Assembly (NCBI RefSeq): GCF_010731615.1
Contig: NZ_AP022618.1
Location: 1,488,001 to 1,552,000 of the forward strand
Direction of reading: 5' to 3'
Length of the DNA: 64,000 bases
Source: Mycolicibacterium insubricum
GTDB taxonomy: Bacteria; Actinomycetota; Actinomycetes; Mycobacteriales; Mycobacteriaceae
Below, one piece after another: positions 1 through 64,000 of this stretch; positions within the stretch are counted from its first letter, which is position 1, and each line of letters starts with the position of its first letter. The translations under genes and the position numbers were made by a program. A model generated the notes under the pieces. It saw only the letters and a program-made list of their open reading frames with translations. It was not told the DNA's origin and searched no databases.

Positions 1-497
1 GCCCCCTCGCCGCCACCCCGCGCACCGAGAATCGCGGCGGTCGCCACCGCGGCCCCGCACAGCAGCAGCCGCGGGGCCACCGCGGCGCCGGGCACCGCGA
101 GATACCCGCAGAGCGCAATCGCCCACAGCGCCAGCCACCGGCCGCAATGCCCGGTCGCCGCCGTCGTCCAGTCCCGTTGGTGCGCATCGGCGGCCGCCGA
201 CAGTGCGTCCGCCAGCGACACCGGGTCGGGACTCGGCACCGGCCGGTCCCCGGTCAGTAACAACACGGCTCCCGAACCGACGCCGCACCGGGACAGCGTC
301 AGCGCCGGATTCAGCGGCGGCCCACCGAGCTGCTGGCAGCCGAGCGGGGCCGCCGACGGCCAGCCACCGGTCGCGGCGTCGGCCGCCAGCGTGTGAACTG
401 CGGGCAACAGGATGGCGATCGGGATGGCCGCCGGCAGCGTCAGATCCACCGCGCCGTTGCCGTAGCGCACGCACACCCGCACCGATTCGTCGATCAT
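1..497 (-). CDS. eccD4: ESX-4 secretion membrane protein EccD4 (5' part only)
   Basis: This is the N-terminal part of the EccD4 channel subunit of the ESX-4 type VII secretion system. The gene runs off the left edge, leaving 165 codons. The ATG lies at 495-497 on the reverse strand and the protein begins MIDESVRVCVRYGNG. Residues about 1-80 fit the cytoplasmic ubiquitin-like domain of EccD proteins. Two hydrophobic stretches follow, at roughly residues 121-137 and 141-159, and would be the first of the expected eleven membrane helices. The gene is divergent from eccC4, as Rv3448 is from Rv3447c. A TANNNT hexamer (504-509) six bases before the ATG supports this start and a leaderless transcript. 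In M. tuberculosis mycP4 and eccB4 lie beyond eccD4; here they would be outside the window. Identity rests on sequence plus context. Confidence 0.88.
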   Translation of the reverse strand, partial: MIDESVRVCVRYGNGAVDLTLPAAIPIAILLPAVHTLAADAATGGWPSAAPLGCQQLGGPPLNPALTLSRCGVGSGAVLLLTGDRPVPSPDPVSLADALSAAADAHQRDWTTAATGHCGRWLALWAIALCGYLAVPGAAVAPRLLLCGAAVATAAILGARGGGEG

Positions 498-503
498 CGG
501 GCG

Positions 504-509
504 ACGCTA
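504..509 (-). promoter_or_regulatory. -10 hexamer for eccD4
   Basis: On the reverse strand the hexamer reads TAGCGT and ends six bases before the eccD4 ATG. This matches the mycobacterial TANNNT -10 pattern and implies transcription starts at or next to the start codon. I see no clear -35. Confidence 0.5.
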
Positions 510-576
510 AGCCCGTCCGGGACCCGGGTCTGATCCGTTGTGCACAGGGTGAATTGCGGGCCGGGGAGCGCGGATC

Positions 577-582
577 TACCGT
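577..582 (+). promoter_or_regulatory. -10 hexamer for eccC4
   Basis: TACCGT ends six bases before the eccC4 ATG at 589 and fits TANNNT. Together with the reverse-strand hexamer at 504-509 it makes the 91-base eccD4/eccC4 gap a divergent promoter pair whose transcripts would both be leaderless. Confidence 0.5.
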
Positions 583-588
583 CAGCGG

Positions 589-3500
589 ATGGCCGCCGTC
601 GGCGATCTTCCCGCACCGCCCGCCCCGCCCCGCGAGGTGCGGATCCCGCTGGCCACCCGGCTGTCACCGGTGCTGATGGCGCTGAGCAGCATCGGGATGG
701 TGGCGATGCTGGCCGACTCGCCAACCGGCGGCGGTAGCCACCGGATGATGTGGCTGCTGCCGATCACCATGATTGGATCGGCGCTGGCCAACCTGGTCGC
801 CACCGGGCGGGCCGGGGCGCAGCGCCGGGAGCGCGATGAGCAGCGTCACCGCTATCTGGACCGGCTCGCCGACACCCACCGGGCGCTGACTGAATCCGCT
901 GCCGCGCAACGTAACAGAATGCTTGCCCGGTATCCGGAACCGCACGCGCTGTGGGCGCTGATCGGCACCCCGGACATGTGGCAGGTCGGCCGGTCCGACC
1001 CCAGCTTCGGTCGGGTGCGGATCGGTCGCGGGCGGTGCGCGGCCGAATCGGTGCCGGCCGTCCCCGACATCGCCGAGGACGCCGATCCGTTGCTGGTCGC
1101 GGCGTTCCGCCGACTGGTCGACGGCCACGCCGAGCTGGCTGACGCGCCGGTGAGCGTCGCGCTGCCCGACGGCGCCGCGGTCGGGGTCACCGGCACACCA
1201 GAGGAGGTGCGTTCGCTGATCCGGGCCGTACTGTGCGGGCTGGCCGTCACCCACCCGCCCGACGAGCTGTCCATCACCGCAGCCGTCGACGAATGCGAGG
1301 CGCCGCACTGGGACTGGCTTAAATGGTTGCCGCACAACAACTCCGGCGCACGGTTCGTGGTCGTCGTAGGCGACGGAACCGCCGACAAAGCCGCGGTCGC
1401 GGCGCTGCCGGCCGGGAGAGTCGAACTGCGAATCGGCGGCACCGCGCAGGAACACACCCTGGAACTCGTCGAGAACCGGCTGAGCACCCGCGGATTCGGA
1501 CTCTGCGCACCGGCACTGGAACCCGACCGGCTCGACGAGGCCAGCGCGGCCGAATGCGCCCGCCGCCTCGCCGCCGCGCACCGTCCGGCCGAACCCGCCG
1601 ACACCGGCGATCTGCGCGTCCGCCTCGGGCTCGGCGAATCCGGAACCCCGGTGTACCTGGACATCAAGGAAGCCGCCCACGGCGGCATGGGCCCGCACGG
1701 ACTCTGCGTGGGCGCCACCGGATCCGGGAAATCCGAGCTGCTGCGTACCGTCGCTCTCGGCATGATCGCCGCACACCCGCCCGAGGAGCTCAACCTCGCG
1801 CTGGTCGACTTCAAGGGCGGCGCGACGTTTCTCGGCCTGGACCGCACCAATCACGTGGCCGCGGTCATCACCAACCTGGCCGACGAGGCCGCACTGGTCG
1901 ACCGGATGGCCGAGGCGCTGACCGGTGAGATCGCCCGCCGCCAACAGCTTCTGCGGGCCGCGGGAAACCTCGCCGGGATCACCGAGTACCGGCGCGCCCG
2001 CGCGACCGGCGCACCCCTGCCGCCACTGCCGGTGCTTTTCCTGATCATCGACGAGTTCTCCGAACTGCTCATCCAGCACCCGGAATTCGCCGAGGTCTTC
2101 GCCGCCATCGGCCGCCTCGGCCGCTCGCTGGGCATGCACCTGCTGTTGGCCACCCAGCGCCTCGACGAGGGCCGGCTGCGCGGCCTGGAAACACACCTGT
2201 CCTACCGGATCTGCCTGAAAACCCTGTCGGCCACCGAATCCCGCGCGGTGCTCGGCACCCCCGCCGCCTACGAGCTGCCCGCAGCCCCCGGTGCGGCCTA
2301 CCTCAAGGTCGGATCCGCCGACCCGGTCGCGTTCCGCTGCGACTACGTCTCCGGGCCCGCACCGGCAACGCTCGCCCCAGCCACCGAACCGCAACTGTTC
2401 ACCGCAGCCTCGGCAACCGCACCGCCGACGCCCGACGCACCGACCCTACTGGACGTCACCCTGGCGGCCCTCGCCGGCACCGGCGCACCGGCCCACCAGA
2501 TCTGGCTGCCGCCGCTGACCCGGTCCCCGGAACTGGCCGACCTGGAAGGAGCCCGGGAACCCTGGACCGCGACGATCGGGCTGGTGGACCGGGTGGCCGA
2601 GCAGCGCCGCACCCCGTGGCGGGTGGACCTGTCCGGTGCCGACGGCAACGTCGCCGTGGTCGGTGCGGCCCGCTCCGGAAAGTCCACGACACTGGTCACC
2701 CTGATCACCGCGTTGGCTCTCGGCGCGGACCCGCGGGACCTCTGCGTGCACTGCCTGGACTTCGGCGGCGGGCTGCTCACCGGCCTGGCGGAGCTGCCGC
2801 AGGTCGCGACGGTGGCCACCCGCGCGGAGCCGGATCTGGTGCGCCGCATCGTCACTCACCTGCAGGCCCAGGTCCACCGCCGCGACGTCGCCGGCCCGAT
2901 CGCCCAGCGACCCCGCATGTTCCTGGTCATCGACGGCCTGGCCACCCTGCGCCAGGAGTTCGACGACCTGGAATCGGCGATCACCGCATTGGCCGGCGCC
3001 GGACTGGGCGTCGGGATCCACCTGGTGTTGGCGACCCCCCGGTGGGCCGATATCCGGCCCGCGCTCAAGGACCACCTCGGTACCCGGATAGAACTGCGGC
3101 TCGGTGAACCGTTGGACTCCGAGGTGGACCGCCACCGCGCCGCGGCTGTGCCCCGCAACTGTCCCGGAGCCGGACTGACCACCGACGGCCAGCCGGGCCG
3201 CATCGCTCGGCCCGGGCCGCCCGCCGATACCGCGAAGATCCTGATGGCGCGGGACCCGGGCCACCGGGCCGAGCCGGTGCGCCTGCTGCCCACACTGGTG
3301 ACCGCCGCCGAACTCGGCGACAGCGTCGGCCTCCCCGTCGGGCTGGTCGACGACGACGAACTCTCCACCGTGGGAATCGAATTCACCGATCAGCCCCACC
3401 TGCTGATCCTCGGCGACAGCGGCGCCGGGAAGACCGCCCTGCTGCGGCTGCTGTGCCGGCAGCTGCTGGCCGACCGGGCGCCGGGCACACTGCGCTTCTT

Positions 3501-3930
3501 CCTCTGCGATCCGCGCGGCACCCTGGCCGACCTGCTGCCGTCGGACTGTCTGCTGGCAGGCGTTGATGATCTGCTCGACGTCGTCGGGGGACCGGAGACC
3601 GTGGTGGTCTGCGACGACTACGACCTGCTCGGCGCAGCCGGGGCCGCCGCGCTGGAGCCGCTGATCGAGCCGGCGGCCCGCGCCCGCGACCTGCGCCTGC
3701 GGATCCTGCTGGCCCGGCGCAGCACCGGTTCCGGACGGGCCATGTACGACCCGCTGATCGCCGCGCTGCGGGACACGGATCCGATCGGGCTGGCGCTGAG
3801 CGGAAATCCCGAGGAACCGGCCCTGCTGGGGACGGTCCGCCCGCGCCGGCTGCCGCCCGGCCGGGGCGTGCTGATCACCCGCGGCGACGACCCACGCTGC
3901 GTGCAACTGGCCTGGAGCCCACCGCGATGA
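589..3930 (+). CDS. eccC4: ESX-4 secretion ATPase EccC4
   Basis: This is the FtsK/SpoIIIE-type motor ATPase of ESX-4, which recognises WXG100 substrates and energises export at the inner membrane. The 1113 residues begin with two hydrophobic segments (about 24-45 and 53-70), followed by three nucleotide-binding domains. Their P-loops are GATGSGKS at 375-382, GAARSGKS at 692-699 and GDSGAGKT at 942-949. Only domain 1 has a full Walker B (LIIDEF, D488/E489). Domains 2 and 3 have IDG and CDD, so ATP hydrolysis probably sits in domain 1, as is known for other EccC proteins. The protein is a fused EccCa/EccCb form, somewhat shorter than the M. tuberculosis protein (about 1236 residues as I recall). 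Its stop overlaps the next start by four bases (ATGA), indicating translational coupling. Confidence 0.92.
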   Translation: MAAVGDLPAPPAPPREVRIPLATRLSPVLMALSSIGMVAMLADSPTGGGSHRMMWLLPITMIGSALANLVATGRAGAQRRERDEQRHRYLDRLADTHRALTESAAAQRNRMLARYPEPHALWALIGTPDMWQVGRSDPSFGRVRIGRGRCAAESVPAVPDIAEDADPLLVAAFRRLVDGHAELADAPVSVALPDGAAVGVTGTPEEVRSLIRAVLCGLAVTHPPDELSITAAVDECEAPHWDWLKWLPHNNSGARFVVVVGDGTADKAAVAALPAGRVELRIGGTAQEHTLELVENRLSTRGFGLCAPALEPDRLDEASAAECARRLAAAHRPAEPADTGDLRVRLGLGESGTPVYLDIKEAAHGGMGPHGLCVGATGSGKSELLRTVALGMIAAHPPEELNLALVDFKGGATFLGLDRTNHVAAVITNLADEAALVDRMAEALTGEIARRQQLLRAAGNLAGITEYRRARATGAPLPPLPVLFLIIDEFSELLIQHPEFAEVFAAIGRLGRSLGMHLLLATQRLDEGRLRGLETHLSYRICLKTLSATESRAVLGTPAAYELPAAPGAAYLKVGSADPVAFRCDYVSGPAPATLAPATEPQLFTAASATAPPTPDAPTLLDVTLAALAGTGAPAHQIWLPPLTRSPELADLEGAREPWTATIGLVDRVAEQRRTPWRVDLSGADGNVAVVGAARSGKSTTLVTLITALALGADPRDLCVHCLDFGGGLLTGLAELPQVATVATRAEPDLVRRIVTHLQAQVHRRDVAGPIAQRPRMFLVIDGLATLRQEFDDLESAITALAGAGLGVGIHLVLATPRWADIRPALKDHLGTRIELRLGEPLDSEVDRHRAAAVPRNCPGAGLTTDGQPGRIARPGPPADTAKILMARDPGHRAEPVRLLPTLVTAAELGDSVGLPVGLVDDDELSTVGIEFTDQPHLLILGDSGAGKTALLRLLCRQLLADRAPGTLRFFLCDPRGTLADLLPSDCLLAGVDDLLDVVGGPETVVVCDDYDLLGAAGAAALEPLIEPAARARDLRLRILLARRSTGSGRAMYDPLIAALRDTDPIGLALSGNPEEPALLGTVRPRRLPPGRGVLITRGDDPRCVQLAWSPPR

Positions 3931-5084
3931 CCGTCATCGCCGAGATCGGCCCCCGCCTCGTCCGCTGCCTCGACGGTGGGCCCGACGGCGGCCACACCGA
4001 CCCGAACTCGGCCGCCGCCGCGCTGGCCGGCGGCGACGACGCGCTGACCCTGCTGGACTCGGAGGCGGTCCCGGTCGCAGCGGCCTGGCGTGCCGCGCTG
4101 GCCCCGTTGTTGACCGCCGGCGAGGACGCGCTGCTGATCCATCCGAGCCGCTGGCCGCCGATGCGGGTACGGGCCGTCACCGCGGTGGCTGCGGCGCTGT
4201 GCGGCGCCCCGGTGCGGCCGGTGGCGCGGCGCGAACTGCACACCGACGACACCGGGCTGTTCGTCGAGATCGACACCGACGCGGTGCTGCTGGGCGACCG
4301 GCGCCATCGCCGACTGTGCCACCGGCTCGGGGACCCCTCCGCTGTCGCGGACACCGTCGCCGCCGACCTGGCCGAGATCGGCCCGGGCGCCGTCGCCCTG
4401 GACAGCCCGCCCGGGGTGCCCGGCGCAGTCGATCTCGCCGCGCTGATCACCACCCGCCTCCGCGAGGCCGGACACCGCGTCGTCACCCCGACGGCCGCCG
4501 CGCTGGCCGCCGCCGCCCGGGCCACCGTCCCGGCCGCCGGGCCGGCGCACCGGCGCCGCCGTCGCGCGCTGGCCGCCGGCATCGCGGTGACCGCCGGCCT
4601 GGCGGGTGCCGCGGTGGCGGCCGCCCACCATCGACCGGTGCGGACGCTCGACGAACCGGGAACCAGCACCCTGATCGAGGGCCGGCTGGCGGTGACCGTC
4701 CCGGCCGACTGGACGGTGCGCCGGGTCACCGGCGGCCCCGGCTCGGCGCGCGTCGAAGTCCGCTCACCGCGGGATCCGCAGGTGGCGCTGCATCTGACCC
4801 AGGCCCGCTCCGGCGTCGACCCGGCGACGACGGCCGAGGTGCTGCGCCGCGCGGTCACCGCGGCGCCGCCGGGGGTGTTCGTCGACTTCGACGCAGAGGC
4901 GGACCGCTACGGACGATCGGGCATCGGCTACCGGGAGCTGCGTCCCGAACACGAGATCACTTGGACCGTGCTCGCCGACGACGAACTCCGCATCGGGATC
5001 GGCTGCCAGAGCCCGCCCGGGAGCGCCGCGGCGATCGCCGCGGCGTGCGAGACGGCGGTCCGCACCGCCCACGGAGTCCGGTGA
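3927..5084 (+). CDS. type VII secretion-associated protein, Rv3446c family
   Basis: This 385-residue protein lies between eccC4 and esxU, where M. tuberculosis has Rv3446c. It starts inside the eccC4 stop (ATGA overlap). Residues 1-205 form an Ala/Val-rich, probably cytoplasmic domain. An Arg-rich stretch precedes one membrane helix at about 214-234, and residues 240-385 would be outside the cytoplasm. The outer part, starting near the phrase LIEGRLAVTVPADWTV, matches my memory of the C-terminal domain that defines this family. It is found only with ESX-4-type loci, so a structural or regulatory role in that machine is likely. The biochemical function is unknown, and I see no enzyme motif. 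Confidence 0.8.
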   Translation: MTVIAEIGPRLVRCLDGGPDGGHTDPNSAAAALAGGDDALTLLDSEAVPVAAAWRAALAPLLTAGEDALLIHPSRWPPMRVRAVTAVAAALCGAPVRPVARRELHTDDTGLFVEIDTDAVLLGDRRHRRLCHRLGDPSAVADTVAADLAEIGPGAVALDSPPGVPGAVDLAALITTRLREAGHRVVTPTAAALAAAARATVPAAGPAHRRRRRALAAGIAVTAGLAGAAVAAAHHRPVRTLDEPGTSTLIEGRLAVTVPADWTVRRVTGGPGSARVEVRSPRDPQVALHLTQARSGVDPATTAEVLRRAVTAAPPGVFVDFDAEADRYGRSGIGYRELRPEHEITWTVLADDELRIGIGCQSPPGSAAAIAAACETAVRTAHGVR

Positions 5085-5120
5085 CCACCACCGGTTCAAC
5101 ACCATTTATTAGGAGATCAG

Positions 5121-5447
5121 ATGAGCGACCAGAGCACTCTCAACGGCAACTTCACCCTGATGCGCTCGGTGGCCGACACCGCCGACGCCCGGGCCGGCGA
5201 ATTGCGGACCCTGCTGGGCCGCTTCATCTCCGACATGCTCTCGGTCCCGCCGTCGGTCTGGGACGGTCTCGCGGCCCGGGAGTTCCGCACCGTGGTGGAC
5301 CGGTGGAACGCGGAATCCGGCCAACTGTGCACCGCGCTGGAACGCATCGCGGAAACCCTGCGGGGCAACGCCGGTGGGCTCGGCTCGGCCGGTGACCGGC
5401 ACGCCGACCGGATCGCGGCCGTCGGCCGCAACCTGGGCGGGCGGTGA
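5121..5447 (+). CDS. esxU: WXG100 protein EsxU
   Basis: This 108-residue WXG100-family protein is the ESX-4 substrate partner of EsxT. It forms a helix-turn-helix hairpin with the turn at the W-x-G motif (VPPSVWDGL, residues about 42-50). The surrounding segment VVDRWNAES is nearly identical to what I recall of Rv3445c. An AGGAG ribosome binding site sits at 5111-5115. The gene is followed after three bases by esxT, consistent with co-translation of a heterodimer. No tyrosine is present anywhere in the protein, so the YxxxD/E export signal is absent. Confidence 0.92.
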   Translation: MSDQSTLNGNFTLMRSVADTADARAGELRTLLGRFISDMLSVPPSVWDGLAAREFRTVVDRWNAESGQLCTALERIAETLRGNAGGLGSAGDRHADRIAAVGRNLGGR

Positions 5448-5450
5448 ATC

Positions 5451-5744
5451 ATGGACGAGAACGTCTCCTACAACTTCGGTCTCATCGATTCGCTGGTGCG
5501 CCGGGAGATTCACGCCACCACCGCGCGTCTCAACGCTTCGCTGACCGACCTGCGGTCCCGGATCGCTCCGCTACGGGCCAGCTGGACGCGGGAAACCGCG
5601 ACCGCGTTCGGCATCGAACAGGACCGCTGGGACCGGGCCGCCGCCGGACTCAATGACATCCTCACCCGGTTGGGTCATGCCGTCGGCGACGGCGCCGACG
5701 AGGTCGCAGCCACCGACCGTCGGGAAGCCCGCCGCTGGGGCTGA
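5451..5744 (+). CDS. esxT: WXG100-like protein EsxT
   Basis: This is the 97-residue partner of EsxU. The sequence SYNFGLIDSLVRREIHATTAR and the central LRASWTRE segment match my recollection of Rv3444c. The turn carries W-T-R in place of W-x-G, as in the family. Its only tyrosine is at position 7, so no C-terminal YxxxD/E signal is present. The gene ends the ESX-4 transcription unit. A strong hairpin at 5763-5811 follows. Confidence 0.9.
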   Translation: MDENVSYNFGLIDSLVRREIHATTARLNASLTDLRSRIAPLRASWTRETATAFGIEQDRWDRAAAGLNDILTRLGHAVGDGADEVAATDRREARRWG

Positions 5745-5762
5745 GCCCCGGCCCCACACCCG

Positions 5763-5811
5763 CCCGGGCCGCCGGAGAACGAGAGGAGAGCTCCGGATCC
5801 GGTGGCCCGGG
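5763..5811 (+). terminator. hairpin after esxT, likely terminator
   Basis: An outer stem CCCGGGCC (5763-5770) pairs with GGCCCGGG (5804-5811). An inner stem CCGGAG (5772-5777) pairs with CTCCGG (5791-5796). No T-run follows, which is common in mycobacteria. It separates ESX-4 from the ethanolamine block and argues against a start codon at the GTG at 5802. Confidence 0.5.
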
Positions 5812-5839
5812 TGACCCCGGTCACAAATGGCGATAGGGT
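5811..5839 (+). promoter_or_regulatory. palindrome and -10 hexamer for the GAF regulator
   Basis: A perfect inverted repeat GTGACC-CC-GGTCAC (5811-5824) lies just ahead of TAGGGT (5834-5839), which is seven bases before the ATG at 5847. The repeat covers the expected -35 region, so it could be an operator controlling the regulator gene. No binding protein can be named. Confidence 0.4.
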
Positions 5840-5846
5840 GAACGGC

Positions 5847-7124
5847 ATGGTCAACGCGGCATTCCGGGCCCGCGCGGCCGACCTGCGCAGCGCCCATGAC
5901 CGATTCGTCGCCGGCGAGGTCGAACTCGCCGCGCTGGCCCCTGCCGTGCGACCCGTCGTTGCCGGCAGTTGGCAGCGCAGCCTGGCCAGCGGGGTGAACC
6001 CCGACCTGCCCGCCGGCCCGAGCGCCCGGTCCGTCGCCGATGTCCGCGCCGCGCACCCGCTGGCCGTGGCCCTGCCGGTGATCCGCAAACTCCTGGTCGC
6101 CGACGCCGTGGACGCCGGCGTCGTGGTGGCCGTCAGCGACGCCGACGGCACCCTGCTCTGGGTGGAGGGCGACCCCCGCGCCTGCCGCCGGGTGGAGACG
6201 ATGAACTTCGTCCCCGGCGCCAACTGGAGTGAGGGGACGGCGGGCACCAACGCCCCCGGCACCGCGCTGACGCTGGACACCGAGGTGCAGATCCTCGGCT
6301 CCGAGCACTTCGCCCGGGTCGCCCGGCCGTGGAGCTGCACGGCCGTCCCGGTGCACGATCCGCACACCGGTGTCCCCCTGGGCGCCATCGACCTGACCGG
6401 CGGCGCATCGGTGGCGTCCCCGCAGACCCTGGCCCTGGTGCGCGCCACCGCGGTGGCCGTGGAAAACCACCTCGCGCTGCTGCGGCTGACCGGCACCGTC
6501 GTCGGGCCCACGCACGCCCCGCCGCACCTGACCGTGCTCGGCGCCGACCGGCCCCGCTGGATCACCGGCGCCGACACCGGCCGGACCCACCCGCTGACCC
6601 TGACAGGCCGGCACGCCGACATCCTGGTGCTGCTCAGCCGCCACCCCGAGGGACTGTCCGCCGACCATCTCGCGGTGCTGCTCGACGACAAGGACCTCGA
6701 CGTGGTGACCGTGCGCGCCGAGATGTCGCGGCTGCGCAAGGTGATCGGTGCCGACCGGCTCAGCTCGCGGCCCTACCGGCTGACCGAACCGATCACCTCC
6801 GACATCGGCGCGGTGTTCGCCGACCTGGACGCCGGCGACGTCACCGCCGCCCTGCGCGGATATCCGGGACCGCTACTCCCGCAATCGGTTTCGCCGGCCA
6901 TCGCGCGGCTGCGCACCGAACTGTCGGCGACCCTGCGGGCCGCGGTGCTGACCGAACACGCCCGCGGCAACCCCACGCTGCTGCGCCGCTGGCTGGATCT
7001 GCCCGAGGGACGCGACGACCGGGACGGCTGGCGGGCGCTGCGCGACGGTGCCCACGAGCCGCCGGCCCGGGCCCGCGCATCCGGGCGACTGGCCGGGATC
7101 GACTTCGAACTCGGCCTGGGCTGA
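5847..7124 (+). CDS. GAF-domain transcriptional regulator of the ethanolamine block
   Basis: This 425-residue regulator resembles the sensory half of AcoR-type activators. Residues about 60-175 form a GAF domain, with the typical run NWSEGTAGTN, then EHFARVARPWSC and LGAIDLTGG. The central sigma-54 ATPase domain is missing. Residues about 250-310 (LTGRHADILVLLSRHP and following) look like a winged-helix DNA-binding domain. I chose the ATG at 5847 over the in-frame GTG at 5802 because a TANNNT hexamer sits seven bases upstream and the GTG lies in a hairpin. It precedes the aldehyde dehydrogenase and ethanolamine genes on the same strand, so it probably activates them in response to an aldehyde or alcohol. 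The ligand is inference. Confidence 0.75.
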   Translation: MVNAAFRARAADLRSAHDRFVAGEVELAALAPAVRPVVAGSWQRSLASGVNPDLPAGPSARSVADVRAAHPLAVALPVIRKLLVADAVDAGVVVAVSDADGTLLWVEGDPRACRRVETMNFVPGANWSEGTAGTNAPGTALTLDTEVQILGSEHFARVARPWSCTAVPVHDPHTGVPLGAIDLTGGASVASPQTLALVRATAVAVENHLALLRLTGTVVGPTHAPPHLTVLGADRPRWITGADTGRTHPLTLTGRHADILVLLSRHPEGLSADHLAVLLDDKDLDVVTVRAEMSRLRKVIGADRLSSRPYRLTEPITSDIGAVFADLDAGDVTAALRGYPGPLLPQSVSPAIARLRTELSATLRAAVLTEHARGNPTLLRRWLDLPEGRDDRDGWRALRDGAHEPPARARASGRLAGIDFELGLG

Positions 7125-7148
7125 AAACTCGCCACTTTTCGCCGCCCA

Positions 7149-7165
7149 TTGCAACGGTGCTGCAA
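7149..7165 (+). promoter_or_regulatory. inverted repeat upstream of exaC, candidate activator site
   Basis: TTGCA-N7-TGCAA (7149-7165) is a near-palindrome, extendable to TTGCArC-N3-GyTGCAA. Its centre lies about 33 bases before the start site predicted from the -10 at 7178, a position suited to an activator. The adjacent GAF regulator is the obvious candidate. Confidence 0.4.
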
Positions 7166-7177
7166 CCCGCGCGCTCC

Positions 7178-7183
7178 TAATGT
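7178..7183 (+). promoter_or_regulatory. -10 hexamer for exaC
   Basis: TAATGT matches TANNNT and would start a transcript near 7190, giving a leader of about 25 bases with a GGAGGA ribosome site at 7205-7210. No good -35 sits at the right distance, consistent with activator dependence. Confidence 0.45.
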
Positions 7184-7214
7184 GAGTGATCACCGACACA
7201 CTTGGGAGGAAGTC

Positions 7215-8738
7215 ATGACCGTTTACGCACGACCGGGCACCGAGGGTGCGGCGATGGCGTTTCAATCCCGCTACGACAACTACATCGGTGGCCAGTGGGT
7301 CGCACCGACAGCCGGCCGGTACTTCGAGAACCGCACCCCGGTCACCGGCGAGGTGTTCTGCGAGGTCGCCCGCTCCGACGCCGACGACATCGACAAGGCC
7401 CTGGACGCCGCGCACGCCGCCGCACCGGCCTGGGGCAAGACCTCGCCCGCCGAGCGCGCGCTGATCCTCAACCGGATCGCCGACCGGATGGAAGCCAATC
7501 TGGAGTCGCTGGCCGTCGCCGAGAGCTGGGATAACGGCAAGCCGATCCGGGAGACCCTGAACGCCGACATCCCGCTGGCGATCGACCACTTCCGCTATTT
7601 CGCCGGGGCGATCCGCGCCCAGGAGGGGTCGCTGAGCCAGATCGACGAGGACACCGTCGCCTACCACTTCCACGAGCCGCTCGGCGTGGTCGGCCAGATC
7701 ATCCCGTGGAACTTCCCGATCCTGATGGGCGTGTGGAAGCTGGCTCCGGCGCTGGCCGCCGGCAACGCCATCGTCCTCAAACCCGCCGAGCAGACCCCGG
7801 TGTCGATACTGCACCTGATGAGCATCGTCGGCGACCTGCTGCCGGCCGGCACGGTCAACATCGTCAACGGTTTCGGGGTGGAGGCCGGCAAGCCGCTGGC
7901 GTCCAGCCCACGGATCGCCAAGATCGCCTTCACCGGCGAGACCGGCACCGGCCGGCTGATCATGGGCTACGCCACCGAGAATCTGATCCCGGTGACTCTG
8001 GAGCTCGGCGGCAAGAGCCCCAACCTCTTCTTCTCCGACGTGCTGGCCGCCAACGACGACTACTGCGACAAGGCCCTGGAGGGCTTCACCATGTTCGCCC
8101 TCAACCAGGGGGAGGTGTGCACCTGTCCGTCGCGATCGCTGATCCAGGCCGACATCTTCGACGACTTCCTGTCCATGGCCGCCATCCGCACCAAGGAGAT
8201 CCGCCAGGGTGATCCGCTGGATACCGAGACCATGATCGGCGCCCAGGCCTCCCGGGAACAGCTCGACAAGATCCTGTCCTACATCGAGATCGGCAAAAAC
8301 GAAGGCGCACAACTGGTTACCGGTGGGCAACAGGCCGACCTCGGCGGTGACCTGTCCGGCGGCTACTACATCGACCCGACGGTGTTCACCGGTGACAATG
8401 ACATGCGGATCTTCCAGGAGGAGATCTTCGGGCCCGTGCTGGCGGTCACCCCGTTCGCCGACTACGACGAGGCCATCCGGATCGCCAACGACACCAAGTT
8501 CGGTCTCGGGGCGGGGGTGTGGAGCCGCGACGGCCGGATCGCCTACCGGGCCGGCCGCGACATCCAGGCCGGCCGGGTGTGGACCAACACCTACCACCAG
8601 TACCCCGCGCACGCCGCCTTCGGTGGCTACAAGCAGTCCGGCATCGGCCGGGAGAACCACCTGATGATGCTCGATCACTACCAGCAGACGAAAAACCTGC
8701 TGGTGTCCTACGCTACCAAGGCACAGGGCTTTTTCTGA
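7215..8738 (+). CDS. exaC: NAD-dependent acetaldehyde dehydrogenase (ExaC/AldB type)
   Basis: This is a 507-residue cytosolic aldehyde dehydrogenase that oxidises aldehydes to acids with NAD. The catalytic cysteine is C302 in GEVCTCPSR and the general base is E263 in LELGGKSPN. Cofactor-binding motifs include [20 protein letters not shown]. The length matches the ExaC family (about 506). The start is the ATG at 7215, preceded by GGAGGA at 7205-7210; an upstream in-frame extension has no such site. It lies directly before the ethanolamine permease and lyase genes, so its natural substrate is most likely the acetaldehyde that ethanolamine ammonia-lyase releases. Confidence 0.9.
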
Positions 8739-8798
8739 TCCGGCCGTCGCCGTCCGAATCCTCTCCGCATCGCGTCACCGGTCATCCAGGAGCCTGCC

Positions 8799-10247
8799 GT
8801 GTCTCATCCCGAACACCACGAACATCACGTCGACCTCTCCGTCGAGGAACATCTGGAGAGCGACGAGTATCTGCGAAAACGCCAGCTGCGCAAGGGTAGT
8901 GCTGGCTGGCTGCTACTCGCCGGCCTCGGCGTCAGCTACGTCATCTCCGGCGATTTCTCCGGCTGGAACTACGGACTGGCCCAGGGTGGCTTCGGTGGTC
9001 TTCTGATCGCCGTTGTCGTCATCGCCGCCATGTACTTCTGCATGGTCCTCGGGCTGGCCGAGATGTCCTCGGCGCTGCCCGCGGCCGGCGGCGGCTACAC
9101 CTTCGCCCGCCGCGCGCTTGGCCCCTGGGGCGGATTCGCCACCGGCACCGCGATCCTGATCGAGTACTCGATCGCGCCGGCGGCGATCGCCACCTTCATC
9201 GGCGGGTACGTCGAATCCCTGGGCCTGTTCGGCATTCACAAGGGCTGGTGGGTGTACCTGGCGGCGTTCGTCATCTTCATCGGCATCCACCTCGCCGGTG
9301 TGGGGGAGGCGCTGCGGCTGATGTTCGTCATCACCGCCATCGCGCTGCTGGGCCTGGTCATCTTCGCGGTCAACGCCGTCGGCAAGTTCGACGGCCACCG
9401 GCTGACCGACATCGTCCCGGACGCCGCGGCCGCCGGAGCCTCGCACTTCCTGCCGCACGGCTACCTCGGCATCTGGGCCGCCATCCCGTTCGCCATCTGG
9501 TTCTTCCTCGCCGTCGAGGGCGTCCCGCTGGCCGCCGAGGAGACCGCCAATCCGGAGCGCAACGTGCCGCGCGGCATCATCGCCGCGATGACGGTGCTGA
9601 TCATCACCTGCGTGACCGTCCTGTTCCTGACCGCCGGTTCCGGTGGCGCGGAAGCGATGTCGCACGTCGACGATCCGCTGGTGCAGGCGCTCGGCGGCGA
9701 GGGCACGGCGGCCAAGCTGGTCAACTACATCGGCCTGGCCGGACTGATCGCCAGTTTCTTCTCCATCATCTACGCCTACTCCCGGCAGACCTTCGCGCTC
9801 TCGCGCGCCGGGTACCTGCCGACCACCTTGTCGATCACCAACAAGCGCAAGGCGCCGACGCTGGCGCTGATCGTGCCGGGCATCGTCGGGTTCCTGCTGT
9901 CGCTGACCGGCCACGGGGATCTCATCCTCAACATGGCGGTGTTCGGCGCGGCGTTGAGCTACGTGCTGATGATGGTCAGCCACATCGTGCTTCGGGTCCG
10001 GGAGCCGGGCATGAATCGCCCGTACCGGACCCCGGGCGGCATCGTCACCACCGGCTTCGCCCTCGTCGTCGCGATCATCGCGCTGATCGCCACCTTCCTG
10101 GTCAATCCGATCGCCGCGGGTCTGTGCCTGCTGGTGTTCGCCGCGTTCATGGCCTACTTCGCGCTCTACAGCCGGCACCGACTGGTGGCCAACTCGCCGG
10201 ACGAGGAGTTCGCGATGCTCGCGGAGGCGGAAGCCGACCTGACATGA
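8799..10247 (+). CDS. eat: ethanolamine permease (APC family)
   Basis: This 482-residue amino acid/polyamine/organocation transporter has about twelve membrane segments and probably imports ethanolamine with protons. The segment SYVISGDFSGWNYGLAQGG is characteristic of the Eat family. A GTG start at 8799 is preceded by AGGAG (8788-8792). The N-terminus is odd: MSHPEHHEHHVD holds five histidines in twelve residues before the first helix, which could bind metal or be neutral. Its stop overlaps the eutB ATG (ATGA), so transporter and enzyme are translationally coupled, supporting the substrate call. Confidence 0.88.
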   Translation: MSHPEHHEHHVDLSVEEHLESDEYLRKRQLRKGSAGWLLLAGLGVSYVISGDFSGWNYGLAQGGFGGLLIAVVVIAAMYFCMVLGLAEMSSALPAAGGGYTFARRALGPWGGFATGTAILIEYSIAPAAIATFIGGYVESLGLFGIHKGWWVYLAAFVIFIGIHLAGVGEALRLMFVITAIALLGLVIFAVNAVGKFDGHRLTDIVPDAAAAGASHFLPHGYLGIWAAIPFAIWFFLAVEGVPLAAEETANPERNVPRGIIAAMTVLIITCVTVLFLTAGSGGAEAMSHVDDPLVQALGGEGTAAKLVNYIGLAGLIASFFSIIYAYSRQTFALSRAGYLPTTLSITNKRKAPTLALIVPGIVGFLLSLTGHGDLILNMAVFGAALSYVLMMVSHIVLRVREPGMNRPYRTPGGIVTTGFALVVAIIALIATFLVNPIAAGLCLLVFAAFMAYFALYSRHRLVANSPDEEFAMLAEAEADLT

Positions 10248-11662
10248 AGCGGCACCAGCAGGTCGGCGGCGTCAACTACGAATTCGACGGCCTCGTCGAG
10301 CTGATGGCCAAGGCCACCCCGCTGCGCTCCGGCGATCAGCTGGCCGGCTGCGCGGCCGAACACGACGCCGAGCGCGCCGCGGCGGCCTGGCTGCTCGCCG
10401 ACCTGCCGCTGGACACCTTCCTGGAAGAACTGCTGGTCCCGTACGAGACCGACGAGGTCACCCGGCTGATCATCGATACCCATGACCGCCAGGCGTTCTC
10501 GGCGATTTCCCATCTGACCGTCGGCGGTTTCCGGGACTGGCTGTTGGAGACCATCGCTGGGGACGACGGCGCCGCCCGGATCGCCGCCGTCGTTGCTGGG
10601 CTGACCCCGGAGATGGTGGCCGCCACCGCCAAGATCATGCGCAACCAGGACCTGATCGCGGTGGCCGCCGCGCTGCGGGTGACCGCCGGGTTCCGCACCA
10701 CCATCGGCCTGCCCGGCACCATGGCCACCCGGCTGCAGCCCAACCACCCCACCGACGACCCGCGGGGCATCGCCGCGGCCGTCCTCGACGGCCTGCTGCT
10801 GGGCTGCGGCGACGCCGTCATCGGCATCAACCCGGCCACCGACTCGCCCCAGGCCACCGCCGACCTGCTGGCGCTGCTCGACGACATCCGGCAGCGGTTC
10901 GGCATCCCGGCGCAGTCCTGCGTGCTGTCGCACATCACCACCACCATCGGCCTGATCGAGGCGGGGGCGCCGGTGGACCTGCCGTTCCAGTCCATCGCCG
11001 GCACCGAGGCCGCCAACCGGGCGTTCGGCGTGGACATCGCGCTGCTGCGGGAGGGCCGCGACGCCGCCCGCTCGCTGCACCGCGGCACCGTCGGTGACAA
11101 CGTCATGTACCTGGAGACCGGGCAGGGCTCGGCGCTCAGCTCGGGCACTCACCTGGGCACCGGCGGCAAACCGGTGGACCAGCAGACGCTGGAGACCCGC
11201 GCCTACGCGGTGGCCCGGGACCTGCAACCGCTGCTGGTCAACACGGTCGTCGGATTCATCGGGCCGGAATACCTCTACGACGGCCGGCAGATCATCCGCG
11301 CCGGGCTGGAGGACCACTTCTGCGGCAAGCTGCTGGGGCTGCCGATGGGCGTCGACGTCTGCTACACCAACCACGCCGAGGCCGACCAGAACGACATGGA
11401 CGTACTGCTGAACCTGCTGGCCGCGGCCGGCGTCGCGTTCGTCATCACCGTCCCCGGCGCCGACGACGTCATGCTCGGCTACCAGAGCCTGTCGTTTCAC
11501 GACGCCCTGGTCACCCGGCGCACCTTCGGGCTGCACCCGGCCCCGGAATTCGAGGCCTGGCTGCAGCGGATCGGGATGGTCGACGACGCCGGCCGGCTCA
11601 CCCCGTTCGACGTGCACCACTCACCGCTGCGCGCCATCGCGGGAGGTCGCCGTGCCCAATGA
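10244..11662 (+). CDS. eutB: ethanolamine ammonia-lyase large subunit
   Basis: This is the catalytic (beta/alpha)8-barrel subunit of adenosylcobalamin-dependent ethanolamine ammonia-lyase, which converts ethanolamine to acetaldehyde and ammonia. The 472 residues include the conserved runs GCGDAVIGINPATDS and FCGKLLGLPMGVDVCYTNHAEADQND. The length is slightly above the enterobacterial protein (about 453). I place the start at the ATG at 10244, overlapping the eat stop. A longer open frame extends nearly 1 kb upstream, but that part lies antiphase inside eat and is not coding. No EutA reactivase or microcompartment shell gene is present, so this is the short, soluble version of the pathway. It needs cobalamin made or imported elsewhere. 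Confidence 0.93.
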   Translation: MKRHQQVGGVNYEFDGLVELMAKATPLRSGDQLAGCAAEHDAERAAAAWLLADLPLDTFLEELLVPYETDEVTRLIIDTHDRQAFSAISHLTVGGFRDWLLETIAGDDGAARIAAVVAGLTPEMVAATAKIMRNQDLIAVAAALRVTAGFRTTIGLPGTMATRLQPNHPTDDPRGIAAAVLDGLLLGCGDAVIGINPATDSPQATADLLALLDDIRQRFGIPAQSCVLSHITTTIGLIEAGAPVDLPFQSIAGTEAANRAFGVDIALLREGRDAARSLHRGTVGDNVMYLETGQGSALSSGTHLGTGGKPVDQQTLETRAYAVARDLQPLLVNTVVGFIGPEYLYDGRQIIRAGLEDHFCGKLLGLPMGVDVCYTNHAEADQNDMDVLLNLLAAAGVAFVITVPGADDVMLGYQSLSFHDALVTRRTFGLHPAPEFEAWLQRIGMVDDAGRLTPFDVHHSPLRAIAGGRRAQ

Positions 11663-11681
11663 TCCGGTGCCCAATGATCCT
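11652..11681 (+). repeat. 15-base tandem duplication at the start of eutC
   Basis: GTGCCCAATGATCCG is followed at once by GTGCCCAATGATCCT (14 of 15 identical). This duplicates the start codon and four following codons. Either GTG could begin translation, but only the first has a well-spaced ribosome site. Confidence 0.85.
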
Positions 11682-12437
11682 GCGGTCCAGGACTTCTGGA
11701 GCGAACTGCGCACCACCACCCAGGCCCGGATCGGGCTGGGCCGGGCCGGCAACTCGCTGCCGACCCGCAACGTCCTGGAACTGTCGGCCGCGCACGCCGC
11801 CGCCCGCGACGCCGTGCACGAGCCGCTGGATGTCGAGACCCTCGCGGCGGCGGTGACCCGGATCGGCATCGGCGAACCCGCCGTCGTATCCAGTAGGGCG
11901 AGCACCCGAGGGGAGTACCTGCGCCGCCCCGATTTCGGCCGGTTGCCCGCCGAGCAGACGGTGCTGCCCGAGACCCCCGCCGACATCGGTTTCGTGCTGG
12001 CCGACGGCCTGTCCCCGCTGGCGTTGGCCAAACACGGTGCGCCGCTGCTGGCCGAACTCGTCGCCCGGCTGGCTCCGCACTACACGCTGGCCCCGCCGGT
12101 CATCGCCACCCAGGCGCGCGTCGCCCTCGGCGACCACATCGGTGCCCGCGCAGGCTTCACCACCTTGCTGGTGATCATCGGCGAGCGCCCCGGCCTGTCG
12201 GTCGCCGACAGCCTCGGCATCTACCTGACGCACCGGCCCCGAGTGGGACTGTCCGACGCCGACCGCAACTGCATCTCCAACATCCACCCGCCCGACGGCC
12301 TCGGCTACGGCGACGCCGCCCGCATCGTCGCCGGCCTGGTGTCCGGCGCCCGGGAACTCGGTCGTTCCGGCGTCGACCTCAAGGACACGTCGCGGTCCGC
12401 GGAACTCGGCGGCACCGGTCGCGGCGAACTGATCTGA
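11652..12437 (+). CDS. eutC: ethanolamine ammonia-lyase small subunit
   Basis: This is the cobalamin-binding partner of EutB, 261 residues. Diagnostic motifs are RIGLGRAGNSLPT, VADGLSPLA, GERPGLSVADSLG and RNCISNIHPPDGL. The GTG at 11652 overlaps the eutB stop and has GGGAGG at 11641-11646. The first two five-codon units are near-identical copies (see the repeat at 11652-11681), giving the protein start MPNDPVPNDPAVQ; a second in-frame GTG at 11667 could also initiate. Otherwise it is an ordinary member of the family. Confidence 0.93.
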   Translation: MPNDPVPNDPAVQDFWSELRTTTQARIGLGRAGNSLPTRNVLELSAAHAAARDAVHEPLDVETLAAAVTRIGIGEPAVVSSRASTRGEYLRRPDFGRLPAEQTVLPETPADIGFVLADGLSPLALAKHGAPLLAELVARLAPHYTLAPPVIATQARVALGDHIGARAGFTTLLVIIGERPGLSVADSLGIYLTHRPRVGLSDADRNCISNIHPPDGLGYGDAARIVAGLVSGARELGRSGVDLKDTSRSAELGGTGRGELI

Positions 12438-12455
12438 GCCACCCAGAGGAGAATC

Positions 12456-13721
12456 GTGACCCGCACCCGTCGTCTCATCGACGCCGCGACGCTGGCCGCC
12501 ACGCTGGCCGCCCTGCCGGTGATCTCCGGCTGCGCCGGTCGGACCGGGCCCACCGAGCGGGCCGAGTGCCGCACCCTCGCCGAGGATCGAGCCTGGTACG
12601 GCGACAACCGGGACCGCATCGATGCGATGCTGGCCGACCTCGGCACCTGCGGTGCGGACGGGTCGGTACGAACGGGCGCCCCGCTGGCGCTGTTCGACTG
12701 GGACAACACGCTGGTCAAGAACGACATCGGCGACGCCACGTTCTTCTGGCTGGTCCGCAACGGGAAGATACGGGCGCCCGCGGACGGCAATTGGTCCTCC
12801 ACCAGTGAATACCTGACCCCGGCGGCCGCCGCCGCTCTGGCTGCCGCCTGCGCGGGCGCCGAACCCGGTCAGCCGATGCCGACCGACACCGACACCGGCT
12901 GCGCCGACGAACTCGTATCGGTCTACACCGATAGCGCGACCACGACCGGCCGACCGGCCTTCGCCGGGTTCAACGCCCGCCGCATCGAACCCGCCTACGC
13001 CTGGGCGGCGCAGCTACAGGCCGGGTGGCGGGAATCGGACCTGACCGGATTCGCCGAAGCCGCGCGCGCGGAGAATCTTGCCGCGCCTGAGGGGGCCGAA
13101 CAGCAGGTCGGCACCGGCCGACATACCGGTTGGGTTCGCTACTACCCGCAGATGCGTGACCTGGTGGAAAGCCTGCGCGCCAACGGATTCGATGTGCGGG
13201 TCATCTCGGCGTCGGCCGAACCGGTGGCGCGGGTGTGGGCCGCCGAACTCGGCATCCCGGCCGATCACGTGATGGGCGTCCGCGTCGGCCTCGACGGCGA
13301 CACACTCACCTCGCGGCTGGTGCCCTGCGGAGGTGAGACGGCCATCCCGTATATCGAGGGCAAGCGCTGCCGGGTCAACGAAGAGGTATTCGGGGTGACC
13401 GGTACCGACGCGTTCGACCAGCTGCCCGAATCCCAGCGGGCCGCATTCGCCGCGGGCGACTCCGACACCGATGTCACGTTCCTCTCCGACGCCACCGCGC
13501 TGCGGCTGGTGCTCAACAGGAACAAGACCGAGGTGATGTGCGTGGCCTACGACAACGCGGACGGGCGCTGGTTGGTCAACCCGATGTTCATCGATCCCAA
13601 GAGGCAGAGCGCCGGGTACGCCTGCGCCTCCAAGGGCCACATCGAGCCCGGCGGCGGCACCGGTCCGCTGCACCGCCCGGATGGGAGCGTCGTCCCAGAC
13701 CAGCAGGATCGGGTGTACTGA
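12456..13721 (+). CDS. lipoprotein HAD-family phosphatase
   Basis: This 421-residue haloacid-dehalogenase-type phosphatase is predicted to be anchored outside the membrane. Residues 1-26 form a lipoprotein signal with the lipobox ISGC (C26). The nucleophile motif is FDWDNTL (D81, D83), motif II lies in RVISASAEP, and the metal-binding motif is GDSDTD (D335, D337, D339). The fold order and the large insert resemble bacterial phosphorylcholine phosphatases such as P. aeruginosa PchP, which I recall as also exported HAD enzymes. It sits 18 bases after eutC with GAGGAGAA before its GTG, so it is probably part of the ethanolamine operon. That suggests it frees ethanolamine (or choline) from a phospho-ester outside the cell. 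The substrate is inference. Confidence 0.7.
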   Translation: MTRTRRLIDAATLAATLAALPVISGCAGRTGPTERAECRTLAEDRAWYGDNRDRIDAMLADLGTCGADGSVRTGAPLALFDWDNTLVKNDIGDATFFWLVRNGKIRAPADGNWSSTSEYLTPAAAAALAAACAGAEPGQPMPTDTDTGCADELVSVYTDSATTTGRPAFAGFNARRIEPAYAWAAQLQAGWRESDLTGFAEAARAENLAAPEGAEQQVGTGRHTGWVRYYPQMRDLVESLRANGFDVRVISASAEPVARVWAAELGIPADHVMGVRVGLDGDTLTSRLVPCGGETAIPYIEGKRCRVNEEVFGVTGTDAFDQLPESQRAAFAAGDSDTDVTFLSDATALRLVLNRNKTEVMCVAYDNADGRWLVNPMFIDPKRQSAGYACASKGHIEPGGGTGPLHRPDGSVVPDQQDRVY

Positions 13722-13742
13722 GGAGCGCCGTGTCGCCGCACC

Positions 13743-13748
13743 TAAACT
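13743..13748 (+). promoter_or_regulatory. -10 hexamer for mtnN
   Basis: TAAACT (TANNNT) ends seven bases before the GTG at 13756. It suggests a leaderless transcript for the nucleosidase, separate from the operon ahead. Confidence 0.5.
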
Positions 13749-13755
13749 CGGCACG

Positions 13756-14487
13756 GTGACCATCGGCCTGATCTGCGCCATCGACTCCGAGCTGGCGGCG
13801 CTGAGCGCGGCGCTGGAGGCCGAGCGGCACACCGACATCGCACACACCCGGTTCGCCGAGGGAACCCTCGACGGGCACCCGGTGGTGCTGGTGGGTGCCG
13901 GCATGGGCAAGGTCAACGCCGCCGTGGTGACCACCCTGCTGATCGAACGGTTCGGCGCGCGCGCCGTGGTGTTCTCCGGGGTGGCCGGCGGCCTGCGCCC
14001 GGATCTGGCGGTCGGCGACGTCGTCATCGCCGACCGGGTCATCCAGTGCGACGCCGGGCGCATCGAGGACGGCCGGTTGCGGGTGTACCAGCCCGGGCAC
14101 GTCGAGTTCTTCAACCCCACCGACCGGCTCGGCTACGACGTCGACCCGGCGCTGCTGGCCCGGGTGCGCGAGGCGCTGGCCGGCCTGGAATCCGGCGCCC
14201 GCGTCGTCTACGACACCGTGCTGACCGGGGACCAGTACCTGCACTGCGAGGACACCCGCACCCGGCTGCACGCCGAGTTCGCCGGAGCGGCCATCGAGAT
14301 GGAGGGCGGCGCGCTGGCCCAAGTCTGTGAGAGCTTCGGGGTGCCCTGGCTGGTGGTCCGCGCCCTGTCCGACCTGGCCGGACGCGATTCCATCCGGGAT
14401 TTCACCGCGTTCGGTGCCGCTGTCGCCGAAACCTCGGCGGCCATCCTGCGCCGGCTGCTTCCGGTCGTTTTCGCCGACGGAGTTTGA
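13756..14487 (+). CDS. mtnN: 5'-methylthioadenosine/S-adenosylhomocysteine nucleosidase
   Basis: This 243-residue phosphorylase-superfamily enzyme hydrolyses the N-glycosidic bond of methylthioadenosine, S-adenosylhomocysteine or 5'-deoxyadenosine. The N-terminus IGLICAIDSELAAL, the VVFSGVAGGL turn and the substrate-binding EMEGGALAQVCE run are all present, as is the catalytic aspartate in ALSDLAG. I chose the GTG at 13756 because a TANNNT hexamer lies just upstream and homology starts there; longer in-frame starts would extend into the 3' end of the phosphatase gene. It stands between the ethanolamine genes and rplM. A link to the cobalamin enzyme is possible because that enzyme sheds 5'-deoxyadenosine when it inactivates, but this is speculation. 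Confidence 0.82.
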   Translation: MTIGLICAIDSELAALSAALEAERHTDIAHTRFAEGTLDGHPVVLVGAGMGKVNAAVVTTLLIERFGARAVVFSGVAGGLRPDLAVGDVVIADRVIQCDAGRIEDGRLRVYQPGHVEFFNPTDRLGYDVDPALLARVREALAGLESGARVVYDTVLTGDQYLHCEDTRTRLHAEFAGAAIEMEGGALAQVCESFGVPWLVVRALSDLAGRDSIRDFTAFGAAVAETSAAILRRLLPVVFADGV

Positions 14488-14526
14488 TCCTCTAGATCGC
14501 GGGTAACCCCCGGCCGGCTAGCCGTT

Positions 14527-14556
14527 TTGACCGGCGCCGATGCCCGCCGGTAAGCT
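14527..14556 (+). promoter_or_regulatory. rplM-rpsI promoter
   Basis: TTGACC (14527-14532), an 18-base spacer and TAAGCT (14551-14556) form a good housekeeping-sigma promoter. The start site would be near 14563, leaving a leader of about 110 bases before rplM. I could not assign a known ribosomal leader RNA to it. Confidence 0.65.
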
Positions 14557-14672
14557 CCTCCGTTGGCGTGCGTGCCCCTTCACCGGGCAGCTGGAGCCCG
14601 GGTCAATGTCGGTCGCCGGGACCTCCACATCGCGCGTCGACCGACATCCGTATAACCGAGAGGATAGGCACT

Positions 14673-15116
14673 GTGCCTACGTACACGCCGAAGGCGGGTG
14701 ACACCACGCGCTCGTGGTACGTCATCGACGCCACCGACGTGGTGCTCGGCCGCCTCGCCGTCACCGCAGCCGACCTGCTGCGCGGCAAGGGCAAGCCGAC
14801 ATTCACGCCGAATTCCGATGAGGGTGACTTCGTCATCATCATCAACGCCGAGAAGATTGCCCTGTCCGGCAACAAGCTCACCAACAAGTTCGCCTACAGC
14901 CACTCCGGTTATCCGGGCGGTCTGCGCAAGCGCACCATCGGCGAACTGCTGGAGAAGCACCCGACCCGGGTCGTGGAGAACGCGATCGTCGGCATGCTGC
15001 CGCACAACAAGCTGTCGCGGCAGGTCCAGAAGAAGCTGAAGGTGTACGCGGGCCCGAATCACCCGCACGCGGCCCAGCAGCCCCAGGTCTACGAGATCAA
15101 GCAGGTGAGCCAGTGA
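14673..15116 (+). CDS. rplM: 50S ribosomal protein L13
   Basis: Large-subunit ribosomal protein uL13, 147 residues, the same length as in M. tuberculosis. The start [20 protein letters not shown] and the motif [16 protein letters not shown] are diagnostic. The GTG at 14673 gives the family's usual N-terminus; an upstream in-frame extension overlaps the leader and is not expected. The rpsI start overlaps the stop by four bases, the classic L13-S9 operon. Confidence 0.97.
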
Positions 15117-15601
15117 GCGACGTCGAAACCACCGAGGTCTTCGTGACCGAGACCCCCGAGACCGTCGAGGTCGACGTGGTCGAGGCCGCCGCCCCGCGCG
15201 AGCCGGTCTACATCGACCGCCCGATCCAGACCGTCGGCCGCCGCAAGGAAGCCGTCGTCAGGGTCCGCCTGGTTCCCGGCAGCGGCAAGTTCGAACTGGA
15301 CGGCCGCACCCTGGAGAACTACTTCCCGAACAAGGTGCACCAGCAGCTGATCAAGGCCCCGCTGGTCACTGTGGACCGGGTCGACAGCTTCGACATCTAC
15401 GCCCACCTCGACGGTGGCGGCCCGTCCGGGCAGGCCGGCGCGCTGCGCCTGGCGATCGCCCGGGCACTGATCCTGGTGTCGCCCGAGGACCGTCCGGCGC
15501 TGAAGAAGGCCGGCTTCCTCACCCGTGACCCGCGCGCCACCGAGCGCAAGAAGTACGGCCTGAAGAAGGCCCGCAAGGCGCCGCAGTACAGCAAGCGCTG
15601 A
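15113..15601 (+). CDS. rpsI: 30S ribosomal protein S9
   Basis: Small-subunit ribosomal protein uS9, 162 residues. The C-terminal tail [12 protein letters not shown], which reaches the P-site tRNA, and the segment [12 protein letters not shown] identify it. An acidic N-terminal extension of about 40 residues precedes the conserved domain, as in other mycobacteria. It is co-translated with rplM (GTGA overlap). A strong hairpin follows the gene. Confidence 0.97.
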
Positions 15602-15621
15602 TCTGTTCGCTTCACTCCGAC

Positions 15622-15655
15622 GGGCGGGTGTGCCGCAGTTGTGGCACGCCCGCCC
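15622..15655 (+). terminator. terminator hairpin after rpsI
   Basis: A 13-base-pair stem, GGGCGGGTGTGCC (15622-15634) with GGCACGCCCGCCC (15643-15655), contains one G-U pair and has an eight-base loop. There is no T-run, as is usual for this group. Confidence 0.7.
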
Positions 15656-15695
15656 TCGGCGTATCCACAGTCGGCGTTTCTACAGGAGGTGACCG

Positions 15696-17021
15696 GTGGC
15701 CCGATTGTTCGGTACCGACGGTGTGCGCGGGGTGGCCAACGGCGAGCTGACCGCCGAGCTGGCGCTCGGCCTGGCGGCCGCGGCCGCCGGTGAACTGGCG
15801 GGTGCGGCCCGACTCGCCGTCGTCGGCCGGGACCCCCGGATCAGCGGCGGGATGCTGGAGGCCGCCGTCGTCGCCGGCATCACCAGCGCCGGTATCGACG
15901 TGCTGCGGGTTGGGGTGTTGCCCACCCCGGCCGTCGCCCACCTCACCGGCGCCTACGGCGCCGACTTCGGCGTGATGATCTCCGCCTCGCATAATCCCAT
16001 GCCCGACAACGGGATCAAGTTCTTCGGCGCCGGCGGGCACAAGCTCGACGACGCCACCGAGGACCGCATCGAGGGCCGGCTGGCCGCCGGGCCGGCGCAG
16101 CGCCCGACCGGGGCCGGCATCGGCCGGGTCATCGACGCCGACGACGCCGTGGCCCGCTACCTGGAGCACGTCGGCCGGGCCGCCACCGCGGCGCTGGACG
16201 GGCTGACCGTCGTCGTCGACTGCGCGCACGGCGCGGCGTCGGTCACCGCCCCGCTGGCCTACGAGTCGGCCGGGGCGAAGGTCATCGCCATCAACGCCGC
16301 CCCCGACGGCCTCAACATCAACGACGGCTGCGGCTCTACCCACCTGGACCAGGTCGCGGCCGCCGTCGTCGAACACGGCGCCGACCTGGGCCTGGCGCAC
16401 GACGGTGACGCCGACCGCTGCCTCGCCGTGGACGCGGCCGGCAACGTCGTCGACGGCGACGCCATCATGGTCATCATGGCCATGGCCATGGCCGAGTCCG
16501 GCGAGCTGGCGTGCAACACCCTGGTCGCCACCGTGATGAGCAATCTGGGCCTGCACCTGGCCATGCGGGACGCCGGAATCACCGTGCGCACCACGGGCGT
16601 CGGCGACCGCTACGTGCTGGAGGAACTGCGCGCCGGGAACTTCTCGCTGGGCGGTGAACAGTCCGGGCACATCGTGCTGCCGGCGCTGGGCACCACCGGC
16701 GACGGGATCGCCACCGGCCTGCGGTTGATCTCCCGGATGGCCGAGACCGGCCGCTCGCTGGCGGAGCTGGCCGCCGCCATGCGGACCCTGCCGCAGGTGC
16801 TGATCAATGTGCCGGTGGCCGACAAGGACACCGTCGCCGCCACCGACGACGTGCAGGCCGCCGTCCGCGCTGCCGAGGACACCCTCGGTGACGAGGGGCG
16901 AATCCTGTTGCGGCCCTCGGGAACCGAGCAACTGGTCCGGGTGATGGTGGAGGCCGGCGACGCCGACACCGCCCGCACCCTCGCCGAGCGGGTTGCCGCG
17001 GTGGTGGGCGCCCAGAGCTGA
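15696..17021 (+). CDS. glmM: phosphoglucosamine mutase
   Basis: This enzyme converts glucosamine-6-phosphate to glucosamine-1-phosphate on the way to UDP-GlcNAc for peptidoglycan. The 441 residues belong to the alpha-D-phosphohexomutase family. The phosphorylated serine is about S98 in [11 protein letters not shown]. The metal loop is DGDADRC and the sugar-binding loop is GGEQSGHI. The GTG start at 15696 has AGGAGGT at 15684-15690. It corresponds to MrsA (Rv3441c) and lies close to glmS, the preceding step of the same pathway. Confidence 0.95.
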
Positions 17022-17071
17022 GCCCGTCTCCGGCGGGAACCGATTCCGGGTGCGCGCCGTCTGAACAGGGT

Positions 17072-17371
17072 ATGGGCGAACCACAGAACACCCGGGTGGA
17101 CCTGGCCGCCGTCGCAGCGGTGGCCGACCGCTTCGATGCGCTGGCCGCGCGACTGGATGAGGCCGGCCGCGCGGCGCGGCCGAGATTCGACGGTGCAACG
17201 GCCGGCCGGGCACACGGCAACGCCGGCCGTGAACTGCAGCGGGCGGTGGAGGTGCTGATCACCGACGTGGCGGCCTGGGCCCGGGCCGACGCGGAGATTG
17301 CCGCCGCGCTGCGCAGCGGGGCCGCGCGCTACCGGGCCGGCGACACCGACGCCGCTGCCGGGATGGGCTGA
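17072..17371 (+). CDS. EspC-like small protein, candidate type VII substrate
   Basis: This 99-residue helical protein lies where M. tuberculosis has Rv3440c. It is rich in Ala and Arg, and two long helices are predicted around residues 10-33 and 52-86. Near the C-terminus it has Y87-R-A-G-D91, which fits the YxxxD/E type VII export signal. That size, hairpin shape and signal are the features of the EspC family (a recognised ESX-associated family). It is followed three bases later by a larger acidic-tailed protein, echoing EspC/EspA-type pairs. Which ESX system would export it is unknown; ESX-4 is about 12 kb upstream. Confidence 0.6.
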   Translation: MGEPQNTRVDLAAVAAVADRFDALAARLDEAGRAARPRFDGATAGRAHGNAGRELQRAVEVLITDVAAWARADAEIAAALRSGAARYRAGDTDAAAGMG

Positions 17372-17374
17372 GCT

Positions 17375-18622
17375 GTGGGCTCCCCGGATCGGGTGACCGC
17401 CCGGCTGGCCGACGGCCGGGCGGGCGTCACCGACCTGTCGACCCTGGTGCAGGCCGCTGCGCTGCGCGGCTATTCCGATGCCGACCTCACCCTGCACCCC
17501 GGGCAGCCGGGGGACTGGTACGCCACCGAGGACGGCCTGGACCTCGACGCGCTGGACGCCGACGCCGCCACCCTGCGATCCCTGGCCGCTGTGGCCGCCG
17601 AGGCCCTGGCCACCTCGCGGGAACTGCGAACCACGCTGACGGCGGCGTTCTCCGGCGCCGGTGCCACCGCCGCCGACGGCTTTCTGTCCCGCAACGCCGC
17701 CGCCGCCGCGACCGTCGGTGGCCGGCTGGAGCGCACCGCCCGCTGCTATCCGATACTGGCCGGACAGCTTTGGCGTGCGATCGATGCCAAGGTGACCGCG
17801 ACGTGCGGGCTCGCCGGCCGGTGGGCGAACCGGCGCACCGAATGGCTGGCCGCCGCCTCGGCCGTGCTGGCCGGCAGCACCGATGAGCAGTCCACCGCGA
17901 CCGTCGAGCGGTCGGTGAAACCGTTTGTTGCCGAGTCGGTCCGGGGCGACTGGCTGGCGGCCATGCGCACCGCGGTGGCCGCCGTCGAACAGGCCTACCG
18001 GGCTGCCGTCGATCAGCTGGCCGATGGTGCCGTCGTGCGTTTCGAGATTCCCGCGGATCTGGTGCCCTCGGCCCCGGCGAGGACCTCTGCGTCTGCGGCC
18101 GTGGCCGCTGCGCCTCCGGCTGCGGCGCCGACCAGCCCCGCTGCCGCCTCGGGTGACACAGTGCCACCGGATGTTTCGGCAGAACCGGGTGTATCGCCCT
18201 CGCAGTCATCCTCGGCCGTTCCGCCCGCTTCATCTACCGTGCCGGACACCGGGACGGGCTCGACACCCAATCTCGGTTCGCTGCCCACCCTGGGCTCCGG
18301 CTCCGGCCTGGGCCTGCCCGATTTCGGTGCCCTCGAGGACCCCTTCGGCGGCGACCCGCAACCTGACGCCGTTGATGACCAACAGACCGACGACCAGACG
18401 CCACACGACGAGAAGGGCCGGGACGAGAAAGCGGATGACAAGAAGGCCAGTGACGAGGAGTCCGGTGACGAGGAGTCCGGGGACCGCAGCCAAGCCGGCG
18501 ACGATGCCAAAGTCGCCCCCGAGCCCGTCACGCCCGAGCCCGTCATACCGGTGATCCCGCCCGAGCCCGCCCAGACTCCCTGCGAGATCGCCGCCGACGA
18601 GCTACCCCAGGTTGGTGCCTGA
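17375..18622 (+). CDS. hypothetical protein with acidic Pro-rich tail, partner of the EspC-like protein
   Basis: This 415-residue protein occupies the position of Rv3439c. Residues 1-225 are Ala-rich and mostly helical, with a region around 60-200 that could pack against a WXG100- or EspC-type partner. Residues 230-310 are Pro/Ser/Ala-rich. Residues 320-375 are a highly charged Asp/Glu/Lys run containing the duplicated unit SGDEE, and a Pro-rich end follows. No signal peptide, membrane helix or catalytic motif is visible. The GTG at 17375 is three bases after the EspC-like stop, so the two are made together. A role as a secreted or surface protein is inferred from the pairing only. Confidence 0.55.
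   Translation: MGSPDRVTARLADGRAGVTDLSTLVQAAALRGYSDADLTLHPGQPGDWYATEDGLDLDALDADAATLRSLAAVAAEALATSRELRTTLTAAFSGAGATAADGFLSRNAAAAATVGGRLERTARCYPILAGQLWRAIDAKVTATCGLAGRWANRRTEWLAAASAVLAGSTDEQSTATVERSVKPFVAESVRGDWLAAMRTAVAAVEQAYRAAVDQLADGAVVRFEIPADLVPSAPARTSASAAVAAAPPAAAPTSPAAASGDTVPPDVSAEPGVSPSQSSSAVPPASSTVPDTGTGSTPNLGSLPTLGSGSGLGLPDFGALEDPFGGDPQPDAVDDQQTDDQTPHDEKGRDEKADDKKASDEESGDEESGDRSQAGDDAKVAPEPVTPEPVIPVIPPEPAQTPCEIAADELPQVGA
18451..18480 (+). repeat. 15-base tandem repeat in the acidic tail
   Basis: TGACGAGGAGTCCGG occurs twice in perfect tandem, encoding repeated S-D/G-D-E-E units. It lies within a low-complexity Asp/Glu/Lys stretch that probably changes length easily. Confidence 0.85.
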
Positions 18623-18629
18623 GCCCCGC

Positions 18630-19472
18630 TCAGCCCTTCAGCAGCGCGACGAACTTCTCCTCGGGGGTACCGGCCACGAACTCCTCCGACGGCAGCGACG
18701 TGCGGGGCAGATCGTCCTCGGGGTCGGCGAACGCCCGGTAGGTCTTGTCGCCGGTCAGGGTGAACAGCAGATACCCGGTCAGCAGCGCACGCACGGTCTT
18801 CTGGGTGCGCCGGTCTGATCCGGGCAGCCCGGCGAACGACTGCAGGCGCCGGCCTTCGGCCAGCCCTCGGGGGGCGGCCTTCTTGACGATGCGCAGGGTC
18901 GCGGCCTCCCAGGCGGCGGCCAACTCCAGCGTCGAGGCGGTAATGCTGCTGGTGTCCTCCTCGGCGCCCAGGATCAACCCGGGGGTACTCAGGCCGGCCG
19001 CCGGTGCGGTGGCATCGGGCCTGCTGACCGTCGGAAACAGCGCGGCGGCCGCCCGCAGCCGTCCGCCCAGACCGGCTGCGGCGAACACCGCCGCCGACCC
19101 GCCGAACCCGTGTCCCGCGACGCCAAGCTTGCCCGGGTTGACGCTGATCTGCCCGGGTCCCAGCCGCACCCCGGTCAGAATGTCCAGTGTGGTGCCCAGG
19201 TCGTAGCTCAGATTCAGCACCGACGGCGCCAGCGTGGTCTCGGTGGCGGGGGCGCCCACCACGATGCCCCAGGACGCCAGATGCTCCAGCGTCCTGGTGT
19301 AGTTTCCGGCGGGTGTGAGCCAATCGTGGGCGAACGCCACACCGGGCAGTCCCAGCCCCGATTCGGGGGTGTACAGCACCCCGGGAAGACCGGCAAAGGC
19401 CAGGTCACCGCGTAGTACCCGGTGCGGTCCGCGGCGGGTGAGCCGGGCGAAAAGTCCCTTGGTGCTGGCCAC
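18630..19472 (-). CDS. alpha/beta-hydrolase-fold protein lacking the nucleophile serine
   Basis: This 280-residue protein of the dienelactone hydrolase-like type corresponds in place and length to Rv3438. The fold is recognisable: GVAFAHDWLTPAG is the oxyanion region and GVAGHGFGGSAAVFAAAG is the nucleophile elbow. At the elbow the usual G-x-S-x-G reads G-H-G-F-G, so the catalytic serine is replaced by Gly122 and ordinary hydrolase activity is unlikely. Gene length and frame are otherwise intact, so this is not a pseudogene by appearance. The reverse-strand GTG at 19472 is preceded by TAGGTT six bases upstream. It is divergent from glmS. The function may be binding rather than catalysis. Confidence 0.7.
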   Translation of the reverse strand: MASTKGLFARLTRRGPHRVLRGDLAFAGLPGVLYTPESGLGLPGVAFAHDWLTPAGNYTRTLEHLASWGIVVGAPATETTLAPSVLNLSYDLGTTLDILTGVRLGPGQISVNPGKLGVAGHGFGGSAAVFAAAGLGGRLRAAAALFPTVSRPDATAPAAGLSTPGLILGAEEDTSSITASTLELAAAWEAATLRIVKKAAPRGLAEGRRLQSFAGLPGSDRRTQKTVRALLTGYLLFTLTGDKTYRAFADPEDDLPRTSLPSEEFVAGTPEEKFVALLKG

Positions 19473-19478
19473 CCGGTA

Positions 19479-19484
19479 AACCTA
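19479..19484 (-). promoter_or_regulatory. -10 hexamer for the reverse-strand hydrolase-fold gene
   Basis: Read on the reverse strand it is TAGGTT, six bases before the GTG at 19472. It fits TANNNT and a leaderless transcript. Confidence 0.45.
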
Positions 19485-19524
19485 GCTCACCCTCGGCGAA
19501 AGCGGACCAGGCGGCACTCTGCAC

Positions 19525-19530
19525 TACCCT
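19525..19530 (+). promoter_or_regulatory. -10 hexamer for glmS
   Basis: TACCCT fits TANNNT and ends eight bases before the glmS ATG, so the glmS transcript would have almost no leader. I see no glmS ribozyme, which would need a long leader. Confidence 0.45.
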
Positions 19531-19538
19531 GGATAGTC

Positions 19539-21407
19539 ATGTGTGGAATCGTCGGCTACGTCGGGCCCCGGCCCGCCTGTGACATCGTCGTCGATGCACT
19601 GCGCCGGATGGAGTACCGCGGCTACGACTCGTCCGGCGTCGCGCTGGTCGACGACGACGGCGGACTGACCGTCCGGCGTCGGGCCGGCCGGCTGGCCAAC
19701 CTGGAAGAGGCCCTGGCCGACACCGACCCGTCGGAGCTGACCGGCACCACCGGCGTCGGGCACACCCGCTGGGCCACCCACGGCCGGCCCACCGACCGCA
19801 ACGCCCATCCGCACCGCGATGCCGCGGGCCGGTTCGCCGTCGTGCACAACGGCATCATCGAGAACTTCGCCTCGCTACGCGCCGAGCTGGAGGCTGCCGG
19901 CGTCGAGTTCGCCAGCGACACCGACACCGAGGTCGCCGTGCACCTGGTGAGCCGGGCGTTCGCCGACGGCCCGACCGCCGGGGACTTCGTCGCCTCCGTA
20001 CTGGCGGTGCTGCGCCGCCTCGACGGGCACTTCACCCTGGTCTTCGCCTGCGCCGACGATCCCGACACCATCGTGGCCGCCCGGCGGTCCACTCCGCTGG
20101 TGGTCGGCGTCGGCGACGGCGAGATGTTCCTCGGCTCCGACGTCGCGGCGTTCATCGAGCACACCCGCGACGCCATCGAACTCGGCCAGGACACCGCCGT
20201 GGTGCTGCGCGCAGACGGAGCCCAAATCCTGGACTTCGACGGCAACGACGCCTCCGACCACGCTCGTCCCTTCCACATCGACTGGGACCTGTCGGCCGCG
20301 CAGAAGGGCGGCTACGACTACTTCATGGACAAGGAGATCGCCGAACAGCCCACCGCGGTCGGCGACACCCTGCTGGGGCATTTCGCCGACAACCGCATCG
20401 TGCTGGACGAACAGCGGCTCTCCGACCAGGAACTGCGCGAGATCGACAAGGTGTTCGTGGTGGCCTGCGGCACCGCCTACCACGCCGGCCTGCTGGCCAA
20501 GTACGCCATCGAGCACTGGACGCGGCTGCCGGTGGAGGTCGAACTGGCCTCGGAATTCCGCTACCGCGACCCGGTGCTGGACCGCTCCACCCTGGTGGTG
20601 GCGATCAGCCAGTCCGGCGAGACCGCCGACACCCTGGAGGCCGTCCGGCACGCCAAGGAGCAGAAGGCCAAGGTGCTGGCGATCTGCAACACCAACGGCA
20701 GTCAGATCCCGCGGGAAGCCGACGCGGTGCTCTACACCCGCGCCGGGCCGGAGATCGGCGTCGCCGCCACCAAGACGTTCCTGGCCCAGATCGTCGCCAA
20801 CTACCTCGTCGGGCTGGCGCTGGCCCAGGCCCGCGGCACCAAGTACCCCGACGAGGTGCAGCGCGAATACCGCGAGCTGGAGGTCATGCCGGACCGCATC
20901 GCCGAGGTGCTGGACCGGATGGCGCCGGTCGCCGCCCTTGCCGAACAGTTCGCCCGGTCACAGACGGTGCTGTTCCTGGGCCGCCACGTCGGCTACCCGG
21001 TGGCGCTGGAAGGCGCGCTCAAGCTCAAGGAACTCGCCTATATGCATGCCGAGGGGTTTGCCGCCGGTGAGCTCAAGCACGGCCCGATCGCCCTGATCGA
21101 GGACGGGCTGCCGGTGATCGTGGTGATGCCCTCGCCCAAGGGTGCGGCGATGCTGCACGCGAAGCTGCTGTCCAATATCCGGGAGATCCAGGCCCGCGGC
21201 GCGGTCACCATCGTCATCGCCGAGGAGGGCGACGACACCGTGCGGCCCTACGCCGATCACCTGATCGAGCTGCCGGCCGTCTCGACGCTGTTCCAGCCGC
21301 TGCTGTCCACCATTCCGCTGCAGGTGTTCGCCGCCGCGGTGGCCCGGGCCCGCGGCTACGACGTCGACAAGCCGCGCAACCTCGCCAAATCGGTGACCGT
21401 CGAGTGA
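19539..21407 (+). CDS. glmS: glutamine-fructose-6-phosphate aminotransferase
   Basis: This enzyme makes glucosamine-6-phosphate from fructose-6-phosphate and glutamine, the first step to UDP-GlcNAc. The 622 residues begin MCGIVGYVG, where Cys2 becomes the N-terminal nucleophile of the glutaminase domain (residues 1 to about 235). Two SIS sugar-isomerase domains follow; SQSGETADTLEA and the C-terminal KPRNLAKSVTVE are typical. The ATG at 19539 is fixed by the need for Met-Cys at the N-terminus. The next gene overlaps the stop by four bases. Confidence 0.96.
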   Translation: MCGIVGYVGPRPACDIVVDALRRMEYRGYDSSGVALVDDDGGLTVRRRAGRLANLEEALADTDPSELTGTTGVGHTRWATHGRPTDRNAHPHRDAAGRFAVVHNGIIENFASLRAELEAAGVEFASDTDTEVAVHLVSRAFADGPTAGDFVASVLAVLRRLDGHFTLVFACADDPDTIVAARRSTPLVVGVGDGEMFLGSDVAAFIEHTRDAIELGQDTAVVLRADGAQILDFDGNDASDHARPFHIDWDLSAAQKGGYDYFMDKEIAEQPTAVGDTLLGHFADNRIVLDEQRLSDQELREIDKVFVVACGTAYHAGLLAKYAIEHWTRLPVEVELASEFRYRDPVLDRSTLVVAISQSGETADTLEAVRHAKEQKAKVLAICNTNGSQIPREADAVLYTRAGPEIGVAATKTFLAQIVANYLVGLALAQARGTKYPDEVQREYRELEVMPDRIAEVLDRMAPVAALAEQFARSQTVLFLGRHVGYPVALEGALKLKELAYMHAEGFAAGELKHGPIALIEDGLPVIVVMPSPKGAAMLHAKLLSNIREIQARGAVTIVIAEEGDDTVRPYADHLIELPAVSTLFQPLLSTIPLQVFAAAVARARGYDVDKPRNLAKSVTVE

Positions 21408-21763
21408 GCGAAATCCACCTGAGGGGAACATTTCCCGCCATCGGCCGGGCGGAGCTGGCAGAGTTCACCATGCTCGCCGAGCAGGTTCTGGCTGCGGTGC
21501 GCGCGGAACCGGGGGTGCTGCAGTACGACGTGTTCCTCAGCCCCGATCAGGCCCGTGCCGTCGCGCTGCAGCGCTACGCCGACTCCGATGCCGTGCTGAG
21601 CACCCTGGTCGCCACCCGCCCGCTCATCCAACGACTCGCCGCGCTCGCGGGCGGACTGGACCTCGAGGTGTTCGGGAACCTGTCCCCGCAACTGCAGGAG
21701 GTCTTCGCCGCCTCCCACACGGCGTCCGGTGCTCCGGTCTACTCCCGACTGATGGGCCTGTAG
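21404..21763 (+). CDS. ABM-domain protein, possible quinol monooxygenase or heme-degrading relative
   Basis: This 119-residue protein shows the dimeric ferredoxin-like ABM fold: an N-terminal strand, the conserved EPGVLQYDVFLSPD segment and a later helix plus strand. ABM proteins include cofactor-free monooxygenases and heme-degrading enzymes, and the family does not fix the substrate. The GTG at 21404 overlaps the glmS stop (GTGA), so it is co-translated with glmS, but no metabolic link is obvious. The C-terminus extends about 20 residues beyond a typical ABM domain. Confidence 0.65.
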   Translation: MSEIHLRGTFPAIGRAELAEFTMLAEQVLAAVRAEPGVLQYDVFLSPDQARAVALQRYADSDAVLSTLVATRPLIQRLAALAGGLDLEVFGNLSPQLQEVFAASHTASGAPVYSRLMGL

Positions 21764-21780
21764 CGCCGGGCCGAGTCGCC

Positions 21781-21786
21781 TAGCCT
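21781..21786 (+). promoter_or_regulatory. -10 hexamer for nnrE/nnrD
   Basis: TAGCCT lies seven bases before the ATG at 21794, fitting TANNNT and a leaderless transcript. Confidence 0.45.
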
Positions 21787-21793
21787 GGCAGTC

Positions 21794-23209
21794 ATGCGGC
21801 ACTACTACTCCGTCCAGCAGATCCGCGACGCCGAGGCACCACTGCTGGCGTCCCTGCCCGACGGGGCCCTGATGCGCCGGGCGGCGTGGCCGCTGTCCGT
21901 CGCGATCGGAAGGGAGCTGCGCCGCCGCACCGGCGGCATCGTCGGGCGACGGATCTGCGCCGTCATCGGCTCGGGTGACAACGGCGGCGACGCGCTGTGG
22001 GCGGCGACATTCCTGCGCCGTCGGGGTGCCGCGGCCGACGCGGTGCTGCTCAATCCCGAGCATACGCACGCAAAGGGTTTGGCCGCGTTTCGTGCCGCGG
22101 GCGGACGGATCGTCGAGAAGATCAGCAACACAACCGATCTGGTGATCGACGGGGTGGTGGGTATCGGAGCCACCGGCCCGCTGCGGCCGGCAGCCGCCGC
22201 CGTGTTCGCCGCCAACACCGCACCGGTGGTCGCCGTCGACCTACCCAGCGGAATCGACGTCACCACCGGGGCGGTCACCGGGCCCGCCGTGCACGCCGCG
22301 CTGACCGTCACGTTCGGCGGTCTCAAACCCGTGCACGCGCTGGCCGACTGCGGTGGGGTCGAACTCGTCGACATCGGGCTCGACCTGCCCGAGGCCGACC
22401 TGCTGGCCTTCGAGGCCGCCGACGTCGCCACCCGCTGGCCGGTCCCGGGCCGCACCGATGACAAGTACACCCAGGGAGTCACCGGCGTGCTGGCCGGTTC
22501 GGCGACCTACCCCGGTGCGGCAATCCTGAGCAGCGGCGCCGCCGTCGCCAGCCACTCCGGGATGGTCCGCTACGCCGGCCCGGCGGCCGCCGAGGTGGTG
22601 TCGCACTGGCCGGAGGTGATCGCCACCGTCGACCACCGCGACGCCGGGCGGGTGCAGGCCTGGGTGGTCGGACCCGGACTGGGCACCGGGCATGAGGCCT
22701 CGGCGGTACTGCGCTTCGCGCTGGCCACCGACCTGCCGGTGCTCGTCGACGCCGACGCGCTGACCCTGCTGGCCGCACACCCCGAACTCGTCGTTGACCG
22801 CTCCGCGCCCACCCTGCTGACCCCCCACGCCGGAGAGTTCGCCCGGCTGGCCGGCAGTGCACCCGGCGACGACCGGGTCGGCGCCACCCGCGCCCTGGCC
22901 GCCCGGCTCGGGGCCACCGTGCTGCTCAAGGGCAACGTCACCGTCATCGCCGCTCCCGAGGGCCCCACCTACCTCAACCCGGCCGGCAACTCCTGGGCGG
23001 CGACCGCCGGTTCGGGCGACGTGCTGAGCGGCATCATCGGTGCTCTGCTGGCGGCCGGCGTGCCGCTGGCGGAAGCCGCCGCGGCCGGCGCGTTCGTACA
23101 TTCCCGGGCCGCGGAACTGGCCGCCGAAGATCCCGGCCCCGCACCGGTCCCGATTTCCGCCACGCGGATCCTCACCCATATCCGTCCGGCACTGGCGGCG
23201 ATTCTGTAA
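21794..23209 (+). CDS. nnr: bifunctional NAD(P)H-hydrate epimerase / ADP-dependent dehydratase
   Basis: This enzyme repairs damaged, hydrated NADH and NADPH. The N-terminal half (about 1-215) is the YjeF-N epimerase, with the GSGDNGGDALWAA motif and the aspartate in the segment LVIDGVVGIG. The C-terminal half (about 220-471) is a ribokinase-like dehydratase, with TPHAGEFARLAG and the ATP-binding GSGDVLSGIIGALLAAG. The length agrees with Rv3433c (about 473). It has its own promoter and is followed after ten bases by gadB. Confidence 0.93.
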   Translation: MRHYYSVQQIRDAEAPLLASLPDGALMRRAAWPLSVAIGRELRRRTGGIVGRRICAVIGSGDNGGDALWAATFLRRRGAAADAVLLNPEHTHAKGLAAFRAAGGRIVEKISNTTDLVIDGVVGIGATGPLRPAAAAVFAANTAPVVAVDLPSGIDVTTGAVTGPAVHAALTVTFGGLKPVHALADCGGVELVDIGLDLPEADLLAFEAADVATRWPVPGRTDDKYTQGVTGVLAGSATYPGAAILSSGAAVASHSGMVRYAGPAAAEVVSHWPEVIATVDHRDAGRVQAWVVGPGLGTGHEASAVLRFALATDLPVLVDADALTLLAAHPELVVDRSAPTLLTPHAGEFARLAGSAPGDDRVGATRALAARLGATVLLKGNVTVIAAPEGPTYLNPAGNSWAATAGSGDVLSGIIGALLAAGVPLAEAAAAGAFVHSRAAELAAEDPGPAPVPISATRILTHIRPALAAIL

Positions 23210-23219
23210 AAGAGACGTC

Positions 23220-24614
23220 ATGCCGAACATCTCCCGTCACGCGTCCATCACCCCCGCCTACACCGGACGAATGGGGACAAACCCGATCCCAGCGCTGCGC
23301 CTGCCCGACGAATCGCTGGAACCGGAGGCGGCCTACCGCTTCATCCACGACGAACTCATGCTCGACGGCAGCTCCCGGCTGAATCTGGCCACCTTCGTCA
23401 CCACCTGGATGGATCCCGAGGCCGACCAGCTGATGGCCGAGACGTTCGACAAGAACATGATCGACAAGGACGAGTACCCGGTCACCGCCGCCATCGAGCA
23501 GCGCTGCGTCTGCATGGTCGCCGACCTGTTCCACGCGGAGGACCTGCGCGACGACGACCCGTCCACCGCCGTCGGGGCATCGACCATCGGCTCGAGCGAG
23601 GCCGTCATGCTCGCCGGCCTGGCCCTCAAGTGGCGCTGGCGCGCCCGCATCGAGGCCCGGTACGGCAAGGACGCCTGGAAGGACCGCACCCCGAACCTGG
23701 TGATGGGGTCCAACGTGCAGGTGGTGTGGGAGAAGTTCGCCCGCTACTTCGACGTGGAAGCCCGCTACCTGCCGATGGCCCAGGACCGCTACGTCATCAC
23801 CCCCGAGCAGGTCATCGCCGCCGTCGACGAGGACACCATCGGCGTGGTCACCATCCTGGGTACCACCTACACCGGTGAGTTGGAACCGGTCGCCGAGGTC
23901 TGCGCCGCGCTGGACAAGCTGGCTGCCTCCGACGACACCCGCGACGTGCCGGTGCACGTGGACGCCGCCAGCGGCGGATTCGTCGTGCCGTTCCTGGAGC
24001 CAGACCTGGTGTGGGACTTCCGGCTGCCGCGGGTCGCCTCGATCAACGTCAGTGGCCACAAATACGGATTGACCTATCCGGGCATCGGTTTCGTGGTCTG
24101 GCGCAACGCCGCGGCGCTGCCCGAGGAGCTGGTGTTCCGGGTGAACTACCTCGGCGGCGATATGCCGACCTTCACCCTGAACTTCTCCCGGCCGGGCAAT
24201 CAGGTCGTCGGCCAGTACTACAACTTCCTGCGGTTGGGTCGGGCCGGATACGCCGAGGTGATGCGAACGCTCAGCGACACCGCGCAGTGGCTGTCCCACC
24301 AGCTGGCCGGATCGGGTCGCTTCGAGGTCATCACCGACGGGTCGGTGCTGCCGGTGCTGTCGTTCAAACTCGCCGGTGATCCGGGATTCACCGTGTTCGA
24401 CGTCTCTGCCGGGCTGCGCGAGTACGGCTGGCAGGTGCCCGCCTACACCATGCCCGCCGACGCCACCGACGTCGCGGTGCTGCGCATCGTGGTCCGTGAG
24501 GGCTTCTCGGCGAATCTGGCCCGCGCGCTGTTCGAGGACCTGACGACGGTGCTGACGAAGCTGGACCGGCTGCGGCCCGGCGGTTTCGCCACCGAGGAGC
24601 ATTTCGCCCACTGA
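23220..24614 (+). CDS. gadB: glutamate decarboxylase
   Basis: This PLP enzyme converts glutamate to GABA and CO2, consuming a proton, and is usually linked to acid resistance or the GABA shunt. The protein has 464 residues. The Schiff-base lysine is K281 in [13 protein letters not shown]. The cofactor aspartate is in [10 protein letters not shown], and the N-terminus shows the conserved [15 protein letters not shown]. The ATG at 23220 lies ten bases after nnr. A longer in-frame extension would overlap nnr and is rejected. No glutamate/GABA antiporter gene is nearby. Confidence 0.93.
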
Positions 24615-24640
24615 CCCCACGCCTGGGACAATGGCGGGCG

Positions 24641-25807
24641 GTGATTACTGAACCCGCCCGTCCCGGGCCCCTCGCGTTACGGTCGGCCGTGCCGACCGCC
24701 CTTGTCGACCTCGACGCCATCTGCGCCAACGTCGCCGTGCTGTGCGAAAAAGCCGGATCGGCACAGGTCATGGCGGTGGTCAAGGCCGACGGTTACGGGC
24801 ACGGCGCCGCCGAGGCGGCCACCGCCGCGTTGGCCGGCGGCGCCGCCGAATTGGGTGTCGCCACGGTCGGGGAGGCTCTGGAGTTGCGCGCGGCCGGTAT
24901 CACCGCGCCGCTGCTGGCCTGGTTGCACCCGCCCGGCACCGATTTCGCCCCGGCGCTGACCGCCGGGGTGCAACTCGGGGTGACGTCGTTGCGCCAGCTC
25001 GACGACGTCGTCACCGCAGCGGAAACCACCGGGACGACGGCCGTCGTCACCGTCAAGGTGGACACCGGGCTGAGCCGCTCCGGGGTGAGCGCCGCGGATT
25101 TCCCCGCGCTGATCGACGCGCTGGGCCGCGCCGTCGCCTCCGGCGCCGTCCGGGTGCGCGGCCTGATGTCGCACCTGGCCTGCGCCGATGACCCCGACAA
25201 CCCGGCCAACGACCGTCAGGCCGAGCTGTTCGTGGCGCTGCGGGCGGCCGCCGCCGACGCCGGCGTGGCGTTCGAGGTTGCCCACCTGTCGAACTCGCCG
25301 GCCACCCTGGCCCGCCCCGATCTGGGGTTCGACATGGTCCGCACCGGTATCTCCGTGTACGGCTTCAACCCGGTGCCCGCGCACAGCGACGCGGCGCTGA
25401 CCCCGGCGATGACGCTGTCCGCCCCGGTATCGATGGTGAAGAAGATCACCGCCGGTGCCGGCGTCTCCTACGGTCACACCTGGATCGCCGAACGCGACAC
25501 CACCGTCGCCCTGATCCCGCTGGGCTACGCCGACGGCGTGTTCCGCGCGCTCAGCGGCCGGCTGCAGGTCGCCATCAACGGCCGCCGCTTCCCGAACGTC
25601 GGCCGGATCTGCATGGACCAGTTCGTCGTCGACCTCGGCCCGGACCCGGGCGGTGTCGCCGAAGGCGACGCGGCGGTACTCTTCGGCCCCGGAACCGGCG
25701 GCGAGGCGACCGCCACCGAGGTCGCCGCGCTGATCGGCACCATCGACTACGAAGTGGTGACCAGCCCCCGCGGCCGGGTCAACCGGATCTATCGAGGTGG
25801 GAGATGA
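24641..25807 (+). CDS. alr: alanine racemase
   Basis: This PLP-dependent racemase supplies D-alanine for peptidoglycan. It has 388 residues. The catalytic lysine is K48 in [10 protein letters not shown] and the opposing tyrosine is Y277 in GVSYGHTW. The barrel segment [13 protein letters not shown] and the C-terminal [13 protein letters not shown] are typical. The GTG at 24641 follows a GACAAT hexamer (24627-24632), a plausible -10. It corresponds to Rv3423c, and the next gene starts inside its stop. Confidence 0.95.
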
Positions 25808-26883
25808 ACAAGCGCCGCCGCTGGCTGGCCGGGGCGGCCGGAATCGGCGCGGTGGGCACCGTCGCCGGGGTGTCCACCGCACGTTCGGTGCTGCGCCGCC
25901 GCGAGGACCCGTACCGCGACGAGGATTTCGGCGTCTTCGAGGCCGATCGCAGCTGCGTGGTCACCACCAGCGACGGGGTCGACCTGCAGGTCCGCGAGGT
26001 CGGACCGGTGGACGCCGCCGTCACCGTCGTCTTCGCGCACGGTTTCTGTATGAGCATGCGGGCCTTCCACTTCCAGCGCCGCGACATGACCGAGATGTGG
26101 GGCGATCAGGTCCGCATGGTGTTCTACGACCAGCGCGGACACGGCCGCTCCGGCGCCGGGCAACCGTCGAGCTACACCATCGAACGACTCGGCCGCGATC
26201 TCGAGGAGATCATCGCGATGCTCGCCACCCGCGGCTCGGTGGTCCTCGTCGGACACTCCATGGGCGGCATGACGGTGCTGTCGCATGCCCGCCAGTTCCC
26301 GTCCCGCTACGGCAGCCACATCGTCGGCGCGGCGATCATTTCCTCTGCGGCCGAGGGACTTTCCCGGTCCCCGTTGGGCGAGGTGCTGGCCAACCCCGCG
26401 CTGGAGGCGGCCCGGTTCACCGCCCGCTACGCACCCGGGGTGATCAGTGGCGGCCGCGGGCTGATCCGCTCACTGCTCGCCCCGGTCATGCAGGCCGCCT
26501 CGTTCGGCAGCGACGACGTCAGCCCCACGGTGGCCCGCTACGCCGAGACGATGATCCACCGCACCCCGGTACCGACCATGGTCGGTTTCCTGCACGCCCT
26601 CGGAGTGCACAATGAGACCGACGGCCTGGTGGCGCTGGCACGCATTGAGGTGCTGATCGCCTGCGGCACCGCCGACGTACTCACCACGCCCGAGCACTCC
26701 ACCGAAATGGCCGCGGTACTGCCCAAATCGGAGCTGCTGCTGGTCGAAGGCGCCGGGCACCTGGTGCAGCTGGAGCAACCCGAGATCATCAACGAGGCGC
26801 TGGAAGAACTGGTGACTCGCGCCACCCCGAACAAGCTGGTGGCGCTGACCCGGCGGCTGCTGCGGGTGCGGGTCCGTGGCTGA
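25804..26883 (+). CDS. membrane-anchored alpha/beta hydrolase
   Basis: This 359-residue serine hydrolase has an N-terminal anchor. Residues 1-30 are basic then hydrophobic ([20 protein letters not shown]), so the enzyme is probably held at the outer face of the membrane. The oxyanion segment is FAHGFCMS, the nucleophile is S152 in VGHSMGGMT, the acid is probably in [13 protein letters not shown] and the histidine is in [12 protein letters not shown]. All triad positions appear intact. It overlaps alr by four bases and tsaE by eight, so it is part of the alr-tsa operon. The substrate is not predictable. Confidence 0.82.
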
Positions 26884-27346
26884 GCGCATTGCGGCGGGGT
26901 CGGCGTCGCTGCCGACCGCCGAGGACACCCGGGCACTGGGCGAGCGGATCGGTGCGGGCCTGCGCGCCGGCGACGTCGTCGTGCTGGCCGGGCCCCTGGG
27001 CGCCGGAAAGACCATGCTCACCAAGGGCATTGCCCGGGCCATGGACGTCGAGGGTCCGATCACCTCACCCACCTATGTGCTGGCCCGGCTGCACCGCGCA
27101 CGCCGCCCGGGCACACCGGACCTGGTGCACGTCGACGTCTACCGACTGCTGGACACCGGTACCGACCTGCTCGGCGAACTGGATTCGCTGGATCTGGACA
27201 CCGAACTCGACGACGCCGTCGTGGTGGTGGAGTGGGGCGAGGGGCTGGCCGAGCGGCTCTCCGAGAACCACCTGGACGTCCGGCTGGAGCGCGCCGCGGG
27301 CACCGATGTGCGTACCGCGCAGTGGAATTGGGGGAGCGAGTCGTGA
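26876..27346 (+). CDS. tsaE: tRNA t6A threonylcarbamoyladenosine biosynthesis ATPase TsaE
   Basis: This is the P-loop ATPase that turns over the TsaB-TsaD complex in making t6A37 on ANN-decoding tRNAs. It has 156 residues. The Walker A motif GPLGAGKT is at 39-46, followed by the conserved ITSPTYVLARLH. The acidic VEWGE motif lies near residue 120. The GTG at 26876 overlaps the hydrolase gene by eight bases, and its stop overlaps tsaB by four. This is the start of the four-gene tsaE-tsaB-rimI-tsaD string. Confidence 0.92.
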   Translation: MAERIAAGSASLPTAEDTRALGERIGAGLRAGDVVVLAGPLGAGKTMLTKGIARAMDVEGPITSPTYVLARLHRARRPGTPDLVHVDVYRLLDTGTDLLGELDSLDLDTELDDAVVVVEWGEGLAERLSENHLDVRLERAAGTDVRTAQWNWGSES

Positions 27347-27945
27347 CCCGGGTGGTGCTGGCGCTGGACACCGCCACCGCGGCCGTCACTGCCGGCCTGG
27401 TGCGCGTGGGGCCCGACGGCGCCGAGCTGCTGGCCGAGCGGATCACCGTCGACCCGCGCGCGCACGCCGAGCGGTTGACGCCCAACATCGTTGCGGCACT
27501 GGATGACTGTGGACTATCGATGACCGATATCGACGCCGTGGCGGTGGGCTGCGGCCCCGGCCCGTTCACCGGCCTGCGGGTCGGCATGGCGACGGCCGCC
27601 GCGCTCGGACACGCCCTCGACGTGCCGGTGCACCCGGTATGCACCCTCGACGCGATCGCGGCCGACGGCGCCGCCGGTGGTGATGAGCTGGTGGTCACCG
27701 ACGCCCGTCGCCGCGAGGTGTACTGGGCCCGCTACCGCGACGGCGTGCGGGTCGAAGGACCGGCGGTCGCCGCGCCGGCCGACGTGCCCGCAGCGGCGGA
27801 GGCGCTGGCCGCTGGCCCGCGCTACCCGTCGTCGCTGCGGCTGGTGGCCGCCGTCGCTGATTTCGGCGCCGATCCCGAGCCGCTGGTTCCGCTGTACCTG
27901 CGCCGACCGGACGCCCGCACGCTGGCCGAACGGGGTCTGGCGTGA
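27343..27945 (+). CDS. tsaB: t6A biosynthesis scaffold protein TsaB
   Basis: This 200-residue ASKHA-fold protein dimerises with TsaD. The N-terminus [17 protein letters not shown] and the segment [18 protein letters not shown] are the conserved features. The GTG at 27343 overlaps the tsaE stop (GTGA); an upstream in-frame extension would sit within tsaE and is not used. The rimI start overlaps its stop in the same way. Confidence 0.92.
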
Positions 27946-28397
27946 CCGACGTCGTGCTGGACGCGCTGAGAGTCGAGGACGCGCCGCGCTGCGGCGACCT
28001 GGAGGCGCTGCTGTTCCCCGGCGACGACCCGTGGCCGGCGCGGGCGTTCGTCGCCGAATTGCACTCCCCACACACCCATTACGTGGCCGCCCGAGCCGAC
28101 GGCACGTTGGTCGGCTACGCGGGCGCGGCGCGGTTGGGGGCGCGACCGCCGTACGAGTACGAGGTGCACACCATCGGCGTCGACCCGGACTACCAGGGCG
28201 CCGGTATCGGGCGCCGGCTGCTGGACGAGCTGCTGGCATTCGCCGCCGACGGGCCGGTGTTCCTGGAGGTGCGCACCGACAACGACGCGGCGATCGCGCT
28301 GTATCAGCGGGCCGGCTTCGAGAACGTCGGGCTGCGCAAGCGCTACTACCCGGTGAGCCGGGCCGACGCCTACACCATGCGCAAGGAGTGCCCGTGA
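27942..28397 (+). CDS. rimI: ribosomal protein/general N-alpha acetyltransferase RimI
   Basis: This 151-residue GNAT acetyltransferase has the acetyl-CoA loop in [16 protein letters not shown] and a C-terminal [22 protein letters not shown], typical of RimI. The E. coli enzyme acetylates the N-terminus of ribosomal protein S18; in actinobacteria it may act more broadly. Its position between tsaB and tsaD is conserved in mycobacteria (Rv3420c). It overlaps both neighbours by four bases. Confidence 0.9.
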
Positions 28398-29419
28398 CCA
28401 TCGTGCTGGCCATCGAAACCTCCTGCGACGAAACCGGAGTCGGTATCGCCGAACTGCACGAGGACGGCACCGTCGCCCTGCTGGCCGACGAGGTGGCCTC
28501 CAGCGTCGCCGAACACACCCGCTACGGCGGGGTGGTGCCCGAGGTCGCTTCTCGCGCGCATCTGGAGGCCCTCGGCCCGACCATGCGCCGGGCGATGGAC
28601 ACCGCGGGGGTCACCCGCCCCGACGCCGTCGCCGTGACCATCGGACCCGGCCTGGCCGGCGCTCTGCTGGTTGGGGTCGCGGCCGCCAAGGCCTATGCGG
28701 CGGCCTGGGGAGTGCCGCTCTACGGGGTCAACCACCTCGGCGGCCACCTGGCTGCCGACAGCTATGTGCACGGACCGCTGCCGGAGTCTGTGGCGCTGTT
28801 GGTGTCCGGCGGGCACACCCACCTGCTGCACATCCGGTCGCTGGGCGAACCCATCGTGGAACTCGGCAGCACCCTCGACGACGCCGCGGGAGAGGCCTAC
28901 GACAAGGTGGCTCGCCTGCTGGGGCTGGGCTACCCGGGCGGGCGGGTTCTCGACGATCTCGCCCGCACCGGTGACCCGGAGGCGATCGTGTTCCCGCGCG
29001 GGATGACCGGTCCCCGCGACGATCCGTACGCGTTCAGCTTCTCCGGCCTCAAGACGGCCGTCGCCCGGCACCTGGAGGCCCACCCGAATGCGTCGCCGGC
29101 CGACGTCGCCGCGGGCTTCCAGGAGGCCGTCGCGGACGTGCTGACCCGCAAGGCCGTCCGCGCGACCACCGACGTCGGCGTCTCAACGCTGCTCATCGGC
29201 GGCGGGGTCGCCGCCAACTCCCGGCTGCGAGAGTTGGCCGAGGAGCGTTGCGCGGCAGCCGGTTTAACGCTGCGGGTACCTCCGCCGCGGCTGTGCACCG
29301 ACAACGGCGGGATGATCGCCGCCTTCGCCGCGCATCTGCTGGCCGCCGGGGCCGTGCCGTCGGCACTGGAGGTGGCCAGCGATCCCGGTATGCCGATCAC
29401 CATCAGCCAGCTGTACTGA
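28394..29419 (+). CDS. tsaD: tRNA N6-adenosine threonylcarbamoyltransferase TsaD
   Basis: This is the catalytic subunit that transfers the threonylcarbamoyl group to A37 of tRNA. It has 341 residues, the family length. The metal-binding histidines are in [10 protein letters not shown] (HxxxH) and the nucleotide-binding segment is VSGGHTHLL. The GTG at 28394 overlaps the rimI stop. A longer in-frame start would run antiphase through rimI and is rejected. TsaC, the first enzyme of the pathway, is not in the window. Confidence 0.94.
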
Positions 29420-29442
29420 GCAGCTGCAACGAGGGAGCTTCC

Positions 29443-29886
29443 ATGACCGAGCATCTCGCCGACAAGTTGGCCGTCACCGAATTGCTGTACCGGTACGCGG
29501 AACTCATCGACGCCGGGGACTTCGACGGGGTGGGGGTCCTGCTCGGGCGGGGCAACTTCATGGGCGTGGCGGGCCCCGCGGCGATCGCCGGGCTGTTCGC
29601 CGCGACCACCCGCCGCTACCCGGATGCCAGAAATACACCTCGGACCCGGCACCTGGTGCTCAACCCGATCGTGGATGTCGACGGCGACACCGCCACCGCC
29701 CGTTCGACCTTCGTCGTGGTGCAGCGCACCGATACCTTGGCGCTGCAGCCGATCGTCGTCGGCCGGTACCGGGACTCCTTCGCCCGCGACGACGCCGGCT
29801 GGTACTTCACCGAACGGCTGGTCGACGTCGAGATGGTCGGTGACGTGTCCCAGCATCTGCTGGGGCTGGAAGGGCTGGACCTTTAG
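29443..29886 (+). CDS. SnoaL-like NTF2-fold protein
   Basis: This 147-residue protein has the cone-shaped SnoaL/NTF2 fold. It begins with the usual helix LAVTELLYRYAELIDAGDFDG, followed by the strands TRHLVLNPIVDVDGDTATARS and FARDDAGWYFTERLVDVEMVG. Family members include polyketide cyclases, isomerases and simple ligand binders, and I cannot assign a substrate. The ATG at 29443 has GAGGGAG ahead of it. It follows tsaD by 23 bases and meets the HNH gene tail to tail with a four-base overlap. Confidence 0.72.
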   Translation: MTEHLADKLAVTELLYRYAELIDAGDFDGVGVLLGRGNFMGVAGPAAIAGLFAATTRRYPDARNTPRTRHLVLNPIVDVDGDTATARSTFVVVQRTDTLALQPIVVGRYRDSFARDDAGWYFTERLVDVEMVGDVSQHLLGLEGLDL

Positions 29887-31367
29887 AACGGCGGGGGCTC
29901 GTCGTAGCCGGGCGGGGGAGTCCGGTCGGCCTCGGCGACCGCCGCACCCACTCGCGCGTGTTCCAATGCCCGGGCCAGCGCGTTGGACTCCCGTTCCTGC
30001 TTGATCCGCCGCGCGCGGGCCTTGCGCCGCGTGGTCTTGCGCACCGGCATCATCACGCCCGCATCCGGGCTCGGCGACTTGCGCCGGCGCCGCGGTGGCG
30101 GGGCGGGTCCGGTGCTCGTGTCCCAGTCCGGGAACAGCAGGGCACTGAGCGGCTTGGTGGTGTAGCTGTGACCGGTGGGGGTGGTGATGGTCAAGGTGCC
30201 GTCGGGCTCCTGATGGTTGGTCCAGCCGTGCCAGAAAGTTTTCACGAGATGATGCCGACGGCATCGCGGGCCGAGATTCGCCGGGTGGGTGGCTCCCCCG
30301 TCGGAGCGGGCGTCGACATGGTCGAGGTCGCATTGATAGGCCGGGCGGTCGCAGCCGGGGTGCCGGCAGGTCATGTCCCGACTGCGGATGAAATCCGCCA
30401 GGCCGGCCGAAGGCCGGTACCGGGGTTCCGGTTCGTCCTTGGGCTTGGGGAGGTCCTGGACCCGGGCCCCGTTGGCGATCACCTCGTCGAGAACGGTCGG
30501 CGGCAGGACGGTTCCGGGGCGATCCAGCATGATCGCGGCCTTGCGGGACGCCACGGTCTGGGCGACGACGTGAACGTGGATGGTGGCCGCGGGAATCTTG
30601 CCGGTCTTGGCCGGGCACTTCGGGTCATCGCAGCGACAGGTCAGGCGATCGGCGCGGGCACTCAGTGCACCGACGGCGTCGGCGCGGCGCTGCCTCAGGG
30701 TGCGGGGGTCGTCGTCGCACACGGTGCGAGCCAGGTTGTTCAGTGCGGCGTCGAACAGCACGGCATCGGTAGCGGTCAGCCGCCCCCACACGGTGGCCAG
30801 CCCGTTCTCGTCGTTGCGGGGATCGCCGATATTGATCTCCCGGCCCTCATAGCTGCCTTGGGCCCGGTGTACGGCGTCGGGATCGAGTTCGGCGACCGCC
30901 GCATCGATCGCCCTCTCCAGCTTCATCTTGGACAGCGCCGGGAATCCGAGGGCGGCCGCGGCCAGCCGGGCATCGATGCTGCGCAGCGCGTCGGCGTCGG
31001 TCACCAGAGAGGTGCGCTCGGCGAGCGTGGCCGCGGCGGTGACGTCGAAGGCCCCGGCCAGGAAGGCGGCACCCACCTTCGGAAGCCTGTCGGCCATGGC
31101 CAGCCCGATCCGCATCTGGCGCATCGCCCGGCCGTGGCCGACGGTCAGGGCGCACGAGATCTCCGCGGCTGCGGCATCCCAGTCGTCACATCCCCATTCG
31201 GGATGCTCCTCCTCGTCGCAGCGCCGGTGGGTGAACTCGGCGATGATGGCGAGCTTGCGGGCCTCGACGGCGTTGGCGGCTCGGTTCGCGGCGGTCATCG
31301 CGTCGATCAGGGCGGCGTCGTCCAGGCCGCGGAGCTCGGCCGGATCGGATACCACCACTTCGAACAT
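29883..31367 (-). CDS. DUF222/HNH endonuclease (13E12-type repeat family)
   Basis: This 494-residue protein has an N-terminal DUF222 region (about 20-320) and a C-terminal HNH nuclease motif. The motif is CRHPGCDRPAYQCDLDHVD followed by NLGPRCRRHH, with four cysteines placed as in the zinc-stabilised HNH group. A long basic, Pro-rich tail follows. The family is present in many copies in mycobacterial genomes and includes the 13E12 repeat proteins. The start at 31367 (MFEVVVSDP) has TAATAT seven bases upstream; a longer in-frame start exists at 31406. In M. tuberculosis tsaD is next to groES, so this gene is an insertion relative to that genome. Its upstream flank is unusually AT-rich. Confidence 0.82.
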   Translation of the reverse strand: MFEVVVSDPAELRGLDDAALIDAMTAANRAANAVEARKLAIIAEFTHRRCDEEEHPEWGCDDWDAAAAEISCALTVGHGRAMRQMRIGLAMADRLPKVGAAFLAGAFDVTAAATLAERTSLVTDADALRSIDARLAAAALGFPALSKMKLERAIDAAVAELDPDAVHRAQGSYEGREINIGDPRNDENGLATVWGRLTATDAVLFDAALNNLARTVCDDDPRTLRQRRADAVGALSARADRLTCRCDDPKCPAKTGKIPAATIHVHVVAQTVASRKAAIMLDRPGTVLPPTVLDEVIANGARVQDLPKPKDEPEPRYRPSAGLADFIRSRDMTCRHPGCDRPAYQCDLDHVDARSDGGATHPANLGPRCRRHHLVKTFWHGWTNHQEPDGTLTITTPTGHSYTTKPLSALLFPDWDTSTGPAPPPRRRRKSPSPDAGVMMPVRKTTRRKARARRIKQERESNALARALEHARVGAAVAEADRTPPPGYDEPPPF

Positions 31368-31374
31368 ACTGTCA

Positions 31375-31380
31375 ATATTA
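31375..31380 (-). promoter_or_regulatory. -10 hexamer for the HNH gene
   Basis: Read on the reverse strand it is TAATAT, seven bases before the ATG at 31367, in an AT-rich tract (about 31368-31445). It suggests a leaderless transcript. Confidence 0.5.
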
Positions 31381-31481
31381 CGCCCAAAATATGATCTATA
31401 CCACAAATGGGCGAAAAATTGTTCGATAAAGAACCATTCGGATCGGCTGGCAGCGAAATTGCAGCCCTCCGCCCTTGAGTG

Positions 31482-31508
31482 CTAGCACTCCCGTGTATAG
31501 AGTGCTAG
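31482..31508 (+). promoter_or_regulatory. CIRCE operator (HrcA site) of groES-groEL1
   Basis: CTAGCACTC-N9-GAGTGCTAG (31482-31508) is a perfect inverted repeat matching the CIRCE element bound by the heat-shock repressor HrcA. It overlaps the presumed promoter: TTGAGT at 31475-31480 and TATAGA at 31496-31501. It lies about 135 bases before groES. Confidence 0.92.
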
Positions 31509-31642
31509 CTGGCAGGCGGACGTCTCCTGTGTCGGCACCCGCGACGACGGCGCGAGGGGTTCGGCCAACTGCCGATACCTGGTAACAACGGTTCGGGCCG
31601 CGGCCCGGGCCTCCAACCTCAGAAGTGAAGGGGCTCCACATC

Positions 31643-31945
31643 GTGGCGAGCGTGAACATCAAGCCGCTGGAGGACAAGATCCTCGTGCAGGCCAACGAGG
31701 CCGAGACCACGACCGCGTCCGGTCTGGTCATTCCCGACACCGCCAAGGAGAAGCCGCAGGAAGGCACCGTCGTCGCAGTTGGCCCCGGCCGCTGGAACGA
31801 GGACGGCGACGAGCGGATTCCGCTGGACGTGTCGGAGGGCGACGTCGTCATCTACAGCAAGTACGGCGGCACCGAGATCAAGTACAACGGCCAGGAGTAC
31901 CTGATCCTGTCGGCCCGCGACGTGCTGGCCGTCGTCTCCAAGTAG
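31643..31945 (+). CDS. groES: co-chaperonin GroES
   Basis: This is the heptameric lid for GroEL, 100 residues, the family length. The core sequence [20 protein letters not shown] is nearly identical to the M. tuberculosis protein, and the mobile-loop region follows it. I place the start at the GTG at 31643, which gives the usual [10 protein letters not shown]-terminus; another in-frame start six codons earlier is less likely. It is controlled by the CIRCE site upstream and followed by groEL1. Confidence 0.95.
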
Positions 31946-31957
31946 ACAGATCGTGTT

Positions 31958-32001
31958 CCGCCCCGGAGATCGCTCGTGGATGCGGGCCATCTCCGGGGCG
32001 G
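31958..32001 (+). promoter_or_regulatory. stem-loop between groES and groEL1
   Basis: A perfect 13-base-pair stem, CCGCCCCGGAGAT (31958-31970) with ATCTCCGGGGCGG (31989-32001), encloses an 18-base loop. It lies in the 97-base gap of an operon that must be read through. A role in mRNA processing or differential expression is therefore more likely than simple termination. Confidence 0.65.
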
Positions 32002-32030
32002 TCGCGTACCCAGCGAAGTCCGCTATCTAG

Positions 32031-33665
<1,635 letters not shown>

Positions 33666-33679
33666 GCAGTAGCCACGGG

Positions 33680-33713
33680 AACACCCTCGGTCCGCTTGGG
33701 CCGGGGGTGTTTT
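33680..33713 (+). terminator. intrinsic terminator after groEL1
   Basis: A 14-base-pair stem, AACACCCTCGGTCC (33680-33693) with GGGCCGGGGGTGTT (33698-33711), has two G-U pairs, a four-base loop and a short T-run to 33713. It is the clearest intrinsic terminator in the window. Confidence 0.85.
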
Positions 33714-33791
33714 CGATTCTTCACGCGATCGAGACCTGGACGCGCCCCCTTCCGCGCCGGTTCCAGACCCACGGTGGGCAACAATCCGAAG

Positions 33792-35243
33792 ATGCCGGAA
33801 CCGCGCGGGATATCCCGCCAGGAATTTCTCCGCGGCGCCGTGGGTGCCGCGGGCGCTGTGGCCGCCGGAGCGCTCTTCGGACTGCCCCGAGCGGGCGCCG
33901 ATCCGAGATCCGACGCCTGGGCAGAGCTCTCCAACGCCATCCAAGGGCAGGTGAAACTCCCCGACAACGGGCAGTTCGACGCCAGCAAGGCCGTGTTCAA
34001 CACCAACTTCGACGGTATGAAGCCGGCCGCCGTCGTCACCCCGACCTCGTTGGCCGACGTGCAGAAGACGATGGAGTTCGCCGCCAAGCGTGGTGCCAAC
34101 GTGGCACCGCGCGGCGGCGGTCACTCCTACGTCGGTGCGTCGACGGCCAACGGCGTCATGGTCCTGGACCTGCGGCAACTGCCCGGCGACATCGCCTACG
34201 ACGCCGGCACCGGCCACGTCACGGTGACGCCGGCGACGCACCTCTACGACATCCACCAGGTATTGGCGGCGAACGGCCGGGGGATCCCGACCGGAACCTG
34301 CCCGACGGTCGGTGCGGGTGGCCACGCGCTCGGCGGCGGGCTGGGCGCCTCGTCGCGGCACGCCGGGCTGCTCTCCGACCAACTGGTGTCGGCGACGGTG
34401 GTGCTGCCAGGCGGGAACGCCGTCACCGCGTCGTCGGCGCAGAACCCGGATCTGTTCTGGGCGTTACGCGGCGGTGGCGGCGGCAATTTCGGCGTGACGA
34501 CATCACTGACCTTCGCGACCTTCCCGGTCGGCGACGTCGACGTGGTGAACCTGCACTACCCGCTGCAGGCGTTCCCGCAGGTGCTACTCGGTTGGCAGAG
34601 CTGGCTGCGCACCGCCGACCGCAACAGTTGGGCGCTCGTCGACGCCGGCAACGACCCGCGGAATCCCGACTGCCGGATCCTGGCGACCTGTCCGGTGGGC
34701 ACCGGTGGCGCCGTCGCGGCCGCGCTGACCAAGGCGGTGGGGGCGCAACCCGCCGCGACGGACACTCGCACCTTCAATCACCTGGACCTGGTGAAGTATC
34801 TCGCCGCCGACAACCTCAACCCGGCGCCGCTCGGCTACGTGGGCGGCTCCGATGTGTTCCAGACGATCACCCCGGCCGCCGCGCAGGGGATCGCCGCTGC
34901 CTTCAACGCGTTCCCGAGCGGAGCCGGGCGGCCGTTGGTGATCATGCACGCGCTCGACGGAGCGCTGGCCACCGTCGCGCCGGGTGCGACGGCATTCCCG
35001 TGGCGGCAGCACTCCGCACTGGTGCAGTGGTACGTGGAAACCTCCGGATCACCGGCGGCGGCCACCGGGTGGCTGGCGACCGCGCACCAGGCGGTCGCTT
35101 CGGCGTCGGTGGGCGCCTACGTGAACTATCTCGAGGTGAACCAACCCACGTCGCGGTATTTCGGCGCGAACCTGTCCCGGCTCAGCGCCACCCGGGCCAA
35201 GTACGACCCGAACCGGATCATGTTCTCCGGCCTGAACCTCTGA
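33792..35243 (+). CDS. exported FAD-linked oxidase, berberine-bridge type
   Basis: This 483-residue VAO/BBE-family flavoenzyme has a signal peptide (about 1-36, ending PRAGA). The motif SRQEFLRG resembles a Tat signal but has only one arginine of the pair. The FAD domain includes RGGGHSYVGAS, where H111 is the expected covalent attachment site. C170 in GTCPTVGAGGHALGGG lies 59 residues later, the spacing seen in enzymes with bicovalent FAD. The C-terminal BBE segment ends TRAKYDPNRIMFSGLNL. I chose the ATG at 33792; a longer in-frame start would begin in the groEL1 terminator. Such enzymes oxidise sugars, alcohols or natural products; the substrate is unknown. Confidence 0.82.
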   Translation: MPEPRGISRQEFLRGAVGAAGAVAAGALFGLPRAGADPRSDAWAELSNAIQGQVKLPDNGQFDASKAVFNTNFDGMKPAAVVTPTSLADVQKTMEFAAKRGANVAPRGGGHSYVGASTANGVMVLDLRQLPGDIAYDAGTGHVTVTPATHLYDIHQVLAANGRGIPTGTCPTVGAGGHALGGGLGASSRHAGLLSDQLVSATVVLPGGNAVTASSAQNPDLFWALRGGGGGNFGVTTSLTFATFPVGDVDVVNLHYPLQAFPQVLLGWQSWLRTADRNSWALVDAGNDPRNPDCRILATCPVGTGGAVAAALTKAVGAQPAATDTRTFNHLDLVKYLAADNLNPAPLGYVGGSDVFQTITPAAAQGIAAAFNAFPSGAGRPLVIMHALDGALATVAPGATAFPWRQHSALVQWYVETSGSPAAATGWLATAHQAVASASVGAYVNYLEVNQPTSRYFGANLSRLSATRAKYDPNRIMFSGLNL

Positions 35244-35278
35244 CGGCACACGTGACAAAGTCCCCAAAAGAGCGGATC

Positions 35279-35292
35279 GTGATGGGCATCAC
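35279..35292 (+). promoter_or_regulatory. inverted repeat upstream of the diiron gene
   Basis: GTGATG-GG-CATCAC is a perfect 6-2-6 palindrome, 29 bases before the ATG at 35322. It may be an operator, but no regulator is adjacent and the promoter is unclear. Confidence 0.3.
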
Positions 35293-35321
35293 ATTCATGC
35301 CGGGTGCCGAGGGGGCAGGCC

Positions 35322-36422
35322 ATGACCACCAAAGACAAATACACCGAAATCCCGGAATCGTATTCGTGGGGCGTCCCGTGCTCCGGCGAAACGCGCTTCA
35401 CCTGGGAGTACGACGACAGCCGGGCGAGGCTGCTTTCCCTGTACCAGAAGGGTAAGGACAAGCAATGGGATGCCCAGTCGCGCATTGACTGGTCCACCGA
35501 CGTCGACCCGATGAACCCGCTCGGGCTGCCCGACGAGGTGCTGCCGCTGTTCGGCAGCCCGATGTGGGAGTCCGCCGACGACAAGCTGCGGGCCGCCATG
35601 CGCCAGCACTCCCAAGCCTGGCAGTTCTCCCAGTTCCTGCACGGCGAGCAGGGCGCGATGATGTGCGCGGCCAAGATCGTCGAAGTGGTCCCGGACATGG
35701 ACGCCAAGTTCTACGCCGCCACCCAGACCATGGATGAGGCCCGGCACGTCGAGACGTTCTCCCGGTTCCTGCAGGAGAAGATCGGCCTGGTCTACCCGAT
35801 CAACAAGAACCTGACCGCGCTGCTGGACGACACCCTGCGCGATTCCCGTTGGGACATGCCGTATCTGGGCATGCAGGTGCTCGTCGAGGGGCTGGCGCTG
35901 GCTGCGTTCGGGGTGCAGCGCGACCTCGCCGCGCCGGGGTCACTGGGCAAGCAGGTGCTGGCGTATGTCATGCAGGACGAGGCGCGCCACGTCGCGTTCG
36001 GTCGCATCTCGCTCAAGGACTACTACCGCGAGCTGACCGACTCCGAACGCAACGATCGCGAGGAGTTCGTCGTCGACGCCTGCTACCTGATGCGCGACCG
36101 GTTCCGCGGCGAGGAGGTGTTCGAGACCCTGGGCCTCGACGTCCAGGCGTGTGCCCAATGGGTCGACACCGCACCCATGATGGCCCAGTTCCGGGCGTAC
36201 CTGTTCAGCCGCATCGTGCCGATCGTCAAGGACATCGGGCTGTGGGGACCCAAGGTGCAGATGGCCTTCGCCGACATGGGGGTTATCGACATGGCCGGCA
36301 TCGACATCGACGCCCTGATGAAGGCCGACGAGGACCAGGCCGAATCGCTGGAGCAGGCGCACGCCGAGATGGCCCGCCGCGCCGTCGAGGTCGACGGGAT
36401 CATTGCGACCGGCGCGGCCTGA
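35322..36422 (+). CDS. ferritin-like diiron protein, probable oxygenase
   Basis: This 366-residue all-helical protein has a complete set of diiron ligands of the ferritin/ribonucleotide-reductase type: E109 (HGEQG), E139 and H142 (DEARHVE), E189 (LVEGL), E220 and H223 (DEARHVAFG). The two DEARH motifs are near-repeats. The arrangement is that of diiron oxygenases or hydroxylases rather than storage ferritins. I prefer the ATG at 35322; an in-frame GTG at 35304 is possible. It stands alone between the flavin oxidase and the gluconate genes, so context gives no substrate. Confidence 0.75.
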   Translation: MTTKDKYTEIPESYSWGVPCSGETRFTWEYDDSRARLLSLYQKGKDKQWDAQSRIDWSTDVDPMNPLGLPDEVLPLFGSPMWESADDKLRAAMRQHSQAWQFSQFLHGEQGAMMCAAKIVEVVPDMDAKFYAATQTMDEARHVETFSRFLQEKIGLVYPINKNLTALLDDTLRDSRWDMPYLGMQVLVEGLALAAFGVQRDLAAPGSLGKQVLAYVMQDEARHVAFGRISLKDYYRELTDSERNDREEFVVDACYLMRDRFRGEEVFETLGLDVQACAQWVDTAPMMAQFRAYLFSRIVPIVKDIGLWGPKVQMAFADMGVIDMAGIDIDALMKADEDQAESLEQAHAEMARRAVEVDGIIATGAA

Positions 36423-36429
36423 CGCCGGA

Positions 36430-37812
36430 TCAGACCACCAGACCCAGCAGCAGTACCCCGACCAGCCCGACCAGCGAGACCGCGCATTCCATCACCGACC
36501 AGGTCTTGAAGGTCTGGGTGACGGTCATGCCGAAATACTCCTTCACCAGCCAGAAGCCGGCGTCGTTCACATGCGACAGGAACACCGAACCGGCGCCGAT
36601 CGCCAGCACCATCAGTGCCAGATGGGTGGAGCCGATCCCGGTCGCCAGCGGCGCCATGATGCCGGCCGCGGTGATCGTCGCGACCGTCGCGGACCCGGTC
36701 GCCACCCGGATGACGGCAGCCACCAGCCAGCCGGCCAACAGCAACGGCATCCCCGAATTCGCGATGCCGGAACCGATCACCTGACCGACACCGGAATCCA
36801 CCAGCGTCTGCTTGAAACCGCCACCCGCGCCGACGATCAGCAGGATCGACGCCACCGGCGCGAACGCCGCGCCGGTCTCCGCCGAGACCTCGCTCGCCGA
36901 GCGGCCCAGCCGCAGGCCCAGCACCCACATCGCGTACAGCGCGGTGATCAGCAGCGCCTGCAGCGGGGTGCCGATGAACTTCAGCACCCCACCGATCGGG
37001 TGGTCTGCGTACCCGGTCGCCTTCACCGTCGTCATCAGCAGCATCAGCACGACGGGCATCAGCACCACCGACAGCGCCACGCCGAACGCCGGCCGAGGAC
37101 CGGTGGGCTCGCGGTCGGCAGGGCCGAGCAGCTTGTCGGACGCCCCGATCGGCACCCAGCGGGCCATCGGCTTGGCCAGTAACGGGCCCGCGATCGCCAC
37201 CGTCGGGACGGCGACCAGCAGTCCGAACGCCAGCGTCAGCCCCAGATTCGCCTCCAACCCGGCGATCGCGATCAGCGGCCCGGGATGCGGTGGCACCAGA
37301 CCGTGCAGCGCGGACAGGCCGGCCAGCGCCGGAATACCGACCAGAATGACCGGCAGTTTCGCCCGCTTGGCCACCAGCATCACGATCGGGATCAACAGCA
37401 CCACACCGACTTCGAAGAACAGCGGGATGCCGATGATGAACGCGGCGAAGGCCATCGCCCACGGCAGCCGCCGGACCGGCGTCTTCGCCAGGATGGTGTC
37501 GACGATCTCGTCGGCGCCGCCGGATTCGGTGAGGAACCGGCCGATCACCGCGCCGAGCACGATCAGCACCCCTACGTCACCGACCGTCTTGCCCAGGCCC
37601 GCGGTGAACGCGGTGAACGAGTCCTCGAAACCGACGTTCGCCGTGACCGCCATCGTCGCGGAGCCGAGCATCAGCGCGAAGAACGGGTGCATCTTGGCCC
37701 AGATGATGAGCGCGACGATCAACAGGATCGAGACGGCCGCCGCAACGACCAGCTGGGTGGTACCGGCGGCGGGCCTCGCCGCCTCGGCCAGGACGGACGC
37801 CACGGCAATCAC
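36430..37812 (-). CDS. gntP: gluconate:H+ symporter, GntP family
   Basis: This 460-residue inner-membrane transporter has about 12 hydrophobic segments. The segments MHPFFALMLGS, IGIPLFFEVGVVLLIP and HGLVPPHPGPLIAI are the hallmarks of the GntP family. The reverse-strand GTG at 37812 is preceded by TAGGGT six bases upstream. It is divergent from a sugar kinase of the gluconokinase type. Together they would import gluconate and feed it as 6-phosphogluconate into the pentose phosphate pathway. Confidence 0.88.
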   Translation of the reverse strand: MIAVASVLAEAARPAAGTTQLVVAAAVSILLIVALIIWAKMHPFFALMLGSATMAVTANVGFEDSFTAFTAGLGKTVGDVGVLIVLGAVIGRFLTESGGADEIVDTILAKTPVRRLPWAMAFAAFIIGIPLFFEVGVVLLIPIVMLVAKRAKLPVILVGIPALAGLSALHGLVPPHPGPLIAIAGLEANLGLTLAFGLLVAVPTVAIAGPLLAKPMARWVPIGASDKLLGPADREPTGPRPAFGVALSVVLMPVVLMLLMTTVKATGYADHPIGGVLKFIGTPLQALLITALYAMWVLGLRLGRSASEVSAETGAAFAPVASILLIVGAGGGFKQTLVDSGVGQVIGSGIANSGMPLLLAGWLVAAVIRVATGSATVATITAAGIMAPLATGIGSTHLALMVLAIGAGSVFLSHVNDAGFWLVKEYFGMTVTQTFKTWSVMECAVSLVGLVGVLLLGLVV

Positions 37813-37818
37813 CGGCTC

Positions 37819-37853
37819 ACCCTATGTCGTAGACGGGCCGCGGCGCTTAGCAT
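37819..37853. promoter_or_regulatory. divergent -10 hexamers for gntP and the FGGY kinase
   Basis: The 49-base gap holds TAGGGT on the reverse strand (37819-37824), six bases before the gntP GTG. On the forward strand it holds TAGCAT (37848-37853), eight bases before the kinase ATG. Both transcripts would be leaderless. Little room remains for an operator that is not also core promoter. Confidence 0.5.
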
Positions 37854-37861
37854 CGAGCACG

Positions 37862-39367
37862 ATGACCGAGCCGACGTCCGTCCCCGAGGCCCGCCCCGTG
37901 CCGCTGTCCGATGCCGTCCCCCCGTTCGTGGTGGCCATCGACATCGGTTCGGGTTCCACGCGCAGCTGTGTTTACGACGCGTACGCCCGGCCGATCGAGA
38001 AGCATCTGGTCAAGGCCGACCATGCGTTCACCGAACGTGCCGACGGCACCGCCGAGATCGACGCCGACCAGGTCGTCCGCGAGGTGGCATCGGTGCTCAC
38101 CGCGGCCATCGCCGGCATCGATGCGGGGGTCATCGCGGGCGTCGCGATGGACACCTTCGCCTCCTCACTGGTCTGCGTGGACGCCGCCGGGACCGCGCTG
38201 ACGCCGTGCTTCACCTACGCCGATTCCCGGCCGGCCGGCCAACTGGCGCTCCTGCGCACCCAGCTGGACGAGGAAGGTGTGCACCAGCGCACCGGCACTC
38301 GGCTGCACACCAGCTATCACCCGGCGCGGTTGCGCTGGCTGCGTGACACCCATCCCGGTATCGCCTCTCGCACCGCGAAATTCCTGTCGCTGGGGGAGTA
38401 CGTCTACGCGCGGCTGGCCGGGATCGAGGGCGCCGCAACCGCGACGACGGCGTGGGCGGGCATGCTCAACCGCCACACCCACGCGCTCGACGAGGAACTG
38501 CTGGCGGTGCTCGGCGTCGACGCCGACCGGTTCGCGCCGATCGTCGACCCGGACCGGCCGATCACCGACGTCGCACCGGCGGTGGCGGCGAACTGGCCGG
38601 CGCTGGCCGGTGCGGCGTGGTTCCCGGCGATCCCCGACGGCTACGCCTCCAACATCGGGGTGGGCGCCGACACTCCGACGACGGCTGCGCTTTCGGCGGC
38701 GACCTCCGGGGCGATCCGGGTGCTGGTCGACGGCACACCCGATCGACTCCCGCCGGGGCTGTGGTCCTATTCCGTTTCGCGATCTCAGGCCATCGTCGGC
38801 GGGGCGCTCAACGATGTCGGCCGAGCGATGAACTGGCTGCAGGCCACCCTGGCCCCGGTCACCGCGGAACAGATCCACGACGCTCTGACCGGCCCCGCCC
38901 GGCCGAATGTTCCACTGGTGCTGCCGTTCCTGACCGGCGAACGGGCGACCGGCTGGGCCGGCGACGCGCGCGCCGCGATCACCGGGATGTCTTCGTCGAC
39001 GACGCCGACCGACATCTGGCGTGGCGTCGCCGAGGGCGTCGCCATCTCGTATGCCCGGGTCTTCGAACAGCTCCGTCGGGTCAACCCCGACGTGCAGCGG
39101 GTGATCGCATCCGGTGGGGTGACCGGTCACTACCCGGGCCTCATGCAGGTCGTCGCGCACGCCATCGGCTTCCCGGTGCAAGTAGTCGACGTCAAACGGG
39201 TCACCATGCGCGGCGCCGCGGTACTCGCCCTGTCGACGTTGGCTCCGGAAACGCCGCCGGCGCGGATCCCACAGACCGACCTCACCGTCCCCAACCCCAC
39301 CGAACGGGCGTACTACGACGATCTGCTGCGGCGGTTCACCGAGTTGTACGACTCGGTGATCCGGTAA
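37862..39367 (+). CDS. gntK: FGGY-family carbohydrate kinase, probable gluconokinase
   Basis: This 501-residue sugar kinase has the two-lobed ASKHA fold. The N-lobe phosphate loop is VVAIDIGSGSTRS, the catalytic aspartate is in FTYADSR, and the C-lobe adenosine motif is VIASGGVTGHYPGLMQVV. FGGY kinases vary in substrate. Gluconate is inferred from the divergent gntP transporter. The ATG at 37862 has a TANNNT hexamer eight bases upstream; an in-frame extension runs antisense through gntP and is rejected. Its last 55 bases overlap the 3' end of the opposite-strand ligase gene. Confidence 0.82.
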   Translation: MTEPTSVPEARPVPLSDAVPPFVVAIDIGSGSTRSCVYDAYARPIEKHLVKADHAFTERADGTAEIDADQVVREVASVLTAAIAGIDAGVIAGVAMDTFASSLVCVDAAGTALTPCFTYADSRPAGQLALLRTQLDEEGVHQRTGTRLHTSYHPARLRWLRDTHPGIASRTAKFLSLGEYVYARLAGIEGAATATTAWAGMLNRHTHALDEELLAVLGVDADRFAPIVDPDRPITDVAPAVAANWPALAGAAWFPAIPDGYASNIGVGADTPTTAALSAATSGAIRVLVDGTPDRLPPGLWSYSVSRSQAIVGGALNDVGRAMNWLQATLAPVTAEQIHDALTGPARPNVPLVLPFLTGERATGWAGDARAAITGMSSSTTPTDIWRGVAEGVAISYARVFEQLRRVNPDVQRVIASGGVTGHYPGLMQVVAHAIGFPVQVVDVKRVTMRGAAVLALSTLAPETPPARIPQTDLTVPNPTERAYYDDLLRRFTELYDSVIR

Positions 39368-40692
39368 CGCCGCGGCTTGCCCTCGCCGAGCTCGGCGAGC
39401 GTGCCGACGGTGTTCACCGGCACCGTCGCCCCGAAAATCAGGCGCAGCCGTGCGGCGATGTCTGCCGGATCCCCGCCGCACACCGTCGTGCGCACCTCGT
39501 CGCCGGACTGCTCGACCACCCAGCCCAGCGCCCCCGCGTCCTGCAACTGCTGGGTGAGGTCGACACACGGGACCGCGGATCCGTCGGCGGCGGTGAAGAC
39601 GATGTCCTCGCGGCCCTCCAGATCGGCGATGGCCAAGCCATCCCCGAGATCGACCAGCCGACCGTAGTCTCCGGTGCGGTAACGCACCAGCGGCAGCAGC
39701 GGATTGCAGCCGGAGGTGACGACGAGCTCGCCGCGTTCCCCCGGCGGCACCGGTGCGCCGTGGCGATCGACGACCTCCACGTGGATCCGGGTGGGCAGCA
39801 GGCGAAACGGCCCGCCGTCGGGGCTGACCGCGATGGGCCTCGTCTCGTGCAGGCCGTAGATGTCGAGCACGGGCACCCCGAAACGGTCCCGCAACGCCGC
39901 GCGCAGCCCGGCGGCCAGGTGCTGTGCGCCGGAGACCACGGCCAGCGGGTGCAGGTCGGCCGCGGCCGGGCGCTCCAGCAGCGCGGCCAGGCTCGACGGG
40001 CTGCCACTGAGTACCTGCGGATCCCACCGGCGCAGGTAGGCGTCACGAGCATCGGGATCCCAGTCCCGCGGATCCAGATTCAGCCGAGCCATCGCTGCGT
40101 CACCGAACCCCGGTATCAGCGACGCATAGCTGAATGCCTGACGCTGCCAGACCAGCAGTGCCAGTGCCAGCCGATCCGGATCCGGGGACCAGTCGACACC
40201 GCGGGAGGCGAGCAGTGCCACCAGCAGCCAGAAGGTTCGGGCCACGTCCTCGATATCGTCGGGAATCATCAGCGCCGCGCCGGTGGTTCCGGAACTCGAT
40301 CCGGTCACCATCCGGCTGAGATCGGCGTCCAACGGCACGAAGGCGGCGATATCGCCCCGCAGGTCAGCGCGGGAGATCAGCGGAAAATCGTTCAGCTCAA
40401 CAAGATTCGGATAGGACCGGTAGGCCGGTAGCCGCCGGGCCACCGCCAGGTGGTCGGTGAGCCAACCGGCGGTGGACAACGGCTCGCGGGCCCGGGCCAC
40501 CGCCACGGCGTCGAGCCGGTGGCCGGCCCGGTGCCGCCAGCGCGGAGCCCCGGGATGCGTCAGGACCTCCTCGAGCACCCGCCTTTGGGTGCTTGTCATG
40601 CCCGGCCACCGCTGCGCGTCGGTGAGCTCGACGGCGGCACCGTGTGCATAGTCGGTCAGTGCCAACGGGTCCGGGACGTCGGGGTCACTCAT
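39313..40692 (-). CDS. PaaK/CapK-like adenylate-forming ligase (ANL family)
   Basis: This 459-residue member of the acyl-adenylate family resembles phenylacetate-CoA ligase. The phosphate-binding loop is TGSSSGTTGA (about residues 130-139), the aromatic-acid motif is YGLHETRPI and the hinge-side aspartate is in YRTGDYGRL. The C-terminal lid domain is short and ends in a basic tail (NRRSRSS). It is the last gene of the five-gene MoxR operon. Its ATG overlaps the upstream stop by eight bases, so it is coupled to it. Such enzymes activate a carboxylate as an adenylate and pass it to CoA or another acceptor; neither acid nor acceptor can be predicted. Its tail overlaps gntK by 55 bases. Confidence 0.75.
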   Translation of the reverse strand: MSDPDVPDPLALTDYAHGAAVELTDAQRWPGMTSTQRRVLEEVLTHPGAPRWRHRAGHRLDAVAVARAREPLSTAGWLTDHLAVARRLPAYRSYPNLVELNDFPLISRADLRGDIAAFVPLDADLSRMVTGSSSGTTGAALMIPDDIEDVARTFWLLVALLASRGVDWSPDPDRLALALLVWQRQAFSYASLIPGFGDAAMARLNLDPRDWDPDARDAYLRRWDPQVLSGSPSSLAALLERPAAADLHPLAVVSGAQHLAAGLRAALRDRFGVPVLDIYGLHETRPIAVSPDGGPFRLLPTRIHVEVVDRHGAPVPPGERGELVVTSGCNPLLPLVRYRTGDYGRLVDLGDGLAIADLEGREDIVFTAADGSAVPCVDLTQQLQDAGALGWVVEQSGDEVRTTVCGGDPADIAARLRLIFGATVPVNTVGTLAELGEGKPRRYRITESYNSVNRRSRSS

Positions 40693-41293
40693 GGGTGTAC
40701 CTCGCCGCCGCTTCCTGGGCGCGCCGTTCCCGAAGTCGGCGCTGCACCTCCATCCGGTGCAGATGCTCGGCCGCGGCGACCGCCAGCTCCCGATCGCGGC
40801 TCAGCGAGTCCAGCCGGACGGCGAAAGTCTGTGCCGCCTCCGGTGTCTCACCGGCCGGATGGTATCCGCACCACAGCAGGAAGAGCCGGGCGGCCTCCTC
40901 GCGGCGGTCCGGTTCGGCCAGCCACCGCGCCGGCGGCACCACGGGTGCCAGGCGCAGCCCGAGTGCGGCGACGGCGGTCAGACCGCTGAGCGGCTGACCG
41001 GCCACCAACCACAACCCGACGGCCGCGCCGCCACGGGCCTCCGGATAGCCGGCCAGTGCCCGGACCTCCGGGGTGTCGAGCACGTGCGCGCCCAGCACGT
41101 CGGCGGCCAATGCGGGCAACGAAACCCGGTCATCGAGGAAATCGCGCGGCAGCCCGCCGAGCCGGCCGGTGACCTCGGCAAGGGGCGGCCCGGCGGACAG
41201 CCGCCGCCACTGGGCCTGCTCGTCGTAGCCCAGGGTGAACCAGGCCGCCAGCGCCGGCGGCAATTCGTCTGCGGGCGGACGGTATTCAGCCAC
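40685..41293 (-). CDS. hypothetical helical protein of the MoxR operon
   Basis: I do not recognise this 202-residue protein. It is predicted mostly alpha-helical, with no signal peptide or membrane segment. The C-terminal third (about 130-200) is a charged, probably coiled-coil stretch rich in Arg, Glu and Ala, preceded by EEAARLFLLWCGYHPAGETPEAAQ. I place the start at the GTG at 41293, where it overlaps the VWA gene's stop by eight bases; a longer frame has no better start. Its place between the VWA and ligase genes suggests an adaptor or scaffold. That is inference. Confidence 0.55.
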   Translation of the reverse strand: MAEYRPPADELPPALAAWFTLGYDEQAQWRRLSAGPPLAEVTGRLGGLPRDFLDDRVSLPALAADVLGAHVLDTPEVRALAGYPEARGGAAVGLWLVAGQPLSGLTAVAALGLRLAPVVPPARWLAEPDRREEAARLFLLWCGYHPAGETPEAAQTFAVRLDSLSRDRELAVAAAEHLHRMEVQRRLRERRAQEAAARYTHE

Positions 41294-42998
41294 GACGGAT
41301 CCGTTCGGCCAAGCGCGCGCAGGCAGCGGGCGCATCGGCCATCGAGTCCAGGTACTCCACGTCGTAGCCGGCGGCGGTCGCGGTCTTCGCGGTGGAGCGT
41401 CGAGCGTCCAGCAGAATCAGCGTCGCGGTGTCGCATTTGGTGCCCACCGCCGCGGCCACCCCGGCGTACTCCTGCTGGCCCTCGCCGAAGAACGACGCCA
41501 GTCCGTCGTCGGAGATCACCGCGAGGTGCCGGCGCACACCCCCGCCCGGCCGGGCGTAGCGGTTGGCCAGCAGGTCCAGCGGAAAGCTGGTGCCGTGGCC
41601 GAAATAGTGCAGCAGGGCTGAGATCGCCTCGCTGCGGTTGGCGGTCGGCCGCGGCGTGCCGGCCACCTGGCCCGGCCCGGAGAACGAGGTCACCCGAACC
41701 CGGCCACCTCCGGCGAGCACCGACTGCACCAGAATCGCCCCGGCCAGCAGGGCCGAGGAATCCCGCTCGGGCCGGGGCATCGATCCCGACGAGTCGATGT
41801 ACAGATCCAGTTCGACCGGTTCGTCCCGGTGCTGCGGCTCGTCCTCCCCGGCCTCCCGGCGCCGGGTCGTCACCCCCGGGATCACCCATGGGCTGGCCGC
41901 AAACGTCGCCGCCCAGTCCAACAGCGCGGGGTCGTCGTCGACCTCCCAGACCGCCAGCGCGCCGGGCACATCACAGGATTGCGGAGCCGGGCCCGCCGGT
42001 TCGCGAAACGGCCGAATCCACGGCCGTGCCCGGTCGGTGTACCACGCGGTGAGCACATCGAGGACCGGCATCGTCGCGTACAACTGGAGTGTCTCGGCCA
42101 GCCCGTAGCCCTGTGCACCGGGTGGCTCATCGGAAGCACCGATGCCGCCGCGGCTCTCCAACGCGGGATGCACCGGCAACTCCCGCAACCGCGGGTCGCG
42201 CAGCACATCGGCGAGTTCGGCGGCGGTCGGCGGGTCCGCAGTGGCGTCGCCGGCGCACGGCACCGTGCTCAGTGTCGACGATTCCGATTCTGTGGCAAGC
42301 AGATACGGCGCGGCGATCAGCCCGAACCGCAGTGCTCCGCGCACCGGGTCGTTGGCGAAACTGCGCGCGGCGCGCGCCAGCAGCCGGGAGTCGAGCGCCG
42401 GGTCGGCGACCGCGATCGTCTCGGTCCCGTCGGTGCGCGGCGGTGGCGCGGCCGGGACCTCGGTGGGGCAGAGGGTGCCGTCGGGAAGCCCCCACAGATC
42501 CTCACAGGCGCGGAGAATGACCCAGAACAGCGGATCCGGCCGCTGGGTGTAGAGAATGCGCCACAGCCGCACCATGCCGGGCTCGGCGCCGGGGTTGCGG
42601 CGGCGTTGCAGGTCGACGACCCGGGTGTTGATCAGCAGATCGCTCCAGAGATTGGCGGCCAGCGCCGCGTTGTCCGCCAACCGCGTAACCGTGCCCACAC
42701 TGCTGGCGGTCAGAGCGCGGGCCATCTGCTGGGTGATCAGCAGCGAGCCGCGCCGGGTGGACGGCGACAGCACATGGTGGCCGATCTCGTGGGCGAAGAC
42801 GGTGGCCAGTTCGGTGTCGACCCCCAGACGGGCGGCCAGCACCGGGTCGATGGTGATCGACGGCGGGAAGCTGAACCAGGCGAAGCTGGGCGCCCCCGCG
42901 GCCGGGGCCTGGCGGGCGTCGTGCAGCCGCACACCCCACAGTGCCTGTGCGTCCTCCCACGCTCGGCGCTGCGTGTCGTTCAGGGCGGCGAAAGTCAC
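41286..42998 (-). CDS. putative metallopeptidase-like plus VWA-domain protein
   Basis: This 570-residue protein combines two recognisable parts. Near the N-terminus, H70-E-I-G-H74 is a zinc-peptidase HExxH motif within VFAHEIGHHVLSP. In the C-terminal third, D402-S-S-G-S406 is the MIDAS metal site of a von Willebrand A domain (LYIDSSGSM). This order matches the DUF2201-type family, a metallopeptidase-like domain followed by a VWA-like domain, commonly encoded beside MoxR ATPases. The start is the GTG at 42998, overlapping the upstream stop by four bases. The likely role is to be remodelled by, or to direct, the MoxR ATPase; whether it cleaves protein is unknown. Confidence 0.7.
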   Translation of the reverse strand: MTFAALNDTQRRAWEDAQALWGVRLHDARQAPAAGAPSFAWFSFPPSITIDPVLAARLGVDTELATVFAHEIGHHVLSPSTRRGSLLITQQMARALTASSVGTVTRLADNAALAANLWSDLLINTRVVDLQRRRNPGAEPGMVRLWRILYTQRPDPLFWVILRACEDLWGLPDGTLCPTEVPAAPPPRTDGTETIAVADPALDSRLLARAARSFANDPVRGALRFGLIAAPYLLATESESSTLSTVPCAGDATADPPTAAELADVLRDPRLRELPVHPALESRGGIGASDEPPGAQGYGLAETLQLYATMPVLDVLTAWYTDRARPWIRPFREPAGPAPQSCDVPGALAVWEVDDDPALLDWAATFAASPWVIPGVTTRRREAGEDEPQHRDEPVELDLYIDSSGSMPRPERDSSALLAGAILVQSVLAGGGRVRVTSFSGPGQVAGTPRPTANRSEAISALLHYFGHGTSFPLDLLANRYARPGGGVRRHLAVISDDGLASFFGEGQQEYAGVAAAVGTKCDTATLILLDARRSTAKTATAAGYDVEYLDSMADAPAACARLAERIRRG

Positions 42999-43609
42999 TG
43001 CTGCCAACGGTATAACCACAGGTGATAGGACGTGGCGATGCGCCCGAACAGGCGCCCCGGGGCGGCCGGAGCGGGTGCGGGGGTCGATTGGACACGGGCG
43101 CCGAACACATCGCAACTGACCTGCCACCACTGCGATCCGGTGCGGACTTCGACCGTGCCGGTCCCGGTGGTCCTCACCTCCTCGGGTGGTTGCAGCCAGG
43201 GCCCGCCGAAGCCACGGAAGCCGCCGGCCACGCCGACCAGAGCTTCGGCGCCGGGAAAGTGAAACGGGTCGAGCCCTTGGCCGGCCAAAAACGACGCCCC
43301 GGTGCCGGGTGGCAGTCCGAGGGCGGCCTCGGTGACCTCGGGGGATAGTCCGGCGGCGCGGGACAGTGCGTCCTCGCGCAGCCGCACCACCCCGGCGCGC
43401 CACGCCGCCAGCACGGCGACCGACCGCAGCACCGCCGGGTCGTCACGCACAAGACCCGTTGCCGCGCACAGGAAATAGCGGTATCGAGCGACGTCCCCGG
43501 ACCAGCCGCGGACCCGATCGACGGTGTCGCGCAACTCCGCGGGCGCGTCGGCGGGAAGATCGTCGGCACCCGGGACGCCGGCGTTGACGGCGAAGCCTGC
43601 GGTGATCAT
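42995..43609 (-). CDS. hypothetical protein between MoxR and VWA genes
   Basis: I do not recognise this 204-residue protein. Residues 15-105 look helical. Residues 110-175 are Gly/Trp-rich and probably beta structure, including FRGFGGPWLQPPE and GSQWWQVSCDVFGA. The C-terminus is SYHLWLYRWQQ. No signal or membrane helix is visible. Its ATG at 43609 lies within the MoxR stop (ATGA) and its stop lies within the VWA start (GTGA), so all three are made in step. It may be the third partner of a MoxR-VWA system. Confidence 0.55.
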   Translation of the reverse strand: MITAGFAVNAGVPGADDLPADAPAELRDTVDRVRGWSGDVARYRYFLCAATGLVRDDPAVLRSVAVLAAWRAGVVRLREDALSRAAGLSPEVTEAALGLPPGTGASFLAGQGLDPFHFPGAEALVGVAGGFRGFGGPWLQPPEEVRTTGTGTVEVRTGSQWWQVSCDVFGARVQSTPAPAPAAPGRLFGRIATSYHLWLYRWQQ

Positions 43610-45171
43610 CGCGCGAGGTCGAGCCAGCGGCGATAGTTGGTGTAGCGCTGATGCAGGTACTTCAGTGCCAGCAGGTCGTCGTAGTCGCGGCCGTAGAGCT
43701 TTCCGGTGTCGGCGATCCTGCGGATCTCGGTCTCCACCATGGTGATCCGCCCGGCCACCGCAACCGCGTCGAGGTGATCGATCCCGGCATCGAACTGGAC
43801 GAGGAGGGCACCGACCGGATCGTCGGAATCCCGCCCCAGCGCGGAGAATTGACGATTCGAGTCCGCCCACAGGTCGGCCAGCCAGCTCACCGAATCCAGG
43901 CCGAGTTCCTGATCGGAGCCGCCGTCGAAACGAGGATGGCGTCGGTTCGGCAGGAGTTTGCCCCGCAGCACGAACGGCAGCACCGCGCCGACGTCGTCCA
44001 CGCCGACCTCGGCCTGACCCCGGAACCAGGCGATGGCCTTCGCGTAGGTGATCAGTACCAGGATCGCCCGCACCGAGATGCTCGTCACGGTCTGCGCACC
44101 CGGGTCGACCTCCAGGTCGGCACCGGAGTTCCGTTCGATGATCTCGCCGATGTCGATCCCGGCGGTTGCCGCGGTGTCCTTGGTGCGGTACTCGAAGCGG
44201 CGGCCGCCGTGCTGGACGAACTCGAAGTGCGACACGAAGAATTCGATGCGGCGCCGGACCGGGTCGGGGACCGGGACAGCGCGGATCGCGGCGGCGATGT
44301 CACGGCGGTCCTGTCCGCTGAGCACCAGTTCCGGCGGCACGTGCTCCTCCGGGCGTTCGTCGCTCTCCACCCGGGCGATCAGCTCGTCGAGGAACCGGGA
44401 GTTGAAACCGAGCGCAGCGACGGTGACGTCCATCCGATCGCGCAGCGCCTGGATGACCGCGAAGGTGCCCCCACCGGCGTCGTCGTTGGCGGTGAAAAAC
44501 CAACTGTCGATACCGGTGTCGCCGGTGGTGGACAGTGACTGGTCGTAGGTTTCCACGTACCCCTCGGCCACCATGGTCAGCAGTGCCGACTGCGTCTTGG
44601 TGGGGATCCGGTTGTACTCGTCGATGATCTTGACCGGCAGTCGCAGCCAGTTGCGCCAGGCGACCCGGACCTCGTCGAGGCGTTCGGCGCTGATCAGGTC
44701 CTTGGGCAGCGGTGTGCCGACGAGATCACTGACCGTCAACTGGGGCTGGCCCTGGACCACCGCGGTGCGCACCCGCTGCGGATCGGTGCCGGCCAGCACG
44801 CCGAGCACGACGGCCAGGCTGGTCTTGCCGCGGCCCGGGCCGCCGATCAGCAGGCAGCGGCCGCCGACGGCGAAACTCAGCAGCGGCAACAGCACATTGG
44901 ATGAATAGGACTGGTCACCGCCGAGTTCCAGCGCCGCTCCGGCATCGCCGACCGGAACGGACAGTGCGGTGTCGCCGCTGAAGCCGATGTCGTAGAAGGG
45001 GGAGATGACCGCGTTGTTGACGATCCAGAAATACGCCTGACGCAGCCGCTCATCCAGCGACGGTGCCGGCGGCCGGTGCTCGCCGAACAGATCGGCGGCG
45101 GTCAACGGGGACGCGGTGGCGGCCTGCGGACGGGTCGGCGATTGCGACACGTGCCCCCAGTGGTCCGCCAT
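43606..45171 (-). CDS. MoxR-family AAA+ ATPase
   Basis: This 521-residue chaperone-type ATPase leads the five-gene operon. Walker A is GGPGRGKTS (110-118, K116). Walker B is IIDEYNR (D184, E185), and the sensor-1 asparagine is N229 in WFFTANDD. The C-terminal region from about 290 holds the lid helices and an extension longer than in minimal MoxR proteins. MoxR ATPases usually act with VWA proteins to insert metals or assemble complexes, and one such VWA gene lies two genes on. The ATG at 45171 has TAGACT six bases upstream. Confidence 0.85.
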   Translation of the reverse strand: MADHWGHVSQSPTRPQAATASPLTAADLFGEHRPPAPSLDERLRQAYFWIVNNAVISPFYDIGFSGDTALSVPVGDAGAALELGGDQSYSSNVLLPLLSFAVGGRCLLIGGPGRGKTSLAVVLGVLAGTDPQRVRTAVVQGQPQLTVSDLVGTPLPKDLISAERLDEVRVAWRNWLRLPVKIIDEYNRIPTKTQSALLTMVAEGYVETYDQSLSTTGDTGIDSWFFTANDDAGGGTFAVIQALRDRMDVTVAALGFNSRFLDELIARVESDERPEEHVPPELVLSGQDRRDIAAAIRAVPVPDPVRRRIEFFVSHFEFVQHGGRRFEYRTKDTAATAGIDIGEIIERNSGADLEVDPGAQTVTSISVRAILVLITYAKAIAWFRGQAEVGVDDVGAVLPFVLRGKLLPNRRHPRFDGGSDQELGLDSVSWLADLWADSNRQFSALGRDSDDPVGALLVQFDAGIDHLDAVAVAGRITMVETEIRRIADTGKLYGRDYDDLLALKYLHQRYTNYRRWLDLAR

Positions 45172-45177
45172 GGGCTG

Positions 45178-45183
45178 AGTCTA
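45178..45183 (-). promoter_or_regulatory. -10 hexamer for the MoxR operon, overlapping the nadR stop
   Basis: On the reverse strand TAGACT lies six bases before the MoxR ATG. Its first three bases are the nadR stop codon TAG (45181-45183). If used, it gives the operon its own leaderless transcript despite lying 9 bases behind nadR. Confidence 0.45.
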
Positions 45184-46224
45184 TCGGCGCGGCAGGGGGC
45201 TGTCGGCACGCATTTCCAGCGGGTCGGCGAACCGGAACGCCTCCGGCAGCCGGGCTTCGACGGCGCGGACCGCCGCGGCCAGCCGGTGTCGCCGGTCACC
45301 GCGCAGCTCGGTCCACGGCACCGGCTGGCCGGCCAGCACCTCGCGGAACCGTCGCGCCATCTCCGGGCGGATGTGTTCGCCGTCGCGCATGCCGTCGGCG
45401 ACGAACGGGATCTCGTCACCGGTCAGCAGATACAGCAGCGGGGGATGGTCCAGCGCGCGCCGGTAAAGCGCTGCCGGCCAGCGCCCGCGGTAGCGCTCGA
45501 ACCACACCGCGGTGGCCAGCACGTCGGTGTCGCAGACCAGGAGCGGGCGCGGCGCGCGACGCGCCGCGGCGGCTTCGGCAGCGAGCTGGCGGTCGACGAT
45601 GAGCTCGAATTCGTCGTCGCGCCAGGGGGCGTGCAGCCCGCCGGCGCGGATCTCGGTGTATTCCCTGCCGTACTCGGGCACCCACACGGTGCCCAGTACC
45701 CCGGCGAGATCGGCGGCCAGCGTGCTGGTACCGGTGGATTCGGCGCCGAGCACCACGACCCGCGGGGTCAACGCGCGGCGCACCGCCGCCGGCAGCAGAT
45801 GCCAGTGCCCGGCGACGTCGGCGCGGACCGCACGCCCGGACACCGGGATTTCCGCGCGGTCGGCCCGCACCCACTCGGCGTCGAGGCGCCGGGCCAGCTC
45901 GGCACCGTAGTCGTCGCCGGTGAACACCGCGTCCACCGGCGCGTCCAGCAGAGCCGAGATCACCCGCATGTGCGCGTCCCAGGCCGCCGGCGAACCGTAG
46001 TCGACCTCGGCCTCGTCGTAGCCGCCGACCACGGTGACCGTCGGGTGCTCCTCGCGCAGCCATCCCATCCGGGTCTGCAGCGAGACGGATTCCACCTCCG
46101 AGGCCAGTACCTGCACCGTCACCCGCCCGCAGTCCATCGTGGCCCGGCGGATCAGCGCGCCGTGACCGGCGTGCAACGGGTAGAACTTGCCGAGCACCAG
46201 GCCGTGGCCGTACCGAGCGGTCAC
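45181..46224 (-). CDS. nadR: NadR-like NMN adenylyltransferase / ribosylnicotinamide kinase
   Basis: This 347-residue bifunctional enzyme would turn imported nicotinamide riboside into NMN and then NAD. The N-terminal nucleotidyltransferase domain shows LGKFYPLHAGHGALI. The kinase domain starts near residue 155, but its P-loop reads G160-A-E-S-T-G-T-S-T168: the usual Walker lysine is threonine. I recall similar P-loops in other actinobacterial NadR proteins, so this may be a group feature. No N-terminal repressor domain is present, unlike E. coli NadR. The GTG at 46224 overlaps the pnuC stop. Confidence 0.82.
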   Translation of the reverse strand: MTARYGHGLVLGKFYPLHAGHGALIRRATMDCGRVTVQVLASEVESVSLQTRMGWLREEHPTVTVVGGYDEAEVDYGSPAAWDAHMRVISALLDAPVDAVFTGDDYGAELARRLDAEWVRADRAEIPVSGRAVRADVAGHWHLLPAAVRRALTPRVVVLGAESTGTSTLAADLAGVLGTVWVPEYGREYTEIRAGGLHAPWRDDEFELIVDRQLAAEAAAARRAPRPLLVCDTDVLATAVWFERYRGRWPAALYRRALDHPPLLYLLTGDEIPFVADGMRDGEHIRPEMARRFREVLAGQPVPWTELRGDRRHRLAAAVRAVEARLPEAFRFADPLEMRADSPLPRR

Positions 46225-46820
46225 CGGTCGGACATCGCATTCTCCCGGGTCAGCGTCGCGCGCCAGCTGCGGTAGCCCGCGACGGCGATGCCGATGAAGA
46301 TCAGGTACAAAAGCGCGGTCGGGACGAGTCCCTTGGCCAGGTAGAGGCCGACGTAGCCGGCGTCGACGGTGATCCACACCAGCCAGTTGTGCAACCAGCG
46401 CTTGTTGAGCATGAACTGCGCGGTCAGGCTCAGCCCGGTGGTGGCTGCGTCGGCGAGCTGGGTGGTGGAATCGGTCCAGGTGTCCAGCACCCACCACAGC
46501 CCGGCCGTCAGCGCCACGGTGGCGGCGGCCAGCGGCAGGACGGCACCGCGCGGCGTCGACCGCGGGGCGATCCGGTCGTCATCGAGGTGGGTGCCGCGCA
46601 ACCAGCCGACCCAGCCCGCGACACCGAGACCGATGTACACCAGCTGCAACCCGGCCGCCGCATACAGCGCCGCACCGGTGAACACCACGAAGAACACCGA
46701 ACTGTTGAGCAGGCCCAGCGGGAAGTTCCAGATGCTGCGCCGCGCGGCAAGTGCCACGCAGATCGCACCGGTGACGAAACCGAACAGCTCCAGCCAGTGC
46801 GCGCCGAGCCATTCACTCAC
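46221..46820 (-). CDS. pnuC: nicotinamide riboside transporter PnuC
   Basis: This 199-residue membrane protein has about seven hydrophobic segments. The segments SIWNFPLGLLNSSVFF and YIGLGVAGWVGWLRG carry the Trp/Asn motifs of PnuC, a facilitator that depends on phosphorylation of its substrate inside the cell. It is translationally coupled to nadR, whose kinase domain would supply that trapping step. As far as I recall M. tuberculosis lacks this pair at this location. I saw no NAD-linked riboswitch upstream. Confidence 0.85.
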   Translation of the reverse strand: MSEWLGAHWLELFGFVTGAICVALAARRSIWNFPLGLLNSSVFFVVFTGAALYAAAGLQLVYIGLGVAGWVGWLRGTHLDDDRIAPRSTPRGAVLPLAAATVALTAGLWWVLDTWTDSTTQLADAATTGLSLTAQFMLNKRWLHNWLVWITVDAGYVGLYLAKGLVPTALLYLIFIGIAVAGYRSWRATLTRENAMSDR

Positions 46821-46832
46821 CGCGCCATCTTG

Positions 46833-47123
46833 TCAGGCGCTGCGGCGCACCCCGCGCTTGATCATCAGCTCCCGCTCGGATTCGCTGAGCCCACCCCAGA
46901 TGCCGTAGGGCTCGCCGACCCGCAGGGCGTGCGTGCGGCATTCGGTCAGTACCGGGCAGCTCTGGCACATCGCCTTGGCCCGATTCTCCCGCGCGGCGCG
47001 TTCCCGGCCGCGTTCGCCGTCGGGGTGGAAGAACATCGAGGAATCGACCCCTCGGCACAGGCCCTTCATCTGCCAATCCCAGATGTCGGCGTTGGGTCCG
47101 GGTAGTTGCTGCGGCTGTGGCAT
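46833..47123 (-). CDS. whiB3: iron-sulfur redox regulator WhiB3
   Basis: This 96-residue Wbl protein binds a redox-sensitive [4Fe-4S] cluster and, in M. tuberculosis, regulates lipid and redox genes with SigA. The cluster cysteines are C23, C53, C56 and C62 (AMCQSCPVLTEC). The G-I/V-W-G-G turn is present as YGIWGGLSESER, with a basic C-terminal DNA-binding tail. The start MPQPQQLPGPNADIW matches Rv3416. A purine-rich AAAGGGG (47131-47137) precedes the ATG. It is divergent from the helical-repeat gene, as in M. tuberculosis. Confidence 0.95.
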   Translation of the reverse strand: MPQPQQLPGPNADIWDWQMKGLCRGVDSSMFFHPDGERGRERAARENRAKAMCQSCPVLTECRTHALRVGEPYGIWGGLSESERELMIKRGVRRSA

Positions 47124-47381
47124 GGGACACCCCTTTGATCTGGCCTACGAGTGCTGTCGCCGATGACCGCTCGATACCCACAAATTAGGGGGGCCCAGCA
47201 AACGCCGTCAAGGAGCAAGCGCTGTGGTGAATCGCATAACCGCAGGCCAGGAATTTACGTCACGTTCATCATTGTGCGGACATGTCAACGGATTTCGGGA
47301 GTGCCCCGCGGTCGTATCCTGGGTGGATCGGTCGACGGCCACCGGCCGGACTTCTGTGGGCAACGTCGCGTTGATGCGTTT

Positions 47382-47409
47382 GTAACGTGTTTGCCGACAA
47401 CTGTTAACG
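47382..47409 (+). promoter_or_regulatory. candidate ECF-type promoter for the Rv3415c-like gene
   Basis: GTAACG (47382-47387), a 16-base spacer and TTAACG (47404-47409) lie upstream of the ATG at 47418. The -35-like element resembles the GTAACG reported, as I recall, for SigD promoters. The -10 also fits TANNNT (TAACGT, 47405-47410). The gap between this and whiB3 (47124-47417) holds nothing else I can name. Confidence 0.4.
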
Positions 47410-47417
47410 TGCGCTGT

Positions 47418-48188
47418 ATGAGCGCCGAAGTGTTGCGCCGCGCGGCGTTCGGAGATCTGCCGTCGTACTGGCCGCTGCCGGGTGCCGACGGACCCGGGCA
47501 ATCCTGGCTGCGCGCCGTCGCCGCCGGCGGCCAGGGGCACTACGCGGCGGCCCACGCCGAGCTGGAGCCGCTGCTGGGTGTCGCGGGGCCGCTGGGCTCG
47601 CTGGCGCACAGCACCCGGGCGTCGCTGCTGCGCCAGCTCGGCGCCCACGCCCTGGCCCGCGGGCTGGACGGCCGGGCGATGCTACTGGCCGGCACCGACC
47701 GGCAGGCCCGCGCCGACGCGCTGACCGGACTGGCCGCCGACGCCCTCGGGCTGGGCCGGTTCGCGGCATCGGCAACACTGCTGGCCCAGGCCTCCGACGC
47801 GGTGACCGACGATGTGCCGCGGCTGGCGATCCGGCTGGCCTGGGTGGGCGCCGAGCTGGCGATGGCCACCGGCGACGGGGCCACCGCGCTGCGGCGCGCC
47901 GAACGTGGAGTCGAACTGGCCGCCGATTTCGCATCGGTGCGCCATCGGGTGAAGAGCGCGGTGGTGCTGGCCGCGGCCCGGTGCGCTGCCGGTGACCTCG
48001 ACGGCGCCCGGGAGGGGGCCGACGCCGCGCTGACCGACACCGAAACACATGGTCTGGTGCCGTTGCGCTGGGCACTCGCCAGTCTGCTGGCCGGAATCGG
48101 CAGCAGCCGCCCGCCGGAGCAGATCGCCGAGATCCGCGACACCGCGGCCGCGCTGGTCACCAGCCGCGGCGGGCACTGGCACCCCTGA
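47418..48188 (+). CDS. hypothetical helical-repeat protein, Rv3415c family
   Basis: This 256-residue protein lies between whiB3 and sigD, as Rv3415c does. It is Ala/Leu-rich and made of repeated helix pairs (for example about 100-135 and 150-210) that look like a TPR-type solenoid. No signal, membrane segment or catalytic motif is seen. The ATG at 47418 sits seven bases after a TANNNT-like hexamer; an in-frame extension into the whiB3 upstream region is rejected. The function is unknown, but a protein-binding role next to a stress sigma factor is plausible. Confidence 0.7.
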   Translation: MSAEVLRRAAFGDLPSYWPLPGADGPGQSWLRAVAAGGQGHYAAAHAELEPLLGVAGPLGSLAHSTRASLLRQLGAHALARGLDGRAMLLAGTDRQARADALTGLAADALGLGRFAASATLLAQASDAVTDDVPRLAIRLAWVGAELAMATGDGATALRRAERGVELAADFASVRHRVKSAVVLAAARCAAGDLDGAREGADAALTDTETHGLVPLRWALASLLAGIGSSRPPEQIAEIRDTAAALVTSRGGHWHP

Positions 48189-48279
48189 GGCCGGCCCGCG
48201 GCGTTCGCGGCTTTCCCGACCCCGCGCAGGCGCCCCGTTATTGTGGGTTTTCGCCATGTAGCCGGAAAAAGTCCCGCTC

Positions 48280-48305
48280 GTAACGTTGGAGAGACCGCCG
48301 TCGAT
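48280..48305 (+). promoter_or_regulatory. SigD-like motif at sigD
   Basis: GTAACG (48280-48285), 16 bases and CGAT (48302-48305) echo the SigD promoter consensus as I recall it, but the second element overlaps the proposed ATG. If it is real, the protein start must be lower or the element is not used. Confidence 0.3.
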
Positions 48306-48882
48306 GACCATTCCAGGAGAGCGTCTTGACGCCGCGGTCGCAGAAGCGGTCGCCGGCGATCGAGATGCGCTCCGGGAAGTGCTGGAGACCATCCGCCCGA
48401 TCGTGGTTCGGTATTGCCGAGCCCGCATCGGAACCGCGGAGCGCAGCGGTCTGTCAGCTGATGACGTCGCACAGGAGGTGTGCTTGGCCGCCATGATGGC
48501 GCTGCCGCGCTACCAGGATCAGGGACGACCGTTCCTGGCCTTTGTGTACGGCATCGCAGCGCATAAGGTCGCCGACGCCCACCGTGCTTCGGCCCGCAAC
48601 CGTGCCGACCCCACCGACGAGGTGCCGGAGCGGTTCTCCACGACCGCCGGTCCCGAGCAGCGGGCGATCGACTCCGACGCCGCCGCGCGGATGGACGCCC
48701 TGCTGCAGGTACTGCCGGAGAAGCAGCGCGAGATCCTGATCCTGCGGGTGGTTGTCGGTCTGTCGGCGGAGGAGACGGCCGAGGCCGTCGGCTCCACCGC
48801 GGGCGCGGTACGGGTGGCCCAGCACCGGGCGCTGGCCAAGCTGCGCACCGAGATGACGGTGACGGGATACGACCGTGGCTGA
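48304..48882 (+). CDS. sigD: ECF RNA polymerase sigma factor SigD
   Basis: This is a 192-residue group IV sigma factor. Sigma-2 (about 15-90) includes LSADDVAQEVCLAAMM. Sigma-4 (about 125-180) includes LPEKQREILILRVVVGLSAEETA and the HTH SAGAVRVAQHRALAKL. The core is nearly identical to my memory of Rv3414c. I start at the ATG at 48304 because similarity begins at MTxxGERLD; a TTG at 48286 would add six residues. It overlaps its anti-sigma gene by eight bases. Confidence 0.93.
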   Translation: MTIPGERLDAAVAEAVAGDRDALREVLETIRPIVVRYCRARIGTAERSGLSADDVAQEVCLAAMMALPRYQDQGRPFLAFVYGIAAHKVADAHRASARNRADPTDEVPERFSTTAGPEQRAIDSDAAARMDALLQVLPEKQREILILRVVVGLSAEETAEAVGSTAGAVRVAQHRALAKLRTEMTVTGYDRG

Positions 48883-49876
48883 CTTCGGACACGACTCGCT
48901 CGACGAGATCCTGCGCACCGACGGGCTGCTCGATGCGCTGGCCGCCGAGCGCCGCATCATGGCCAACGACCCGGTGGACCTGGAACTGATCGGCCTGCTG
49001 GAGGGCTGGCGCGACGACGTCCGCCGGCACGGCCACCACGATGTGGTCACCGAGGGCGAGGCCGTCACCGCGCTGCGGGAAGGCCTGGCCGAACACCACC
49101 GGCCACGGCACGGCCGCGCCTGGGCCGGATCGGTGGCCGCGGTCATGCTGGGTCTCGGCGGGTTCGGCGCGGTGATCCACGGCGCCGGGCCGGGCGACAG
49201 CCTCTACGGTCTGCGTACCGCGCTGTTCGGCGAGGCGGACTCGGTGCGCGACGACGCGGTGGCCCTGGCCGCCCAGACCGAGATGGCGCAGGTGCGCGAG
49301 CTCATCGACAACGGCCAGTGGGAACAGGCGCAGCAGCGCCTCGAGGTGCTCAGCACCAAGGTGGCCAGCGTCGACAACCAGACCGTCAAGCACGATCTGC
49401 AGAACGAGCTGGACAACCTCAACGTGAAGGTCGAGCAGCGCGACCCCGAGGCGACGGTACCGTCGAGCACCACCGATCCGGGTCAGCTGCCCACCGGGGT
49501 GAGCACCTCGACGGTGGTCTCGCCGGAGACCTCGACGAGCGTCACCGAGACGACGAGTGCCACCGAGACAACCAGCGCATCGGAGACCACCTCCGAGACG
49601 TCGACGACGTCGAGCACGGCTGAGACCTCGACGACGACCTCAGCGACGGCAACGACGACGACCTCCAGCGCATCGGAGACGTCGACGACGGCAACGACGA
49701 CGAGTTCGCCGAGCCCGACGACGACAACGTCGGCACCCCCGGCGCGGACGGCCGCCGGCGCCAGCCCGGAGCCGCAGGTTGCCCAGGCGACGCCGGAACC
49801 GACTCCGCCGGCGCACCACGGGCCGACACCGAATCAGACGGCCGCCCCGGGGCTGCACCTGCCGCCGGTCGGCTAG
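48875..49876 (+). CDS. rsdA: anti-sigma-D factor RsdA
   Basis: This 333-residue single-pass membrane protein has the sigma-binding domain at about 1-75 (SLDEILRTDGLLDALAAE). One helix lies at about 88-107 (AGSVAAVMLGLGGFGAVIHG). A periplasmic region follows, with GDSLYGLRTALFGEA and helical segments to about 195. From about 205 on it is a disordered Ser/Thr/Glu tail. The head and membrane parts match Rv3413c. By analogy it holds SigD until regulated proteolysis releases it. Overlap with sigD fits their needed stoichiometry. Confidence 0.9.
   Translation: MADFGHDSLDEILRTDGLLDALAAERRIMANDPVDLELIGLLEGWRDDVRRHGHHDVVTEGEAVTALREGLAEHHRPRHGRAWAGSVAAVMLGLGGFGAVIHGAGPGDSLYGLRTALFGEADSVRDDAVALAAQTEMAQVRELIDNGQWEQAQQRLEVLSTKVASVDNQTVKHDLQNELDNLNVKVEQRDPEATVPSSTTDPGQLPTGVSTSTVVSPETSTSVTETTSATETTSASETTSETSTTSSTAETSTTTSATATTTTSSASETSTTATTTSSPSPTTTTSAPPARTAAGASPEPQVAQATPEPTPPAHHGPTPNQTAAPGLHLPPVG
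49540..49735 (+). repeat. low-complexity Ser/Thr/Glu repeat in rsdA
   Basis: Degenerate repeats of GAGAC(G/C)-type and ACGACG-type units encode runs such as TETTSATETTSASETTSETS. The stretch is longer than in the M. tuberculosis protein as I remember it. It is typical of a cell-wall-spanning, probably O-glycosylated linker. Confidence 0.7.
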
Positions 49877-49881
49877 ATCGG

Positions 49882-50289
49882 CTAGCGGCGGAACCCGTCG
49901 TTATCGGTGGTGGCGCCGTGCAGTGAGGCATCGGCGTAGCCGCGGCAGTAGTCCCAGGTGACGTAGGCGTCGGGCTCGGGATCATAAGCCGGCTCGTGTG
50001 GGCGGACGGTGCCGTCGACCAGCAGTTGCAGCAGGTTGGCGCGCAGCATGTCCCAGTCGTGGTAGTGGTCCTGCTGGCAGTCGTCGCAGCAGACCACCAG
50101 GCCGCGGATGCCGCGGTGGGCCAGCAGGGCCTCGTAGACCGCCAGGTCGGCGAGGTCGGCCTCGACGGCGGTGCGCTCGTGCGGGTCCAGTGGTTGACCC
50201 GGCTCCAGGTCGTCCATCGCCGTGGCCGGATCGATCGGGTCGTCGGCAAACGGGTCGGGCGGCAAACCCGGCGGAAGATGGTCGCGCAC
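49882..50289 (-). CDS. DUF5319 protein, Rv3412 family
   Basis: This 135-residue acidic protein lies in the conserved place between rsdA and guaB2. It contains CCDDCQQDHYHDWDMLRANLL and a later DYCRGY, so Cys/His/Asp residues could form a metal site. No membrane segment is present. It is widely conserved in actinobacteria but of unknown function. It is convergent with rsdA and divergent from guaB2. Confidence 0.82.
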   Translation of the reverse strand: MRDHLPPGLPPDPFADDPIDPATAMDDLEPGQPLDPHERTAVEADLADLAVYEALLAHRGIRGLVVCCDDCQQDHYHDWDMLRANLLQLLVDGTVRPHEPAYDPEPDAYVTWDYCRGYADASLHGATTDNDGFRR

Positions 50290-50341
50290 GGGCCCAGCCT
50301 ACGCAGCCGGGCCGACATCGCGCCACCGAACACTCCGCCGA

Positions 50342-50347
50342 TAGGAT
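50342..50347 (+). promoter_or_regulatory. -10 hexamer for guaB2
   Basis: TAGGAT fits TANNNT and would start a transcript near 50354, leaving a leader of about 30 bases with GGGAGGG before the ATG at 50383. Confidence 0.45.
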
Positions 50348-50349
50348 GA

Positions 50350-51918
<1,569 letters not shown>

Positions 51919-51949
51919 AACTACGAAACCCCCTAGAGGACACATCGGA

Positions 51950-53089
51950 ATGCGCGACCTGGTCGAGATCGGGATGGGCCGCACCGCCCGTCGTACCTAT
52001 GAGCTCGATGACATCAATATCGTGCCGTCCCGGCGCACCCGCTCGTCCCAGGACGTGTCGACGGCCTGGCAGCTGGACGCCTACCGGTTCGAGATCCCGG
52101 TGCTCGCCCACCCGACCGACGCGCTGGTCTCACCGGAGTTCGCCATCGAGCTGGGCCGCCTCGGCGGGCTCGGGGTGCTCAACGGCGAGGGCCTGATCGG
52201 CCGGCACGCCGACGTCGAGGCCGCGCTGGCCCGGGTGCTGGAGGCCGCCGCCGCCGAACCCGACGAGCCGAACGCGGCGATCCGGTTGCTGCAGCAACTG
52301 CACGCCGCACCGCTGGACCTCGAGCTGCTCGGCGCCGCGGTCGGGCGGATCCGCGACGCCGGCGTCACCACCGCGGTGCGGGTCAGCCCGCAGAACGCGG
52401 CGGCGCTGACTCCGACGCTGGTGGCCGCCGGGATCGACCTGCTGGTCATCCAGGGCACCATCATCTCCGCCGAGCGGGTGGCCAACGATGGGGAGCCGCT
52501 GAACCTCAAGACCTTCATCTCCGAACTGGACGTACCGGTGGTGGCCGGCGGTGTGCTCGACCACCGCACCGCGCTGCACCTGATGCGCACCGGGGCGGCC
52601 GGGGTGATCGTCGGCTACGGGTCGACGCTCGGGGTGACCACCAGCGACGAGGTGCTCGGCATCAGCGTGCCGATGGCGACGGCGATCGCCGACGCCGCGG
52701 CCGCGCGCCGCGAATACCTCGACGAGACCGGCGGCCGCTATGTGCACGTGCTGGCCGACGGCGACATCCACACCTCCGGTGACCTGGCCAAGGCGATCGC
52801 CTGCGGTGCGGACGCCGTCGTGCTGGGCACGCCGCTGGCCTCGGCCGCCGAGGCGCAGGGACAGGGCTGGTACTGGCCGTCGGCCGCCGCACACCCGTCG
52901 TTGCCGCGCGGTGCGCTGCTGCAGGTGGAGGTCGACGACCGGCCGTCGCTGCAGCGCGTGCTGACCGGTCCGTCCGACGACCCGTTCGGCTCGCTGAATC
53001 TGGTCGGCGGGCTGCGCCGGGCGATGGCCAAGGCCGGGTACTGCGATCTCAAGGAGTTCCAGAAGGTCGGGCTGTCGGTCCGCTCGTAG
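51950..53089 (+). CDS. guaB3: GuaB3 family IMP dehydrogenase-like protein
   Basis: This 379-residue IMPDH-fold protein lacks CBS domains. Residues VEIGMGRTARRTYELDDINIVPSRRTRS match the actinobacterial GuaB3 group. The usual catalytic Cys segment of IMPDH is not visible at the expected place, consistent with doubts about whether this paralogue is an IMPDH at all. It follows guaB2 in the same order as in M. tuberculosis (Rv3411c-Rv3410c). Confidence 0.9.
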   Translation: MRDLVEIGMGRTARRTYELDDINIVPSRRTRSSQDVSTAWQLDAYRFEIPVLAHPTDALVSPEFAIELGRLGGLGVLNGEGLIGRHADVEAALARVLEAAAAEPDEPNAAIRLLQQLHAAPLDLELLGAAVGRIRDAGVTTAVRVSPQNAAALTPTLVAAGIDLLVIQGTIISAERVANDGEPLNLKTFISELDVPVVAGGVLDHRTALHLMRTGAAGVIVGYGSTLGVTTSDEVLGISVPMATAIADAAAARREYLDETGGRYVHVLADGDIHTSGDLAKAIACGADAVVLGTPLASAAEAQGQGWYWPSAAAHPSLPRGALLQVEVDDRPSLQRVLTGPSDDPFGSLNLVGGLRRAMAKAGYCDLKEFQKVGLSVRS

Positions 53090-53111
53090 TTAGGGCGTCC
53101 TATCTAGCTTG

Positions 53112-53134
53112 TTACCGTTCGGTAAGGACATACT
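53112..53134 (+). promoter_or_regulatory. choD operator palindrome and -10
   Basis: TTACCG-TT-CGGTAA (53112-53125) is a perfect palindrome of TetR-operator style. CATACT (53129-53134) follows, six bases before the choD ATG. The palindrome would block the promoter. It differs from the KstR and KstR2 cholesterol operators as I recall them. Confidence 0.55.
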
Positions 53135-53140
53135 GACCGG

Positions 53141-54865
53141 ATGGAACCGGATTTTGACGTTCTGATCATCGGCTCGGGTTTCGGCGGCAGCGTCAGCGCG
53201 CTGCGGTTGACCGAAAAGGGCTATCGGGTGGGTGTGCTGGAGGCCGGTCGCCGGTTCTCCGACGCGGAATTCGCGAACACCTCCTGGGACCTGCGGAAGT
53301 TCCTCTGGGCCCCGCAGCTCGGCTGCTACGGCATCCAGCGGATCCACCTGCTGCGCAACGTGATGATCCTGGCCGGCGCCGGGGTGGGCGGCGGGTCGCT
53401 GAACTACGCCAACACCCTCTACGTGCCGCCGGAGCCGTTCTTCGCCGACAAGCAGTGGGCGCACATCACCGACTGGAAAGCCGAGCTGATGCCGCACTAT
53501 GAGCAGGCTCAGCGGATGCTCGGGGTGGTCACCAACCCGACCATCACCGACGCCGACAAGGTCATGAAGGCCGTCGCCGACGACATGGGCTGCGGTGACA
53601 CCTTCGTGCGCACCCCGGTCGGGGTGTTCTTCGGTCGCGACGGTCAGCAGGAACCCGGCAAGACCGTGCCGGACCCGTACTTCGGCGGCGCCGGGCCGAC
53701 CCGGACCGGCTGCATCGAATGCGGCGAATGCATGACCGGTTGCCGGCACGGGGCCAAGAACACCCTGGTCAAGAACTACCTCGGGCTTGCCGAATCGGCC
53801 GGCGCGCAGGTGTTCCCGATGACCACGGTGACCGGCTTCAGTCAGCGCGGCGACGGCATCTGGGAGGTGGTGACCGTGCCGACCGGCCGCAAGGTCCGGC
53901 GTAAGAAGACGACGTTCACCGCCCGGCACCTGATCGTCGCGGCGGGCACCTACAACACCCAGAAGCTGCTGTTCAAGGTGCGCGACGCCGGCCAGCTGCC
54001 GAAGCTGTCGGACCAGCTCGGCGTGCTGACCCGGACCAACTCGGAGTCGATCGTCGGCGCGGGGCGCCTGGAGGTCGGCAGCGACCTGGACCTGACCCAC
54101 GGCGTGGCGATCACCTCGTCGATCCACCCCACCCCGGACACCCACGTGGAGCCGGTGCGCTACGGCAAGGGCTCCAACGCGATGGGCCTGCTGCAGACCC
54201 TGATGACCGACGGCGCCGGCCCGGAGGGCACCGACGTGCCCCGGTGGAAGCAGCTGGTGGACCAGACCCGGGAAAACCCGCGCCGGATGATGCGGCTGCT
54301 GAACCCGAAGCAGTGGAGCGAGCGCACCATGATCGCGCTGGTCATGCAGCACCTGGACAACTCGATCACCACGTTCACCCGCAAGACCAAGGCGGGGGTG
54401 CGGGTGATGGACAGCAAGCAGGGCCACGGCGAGCCGAACCCGACCTGGATCCCGGCCGGCAACGAGGTCACCCGGCGCATCGCCGCCAAGATCGACGGCG
54501 TCGCCGGCGGAACCTGGGGCGAGATCGCCAACATTCCGCTGACCGCGCACTTCCTCGGCGGCGCGGTGATCGCCGACGATCCCGAGCACGGCGTCATCGA
54601 CCCCTATCAGCGGGTGCACGGCTATCCGACGCTGCACGTGATGGACGGCACCGCGGTGTCGGCCAACCTCGGCGTCAACCCGTCGCTGACCATCACCGCC
54701 CAGGCCGAACGGGCCACCTCGCTGTGGCCGAACAAGGGCGAGGACGACGCCCGGCCGGCGCAGGGAAAGCCGTATATCCGGATGGATCCCGTCGCGCCGG
54801 CGAAACCCGTCGTGCCGCTCGGGGCGCCCGGCGAACTGCGCCGGCTGCCGATCGAGCCGGTGTAG
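53141..54865 (+). CDS. choD: GMC oxidoreductase, annotated cholesterol oxidase ChoD
   Basis: This 574-residue flavoprotein has the FAD Rossmann motif IGSGFGGSVSALRLTEKG near the N-terminus. The GMC C-terminal segment LGVNPSLTITAQAERA is also present. It corresponds to Rv3409c, whose role as a true cholesterol oxidase is disputed. A cysteine array C191-xx-C194-xx-C197-xxx-C201 (GCIECGECMTGCRHG) lies in an inserted loop and has the spacing of a ferredoxin iron-sulfur site. Its gene follows guaB3 after 51 bases with its own operator-bearing promoter, so it is probably not part of the gua operon. Confidence 0.88.
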   Translation: MEPDFDVLIIGSGFGGSVSALRLTEKGYRVGVLEAGRRFSDAEFANTSWDLRKFLWAPQLGCYGIQRIHLLRNVMILAGAGVGGGSLNYANTLYVPPEPFFADKQWAHITDWKAELMPHYEQAQRMLGVVTNPTITDADKVMKAVADDMGCGDTFVRTPVGVFFGRDGQQEPGKTVPDPYFGGAGPTRTGCIECGECMTGCRHGAKNTLVKNYLGLAESAGAQVFPMTTVTGFSQRGDGIWEVVTVPTGRKVRRKKTTFTARHLIVAAGTYNTQKLLFKVRDAGQLPKLSDQLGVLTRTNSESIVGAGRLEVGSDLDLTHGVAITSSIHPTPDTHVEPVRYGKGSNAMGLLQTLMTDGAGPEGTDVPRWKQLVDQTRENPRRMMRLLNPKQWSERTMIALVMQHLDNSITTFTRKTKAGVRVMDSKQGHGEPNPTWIPAGNEVTRRIAAKIDGVAGGTWGEIANIPLTAHFLGGAVIADDPEHGVIDPYQRVHGYPTLHVMDGTAVSANLGVNPSLTITAQAERATSLWPNKGEDDARPAQGKPYIRMDPVAPAKPVVPLGAPGELRRLPIEPV

Positions 54866-54869
54866 CCGC

Positions 54870-55772
54870 TCAGGCGGCCGGGGCCAGCGGGCTGCCGGCG
54901 ACGCACCGGCTGGGACGGCCGTGCATGTCGACGGGCACGTCGCCCATCAGAGTGACCCGGTGCATAACGCGGTGCTGGTCGTCGTAGTCGGCCACGGCGC
55001 AGTGCTGGGTGGACCGGTTGTCCCAGACAGCGACGTCGCCGTACTCCCAGTTCCACCGAATGGTGTTCTGCGGCGCGGTGATCCGACGCTGGAGCAGCTC
55101 CAGCAGCGTCGTGGACTCCACCGCGTCCAGGCCGGTGAAACCGCGGACGAACTGGCCGGCGACCAGCACCGGCTCGCCGGTCTCCGGATGCACCCGCACC
55201 ACCGGATGTTCGGTGCGGAAGTCGGGCTTCTCGAACGCCGCGCGCAGCAACCGCTGTTCCTCGGACAGCGGGGCGGCCGCGGCGTAGTCGTAGCGGTTGC
55301 TGTGCAACGCCCACAGGTTCTCGGTCAGCCGCTTGAGGGGTTCGGGCAGTTCGGCGTAGGCGGCGGCGGTGGACGCCCACAGCGTCGACCCGCCGTAGGG
55401 CGGCAGGGTGACCGGCCTCAGCACCGAGATCGCCGGGTAGTCGACGGTGAAGGTGACGTCGGTGTGCCAGCGATCGGCCTTGCCGTAGCGCGAGTCCAGC
55501 GGGGTGATGACCGGGGCCTCGGCGCCGGCGAGGTGGGCGCCGGCCGGGTGCCCGATCGGGGTGCCGAACAGCTCGGCGAATCGGCGCTGCCCGGCGTCGT
55601 CGAGGTGGTGCTGGCCGCGGAAGAAGATGACCCGGTGGCGCAGCAGCGCGGCCCGGATGCCGGCGACGGTCTCCGGGGCGAGGTCGCCGTCCAGGGCGAT
55701 GCCGTCGATCCGGGCGCCCAGCGCCGACCCGAGTCGGGTGATGGTCAACGGGCTGGTTGCGGGGCTGGTCAT
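54870..55772 (-). CDS. TauD-family Fe(II)/2-oxoglutarate dioxygenase (sulfate ester dioxygenase type)
   Basis: This 300-residue dioxygenase has the iron ligands H103 and D105 in RWHTDVTF. The distal histidine lies in [12 protein letters not shown], and the 2-oxoglutarate arginine is nearby in MHRVTLMG. It corresponds to Rv3406, reported to cleave alkyl sulfates to aldehyde and sulfate, with the TetR gene divergent as here. The ATG at 55772 has CAGGAG ahead. Expression is probably blocked by the TetR protein at the two operators in the gap. choD is convergent with a four-base gap. Confidence 0.9.
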
Positions 55773-55800
55773 GGGAGTCTCCTGCCGATCGAAGCGAAGT

Positions 55801-55816
55801 GTAGTCAGATGACTAC
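55801..55816. promoter_or_regulatory. TetR operator 1 (over the dioxygenase promoter)
   Basis: GTAGTCA-GA-TGACTAC is a perfect 7-2-7 palindrome. It overlaps the reverse-strand -10 TACACT (55798-55803) of the TauD-type gene, well placed for repression. Confidence 0.75.
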
Positions 55817-55831
55817 GGTGGTGTGCGCTAG

Positions 55832-55849
55832 TGTAGACGAATGTCTACA
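55832..55849. promoter_or_regulatory. TetR operator 2 (over the TetR start)
   Basis: TGTAGAC-GAAT-GTCTACA is a perfect 7-4-7 palindrome that contains the ATG (55841) of the TetR gene. TAGTGT (55829-55834) is the matching -10, so the operator spans the start site and should give autorepression. It shares the GTAG...CTAC core with operator 1. Confidence 0.75.
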
Positions 55850-56380
55850 GACGTGCCATCGGGGCGGGACGAGGTTTCCGCGGCGGTACTCGCCGCGGCC
55901 GCGGAACTGTTCGCCGAGCGGGGGCCGTCGGCCACGTCGATCCGCGACGTCGCGGCCCGGGCGAAGGTCAACCACGGTCTGGTGCACCGACATTTCGGGA
56001 GCAAGGAGAAGCTGGTCGGCGCGGTACTCGACCACCTGGCGGCCGAGCTGAACACCCTGCTCGATGCCGGCGCGCCGGAGGCGGACATCGACCGGGCGCT
56101 GGACCGCCAGGCCCGGGTGGTGGTGCGGGCGCTGATGGACGGCTACCCGGTGGGCGAGCTGCAGTCCAGCTTCCCGAACATCGCCCGGCTGCTGGATCGG
56201 GTGTCCCCGGGCGTCGACGATCTGTCCGCGCGGGTGGCCGCGGCCAATCTGCTGGCCACCCAGATCGGCTGGCGGCTGGTGGGCCCGTATCTGGTGACCG
56301 CGCTGGGGCTGGAGGAGCTGAGTGAGGAGCAGCTGCGCGCGGCGATCAAGGGCCCGTGGCCTAAGGTAAACCTGCCCTAA
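55841..56380 (+). CDS. TetR-family repressor (Rv3405c type)
   Basis: This 179-residue repressor has an N-terminal helix-turn-helix at about residues 25-52 ([26 protein letters not shown]). The remainder is the ligand-binding helical domain. It is divergent from the dioxygenase, the arrangement of Rv3405c and Rv3406, so it most likely represses that gene and itself. The transcript would be leaderless, with operator 2 across the start codon. The last 19 bases of the gene also form a candidate IdeR box for mbtK. Confidence 0.9.
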
Positions 56381-56395
56381 CCGATCCGGTAGGCT
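56362..56395 (+). promoter_or_regulatory. candidate IdeR box and -10 for mbtK
   Basis: TAAGG-N9-CCTAA (56362-56380) fits the iron-regulator consensus TTAGG-N9-CCTAA (13 of 19 positions to the full consensus as I recall it). It ends exactly at the TetR stop. TAGGCT (56390-56395) follows, eight bases before the mbtK GTG. Confidence 0.6.
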
Positions 56396-56403
56396 CGGGC
56401 CTC

Positions 56404-57003
56404 GTGTCGACACTGCCACGCGAGCTGACCGATGTGAGCGACGCCGTCGCGGCGGTACCCGCACCGCCGATCCCGGTGGTGGCCGAACCCTATTCGATCC
56501 GGCTGGTCGAACCCGACCGGGACGCCGGAATGGTCTCGGAATGGATGAACCGCCCGCACCTGGTGACCGGCTGGGAATCGGCCTGGCCGGTGGACCGGTG
56601 GCACACCTATCTCGAAGCGCAGCTGGCCGGGGAGTATTCGCGCCCGCTGATCGGCGGCTTCCGCGGCCAGCCGCACGGCTACATCGAGATCTACCGGGCG
56701 GCAAAGGATTCCATCGCCCCGCGCTACGACGCCGACCCGCACGACCTGGGCATGCACGCCGCGATCGCCGAATTGCGGATGGTCAACCGGGGTTTCGCGC
56801 CGCTGCTGCTGCCGCGGCTGACTGCGGCGCTGTTCGACCTGGACCCGGACTGCCGGCGGATCATGTTCGATCCCGACCACCGCAACGACGGCGCCCGGCG
56901 GCTGTGCGAGTGGGCGGGCTGTGAGTTCCTCGGCGAGCACCAGATGTCCAACCGGCGGATGGCGCTGTATGCGTTGCACCGGCCGGCTCGACGAGCGGTG
57001 TAG
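56404..57003 (+). CDS. mbtK: mycobactin lysine N-acyltransferase MbtK
   Basis: This 199-residue GNAT-fold enzyme attaches the long acyl chain to the epsilon-amino group of a lysine in mycobactin. The run FDPDHRNDGARRLCEWAGCEFLGEH and the earlier SEWMNRPHLVTGWE are nearly identical to Rv1347c. The GTG at 56404 has a TANNNT hexamer upstream. It converges with mbtN, reproducing the mbt-2 locus (mbtL-mbtM-mbtN with mbtK convergent). Iron limitation should induce it through loss of IdeR binding. Confidence 0.92.
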   Translation: MSTLPRELTDVSDAVAAVPAPPIPVVAEPYSIRLVEPDRDAGMVSEWMNRPHLVTGWESAWPVDRWHTYLEAQLAGEYSRPLIGGFRGQPHGYIEIYRAAKDSIAPRYDADPHDLGMHAAIAELRMVNRGFAPLLLPRLTAALFDLDPDCRRIMFDPDHRNDGARRLCEWAGCEFLGEHQMSNRRMALYALHRPARRAV

Positions 57004-57005
57004 TT

Positions 57006-58169
57006 CTACTCGGCGGGGCCGATCATCTCCCGGTAGCCGTCGAAGTCGGGCTTCATCGCCGCGGCGACCAGCTCCCACAGCACCTCGTCGGTGCCGCCGC
57101 CCACCCGGGCCAGTTTCATGTCCCGCCACCAGCGGCCCAGCGGCGTCTCGTCGACGAGATAGCCGGCGCCGCCGAAGATGTGCATGCACTCGGCGAGCAC
57201 CTCTTCGCCGAGCCGGGCGGCGCTGACCTTCACCGCGGCCGCGGTGCGCAGGTCCAGCTTCCCGCCCGCGGCGATTCCGTTGAGCCCGTGCCGAAGCAGG
57301 TCGACGCGGGCCTGCATGTCGGCCATCCGCATGCGCAGCGCCTGATGCTCGAACAGGGTCGCGCCGAACTGGCGGCGGGTGACCATCCGGGCGTGGGTGA
57401 TGCCCAGCACCTTCTGGCAGGACGAGGCCACCTGGCCGGCGATCGACATCCGTTCATGCGCCAGGCCCCAGGAGATGGCGGCCAGCCCGGTGCCGGCGCG
57501 GGCGATGAGTGCCTCCGCGGGCACCCAGGTGTCGATGTGCACCGCGGCGGTGTCCAGCGGGCCGGCGCCGACCTTGCGATAGGGCGTCTGCACCTCGGTC
57601 TGCGCCAGCGGCACCGCGATCAGCAGCACGTTGCCGTGCCGGCTGGCCGGATCGTGGTCGACGCTGCGCGCCACCACCAGGACATAGTCGGCGATCGGCG
57701 ACAGGGACACGAACTTCTTGCGCCCGCTGATCGCGAAACCGCCGCGCTCCGAACGGACCTCGGTCTCCACGATCTGCAGGTCGGAGCCGCCGGATTCCTC
57801 CGACGCACCGATGCACAGCACCGCCTCGCCGCGGATGGCCCGCTCGGCGATGTCCTTGAGATGCTCGGATTTGCCGAACCGGCGCAGGATGGCGATCGCC
57901 GAGTCGTGCAGGCTTACGCCGACGCCGATGCCGCCGGAGCCCAGATGGCCCAGCCGGTAGGCCAGTTCCAGCAACTTGGCCACGTCCGGGTGCTGGTGAT
58001 CACCCCACTTGGCGGTGAAAACACCGGAGCTGCCGAGGTATTCGATCAGTGCGCGGGGGAACCGCTCGGTCTTTTCGGCTTCGGCCGTCCAGGCCTTCAC
58101 CCGCTCGTCGAACACCTCGCCGAGCAACTGCCGGTATTCGTCGACACCGATCTCGGTTGCTGCCGTCAT
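57006..58169 (-). CDS. mbtN: acyl-ACP dehydrogenase MbtN
   Basis: This 387-residue flavoprotein of the acyl-CoA dehydrogenase fold introduces the alpha,beta double bond in the mycobactin acyl chain while it is on the carrier protein. Typical segments are [19 protein letters not shown], the core helix [21 protein letters not shown], and the C-terminal [22 protein letters not shown]. Its length agrees with Rv1346 (about 386). The ATG at 58169 overlaps the mbtM stop by four bases. It ends the mbtL-M-N operon. Confidence 0.92.
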
Positions 58170-59740
58170 CCCCGCGTGACCTCCAGTTCCTGCTTGACCG
58201 CCAGCCGCCGCAGCTTGCCCGAAGAGGTGCGCGGCAGCGTCCCGGGCGCGACGAACCGCACGTCGGCGGGCACCAGACCGCACTGGGAGGCCACCCGCGA
58301 GACGAGTTCGGCTCGGGCGCCGGCCTCGTCGGGACCGCGGAACTCCGCGGTGATGACCAGTCCTGGGCGCAGCGCGTCGGCGGCGGTGCCGACCGCGACG
58401 ACCGCACCCTCGCGCACCCCGCGGACCTGCGCGGCGACCCGCTCCACCTCGGTGGGGAAGACGTTGCGCCCCGCGACGGTGATGAGTTCCTTCACCCGGC
58501 CGCAGACCACCAGGCCGTCGTCGGTGAGATAGCCGAGATCCCCGGTGGGGAACCAAGTTTGCGGATCCAGCGGCGCCTCACCGAGATAGCCCGACATCAT
58601 GGAGCTACCGCGGATCTCGATCTGGCCGACGTCGCGGCCGGGGATGTCGGACTGTTCGTGGTCGATCGGGGCCAGGCGCAGTTCCATGCCGGGCACCGGG
58701 TGCCCGAGCGTCGCCTGTTTGCGCACCGAACCGGTTGCGTCGTCACGGATCTCGTCGTAGCGCAGACCGCTGCCCGGGACCGGTGCGGTGACCGCGCAGG
58801 TGGACTCGGCCAGCCCGTAGGACGGCGCGGCGGCACCGGGGTCCAGGCCGAATCGGGCCATTTCGGTCAGGAACAGCGCCAGCCCGTCGCAGTCGATCGG
58901 CTCGCCACCGTTGAGCGCGAATCGCAGTGCGCCGAGGTCGATATCGCTGATGCGGCGGGCGTATTTGCCGAGCACGTTGTAGGCGAAGTTCGGTGCGGCG
59001 GTCAGGGTCGCGCGGCTCTCGGAGAGCCAGTTCAGCCAGCGGAACGGCGAGGCGGAGAACGCGCCAGTCGGCGCCAGCCAGGTTTCGCAGCCGCTGAGCG
59101 CCCCGGACAGCAGGAAGGACAGGCCCATGTCGTGGTAGAGCGGCAGCCAGGTGAGACCGACGTCGACCGACGAGTCGGTGCTGGTCCGCTGCAGCAGCCC
59201 GCTCAGGTTGTTGAGCACCGCCTCGGCAGGCAGGGCCGCGGTGCGCGGGGTGCCGGTGGAGCCCGCGGTGCCCTGCAGCACCGCGGGGCCGTCGGTGGCG
59301 GGCGGGGTGAGGGGGGTGGTGGAGCCGGGTGCGGCGACATCCGGCAGATCGAGCACCGGGAGGGCGCCGGACCCGCGCAGCGGGTCGAGGGTGGGGCCGT
59401 GGCTGAACACCGCGCCGACGCCGATGCCGGCGAACCGGTCGAGGGTGGCACGGGCCCATTCGCCGACGTCGGCGCCGCGGACCGGTCCGGGCAGGATGGA
59501 CACCGCGCGTCCGGCCAGCCAGGCTCCGTGGATCGCGGCGACGAATTCCACCGTCGGCTCGCCGACCAGGCCGACCTCGCCGCGGGTGCCGTCGAGCAGG
59601 CGTTGGGCGACGGCCAGGCCGCGGGCGTGCACCTCGGCCCACGGGTGTCGGATCCATTCCGCGCGGGCCGAGTCGAGAACCACCAGATCGTTGGCGGATT
59701 CGGTCATCGCCCGGGTCAGTGCGCTCGCCAGGACGTTCAC
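58166..59740 (-). CDS. mbtM: fatty acyl-AMP ligase MbtM
   Basis: This 524-residue adenylate-forming enzyme activates the fatty acid and loads it onto the MbtL carrier. ANL motifs include the P-loop TAGSTGTPR, the GLAEST motif A5 and the [17 protein letters not shown] region. The C-terminal TSSGKLRR holds the catalytic lysine. It corresponds to Rv1345 (FadD33). The GTG at 59740 is seven bases after mbtL, so the two are co-transcribed under the IdeR box at 60025. Confidence 0.92.
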
Positions 59741-59747
59741 CGGAGGC

Positions 59748-60008
59748 TCATTTCGCCGTCGGAACCTTGGCCAGAATGGCGTTTTCCAGATCGCCCACGG
59801 TGTCGCAGGTGAGCAGGTCCTCTTCGGTCAGCACGACGCCGAGCCGGTCCTCGATGGCGACCATGCCGACGGCGAACGCGACCGAGTCCAGACCGACGTC
59901 GTCGACGAGCCGGGACTCCCGGGTGACGCGGCTGATGTCGACGTTCAGGTCGTCGCGCAGAATCTCCTCGAGGGCGGCGTCGATGCGCTCCGGCGTTGAG
60001 CTCTCCAT
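59748..60008 (-). CDS. mbtL: acyl carrier protein MbtL
   Basis: This 86-residue carrier protein holds the mycobactin side chain. The phosphopantetheine serine is S42 in [11 protein letters not shown]. The reverse-strand ATG at 60008 has TAGGTT (60015-60020) six bases upstream, suggesting a leaderless transcript. It is the first gene of the mbtL-mbtM-mbtN operon. Confidence 0.92.
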
Positions 60009-60014
60009 GCCCCA

Positions 60015-60043
60015 AACCTACACCATTGGTAAGCCTAGCCTTA
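60015..60043 (-). promoter_or_regulatory. IdeR box and -10 for mbtL-mbtM-mbtN
   Basis: On the reverse strand the box (60025-60043) reads TAAGGCTAGGCTTACCAAT, matching 14 of 19 positions of the IdeR consensus as I recall it. The -10 TAGGTT is at 60015-60020. Binding would cover the -35/spacer region and repress in iron-replete cells. Confidence 0.72.
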
Positions 60044-60084
60044 TTTCAGTATCAAGCCTCGGGGGAGGGCCCCCCGGCGTCTCC

Positions 60085-60090
60085 TAGACT
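60085..60090 (+). promoter_or_regulatory. -10 hexamer for guaA
   Basis: TAGACT lies six bases before the GTG at 60097, fitting TANNNT and a leaderless transcript. Confidence 0.5.
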
Positions 60091-60096
60091 GGCCCG

Positions 60097-61668
60097 GTGG
60101 AATCGCAGTCGGCCTCTCAGGTCCTTCGTCCGGTGCTCGTCGTCGACTTCGGCGCGCAGTACGCGCAGCTGATCGCCCGCCGGGTGCGTGAGGCCCGGGT
60201 GTACTCGGAGGTCATTCCGCACACCGCCACCGCCGCCGAGATCGCCGCGCGCCAGCCGCTGGCCGTGGTGCTCTCCGGCGGCCCAGCCAGTGTGTACGCC
60301 GACGGTGCGCCGGGCATCGACCCCGCGCTGTTCGACCTGGGTGTCCCGGTGTTCGGCATCTGCTACGGATTCCAGGCGATGGCGGTGGCCCTCGGCGGCA
60401 CCGTCGCGCGCACCGGGGCCAGTGAATACGGCCGCACCGAACTGAATGTGACCGGCGGGCAACTGCATTCGGGTCTGCCCGGCACCCAGCCGGTGTGGAT
60501 GAGCCACGGCGACGCGGTGACCGCCGCCCCGCCGGGATTCCAGGTGACCGCCGCCAGTGCCGGGGCCCCGGTGGCCGCGTTCGAGGACCGGGCCCGCCGG
60601 CTGGCCGGGGTGCAGTACCACCCCGAGGTGCTGCATTCGCCGCACGGCCAGCAGGTGCTGAGCCGGTTCCTGCACGAATTCGCCGGCATCGACGCGGCCT
60701 GGACTCCGGCCAATATCGCCGAGGGCCTCATCGAGGCGGTCCGCGTGCAGATCGGCGACGGGCGGGCGATCTGCGGCCTGAGCGGCGGGGTGGACTCCGC
60801 GGTCGCCGCCGCGCTGGTGCAGCGGGCCATCGGCGACCGGCTGACCTGTGTGTTCGTCGATCACGGGCTGCTGCGCGCCGGCGAGCGCACCCAGGTGGAA
60901 CGCGACTTCGTCGCCGCCACCGGAGCCCGGCTGGTCACCGTCGACGCCCAGGCGCAGTTCCTGGACGCGCTGAGTGCGGTGAGCAACCCGGAGGGCAAGC
61001 GCAAGATCATCGGCCGCGAGTTCATCCGGTCCTTCGAGGCCGCGGTGCGCGACACCCTCGGCAGTTCCGAAGCCGAAACCGAGTTCCTGGTGCAGGGCAC
61101 GCTGTATCCCGACGTGGTGGAATCCGGCGGCGGCACCGGCACGGCCAATATCAAGAGCCACCACAACGTCGGCGGGCTGCCCGACGACCTGAAGTTCACC
61201 CTCGTCGAGCCGCTGCGGCTGCTGTTCAAGGACGAGGTGCGCGCGGTCGGCCGGGAGCTGGGCCTGCCCGAGGAGATCGTGGCCCGCCAGCCGTTCCCGG
61301 GACCGGGCCTGGCCATCCGGATCGTCGGGGAGGTCACCGCGCAGCGGCTGGCCACTCTGCGCCGGGCCGACGCGATCGCCCGCGAGGAACTGACCATGGC
61401 GGGTCTGGACAACCAGATCTGGCAGTGCCCGGTGGTGCTGCTGGCCGACGTCCGCTCGGTCGGCGTGCAGGGTGACGGGCGCACCTACGGGCATCCGATC
61501 GTGCTGCGGCCGGTGTCCAGTGAGGACGCGATGACCGCGGACTGGACCCGGGTGCCCTACGAGGTGCTGGAGCGGATCTCGACGCGGATCACCAACGAGG
61601 TGCCCGAGGTCAACCGGGTGGTGCTGGACGTCACCAGCAAGCCGCCGGGCACCATCGAGTGGGAGTAG
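60097..61668 (+). CDS. guaA: GMP synthase (glutamine-hydrolysing)
   Basis: This enzyme aminates XMP to GMP using glutamine and ATP. It has 523 residues. The class I amidotransferase domain holds C89 in [10 protein letters not shown] and the His/Glu pair in YHPEV. The ATP-pyrophosphatase loop is SGGVDS (229-234), and the C-terminal dimerisation domain ends KPPGTIEWE. It completes the guanine branch begun by guaB2. In M. tuberculosis Rv3396c lies at the same relative position, before the imu genes. Confidence 0.96.
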
Positions 61669-61711
61669 CCCGACGACGAAGCCCCGAGGGACGAGGGGTG
61701 AGGAGTCGGGC
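61668..61711 (+). terminator. hairpin after guaA
   Basis: An outer stem GCCCGAC (61668-61674) pairs with GTCGGGC (61705-61711). An inner CCCC/GGGG pairing lies at 61682-61685 and 61695-61698. It has internal loops and no T-run, so it is a moderate terminator candidate. Confidence 0.45.
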
Positions 61712-61741
61712 CATCGGGACTAGCCCTGACTCTCTGACTCC

Positions 61742-61795
61742 TTGACGCCTGTCGGTGGGCGGGTGTTTACTCGAGTGCATCGAACAGAAGTTCGA
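61742..61795 (+). promoter_or_regulatory. SOS promoter of imuA'-imuB with LexA box
   Basis: TTGACG (61742-61747), 18 bases and TTTACT (61766-61771) form the promoter. TCGAAC-AGAA-GTTCGA (61780-61795) is a perfect mycobacterial LexA box at about the start site. Confidence 0.9.
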
Positions 61796-61812
61796 ACAGG
61801 GACGGTTGTTCG

Positions 61813-62502
61813 GTGCGCGTGGAGGATGGTTCGATGGGCGTGTCTGCTCCGGAAAATCGAGCTGACCAGCTCGAACAGCTGAGAAAACGGATGGCTGCGA
61901 TCTCCGGCCGGGTGGGTTCGTCGCACCGCGGACCGGGGACGGCGACGGCGCGCGCCCTGCCGGATGTGGCCCCGGAAAGTTTGCTGCCGGTCCCGGAATC
62001 GCTGCTCGGAGTGCTCCCCGGCGGGTTGCCGAGGGGCAGCGTCGCGGTGACCTCGGGGGCCCGGTCTCTGCCGCTGGGCATAGCCGCCGCGGTGACTGCT
62101 GCCGGGGGACACGCGGCCATCGTCGGGCTGCCCGGCGCCGGGCTGCTGGCCGCCGCCGAGATGGGTGCGGACCTGAGCCGGATCGCGATGATCCCGGACC
62201 CGGGCCCCGACCCGGTGGAGGTGGCCGCGGTGCTGACCGACGGCATGGACCTGGTGCTGCTGGGCATGACGGGTACGGCGGTGTCACCGGGGAGGGCCCG
62301 GGTGATCGGCGGGCGGCTGCGGCACCGGGGTGCGGTCCTGGTGGTCGTCGGTGGCGACTGGCCGGGACCCGCGCTGCGGCTGGACGCCCGGGTGCGCGGT
62401 TATGAGACGACCGTCGCCGAGCCCGGCCGGGGTCGGCTGTGCCGCGTGCGGCTGGCGGTCCGGGCCCGGGGGCGCGGGGTGGGCATCCCGAGGCCGGCAT
62501 GA
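61813..62502 (+). CDS. imuA': mutasome accessory protein ImuA'
   Basis: This 229-residue RecA-like-fold protein corresponds to Rv3395c and acts with ImuB and DnaE2 in SOS mutagenesis. The conserved segment is LPGGLPRGSVAVTSGARSLPLGIAAAVTAAGGHAAIVG. There the usual P-loop lysine is absent, so ATPase activity is doubtful. I use the GTG at 61813, preceded by AGGGACGG; an in-frame ATG at 61834 is the alternative. It sits behind a LexA box and overlaps imuB by four bases. Confidence 0.88.
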   Translation: MRVEDGSMGVSAPENRADQLEQLRKRMAAISGRVGSSHRGPGTATARALPDVAPESLLPVPESLLGVLPGGLPRGSVAVTSGARSLPLGIAAAVTAAGGHAAIVGLPGAGLLAAAEMGADLSRIAMIPDPGPDPVEVAAVLTDGMDLVLLGMTGTAVSPGRARVIGGRLRHRGAVLVVVGGDWPGPALRLDARVRGYETTVAEPGRGRLCRVRLAVRARGRGVGIPRPA

Positions 62503-64000
62503 GCACCCGGGTGCTGGCGCTGTGGTGCATGGACTGGCCGGCGGTCGCGGCGGCCGCGGCCGCCGATCTGCCCGGCACTGCACCGGTGGCGATCACCTGC
62601 GCAAACCGGGTGATCGCCTGCTCGGCGGCGGCCCGGGCCGCCGGGGTGCGGCGCGGGTTGCGCCGCCGGGAGGCCCAGGCCCGCTGCCCGGCGGTGCACA
62701 TCGCGGCGGCCGACACCGCCCGCGACGCCCGGTACTTCGAGGCGGTAGCCGCGACGGTGGCCGATCTGGTGCCCCGCGCCGAGGTGCTGCGCCCGGGGCT
62801 GCTGGTGGTCTCCGCGCGCGGCGCGGCCCGCTATTTCGGGTCGGAGGCCGCCGCCGGGGAACGGCTGGTCGATGCGGTGGCCGCGGCCGGCGCCGAATGC
62901 CAGATCGGCGTCGCCGACCGGCTGCCCACCGCGGTGTTGGCCGCCCGGGCCGGGGTCGCCGTCGAACCCGGCGGTGACGCGGCGTTCCTGGCCGGGCGCT
63001 CGATCCGGGAACTGGCCGTCGAACCCAGCCTGTGCGACCCCACTCGGTCGGACCTGGTGGATCTGTTGTGGCGCATGGGAATCCGCAGCATCGGCCAGTT
63101 CGCCGCGCTGAGCCGGGCGGAGGTGGCCACCCGGTTCGGGACCGACGCGGTGATCGCCCACCGGATGGCGGCGGCCGAACCCGCCCGGCCGCCGTCGGGC
63201 ACCGATCCGCCCGCCGAGTTGACCGTCGAACTGTCCTGCGACCCGCCGATCGACCGGGTGGACGCCGCGGCGTTCGCCGGCCGCAGCCTGGCCGCCGCGT
63301 TGCACCGCGGACTGCAGGACGCCGGGGTGGGCTGCACCCGGCTGGCCATTCACGCCGCGACCGCCGACGGCGCGGAACTGGTCCGGGTGTGGCGGTGCGC
63401 CGAACCGTTGACCGCCGACGCCACCGCCGACCGGGTGCGCTGGCAGCTCGACGGCTGGCTGACCCGCCGGGTTCGGCGAGCGGCGCTTTTCCGCGAGCAC
63501 GAGGCCCGGCGGCGACTGGACCGCCGGGTTCGGCGAGCGGCGGAGCGCCCGGCGGGCCCGATCACGGTGCTGCGGCTGGAACCGGTGGAGGTGATCTCGG
63601 CGGCGGCGCTGCAGCTGCCGCTGTGGGGCGGCGGCGGTGAGGCCGACCGGGCCCGCGCCCGTCGGGCACTGGTCCGGGTGCAGGGTCTGCTGGGTCCGGA
63701 GGCGGTGCAGATCCCGGTGCCCTCCGGTGGCCGCGGGCCGGCCGAGCGGATCGTGCTGACCCCGCTGGGGGACGAGCCCGTCGTGCGCGACGACCCGGCC
63801 CAGCCGTGGCCGGGGCGGCTGCCCGAACCGGCGCCGGCGGTACTGCTCGACGATCCGGTGGACCTGCTCGCCGCGGACGGGGAACCGGTGCACGTCACCG
63901 GCCGGGGTCTGTTCAGCGCCACCCCGGCCCGGCTGGCCGGGCGCTACGCCGGCGCGCTGGACTGGTGGGCCGGGCCGTGGCTGGTCGACGAACGCTGGTG
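62499..64000 (+). CDS. imuB: Y-family polymerase-like mutasome protein ImuB (3' end beyond window)
   Basis: This protein bridges the beta clamp, ImuA' and the error-prone polymerase DnaE2. About 500 residues are in the window. The N-terminus RVLALWCMDWPAVAAA retains one of the palm aspartates; the others are missing, consistent with a non-catalytic Y-family protein. Thumb and little-finger regions follow. Residues about 322-350 contain an Arg-rich stretch with RRVRRAA twice, encoded by a duplicated 22-base unit. The final part resembles the family's C-terminal region and runs off the right edge. dnaE2 is not in view. Confidence 0.9.
   Translation, partial: MSTRVLALWCMDWPAVAAAAAADLPGTAPVAITCANRVIACSAAARAAGVRRGLRRREAQARCPAVHIAAADTARDARYFEAVAATVADLVPRAEVLRPGLLVVSARGAARYFGSEAAAGERLVDAVAAAGAECQIGVADRLPTAVLAARAGVAVEPGGDAAFLAGRSIRELAVEPSLCDPTRSDLVDLLWRMGIRSIGQFAALSRAEVATRFGTDAVIAHRMAAAEPARPPSGTDPPAELTVELSCDPPIDRVDAAAFAGRSLAAALHRGLQDAGVGCTRLAIHAATADGAELVRVWRCAEPLTADATADRVRWQLDGWLTRRVRRAALFREHEARRRLDRRVRRAAERPAGPITVLRLEPVEVISAAALQLPLWGGGGEADRARARRALVRVQGLLGPEAVQIPVPSGGRGPAERIVLTPLGDEPVVRDDPAQPWPGRLPEPAPAVLLDDPVDLLAADGEPVHVTGRGLFSATPARLAGRYAGALDWWAGPWLVDERW
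63464..63542 (+). repeat. 22-base direct repeat inside imuB
   Basis: A CCGCCGGGTTCGGCGAGCGG-type unit occurs at 63464-63485 and again at 63521-63542, 57 bases apart and in frame. It encodes RRVRRAA twice within a basic segment. The unit itself contains a small CGCCG/CGGCG hairpin. Confidence 0.85.

Follow-up and report, generated by a model that had tools for sequence, protein, structure and literature searches.

RavA-ViaA, CoxD-CoxE and CbbQ-CbbO are pairs of a MoxR ATPase and a VWA protein that act on client proteins, and to our knowledge none of them comes with a ligase, with the proteins termed U1 and U2 below, or with NadR. The five-gene set studied here resembles RavA-ViaA (cf. PMC9489729), with an AAA+ motor and a VWA partner working on a client protein. 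In PMC9489729, the one occurrence of bpX denotes a chromatography column. The ternary systems of Kaur et al. 2020 (VMAP, iSTAND, FtsH and beta-propeller) likewise combine a MoxR AAA+ ATPase, a VWA protein and dedicated extra components, and some of them include zincin peptidase, radical SAM or propeller parts (PMC7159879). In the set studied here, by contrast, the HExxH motif sits in the VWA protein itself, and a PaaK-like ligase and a linkage to NadR and PnuC are added. The main text of that paper, in the part available, refers to nicotinamide once and leaves NadR, NMN, HExxH and bpX unmentioned.

In the window, i. e. the whole stretch of 64,000 nucleotides that was analysed, the five genes form a block on the minus strand that runs from 45171 to 39313, with successive overlaps of 4, 4, 8 and 8 bases. 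The first-pass annotation had described five reverse-strand genes with overlaps of 4 or 8 bases, and in this it was right, but it had drawn the operon too narrowly: The genes for PnuC and then NadR, which lie directly upstream of moxR on the same strand, had been missed. These two overlap by 4 bases, and the spacing between NadR and MoxR is 9 bases.

46221..46820, minus strand: PnuC, nicotinamide riboside transporter, 199 aa (PF04973 and TIGR01528 both above cut-off)
45181..46224, minus strand: NadR-like NMN adenylyltransferase / ribosylnicotinamide kinase, 347 aa, GTG start (PF13521, TIGR01526, motif GKFYPLHAGH)
43606..45171, minus strand: MoxR-type AAA+ ATPase, 521 aa, ATG start (AAA_3 and AAA_lid_2, P-loop GGPGRGKT)
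42995..43609, minus strand: U1, short-form partner, 204 aa, ATG start (family conserved in the set; no Pfam, NCBIfam or PADLOC family)
41286..42998, minus strand: HExxH (zincin-like) protein with C-terminal VWA domain, 570 aa, GTG start (Peptidase_M48, DSSGS)
40685..41293, minus strand: U2, all-helical partner, 202 aa, GTG start (near-constant C-terminal length)
39313..40692, minus strand: PaaK-like AMP-forming ligase, 459 aa, ATG start (AMP-binding)

Judged by its sequence, the first of the five proteins can be assigned to the MoxR AAA+ ATPases: The Pfam domains AAA_3 (28.7 bits, cut-off 27) and AAA_lid_2 (34.4 bits, cut-off 22.7) are found, and the P-loop is intact, with GGPGRGK[T/S] kept in all 82 family members. 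The HExxH-VWA protein passes the Peptidase_M48 cut-off of Pfam marginally (20.7 versus 20.3 bits), and M48 profile matches at E<=0.1 were obtained for 3 of 22 family members; HExGH itself is kept in 76/76. Its VWA domain gave no Pfam match in the window protein, and a VWA_2 match at E<=0.1 in 5 of 22 family members; the profile of the whole VWA protein found no PDB sequence at E<=0.001. The MIDAS motif DSSGS is visible at residues 402-406 of 570, with the domain extending to the C-terminus, and D.SGSM is present in 71 of 76 family members, so that by its DxSxS motif the window protein can be classed as a VWA protein. The ligase exceeds the Pfam AMP-binding cut-off (47.4 versus 29.9 bits, E 1.5e-12) and its family has the core motif Y[RND]TxD in 67/67 members, which would place it among the ANL/PaaK-like AMP-forming ligases; the best PDB relative of the family profile is the phenylacetate-CoA ligase 9s3l (4.3e-23). 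It shares the adenylation core motif with PaaK-like ANL ligases such as phenylacetate-CoA ligase and the DVU_1553 family, but stays below the cut-offs of all 18 NCBIfam models listed, including NF045666 (1.8e-22). A role of this enzyme as a modifying step is plausible.

For U1 and U2, the family searches that had been called for named no family in Pfam, NCBIfam or PADLOC; Pfam matches were far below cut-off, and the profiles found no PDB sequence at E<=0.001. Recurrent profile matches of U2 were limited to DUF4158 (8/68) and Rad21_Rec8 (2/68). Matches to the bpX domains of Pfam were absent from 73 U1 and 68 U2 members, and neither protein matched the VMAP third component, in a library from which the bpX and VMAP models may be missing. 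Outside the clade of the window, U1 is about 306-421 aa long (starts are approximate), and its family has invariant W, G, R, A, G and D columns. The predicted model of a U1 homologue (L089) has a pLDDT of 96.7, and its tail (residues 207-323) weakly resembles a part of a beta-propeller. The model of U2 is confidently predicted as all-helical and gave no structural match in the PDB.

Relatives were collected by alignment of MoxR, which yielded 296 loci; the best 80 were kept, and the counts therefore lean to close relatives. A simple script served for gene calling in these loci, and the starts and lengths of the genes are approximate. Room for the whole set, taken as 5.5 kb or more downstream of MoxR, was available in 71 loci; 67 of them carry all five families in this order on one strand, and these loci, drawn from the best 80 of 296, span eight phyla. 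Such a recurrence in fixed order is not due to chance. The idea that both unknowns are dedicated partners of the MoxR, VWA and ligase proteins is thus supported, and the neighbourhood survey proposed along with it found the five genes anything but rarely together. The four loci without the complete set are L067, L097, L112 and L117; L097 has MoxR alone, and L112 lacks U2 and the ligase. The block had also been regarded as accessory, in agreement with the presence of the VWA protein in only one of 301 Mycobacteriaceae genomes, that of the window; U1- and U2-like proteins occur in M. fallax as well, which is not known to belong to the 301-genome sample. A scan of genome contigs with the VWA protein alone as query confirmed no relative. 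The copy in the window was probably gained horizontally. At four loci (L086, L096, L102 and L116) the operon is accompanied by a radical SAM gene, which takes up one of two positions, while L071 and L110 have a gene of the cation-efflux type.

The first-pass annotation had brought the set into connection with MoxR-vWA systems of biological conflict. If it were related to one of those ternary types (VMAP, iSTAND, FtsH, beta-propeller), MoxR and the VWA protein would together set a threshold, and NadR and PnuC would restore NAD after an NAD-depleting response. We regard this as unlikely, and the membership found no support in motif, PADLOC and mobile-element searches. According to Kaur et al. 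2020, the MoxRs of the ternary systems carry the N-terminal motifs WxhapG and PsWRxa (PMC7159879); a regular expression built from the wording of the paper found these motifs in 0/82 MoxRs, and the P-loop GXXXTAKS is equally missing from all 82. From the first residue of the MIDAS motif to the end of the protein there are about 168 residues, too few for the VWA domain to be followed by a fused propeller. PADLOC gave no significant match: The best E value was 0.023 for MoxR, the other four proteins had none at E<=1, and no VWA family member of 22 had one at E<=0.01. MoxR was absent from the plasmid and phage collections and could not be confirmed in viral contigs, and searches with the VWA protein in the phage collection and with U2 in the plasmid collection were equally negative. 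Moreover, conservation of MoxR is strong, with 46-72% identity between the window protein and its counterparts in the best 80 of 296 loci, and the five-gene core is constant rather than hypervariable. A nucleoside-deoxyribosyltransferase-like protein encoded inside the operon in two planctomycete loci may be a counterpart of the DRHyd domains of conflict systems, which is a point against the interpretation favoured below. The set lacks those published signatures that could be tested, and it looks like AAA+ machinery for assembly or modification rather than a phage-defence effector.

PnuC mediates the uptake of nicotinamide riboside (NR), and NadR is an NR kinase/NMN adenylyltransferase. When compared with this salvage pair, the PnuC of the window can be taken for the transporter, with PF04973 at 2.6e-50 (171.2 bits, cut-off 27.3) and TIGR01528 at 76.4 versus 42.45 bits. 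NadR has a PF13521 (AAA_28) match (8.3e-27) and the GKFYPLHAGH motif, and fits the NMN adenylyltransferase/RN kinase model TIGR01526 over residues 7-309 of 347 (1.2e-48), but its 166 bits stay below the equivalog cut-off of 341, and its substrate could therefore differ from NMN. Of 81 fetched loci, 60 include a homologue of NadR and 37 one of PnuC. When the 80 named loci are grouped by taxon label, 29 of the 44 labels have a local NadR; its position is upstream or downstream, on either strand, which makes four arrangements and suggests that the link came about more than once. A local copy is missing from 21 loci, 16 of which were tested, and in 14 of these NadR is encoded elsewhere in the genome; the two NadR-negative genomes, L097 and L112, both have incomplete clusters. 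PnuC is present in 16 of 19 genomes tested and is missing in L097, L112 and G457, the last of which has the five genes and NadR. In L067, whose locus gave no ligase, NadR matches lie in pieces on three contigs, and in L118 and L119 the aligned NadR is free of internal stops.

The comparison with genomes lacking the set points in the same direction. In the Microbacteriaceae, NadR occurs in all four MoxR-positive genomes (two of which, G682 and G825, may be close relatives) versus 4 of 116 MoxR-negative ones, three of these four matches being partial (Fisher p 8.5e-6, shared ancestry ignored). In a phylum sample NadR was found in 6 of 198 genomes, both known MoxR holders among them (Fisher p 7.7e-4, again ignoring ancestry). 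More distant MoxR-VWA pairs served as a control: The 15 loci that encode them, several on short contigs (3.3 kb for L021), contained no match to U1, U2, NadR or PnuC at E<=1e-3; L022 gave a weak U2 match (0.0017), and L023 a ligase match (4e-8). NadR is almost always present where the set is, and most other genomes of the same groups lack it. The reverse dependence fails: NadR was found in 22 of 151 Mycobacteriaceae genomes, which lie among the 301, and 21 of these are genomes other than that of the window. Salvage by NadR thus exists without the five genes, whereas the five genes appear to depend on NadR. NadR and PnuC might still be incidental neighbours of a machine for protein quality control unrelated to NAD, and indeed NadR is remote from the operon in the Pseudonocardiaceae (six loci), in Schumannella (two) and in G457. 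However, all nine of these genomes carry NadR elsewhere, and such a coincidence is hard to reconcile with the four arrangements and with the ratios of 4/4 and 4/116 in the Microbacteriaceae, making this explanation very improbable.

In our favoured interpretation, which we hold to be reasonably likely, the products of the five genes make up a single conserved machine of accessory nature, and this machine relies on the PnuC-NadR route, by which nicotinamide riboside is turned into NMN and then into NAD. Since the set is nearly always accompanied by NadR, its function probably involves NAD metabolism. MoxR would form the usual AAA+ ring, and the HExxH-VWA protein would serve as its adaptor that presents or clips a client via the MIDAS and zinc sites. 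The two unknowns, U1 and U2, may be dedicated adaptor or client subunits, with U2 offering its C-terminal tail, and the ligase would convert a carboxylate to an acyl-adenylate. Most likely, the machine would make or consume a species containing NR or NMN, with NadR returning this moiety to NAD, or it would assemble a client that uses such a species. A more specific version, a novel type of NAD-linked modification machine, is quite doubtful. In it the ligase would adenylate a carboxylate within its own system, perhaps that at the C-terminus of U2, for transfer or processing by the complex of MoxR and the VWA-zincin protein; here NadR would have to be present because the reaction releases or uses NMN or NR. 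The link to NAD, if true, would extend the MoxR-VWA chaperones into pyridine-nucleotide metabolism. As a set, this probably ATP-driven machine of five components has no name in the family libraries searched, two of its components match no family above cut-off, and the near-strict association with NadR offers a first lead to its function that can be put to a direct test.

Mg-chelatase BchI-BchD and CoxD-CoxE are models for yet another possibility, a machine for cofactor or metal maturation that builds or inserts a cofactor derived from a pyridine nucleotide, with the ligase activating a carboxylate and the HExxH-VWA protein handling a metal or the client enzyme. The AAA+/VWA architecture, the adenylating ligase and the dependence on NadR would suit such a machine, as would the radical SAM gene at 4/81 loci, in its two positions, and the cation-efflux-like gene at L071 and L110. 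Yet the other 77 loci gave no radical SAM gene, no conserved client enzyme was found among the clustered neighbour genes, and no chelatase model passed its cut-off, so that we give this proposal little weight.

The end of U2 is nearly fixed in length: Six residues follow the last conserved alanine in 65 of 68 sequences. It was considered as a Pup-like conjugation site at a C-terminal glutamate, and this was rejected, the length of the end being constant but the identity of the residue variable; the idea survives only in the doubtful adenylation version above. A Glu-Tyr crosslink of the PQQ or mycofactocin type was also dropped because the aromatic residue is missing in some tails and radical SAM genes occur at only 4/81 loci. 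Among the 70 U2 sequences with a stop codon, the last residue is E in 43, Y in 12, V in 11, D in two, and H and S in one each; in the 20 cases in which U2 does not overlap the start of the ligase gene, it is E in ten, Y in seven, and V, H and D in one each.

Genetic cohesion, conserved motifs and an association with NadR mark the set of five genes encoding a MoxR AAA+ ATPase, two unrecognised partner proteins (U1 and U2), an HExxH-VWA protein and a PaaK-like AMP-forming ligase. In the window, they follow the genes for the nicotinamide riboside transporter PnuC and the NR kinase/NMN adenylyltransferase-like NadR:

46820-46221, minus strand, PnuC
46224-45181, minus strand, NadR
45171-43606, minus strand, MoxR
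43609-42995, minus strand, U1
42998-41286, minus strand, HExxH-VWA protein
41293-40685, minus strand, U2
40692-39313, minus strand, PaaK-like ligase

PnuC and NadR overlap by 4 bases, and 9 bases separate NadR from MoxR. From MoxR to the ligase the overlaps are 4, 4, 8 and 8 bases, as the first-pass annotation had read them. A convergent open frame (36812-39367, plus strand), sugar-kinase-like by reading, runs 55 bases into the 3' end of the ligase gene. The last residues of the ligase are not conserved.

Searching genome contigs with a MoxR alignment (window and G457) yielded 296 related loci, and the best 80 of these together with the G457 locus (L020) made up our sample of 81. With the window proteins, phmmer found MoxR in 81, VWA in 76, U1 in 73, and U2 and the ligase in 70 each; profiles made from these matches brought U1 to 79 and U2 to 73. 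All five families were present in 67 of the 71 sampled loci with at least 5.5 kb downstream of MoxR, bearing out the earlier proposal that the five belong together. Their order was constant, on a single strand, in all 67 complete loci, with extra genes interspersed in some. These loci are from Actinomycetota (36, plus G457), Pseudomonadota (20), Planctomycetota (3), Spirochaetota and Acidobacteriota (2 each), and Myxococcota, Gemmatimonadota and Chloroflexota (1 each).

MoxR and the ligase cleared Pfam cut-offs, the VWA protein exceeded that of M48 marginally, PnuC cleared its models, and NadR matched its model with a score below the equivalog cut-off. For U1 and U2, no family in Pfam, NCBIfam or PADLOC scored above cut-off. 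Scanning 73 U1 and 68 U2 members gave weak isolated matches and one recurrent match, to DUF4158 (8 of 68 U2 members, best 4e-5), which we treat as weak. After its last strongly conserved Ala, U2 has exactly 6 residues in 65 of 68 members and 5 in the other 3 (sd 0.2); the tail of MoxR is likewise short and fairly fixed (0.9), and the values for the ligase, VWA and U1 are 4.6, 6.9 and 12.6. Such a defined C-terminus suggests that U2 is bound or modified there by something.

When the neighbours of the 81 loci and the window were clustered, a NadR-like family ranked first (41/82) and PnuC second (19/82), followed by Janthinobacterium-only clusters (13) and, at varying distances, a cluster of ABC transporters (11). 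In a dedicated search, 60 of the 81 loci had NadR and 37 had PnuC. In most loci NadR is adjacent or almost so; in L061 and L068 the distance is 3.4 kb. Its placement takes four forms: same strand, upstream (most Actinomycetota and a Kofleriaceae MAG); same strand, downstream (Janthinobacterium, Massilia, Spirochaetota, an Anaerolineales MAG and a gammaproteobacterium); divergent, upstream (Planctomycetota, Holophagae and a myxobacterium); and convergent, downstream (an acidobacterium and a myxobacterium).

A genome-wide check covered 16 of the 21 loci without local NadR (all except L073, L079, L081, L085 and L095) and found NadR elsewhere in 14 genomes; the other two, L097 and L112, have incomplete clusters. 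PnuC was present in 16 of 19 genomes checked. Baseline frequencies of NadR were 22/151 genomes in Mycobacteriaceae and 6/198 in the phylum. In Microbacteriaceae NadR occurs in 8/120, and four of these eight are the only MoxR-positive genomes (Fisher p 8.5e-6, shared ancestry ignored). Thus, the five-gene set nearly implies NadR, and NadR does not imply the set.

As a control we used 15 loci (L021-L035; several contigs short) from two other actinobacterial families with a distant MoxR-VWA pair. At E<=1e-3, U1, U2, NadR and PnuC were found in none of these and the ligase in one; a looser search added a weak U2 match in L022 (0.0017) and a second ligase match in L029 (0.0092). HExxH was absent from all five control VWA proteins examined. 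The association with NadR seems to be a feature of the five-gene form. In many control loci a gene of about 281 aa follows the pair; the one copy searched had no Pfam or NCBIfam match. The distant pair is possibly a separate, unnamed system.

MoxR rings team up with VWA proteins to act on client proteins, ANL enzymes form acyl-adenylates, and NadR converts NR to NMN and NMN to NAD. The complex is probably a machine for assembly or modification, and its reaction would make, use or act on NR, NMN or NAD. That the set is instead a MoxR-vWA conflict system is less likely, since the set lacks the conflict-system motifs tested, its core is conserved, and no copy was found in plasmid, phage or viral collections. 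This reading keeps some probability, as zincin peptidases, ligases, propellers and radical SAM genes also occur in the systems of Kaur et al. 2020 (PMC7159879).

Around the putative machine, additions differ among clades and the five core genes stay. A radical SAM gene is found in four of the 81 loci, in distant taxa (L086, L096, L102, L116); in two it separates VWA from U2, and in the other two it lies directly upstream of MoxR. Two planctomycete loci encode, between MoxR and U1, a protein whose C-terminal domain is nucleoside-2-deoxyribosyltransferase-like (L073:1723-2832; L094:10471-11493, above cut-off in the latter only). At the same position, 10 of 13 Janthinobacterium loci (L078, L083, L084, L088, L091, L098, L100, L101, L104, L115) encode an unknown protein of 155-163 aa. 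Two loci have a cation-efflux-like gene, and L111 a GNAT gene.

The host genome is a single contig of 4.58 Mb, and among 301 Mycobacteriaceae genomes the VWA protein was found only in the window's own. Among named proteins, the nearest relatives of U1 are from M. insubricum (96%) and M. fallax (67%); an M. fallax protein (70%) is among those nearest to U2. In a FastTree phylogeny of MoxR, VWA and ligase (66 taxa, 1527 columns), the window and two Schumannella form a group (support 1.0) nested in a mostly-Microbacteriaceae clade, apart from Pseudonocardiaceae. Other genes fill the groEL-like/whiB-like interval in the same-genus relative L142 (gene names by reading). The simplest reading is that the window copy was gained horizontally. 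The stretch from groEL-like to whiB-like (33000-47123) looks like an insertion hotspot; its content varies among the same-genus relatives L142 and L145.
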